Origin: an uncultured Gemmatimonadales bacterium | Lineage (GTDB): Bacteria > Gemmatimonadota > Gemmatimonadetes > JACCXV01 > JAHWKZ01 | Direction: 5' to 3' | Length of the DNA stretch: 8,887 nt | Assembly (NCBI GenBank): GCA_947259315.1 | Contig: CAMYLR010000025.1 | Location: 1 to 8,887, forward strand | Shown here: positions 1 through 8,887 of the stretch, in pieces | Numbering within the stretch: the first letter of the stretch is position 1 | How the letters are laid out: each line of letters starts with the position of its first letter | Translations under genes and position numbers: made by a program | Notes under the pieces: generated by a model | Databases searched by the model: none | The model's input: only the letters and a program-made list of their open reading frames with translations | Told to the model about the DNA's origin: nothing

Positions 1-49
1 GGTTGGGCCTGCGGGCCCCGCGGATAGCAAAACGGGGTCGAATCTCCCT

Positions 50-78
50 ATTCAACCCCATATCTGGTGAAAAGTCAA
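50..78 (-). promoter_or_regulatory. Putative sigma70-like promoter reading out of the window
   Basis: On the minus strand TTGACT (78-73) is followed after a 17-base spacer by TTGAAT (55-50), matching -35 at five of six and -10 at four of six positions. It sits in the AT-richer part of the 206-base non-coding stretch after the 197-residue gene. Transcription would start near position 43 and serve a gene beyond position 1. No clear U-tract terminator for the preceding operon is visible between 206 and 79. A small GGGCC-TGCG-GGCCC hairpin lies at 5-18 in its predicted leader. Confidence 0.4.
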
Positions 79-206
79 CGCACAGTTTTGGTCATGATTT
101 GCCACAAAACGGCACCGAGTTGATAGCCCGCGGCAAGGTTGTGGACACTGGAGGGATCGATGTGGTACGGAGGGGTGTCGGGTGTGAACCTCGACCCGGA
201 TCGGCG

Positions 207-800
207 CTATCGGATCTCGTATGGCAAGCCCCAGCGGTCGTAGACGATCCGCACGCGCTCGACGATGCGGCCCCGCTCCTCGTCGTCGATCGGGTCACCC
301 GAGCGTTCTCCGATCCTCCGCATACCGGACAGATGCAAGACGCAGCGCCGCGTTTCGCCCTCGCGCTCGATCTGGCGCGGGATTTCGATCACGCCGCACA
401 CATCGGAGTACTCGATCGTCGGCGGATACTCATCGGCGTCCGGATATTCAGGAGAGAGAAAGAGATCCGCCACCGACCACCCATCCGAATGTTCGGCGTG
501 CGGAAGCGCGGATCGGAATCCCGGACGCACGGATCCGGTCTCATCTTCGACCTCGCCCGACGGAAACACGAGCTCGAACGGTTCTCCTTGCTCGCGATAT
601 AACCGCCGCAACTCCGCGATAAGTGCCGATCGGTCCAGTTCGCTCATCGGTTCACCGCTGCGGTTTCCGACCCAGCGCAACGACGGCACGAAGATCGATC
701 TTGCCGGCGCGTCGAACTCGGCATCACCGAGCGGACCGGTGTAACGCCACGTTTCGCCGCGAGACCCGTCGACGGGCGTGATCCCTGCTGCGTGGCTCAC
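207..800 (-). CDS. Hypothetical acidic soluble protein, coupled to the amidohydrolase
   Basis: I do not recognise this 197-residue protein. It has no signal peptide or membrane segment and is rich in Asp, Glu and Arg, so it is probably cytoplasmic. It contains an amphipathic helix-like stretch (ALIAELRRLYREQGEPFELVF) and ends with ERVRIVYDRWGLPYEIR. Codons favour G/C at the third position, including the first 50, which supports real coding. The GTG at 800 overlaps the upstream TGA (GTGA), a common coupling arrangement. An ATG at 647 (MSELDRSAL, 146 residues) is a strong rival because GGTGA lies a few bases upstream of it, whereas the GTG has no ribosome site. The position suggests co-expression with the amidohydrolase; a shared function is only a guess. 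Confidence 0.65.
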   Translation of the reverse strand: MSHAAGITPVDGSRGETWRYTGPLGDAEFDAPARSIFVPSLRWVGNRSGEPMSELDRSALIAELRRLYREQGEPFELVFPSGEVEDETGSVRPGFRSALPHAEHSDGWSVADLFLSPEYPDADEYPPTIEYSDVCGVIEIPRQIEREGETRRCVLHLSGMRRIGERSGDPIDDEERGRIVERVRIVYDRWGLPYEIR

Positions 801-2104
801 CGTTCGGGCTGCGAGAAAGCGATCTCTCCGTTCTTGACGACCGCGACGACGCGTCCCAGCGCTTCGATGTCTTCGATTGGATCGCCGTCGACGACGATGA
901 CATCGGCGAGCATCCCGGGTTCGAGCGTACCCAGCTCCGCGCCCTGGCCGCAGACGTAGGCGGCGCGCTGGGTCCCAGCCTGGAGAACCTCGGCTGTTGT
1001 AAGACCGGCTTCGAGGAGTCGCTTCATTTCGATGAGCGGCATCCCGGGTGGGCCGCCGCTGTCGGCGTTGTAATCGGTCCCGCGCGCGATGGCGCCACCC
1101 TTGGTGTGGAAGCGACGCACGATCTCCAGGATACCCTCCGAGATGACCGCCATAAACGGCGCCTCATCGGGGCTGCCACCTCGGAACCGCGCCAAGTCAG
1201 CACCTAGCGTAGGCACAAGGACCACTCCGTTCTCGATCAACCGCGGGAGCAGAACTTCGTACTCGGGCGCCAGGACATGCTCGCGCAGGTCGGCGAGTGG
1301 ATCCTCGCTGCTAGCCAGCATGCTCGCGAGCGTTACTCGACCGAGCGGCGGTTTGGGAACGTGATCGATGACGTCGACGTTTGCGTCGAGCGCTCTTTCC
1401 AGCACCTCGAGTTCGGTTGTGTGTGTGCGCACAACGACCCCACGCTCGTGCGCAGCGTTCACCAGTGCTGCAAGGGTCTCCCCCACGAGCATCGGGTACG
1501 CCGTCTGCCGGTGCCTCGGATGCAGGTAGACCTTGAGGAAGTCGACTCCGCGATCGACGAGGTCCAAGACTCCCTCTCGTGCCTCGTCGGGTGTACCGAC
1601 CTCGTAATTGAGGTTCTGGCGCAGAACCGCATCGGGCAAGCCGCCGGGAGCGGTCATGATCGGCCCGGCGCTCAAGCCACGCGCGACGGGCATGTCGTCG
1701 AGTCGATCTTGTTCGAACCGTGGCAAGTCGCGGAGCGGTGAGCCCGCGTCGCACACCGCGGTGACGCCGGCTTCGAGAAACTGTCGGCGGATCGTGGGCG
1801 AGGCGGTCGTGTGGACGTGGGCATCGATGATGCCGGGCAACACCGTCATGCCGGTGGCGTCGATCGTCTCTACCTCGGGTGAGATCTCGAACGCGTCGGC
1901 TTCACCCACCGCGATGATGCGTTGTCCACGGATGACGACGATGCCGTCGCTGATGGGATCGCTACACGTGCCGTCGATCACCTGGCCGTGGGCGATCACC
2001 AGCGCATCGGGTGGGACCCGACCCTGGGCCAAGAGGTCTCCGCAAGCGGGGCCGAGGAGCCCCGCCAAGGCTACGCACAGGAAGCCCGTTTCACGGACGC
2101 TCAT
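797..2104 (-). CDS. Exported metal-dependent amidohydrolase (imidazolonepropionase/prolidase-like)
   Basis: This is a metal-dependent hydrolase of the amidohydrolase superfamily, likely cleaving an amide or cyclic C-N bond; the substrate cannot be told. Numbered from the ATG at 2104 (435 residues), the classic binuclear site is complete: H96 and H98 in DAHVHTT, K191 in FLKVYL (probable carboxylated lysine), H228 in RTHTTE, H248 in IDHVPK and D344 in ARGTDYN. A small beta-sandwich domain flanks the TIM barrel, with ALVIAHGQVIDG at the front and PGMLADVIVVDGDP and VVKNGEIAF at the back. The N-terminus has a hydrophobic signal segment (FLCVALAGLLGPAC), indicating export. The GPAC is a poor lipobox, so lipidation is doubtful. 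A GTG at 2122 would add six residues but lies inside the hairpin stem; neither start has a clear Shine-Dalgarno. Its TGA overlaps the next gene's GTG. Confidence 0.9.
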   Translation of the reverse strand: MSVRETGFLCVALAGLLGPACGDLLAQGRVPPDALVIAHGQVIDGTCSDPISDGIVVIRGQRIIAVGEADAFEISPEVETIDATGMTVLPGIIDAHVHTTASPTIRRQFLEAGVTAVCDAGSPLRDLPRFEQDRLDDMPVARGLSAGPIMTAPGGLPDAVLRQNLNYEVGTPDEAREGVLDLVDRGVDFLKVYLHPRHRQTAYPMLVGETLAALVNAAHERGVVVRTHTTELEVLERALDANVDVIDHVPKPPLGRVTLASMLASSEDPLADLREHVLAPEYEVLLPRLIENGVVLVPTLGADLARFRGGSPDEAPFMAVISEGILEIVRRFHTKGGAIARGTDYNADSGGPPGMPLIEMKRLLEAGLTTAEVLQAGTQRAAYVCGQGAELGTLEPGMLADVIVVDGDPIEDIEALGRVVAVVKNGEIAFSQPER

Positions 2105-2118
2105 ATATATAGATAGTA

Positions 2119-2140
2119 CCACGGGGAGGTCGCCCCGGGG
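2119..2140 (-). promoter_or_regulatory. Intercistronic GC-rich hairpin after the giant gene
   Basis: On the transcript, CCCCGGGG (2140-2133) can pair with CCCCGTGG (2126-2119) around a six-base loop. Seven of eight positions pair, with one C-U mismatch. It begins four bases after the giant gene's TAG stop and is followed by UACUAUCUAUAUAU rather than a U-tract. It could attenuate or process the transcript between the two genes, or act as a weak terminator. It also covers the alternative GTG start of the amidohydrolase. The stem is seen in the sequence; the function is inferred. Confidence 0.4.
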
Positions 2141-2143
2141 GTG

Positions 2144-4590
2144 CTAGTCGGTGGGCTGCTCCTCGCCGATCCCGAACAGCCGCTCGTCGAACTTGAGGCC
2201 GATGTGGAAGTAGAAACCGTGGTCGGTGGCGATCGTGTCGGCCAGGTCGTCCTCGCTGAAGCCGAACAGGTTGTAGCCCGCCGCCAACCGCAGGTTGTTG
2301 GCCAGGATGAAGCCGGCCTCGAGACCGAGCCCCCACTGCGCCTGGCCGACTCCGCTGGTGAACAGCGAGCGGCCCATGACGCCGAGGTCGAGGCGGTTCG
2401 ACAGGTCGACCGTCGAGCGGATCGAGAACAGCGTTGCATCGGTGTCCGTGTCGACGCCGTCCAAGCGATCGGTGCTGAACTTGGTCGCCAGACGGCTGTT
2501 GAGCGTCCACCGGTCGGTCGGCTTGTAGCTCGCGTGAGTCGACAGGATGTGCGCCGTGCTGCGCGCCGCTAAGCGGGTCGGACCGACGCCGTTGTCGCGT
2601 TCGTACTTGTTTTCGTAACGCGCCAGCGCGTTCCAACGGTTGCCCTGCGTCTGGCGCCACGCCAACCCGAGACGCGTCCGCTCGTAGAGGCTCTGATCGA
2701 AGAACGTGCTCCACGACGTCTGGCCGAGGAATGTCCAGTCGCGGTCGAGCTTGCGGGCAAAGCCACCGGTCACGAACAGCTGATCCTGAAGCCGGCCGAG
2801 GCGATACTCGATCCGTCCGGTGGCCTTCATCGACGGGCTCCGCGTGTACTCGAGCGCCGTCGCGACCGCCGTCGACTCGTTCGGGTTCTCGCCCTCGATC
2901 GGATTCAACCGCTCGAACGAGAGGTCGAGCCGCAACCCGTCACCGATCGTCCACCGGTTGGCCAGACCGATCGCCGCGTACGCCTCACGACCGTCAAACG
3001 CGTCGGCGGCCCGGTACTCGGCGAACAGATCGGCCGTCTTGAACAGGGCGCTGCGCAATCCGAACAAGGTCTGGTTCTGACGCTGACCCTGGTTGAGCGC
3101 GTACGGACCGGCGAACGACGAGATGAACTCGTGGCGCGCATACAGTTCCGTATTCTCATTCAATCGGTAGTCGCCGCCGACGATCGCCTGCCACTGATCG
3201 ATGCGATCGAGATCCTGATTGAGCTCGCCGAACACTGACAGCGGATCGGCAAGGCGAGCACGCAGTCGCGCGTTGATGCTATTCGTCTCGTTGGGCGTCA
3301 CACCCTCTGTCAACGAGCTGGCCGGCATCGTCGTCTCACGCGCGTAGAGATAGCCGAGCTCGAGGTCGAAGCGACTGTTGATCGCCTGTTGCAGCGTCAG
3401 CTGCGCGCCGCGACGATCGCCACCGGTGCGACGGTCCTCGGTCGCCAGTACTTCACCGACCAGCGTCGTCCGGTCTCCGAGCGCGGCCCGACCGCGGATC
3501 CCGATCTCGTTCCGCCCGGCGCCAAACCCGGCGGTGCGGTTAAAGAAGTCGACATCGGTTCGCGCCGCGAAGGCGTTGATATCGAGACGCGGGGTCCGGT
3601 GCTGGACCTCGATCCGCTGGGCGTCGCCGGCGAGCTGATCGGAGCTGTCAGAAGCCGCGTACTCGACGATCACCCGCGTGTTGTCGGTCACGTCGATTGC
3701 GGCGTTGACGCTCCACAGGTCGAGCTCGCCAAACGGGTTCTCGTCACGGGTGATCGAGCCGCCCAGCTCGACGCGGTCAAACGGCCGCACCGTCACGGCG
3801 CTGCCGATCGTCCAGAAGTTGTCGCCACCCTGCTCGACCTCGTACGACACCCGGATCGTGATCGGGTTGAGGTCGCGGTCGATACTCGGAATGGGTTGCT
3901 TGAAGATCAATCGACCGGTCAGCGGCTCGACGGAGTAATCGACGAAGCGCGTCATCGGCTCGATCTTGAGAATCACGTCGGGGTGGTTCCGATCACGGGT
4001 CACGATCTCGACGCGCTCGCTGTTGATCAGACCTTCCGGACGAGTGAGCGAGTACGGACCCGAAATCCCCTGACCCGGGAACTCGTCGACGATGAGACCC
4101 GACGAGCCGCGGCTGACGAACGTGTCAAACGCACCGCTATCCCACTCGATGTGGCTCTGAACACCGTTGAGCGAGCGGTAGTAGGCGCCCAGCGTACGCA
4201 CATCGGTCGCCGCCGGCGTCGTGATGTCGCCAAACTGGACATATGACGGGCCGCGCTCGAGCCGGGCGTAGAACCGACTGTTGCTTTGGGCGTCGAACCG
4301 CTTGATCGAGGCGTCGCCGTATACCGGGTAGAGCTCATCCGGACGGATATCGCGGAACAGTCGCGTCCGGGCGTCCCGCTCGGAGTCGTAACGCAGCGTC
4401 AACAAGATGTCGTTGCCCAGCTCGCCCTTCATGAAGACCGCGCCGCGGGCCCCACCCTGCCAGGCGTCATCCGGGTCGCCGAACGCGAAGTCGGAGAGCT
4501 GGTCCTCGAATCGATCGTCCACAAGCAGACCCGGGTTCGACCGGAAGTCGATCCGGCCCTCGAGCACGCCAGCGATGATGAACGGCATCG
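2144..4590 (-). other. C-terminal outer-membrane beta-barrel region of the giant protein
   Basis: About 800 residues consist of many short alternating polar/hydrophobic strands with aromatic girdle residues separated by charged turns. Examples are FDLELGYLYARE, TELYARHEFIS, LRLDLSFERL, ATGRIEYRLGRL, RTRLGLAWRQTQ and LRLAAGYNLFGF. The last strand GFYFHIGLKF ends in Phe like a BAM-recognised beta-signal, but DERLFGIGEEQPTD follows it. I see no TonB-dependent-receptor plug domain. The inferred role is to anchor the N-terminal repeats in the outer membrane. Whether it also exports them, as an autotransporter does, is not shown. Confidence 0.75.
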
Positions 4591-7500
4591 GTGGCACGAT
4601 CGGTGGCAGCTCTTCGGCCCGCGCAGTCTGGCTGGCCGCGAACCGCAGCGCGGGCCGGTTCATCATCTCCACCGGGACGATCAGCTCGAGCTCGGCCTCG
4701 CTGTCGAGGACGGAGAGCTGGACGCCCGGTTGGCTAGCGTCGAGGTCATGTTCAACCAAGCGTGTCGCCGTCGCCATGACCGTAACCGGGACCCGCGGCG
4801 TGTACTGCGCTGGAACCACACCCCACGGAAGAGCCGCCAGCGCGCGTCGTGCCTCCGCTGACGTCAGCGGCGGCTGTTCGATGGGTTGACGATCGCGGAT
4901 GTGCGGGATCGAGGAGTGCGTCGGCAATCCTTCGAACTGTTGGGCGGCATTGGCCGCAGCGTTGTTCGCATCGCTCGCCTTCCGGCGCGCGTAGACCGCC
5001 GCGATGACATCCGGGTGGCGCACACCAACGCCGAAGTCGGCGCGGAAGAGCTCGCCCTTCTTGATGTCCGCGAATCGAGTCGTCAGATCGCCACGCTGGC
5101 GATTGTCGAGGAACATGAGCTCCCCACCGACCGGCAGCGTCGTCGGGTCGATCTTGATGACGTGGAGACGCGGGCTGACGCCGACGAATGTGAAATTGCC
5201 CTCGTTGTCGGTGACCGCCGACGTGCCGTCCTCCATCCAGATCCGGATGCCCGGCACACCGAGGCCGTCGTTCGCCAATGCCGGATCGTCGCTGCCACAA
5301 TCATCGCAGCGGAGGAACACCTTACCGGTGACGATCCCCTCATCGTTGAACAACCCAGCCGTTACGCGGAGGGTCGCCGTCGCGATGTTCGACGTCACGC
5401 CGGATAGCACGCTCACTGCGTTCGCCATGTTGACTGCGTCACCGAGCGGCGTGCCGGCACCGATCTGAACTCGATACGTGACGTTCGTCAAACCATTCTC
5501 GCGAATCGTGCCAACCTGGAACGCGAGGGTTCCCTCGCCGTCCGTCGTTGGATCGTCGGCTGCGTTGCCGTTGACGCGGGTCGAACCTTCCAGGTACACG
5601 AGCCCGGTCGGCAACACGTCGAGCGCGACCACGTTCTCGATCGGCGCGTCCGTCGGATTGCTCACCGAGATTCTGTACTCGACGAAGTCACCCAGGGCGG
5701 CCTCCGAGCGCGAGACCTGTTTGTCGACTCTCAACACCTCGCCTGACGGTGTGGAGTCCGGTACCACCGGAGTCGGACCCGAAACGTCGGTGTCGTTCTC
5801 GGGATTCTGATCGTCGTCGTTTGAGACGCTGACCTCGTTGGTCACAGAGTCACCGACATTCTCATCGATCATGACGGTCACGATCAGCGTTGCCGTTTCA
5901 CCCGGCTCAATCGGACCCGGGTTCTCACACGTCAGAACCTGATCGTTGACAGTGCAAAGCGCGCCAGGCGTTGGAGCGAATCCTTCGCCCTCGACCTTTA
6001 CCACCGTGACGCCGACCGGGAGCGTGTCGACAACCATGATCGGGCTCGTCGTCGGTGTTGCCCCCACATTGGTGATCGTGATCGTGAACGTGCCCTCGGT
6101 ATCGATCTGGAACTGTTCGTCGGCTGTCTTCTCGATCGACAAGTCGACGTCACTCACTCGGGTCACGACGCGGCTCTCGGGGTCTGAGCCGTCATTGTTA
6201 TCTGGGGCCGGGTCCGGCGACGGCGATGATGCAGTTGCTACGTTCTCGAACTCACCACTCGTGGTAATGAGTGCGCGGACGGAGTCCACGACCGACTCAC
6301 CGGCCGCCAAGGTCGAGATCGCTGGCCATGTGATAATGCCACCGGCATGCATGCCGCCACGTGACGCCGATACGAAATCGATGCCGGTGGGCAGATCGTC
6401 GGTTACGACGACATCGGCCGCGTCGCCAGGCCCGAGGTTCCTGGTCGTGATGACGTAGGTGATCGTGTCGCCAGCGGCTGCCGTCGTGGGACCGCTCTTG
6501 GTGGTTACAACATCCGCCGGTAAACCAACGATTGTGATTACGGAATCGGACACCTCGGGGTTGTTGTCATCTGAGGACCACGTCGCAATCGCCACATTCT
6601 CGTACGTCCCAACCGCTGGCAGCACCACACGCACGAAGTAGACGACGGCGGCAGAGCCAGGCGCGAGTTGATCGATCGTCGGCCATTCGATCACACCGTT
6701 TGAAAGCACGCCCTTGCCCGCGTCAACGAACACAGCTCCTTGCGGCAGCTCGTCGGTAACGGTGACGCTCTGCGCCGTGCCCCCACCGCTGTTTGTCAGT
6801 GTGATCGTATAGGTGATCGTGTCGCCGACCGAGGCCATCGCTGGACCGGTCTTGACGACCACCAGGTTCGGCGGCTGCACTGGTGGTGGCGGCGGAGGTG
6901 GCGTCACTGCCAACTGGAAGCCCACGTCGGTCGCAGCGCCGGTGCCACCAGCTGGCACGGTGACCGTCTGCGGATCGTTTCCGGTAGTCAGCGTCGAGCT
7001 GGCCGGGTCGTTTACGTCCGCCGTTACGTCGCCGGCCGGGACACTCGCCGAGTAGTCGCCGTTCACGTCGGTCGTGACCGTAAATGGAGGCCCGCTCGAA
7101 GGCGTCAGCAGCACGGTGACGCCGACCAGGTCGGGCTCGCCCGGATCCTGGATACCGTCAGCGTCAACGTCTCGGAAGACGTGACCGATAATCGTGCCGG
7201 CGCCCGGCGGGAACTGGAAGCCCACGTCGGTCGCGGTACCTGCACCGCCGGCGGGGACGCTCACCGTTTGCGGATCGTTGCCGGTGGTGAGCGTCGAGCC
7301 CGCCGGATCGGTGACATCGACATTAATGTCGCCGGCTGGAACGCTGGACGAGTAGTCGCCGTTCACATCGGTGGTAACCGTGATCGGCAAGCTGAATAGC
7401 GGCGTCAGAACAACGTCGACGCCGGCCAGGTCGGGCTCGCCTGGATCCTGGACGCCGTTACCGTTGGTATCACCGAACACATGACCGCTGATCGTGCCGG

Positions 7501-8326
7501 TCGCCGGCGGGAACTGGAACCCGACATCGGTTGCGGTGCCAGTACCGCCCGCGGGGACGCTCACCGTTTGCGGATCGTTGCCGGTGGTGAGCGTGCCCCC
7601 CGCAGGGTCGGTAACATCGACATCGACGTCGCCGGCTGGAACCGTGCTCGAGTAATCGCCGTTCGCATCGGTAGTAACCGTGATCGGTGGGCCACTGGAT
7701 GGCGTCAGCACGACATCCACGCCGGCGAGATCGGGCTCGCCCGGATCCTGAACGCCGTCGCCGTCGGTGTCGCCAAACACATGCCCGTTGATCGTGCCGG
7801 TGGTCGGCGGGAACTGGTAGCCGACATCAGTGGCAGTTCCTGTACCGCCGATTGGTACGATGACGGTCTGTGGATCATTAGCGGTCGTGAGTATCGCGCC
7901 CACCGGATCGACGACATCGGCGTCAACATCGCCGGCCGGGATGCTAGAGCTATAGTCGCCGTTGACATCGGTGGCCACCGTGATCGGTGCACCACCGCCA
8001 GCCGGTGTCAGCACAACATCAACGCCAGCCAGATCGGGCTCGCCCGCACCCTGGAAGCCGTCACCGTCGATGTCCTCGAAGACGTGGCCGGTGATCGTGC
8101 CACTGAACTGGAACCCGACGTCCGTCGCCGTGCCCGTACCACCCACCGGGACGGTGACGGTCTGCGGATCGTTGGCCGTCGTCAGCGTACCGCCTGCGGG
8201 ATCGGTGACGTCGACGTCTACGTCGCCGGCCGGCCAGGTCGGGCTCGCCGGCGCCTTGGACACCATCGCCGTCCACATCGTCGAACACGTGCCCGGTGAT
8301 CGTACCCTGGAACTGGAACCCGACAT
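2144..8326 (-). CDS. Giant SdrD_B/DUF11 repeat protein with C-terminal outer-membrane beta-barrel (main part)
   Basis: This is the main part of a predicted outer-membrane-anchored surface protein. The open frame spans 2060 residues, but roughly its first 33 are an out-of-frame reading of the third repeat. Genuine sequence begins near 8232 at PAGDVDVDV, and the ATG at 8326 has no ribosome site or signal peptide, so it is not a real start. In order, the protein carries the rest of repeat 3, repeats 4-7, seven prolines, four DUF11-like domains, a diverged SdrD-like domain, a linker, and a barrel-like region of about 800 residues. That region has alternating amphipathic strands, contains DELYPVYGDAS and FYARLERGPSYVQFGD, and ends near the C-terminus with GFYFHIGLKF plus 14 residues. 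From memory, similar ends occur in giant DUF11 proteins of Gram-negative bacteria. The Ig-like repeats suggest a stalk or adhesin role, but ligand and function are unknown. A hairpin follows the TAG stop. Confidence 0.88.
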   Translation of the reverse strand: MSGSSSRVRSPGTCSTMWTAMVSKAPASPTWPAGDVDVDVTDPAGGTLTTANDPQTVTVPVGGTGTATDVGFQFSGTITGHVFEDIDGDGFQGAGEPDLAGVDVVLTPAGGGAPITVATDVNGDYSSSIPAGDVDADVVDPVGAILTTANDPQTVIVPIGGTGTATDVGYQFPPTTGTINGHVFGDTDGDGVQDPGEPDLAGVDVVLTPSSGPPITVTTDANGDYSSTVPAGDVDVDVTDPAGGTLTTGNDPQTVSVPAGGTGTATDVGFQFPPATGTISGHVFGDTNGNGVQDPGEPDLAGVDVVLTPLFSLPITVTTDVNGDYSSSVPAGDINVDVTDPAGSTLTTGNDPQTVSVPAGGAGTATDVGFQFPPGAGTIIGHVFRDVDADGIQDPGEPDLVGVTVLLTPSSGPPFTVTTDVNGDYSASVPAGDVTADVNDPASSTLTTGNDPQTVTVPAGGTGAATDVGFQLAVTPPPPPPPVQPPNLVVVKTGPAMASVGDTITYTITLTNSGGGTAQSVTVTDELPQGAVFVDAGKGVLSNGVIEWPTIDQLAPGSAAVVYFVRVVLPAVGTYENVAIATWSSDDNNPEVSDSVITIVGLPADVVTTKSGPTTAAAGDTITYVITTRNLGPGDAADVVVTDDLPTGIDFVSASRGGMHAGGIITWPAISTLAAGESVVDSVRALITTSGEFENVATASSPSPDPAPDNNDGSDPESRVVTRVSDVDLSIEKTADEQFQIDTEGTFTITITNVGATPTTSPIMVVDTLPVGVTVVKVEGEGFAPTPGALCTVNDQVLTCENPGPIEPGETATLIVTVMIDENVGDSVTNEVSVSNDDDQNPENDTDVSGPTPVVPDSTPSGEVLRVDKQVSRSEAALGDFVEYRISVSNPTDAPIENVVALDVLPTGLVYLEGSTRVNGNAADDPTTDGEGTLAFQVGTIRENGLTNVTYRVQIGAGTPLGDAVNMANAVSVLSGVTSNIATATLRVTAGLFNDEGIVTGKVFLRCDDCGSDDPALANDGLGVPGIRIWMEDGTSAVTDNEGNFTFVGVSPRLHVIKIDPTTLPVGGELMFLDNRQRGDLTTRFADIKKGELFRADFGVGVRHPDVIAAVYARRKASDANNAAANAAQQFEGLPTHSSIPHIRDRQPIEQPPLTSAEARRALAALPWGVVPAQYTPRVPVTVMATATRLVEHDLDASQPGVQLSVLDSEAELELIVPVEMMNRPALRFAASQTARAEELPPIVPPMPFIIAGVLEGRIDFRSNPGLLVDDRFEDQLSDFAFGDPDDAWQGGARGAVFMKGELGNDILLTLRYDSERDARTRLFRDIRPDELYPVYGDASIKRFDAQSNSRFYARLERGPSYVQFGDITTPAATDVRTLGAYYRSLNGVQSHIEWDSGAFDTFVSRGSSGLIVDEFPGQGISGPYSLTRPEGLINSERVEIVTRDRNHPDVILKIEPMTRFVDYSVEPLTGRLIFKQPIPSIDRDLNPITIRVSYEVEQGGDNFWTIGSAVTVRPFDRVELGGSITRDENPFGELDLWSVNAAIDVTDNTRVIVEYAASDSSDQLAGDAQRIEVQHRTPRLDINAFAARTDVDFFNRTAGFGAGRNEIGIRGRAALGDRTTLVGEVLATEDRRTGGDRRGAQLTLQQAINSRFDLELGYLYARETTMPASSLTEGVTPNETNSINARLRARLADPLSVFGELNQDLDRIDQWQAIVGGDYRLNENTELYARHEFISSFAGPYALNQGQRQNQTLFGLRSALFKTADLFAEYRAADAFDGREAYAAIGLANRWTIGDGLRLDLSFERLNPIEGENPNESTAVATALEYTRSPSMKATGRIEYRLGRLQDQLFVTGGFARKLDRDWTFLGQTSWSTFFDQSLYERTRLGLAWRQTQGNRWNALARYENKYERDNGVGPTRLAARSTAHILSTHASYKPTDRWTLNSRLATKFSTDRLDGVDTDTDATLFSIRSTVDLSNRLDLGVMGRSLFTSGVGQAQWGLGLEAGFILANNLRLAAGYNLFGFSEDDLADTIATDHGFYFHIGLKFDERLFGIGEEQPTD
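5020..5345 (-). other. Diverged SdrD / regulatory-like domain joining the stalk to the barrel
   Basis: After the fourth DUF11 domain the protein reads GIVTGKVFLRCDDCG, then GVPGIRIWMEDGT, VTDNEGNFTFVGVSPRLHVI and TLPVGGEL. This follows the SdrD_B/carboxypeptidase-regulatory-like pattern (G.VF....GV.G..V...DG....T...G.Y.F). Such a domain is, from memory, typical just before the barrel in large DUF11 surface proteins. The usual acidic DxNxNG segment is replaced by a Cys-Asp-Asp-Cys motif at 5297-5308. About 130 residues of linker, rich in Ala, Pro and charged residues, separate it from the barrel. Confidence 0.7.
5360..6875 (-). repeat. Four DUF11-like Ig-fold domains in the giant protein
   Basis: Four successive domains of about 115-130 residues follow the polyproline linker. 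Approximate spans are 6875-6525, 6521-6157, 6153-5766 and 5745-5360. The first three open with a lysine-containing strand (VVVKTGP, VVTTKSGP, SIEKTAD) and the fourth with VDKQVSRSEAA. Each then has a GDTITYTI-like strand, a VTDELPQG / VTDDLPTG / VVDTLPVG / ALDVLPTG motif, and a late NVA/NEVSVS/NAVSV strand, the usual signature of DUF11. The third holds two cysteines nine residues apart (GALCTVNDQVLTCENPG), a plausible disulfide. DUF11 domains are common in large exported bacterial and archaeal surface proteins; no ligand is implied. Confidence 0.88.
6885..6903 (-). other. Polyproline linker between the SdrD_B array and the DUF11 domains
   Basis: The protein reads AVTPPPPPPPVQPPNL here, with seven consecutive prolines. 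It sits exactly where the last SdrD_B unit (DVGFQL) ends and the first DUF11 domain (NLVVVKTGP) begins, so it is probably a stiff spacer between two stalk segments. Confidence 0.85.
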
Positions 8327-8887
8327 CGGTCGCCGTACCCGTGCCGCCCACCGGGACGGTCACGGTCTGCGGATCGTTGGCCGTCGTCAGCGTACCGCCT
8401 GCGGGATCGGTGACGTCGACGGCTACGTCGCCGGCCGGTATGCCACTCGAGTAGTCGCCGTTGGCGTCGGTGGTGACCGTGATCGGTGCGCCCCCACCGG
8501 CCGGCGTCAGGACGACATCGACACCCGCCAGGTCGGGCTCACCCGCACCCTGGGCACCGTCACCATCCACGTCATCGAACACGTGACCGTTGATCGTGCC
8601 TTGGAACTGGAACCCGACATCGGTGGCGGTGCCGGTGCCACCCACCGGTACGGTCACGGTCTGTGGATCGTTGGCCGTCGTCAGCGTGCCGCCTGCGGGA
8701 TCGGTGACGTCGACATCGACATCGCCCGCCGGGATGCCGCTCGAGTAATCGCCGTTGGCATCCGTGGTCACCGTGATCGGCGCGCCACCACCAGCAGGTG
8801 TCAGCACAACATCGACACCTGCCAGGTCGGGCTCACCCGCACCCTGGGCACCGTCACCATCCACGTCATCGAACACATGACCGGTGA
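8061..8887 (-). CDS. Giant SdrD_B-repeat surface protein, upstream fragment (5' end off window, frameshifted)
   Basis: This is the upstream part of a giant repeat-containing surface protein. The frame is open to the window edge, where it reads TGHVFDD, matching the repeat starts further on, so the true start lies outside. It encodes two complete SdrD_B-like units and the first third of another. Each unit opens with GHVFDDVDGDG, continues with GEPDLAGVDVVLTP and NGDYSSGIPAGDV, and ends with TATDVGFQF. The acidic DxDGDG segment resembles the calcium-binding loops of SdrD_B domains, which in known adhesins form rigid surface stalks. Homology stops at about 8234 after GEPDLAG. The frame then runs into an arginine-rich, non-homologous tail of about 57 residues and stops at 8061. 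The same repeat resumes in another frame in the downstream CDS. If the sequence is correct, the product would be truncated before the DUF11 and barrel domains. That these are two halves of one gene is very likely; whether the break is biological is unknown. Confidence 0.85.
   Translation of the reverse strand, partial: TGHVFDDVDGDGAQGAGEPDLAGVDVVLTPAGGGAPITVTTDANGDYSSGIPAGDVDVDVTDPAGGTLTTANDPQTVTVPVGGTGTATDVGFQFQGTINGHVFDDVDGDGAQGAGEPDLAGVDVVLTPAGGGAPITVTTDANGDYSSGIPAGDVAVDVTDPAGGTLTTANDPQTVTVPVGGTGTATDVGFQFQGTITGHVFDDVDGDGVQGAGEPDLAGRRRRRRRHRSRRRYADDGQRSADRHRPGGWYGHGDGRRVPVQWHDHRPRLRGHRR
8093..8304 (-). other. Repeat unit 3 with an 89-bp frame-breaking deletion
   Basis: This unit spans 205 bp where its neighbours span 294-303 bp. 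Aligned to the preceding unit, the bases equivalent to 8439-8527 are missing. The join lies at about 8233, where GCCGGCCGG is followed directly by CCAGGTCGGG. About 30 residues (VDVVLTP through SSGIP) are lost, and because 89 is not a multiple of three the frame shifts. Both flanks are otherwise normal repeat sequence. The sequence shows the deletion directly; its cause (mutation, phase variation or an assembly slip in near-identical repeats) cannot be decided here. Confidence 0.9.

Follow-up and report, generated by a model that had tools for sequence, protein, structure and literature searches.

For small variable segments of bacterial genomes, a frequent explanation is slippage at short repeats (PMC2884548). 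Recombination by RecA has a threshold of about 30 bp of repeat, as cited in the same paper. Pneumococcal capsule genes phase-vary through spontaneous duplications (Waite et al. 2001 and 2003, as cited in PMC4022640). The locus compared here with these systems lies on a contig of a scaffolded draft genome, probably a metagenome bin of a Gemmatimonadota bacterium as judged by the nearest named homologue, and the whole contig of 8,887 bp is the window that was analysed. It encodes a giant surface protein with SdrD_B repeats, DUF11 domains and an outer-membrane beta-barrel, and Pfam, AlphaFold and Foldseek together find all three domain types. One repeat unit is too short, and the reading frame is broken there. 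The original prediction named a very recent event, an ON/OFF switch and an assembly slip as possible causes. The last of these is favoured: the 89-bp lesion is very probably an assembly artefact, in which a segment would have been lost where pieces of sequence were joined. The switch is unsupported, and the same lesion occurs in genes without repeats. The living gene is probably intact in the organism.

The short repeat unit and the frame break

The units of the array start at 8882, 8588, 8294, 8089, 7786, 7486, and 7186 on the minus strand, with spacings of 294, 294, 205, 303, 300, and 300 bp. Unit 3 falls short by 294-205 = 89 bp, which is not divisible by 3, and the length change within the repeat tract is thus out of frame. 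The upstream frame, read from 8885, soon meets a stop codon, while the downstream frame runs uninterrupted for 2,027 codons, from 8227 to its stop at 2144-2146. A codon-usage HMM that is blind to repeats finds the change of frame at 8228-8230. The spacings, the frameshift by loss of 89 bp, the early end of the upstream translation, and the some 2000 intact codons with DUF11 domains and barrel beyond the break had all been described in the original prediction, and each agrees with the unit starts, the repeat alignment, the codon HMM, or the domain searches. Its coordinates for the lesion, 8093-8445, are a loose fit to the short unit. The features are collected in Table 1.

Table 1. Features of the window and of the broken conserved genes elsewhere in the assembly
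Feature	Location	Strand	Evidence and remarks
Short repeat unit 3	8090..8294	-	205 bp; neighbours 294 and 303; repeat alignment
Join with about 89 bp missing, +1 frame change	8229..8234	-	Repeat alignment; codon HMM
Nonsense tail of upstream frame, 56 residues, stop at 8061-8063	8061..8228	-	
SdrD_B units 1 and 2, intact, N-terminal side, upstream frame	8295..8882	-	Array runs off contig end
SdrD_B units 4 to 7, downstream frame	6912..8089	-	
60-bp identical pair, longest exact repeat of array	8157..8216 and 8362..8421		205 bp apart
Four DUF11-type stretches	5363..6871	-	Pfam PF01345 (4 stretches); TIGR01451
C-terminal outer-membrane beta-barrel and stop codon	2144..3865	-	AlphaFold model, Foldseek, 25-sequence alignment; conserved region 2147-4846
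rho	C23:10660-11831		Profile 2-265 and 288-414, different frames
hflX	C23:3486-4437		Profile 16-186 and 201-350; P-loop falls in gap
murD	C11:135314-136580 (L278 = G000:C11:120001-140000, 15314-16580)		Profile 1-132 and 150-440; about 50 bp missing
4-hydroxybenzoyl-CoA-reductase-like gene	C4, near 119019		Profile 1-257 and 313-746
Cyclase/arylformamidase-like gene	C11, near 96508		Pfam 1-57 and 102-142

The part downstream of the break has four SdrD_B repeats, four DUF11 stretches, and the outer-membrane beta-barrel. AlphaFold models the C-terminal ~560 residues as the barrel with a mean pLDDT of 75.7 and a pTM of 0.62. Foldseek matches it to SlpA, Cir, LptD and similar proteins with low TM-scores of 0.15-0.26 by query length, which supports the predicted fold class of the barrel and no particular relative. 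The right end of the contig lies inside the array, and the N-terminus of the gene is missing from the assembly. Rescue by +1 ribosomal frameshifting at the break would still leave the domain incomplete. A search for RNA features found none. The remainder of the window contains an amidohydrolase gene (797-2122), with best matches of only about 30-40% identity in near relatives, and an adjoining 197-aa minus-strand ORF (207-800) with no Pfam or NCBIfam match.

Units 1 and 2 (8295-8882) have a nearly unchanged amino-acid sequence while their DNA drifts, with 0, 2, and 29 differences at first, second, and third codon positions. Compared with unit 2, the halves of unit 3 have 0/1/10 and 1/2/8 differences at the same positions. 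Since these differences are mostly at third positions (18 of 22), unit 3 is, by its codon pattern, a formerly complete coding unit that was under strong purifying selection. The flanks on either side of the join have no decay. The absence of nonsense mutations from the 2,027 codons limits the age of the lesion to about 0.4-2.4% neutral divergence, a range that depends on the assumed indel rate. Undecayed flanks and a low maximum age would fit a very recent event and an artefact equally well.

A real and very recent deletion of 89 bp, by short-homology slippage or illegitimate recombination, could have inactivated the gene in the sequenced population too lately for decay to follow. The recent coding state of unit 3 and the low maximum age are consistent with it, and changes of this kind are often put down to slippage between short repeats. 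The micro-homology GCCGG, put forward in the original prediction, gives a match of 5 bases at the join provided that the missing right flank was similar to units 5 or 6. It shrinks to 1 bp with units 1, 2, and 4, which are the nearest, and to 0 with unit 7. Hairpin-aided slippage was also considered, and the lost segment has no consistent extra stability. A deletion of this kind is unlikely: a lesion like this one recurs in murD, rho, and hflX of the assembly, as described below, and the loss of murD should be lethal.

Related arrays and the proposed switch

No orthologue of the gene was found in the genus or family when the locus was compared with related genomes. Homologues of the C-terminal ~900 aa occur in Gemmatimonadota, Balneola, Acinetobacter, Variovorax and others with 31-47% identity. 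The inspected homologues are mostly single uninterrupted ORFs of roughly 1,800-3,200 aa, several of which have signal-peptide-like starts. The exceptions are L043 and L099, which have shorter ORFs, and several others that run off their contigs. All 58 neighbouring spacings counted in related SdrD_B arrays keep the frame, with some spacings of overlapping loci entering the count twice. An array in G118 that appeared to be split consists of two intact tandem paralogues. This locus (L148, G118:C9:99500-113500) has two adjoining, apparently intact large SdrD_B genes with at least 22 and 3 repeats, respectively, spaced by 330 or 333 bp. The junction sequence is absent from the viral contigs searched, and the array DNA has no match in plasmids. 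Plasmid-borne relatives at the protein level are mostly Staphylococcus Sdr proteins.

The original prediction had proposed a repeat-driven phase switch of the giant surface protein. The short unit would be the OFF state, and recombination between neighbouring repeats would remove it and turn the gene ON. The lengths allow this, as 205+89=294 and deletion of the whole short unit stays in frame. The 60-bp exact repeat that flanks the join is above the RecA threshold cited above, and the duplications in pneumococcal capsule genes, as cited there, provide a precedent. Against this, only one state is observed, and the return from ON to OFF would require the rare 89-bp event a second time. The frame is always kept in related arrays, and the type of lesion is assembly-wide and not specific to repeats. 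The proposal follows from arithmetic only, for which no second state, mixture or read evidence was found. There is no positive evidence for a reversible switch, and such a switch is very improbable.

The same lesion in conserved genes of the assembly

An assembly that drops short segments is expected to leave the same lesion in genes that have to be intact. Reads are therefore not indispensable for testing a broken gene in a draft metagenome bin, as the conserved genes of the assembly can be searched for that lesion. The genome has 33 contigs and 2.40 Mb, of which 1.87 Mb was scanned with a two-strand codon HMM, followed by profile searches. The scan detects frame-breaking losses only. At a loose threshold it flagged 61 same-strand frame switches, most of which, on visual inspection, resemble ordinary gene boundaries.

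At least five conserved non-repeat genes are broken by the same lesion, with ~50 to 170 bp missing, a frameshift, and pristine flanks (Table 1). The five were chosen by eye from the flagged switches before the profile test, so that five is a minimum drawn from a selected subset and should not be read as a rate. Further candidate frame breaks lie on C6 near 105620, at L171:4386, and at L286:11172. Compared to the same-genus genome G001, a single clean segment is missing from each of two genes: 67 bp from rho (89% identity) and 59 bp from hflX (84% identity).

murD is the strongest case among the broken genes, because an intact paralogue of rho is present and cells can usually dispense with hflX. 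It is the only copy in the scanned genome, and the other hits score lower and resemble other Mur ligases. Of the two Rho-type terminator genes in this genome, the full-length type is the one broken in the assembly, and the other is the intact paralogue at C6:182841-183995, which scores near 497 bits. G002 and G006 likewise have two.

The comparison with the relatives G001-G006 covered rho, hflX, and murD, and most of these relatives carry the three genes whole. All six have an hflX match above the family cut-off, with the match cut short in G001. The main rho is over the cut-off in G001, G002, G003, and G006. murD is over the cut-off in G002, G003, G005, and G006. The other cases, for any of the three genes, gave no match over the cut-off, which in genomes as fragmented as these does not indicate loss.

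The lesion thus occurs in genes that must stay intact (murD, and also rho and hflX), as is expected of an assembly artefact. A phase-variable gene should have a length change specific to its repeat tract, whereas here five non-repeat genes, rho, hflX, and murD among them, share the change. An artefact is favoured because a loss of the same kind recurs in this assembly, in at least five conserved genes of which murD is one. Since these genes have no repeats, no repeat-driven mechanism is needed.

Assembly structure and comparison with known systems

The contig ends C20 and C9 share an overlap of exactly 99 bp, and runs of N of 2-139 bp occur inside contigs. Both features indicate de Bruijn contigs that were joined into scaffolds, although operator masking could explain some of the N runs. 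The length of an N run is unreliable, as profiles show in two cases. The D-Ala-D-Ala ligase gene ddl has 32 N and about 42 nt missing by its profile, and sucC has 58 N and about 9 nt missing.

The proposed course of events starts with two pieces of sequence that were joined, with about 89 bp lost at the scaffold or contig join. A join over a gap estimated at zero or less would be made without N and could give losses of the type seen. The 89-bp lesion would then belong to the same class as the losses in the five conserved genes. Simple collapse of a de Bruijn repeat is unlikely, as exact matches touching the join reach no more than 21 bp, compared to the 99-bp overlap of the two contig ends. 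A joining error other than collapse must therefore be assumed. Repeat arrays are where real deletions are expected, and this counts against an artefact. Placement of the contig in the wrong bin was considered by tetranucleotide composition: the distance of the window falls slightly beyond the range spanned by 64 chunks of the same genome, and that of its first 6.9 kb is within the range.

The genome is 95.8% complete by its listed estimate and has several gene breaks that are probably false. Claims of pseudogenes or of phase variation from this bin consequently need read support.

Among known systems, the locus resembles the joining errors of draft metagenome bins, which introduce false indels. 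Both have a clean loss of tens of bp, a frameshift, and pristine flanks, and the loss recurs in unrelated conserved genes. The locus differs in that one instance lies within a tandem repeat, which gives it a look of biology. A literature search on repeat frame breaks in metagenome assemblies returned nothing useful. SdrD_B and DUF11 surface proteins with a C-terminal barrel share the conserved C-terminal ~900 aa with this protein; in contrast, the homologues inspected are not broken in this way, and most are without a long SdrD_B array. The phase variation of the pneumococcal capsule by tandem duplication (Waite et al., as cited in PMC4022640) is similar in its out-of-frame change of tens to hundreds of bp in coding sequence, which recombination of the repeats can in principle reverse. 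The capsule system involves a duplication, whereas the present locus has a loss in a single state and is known from sequence alone.
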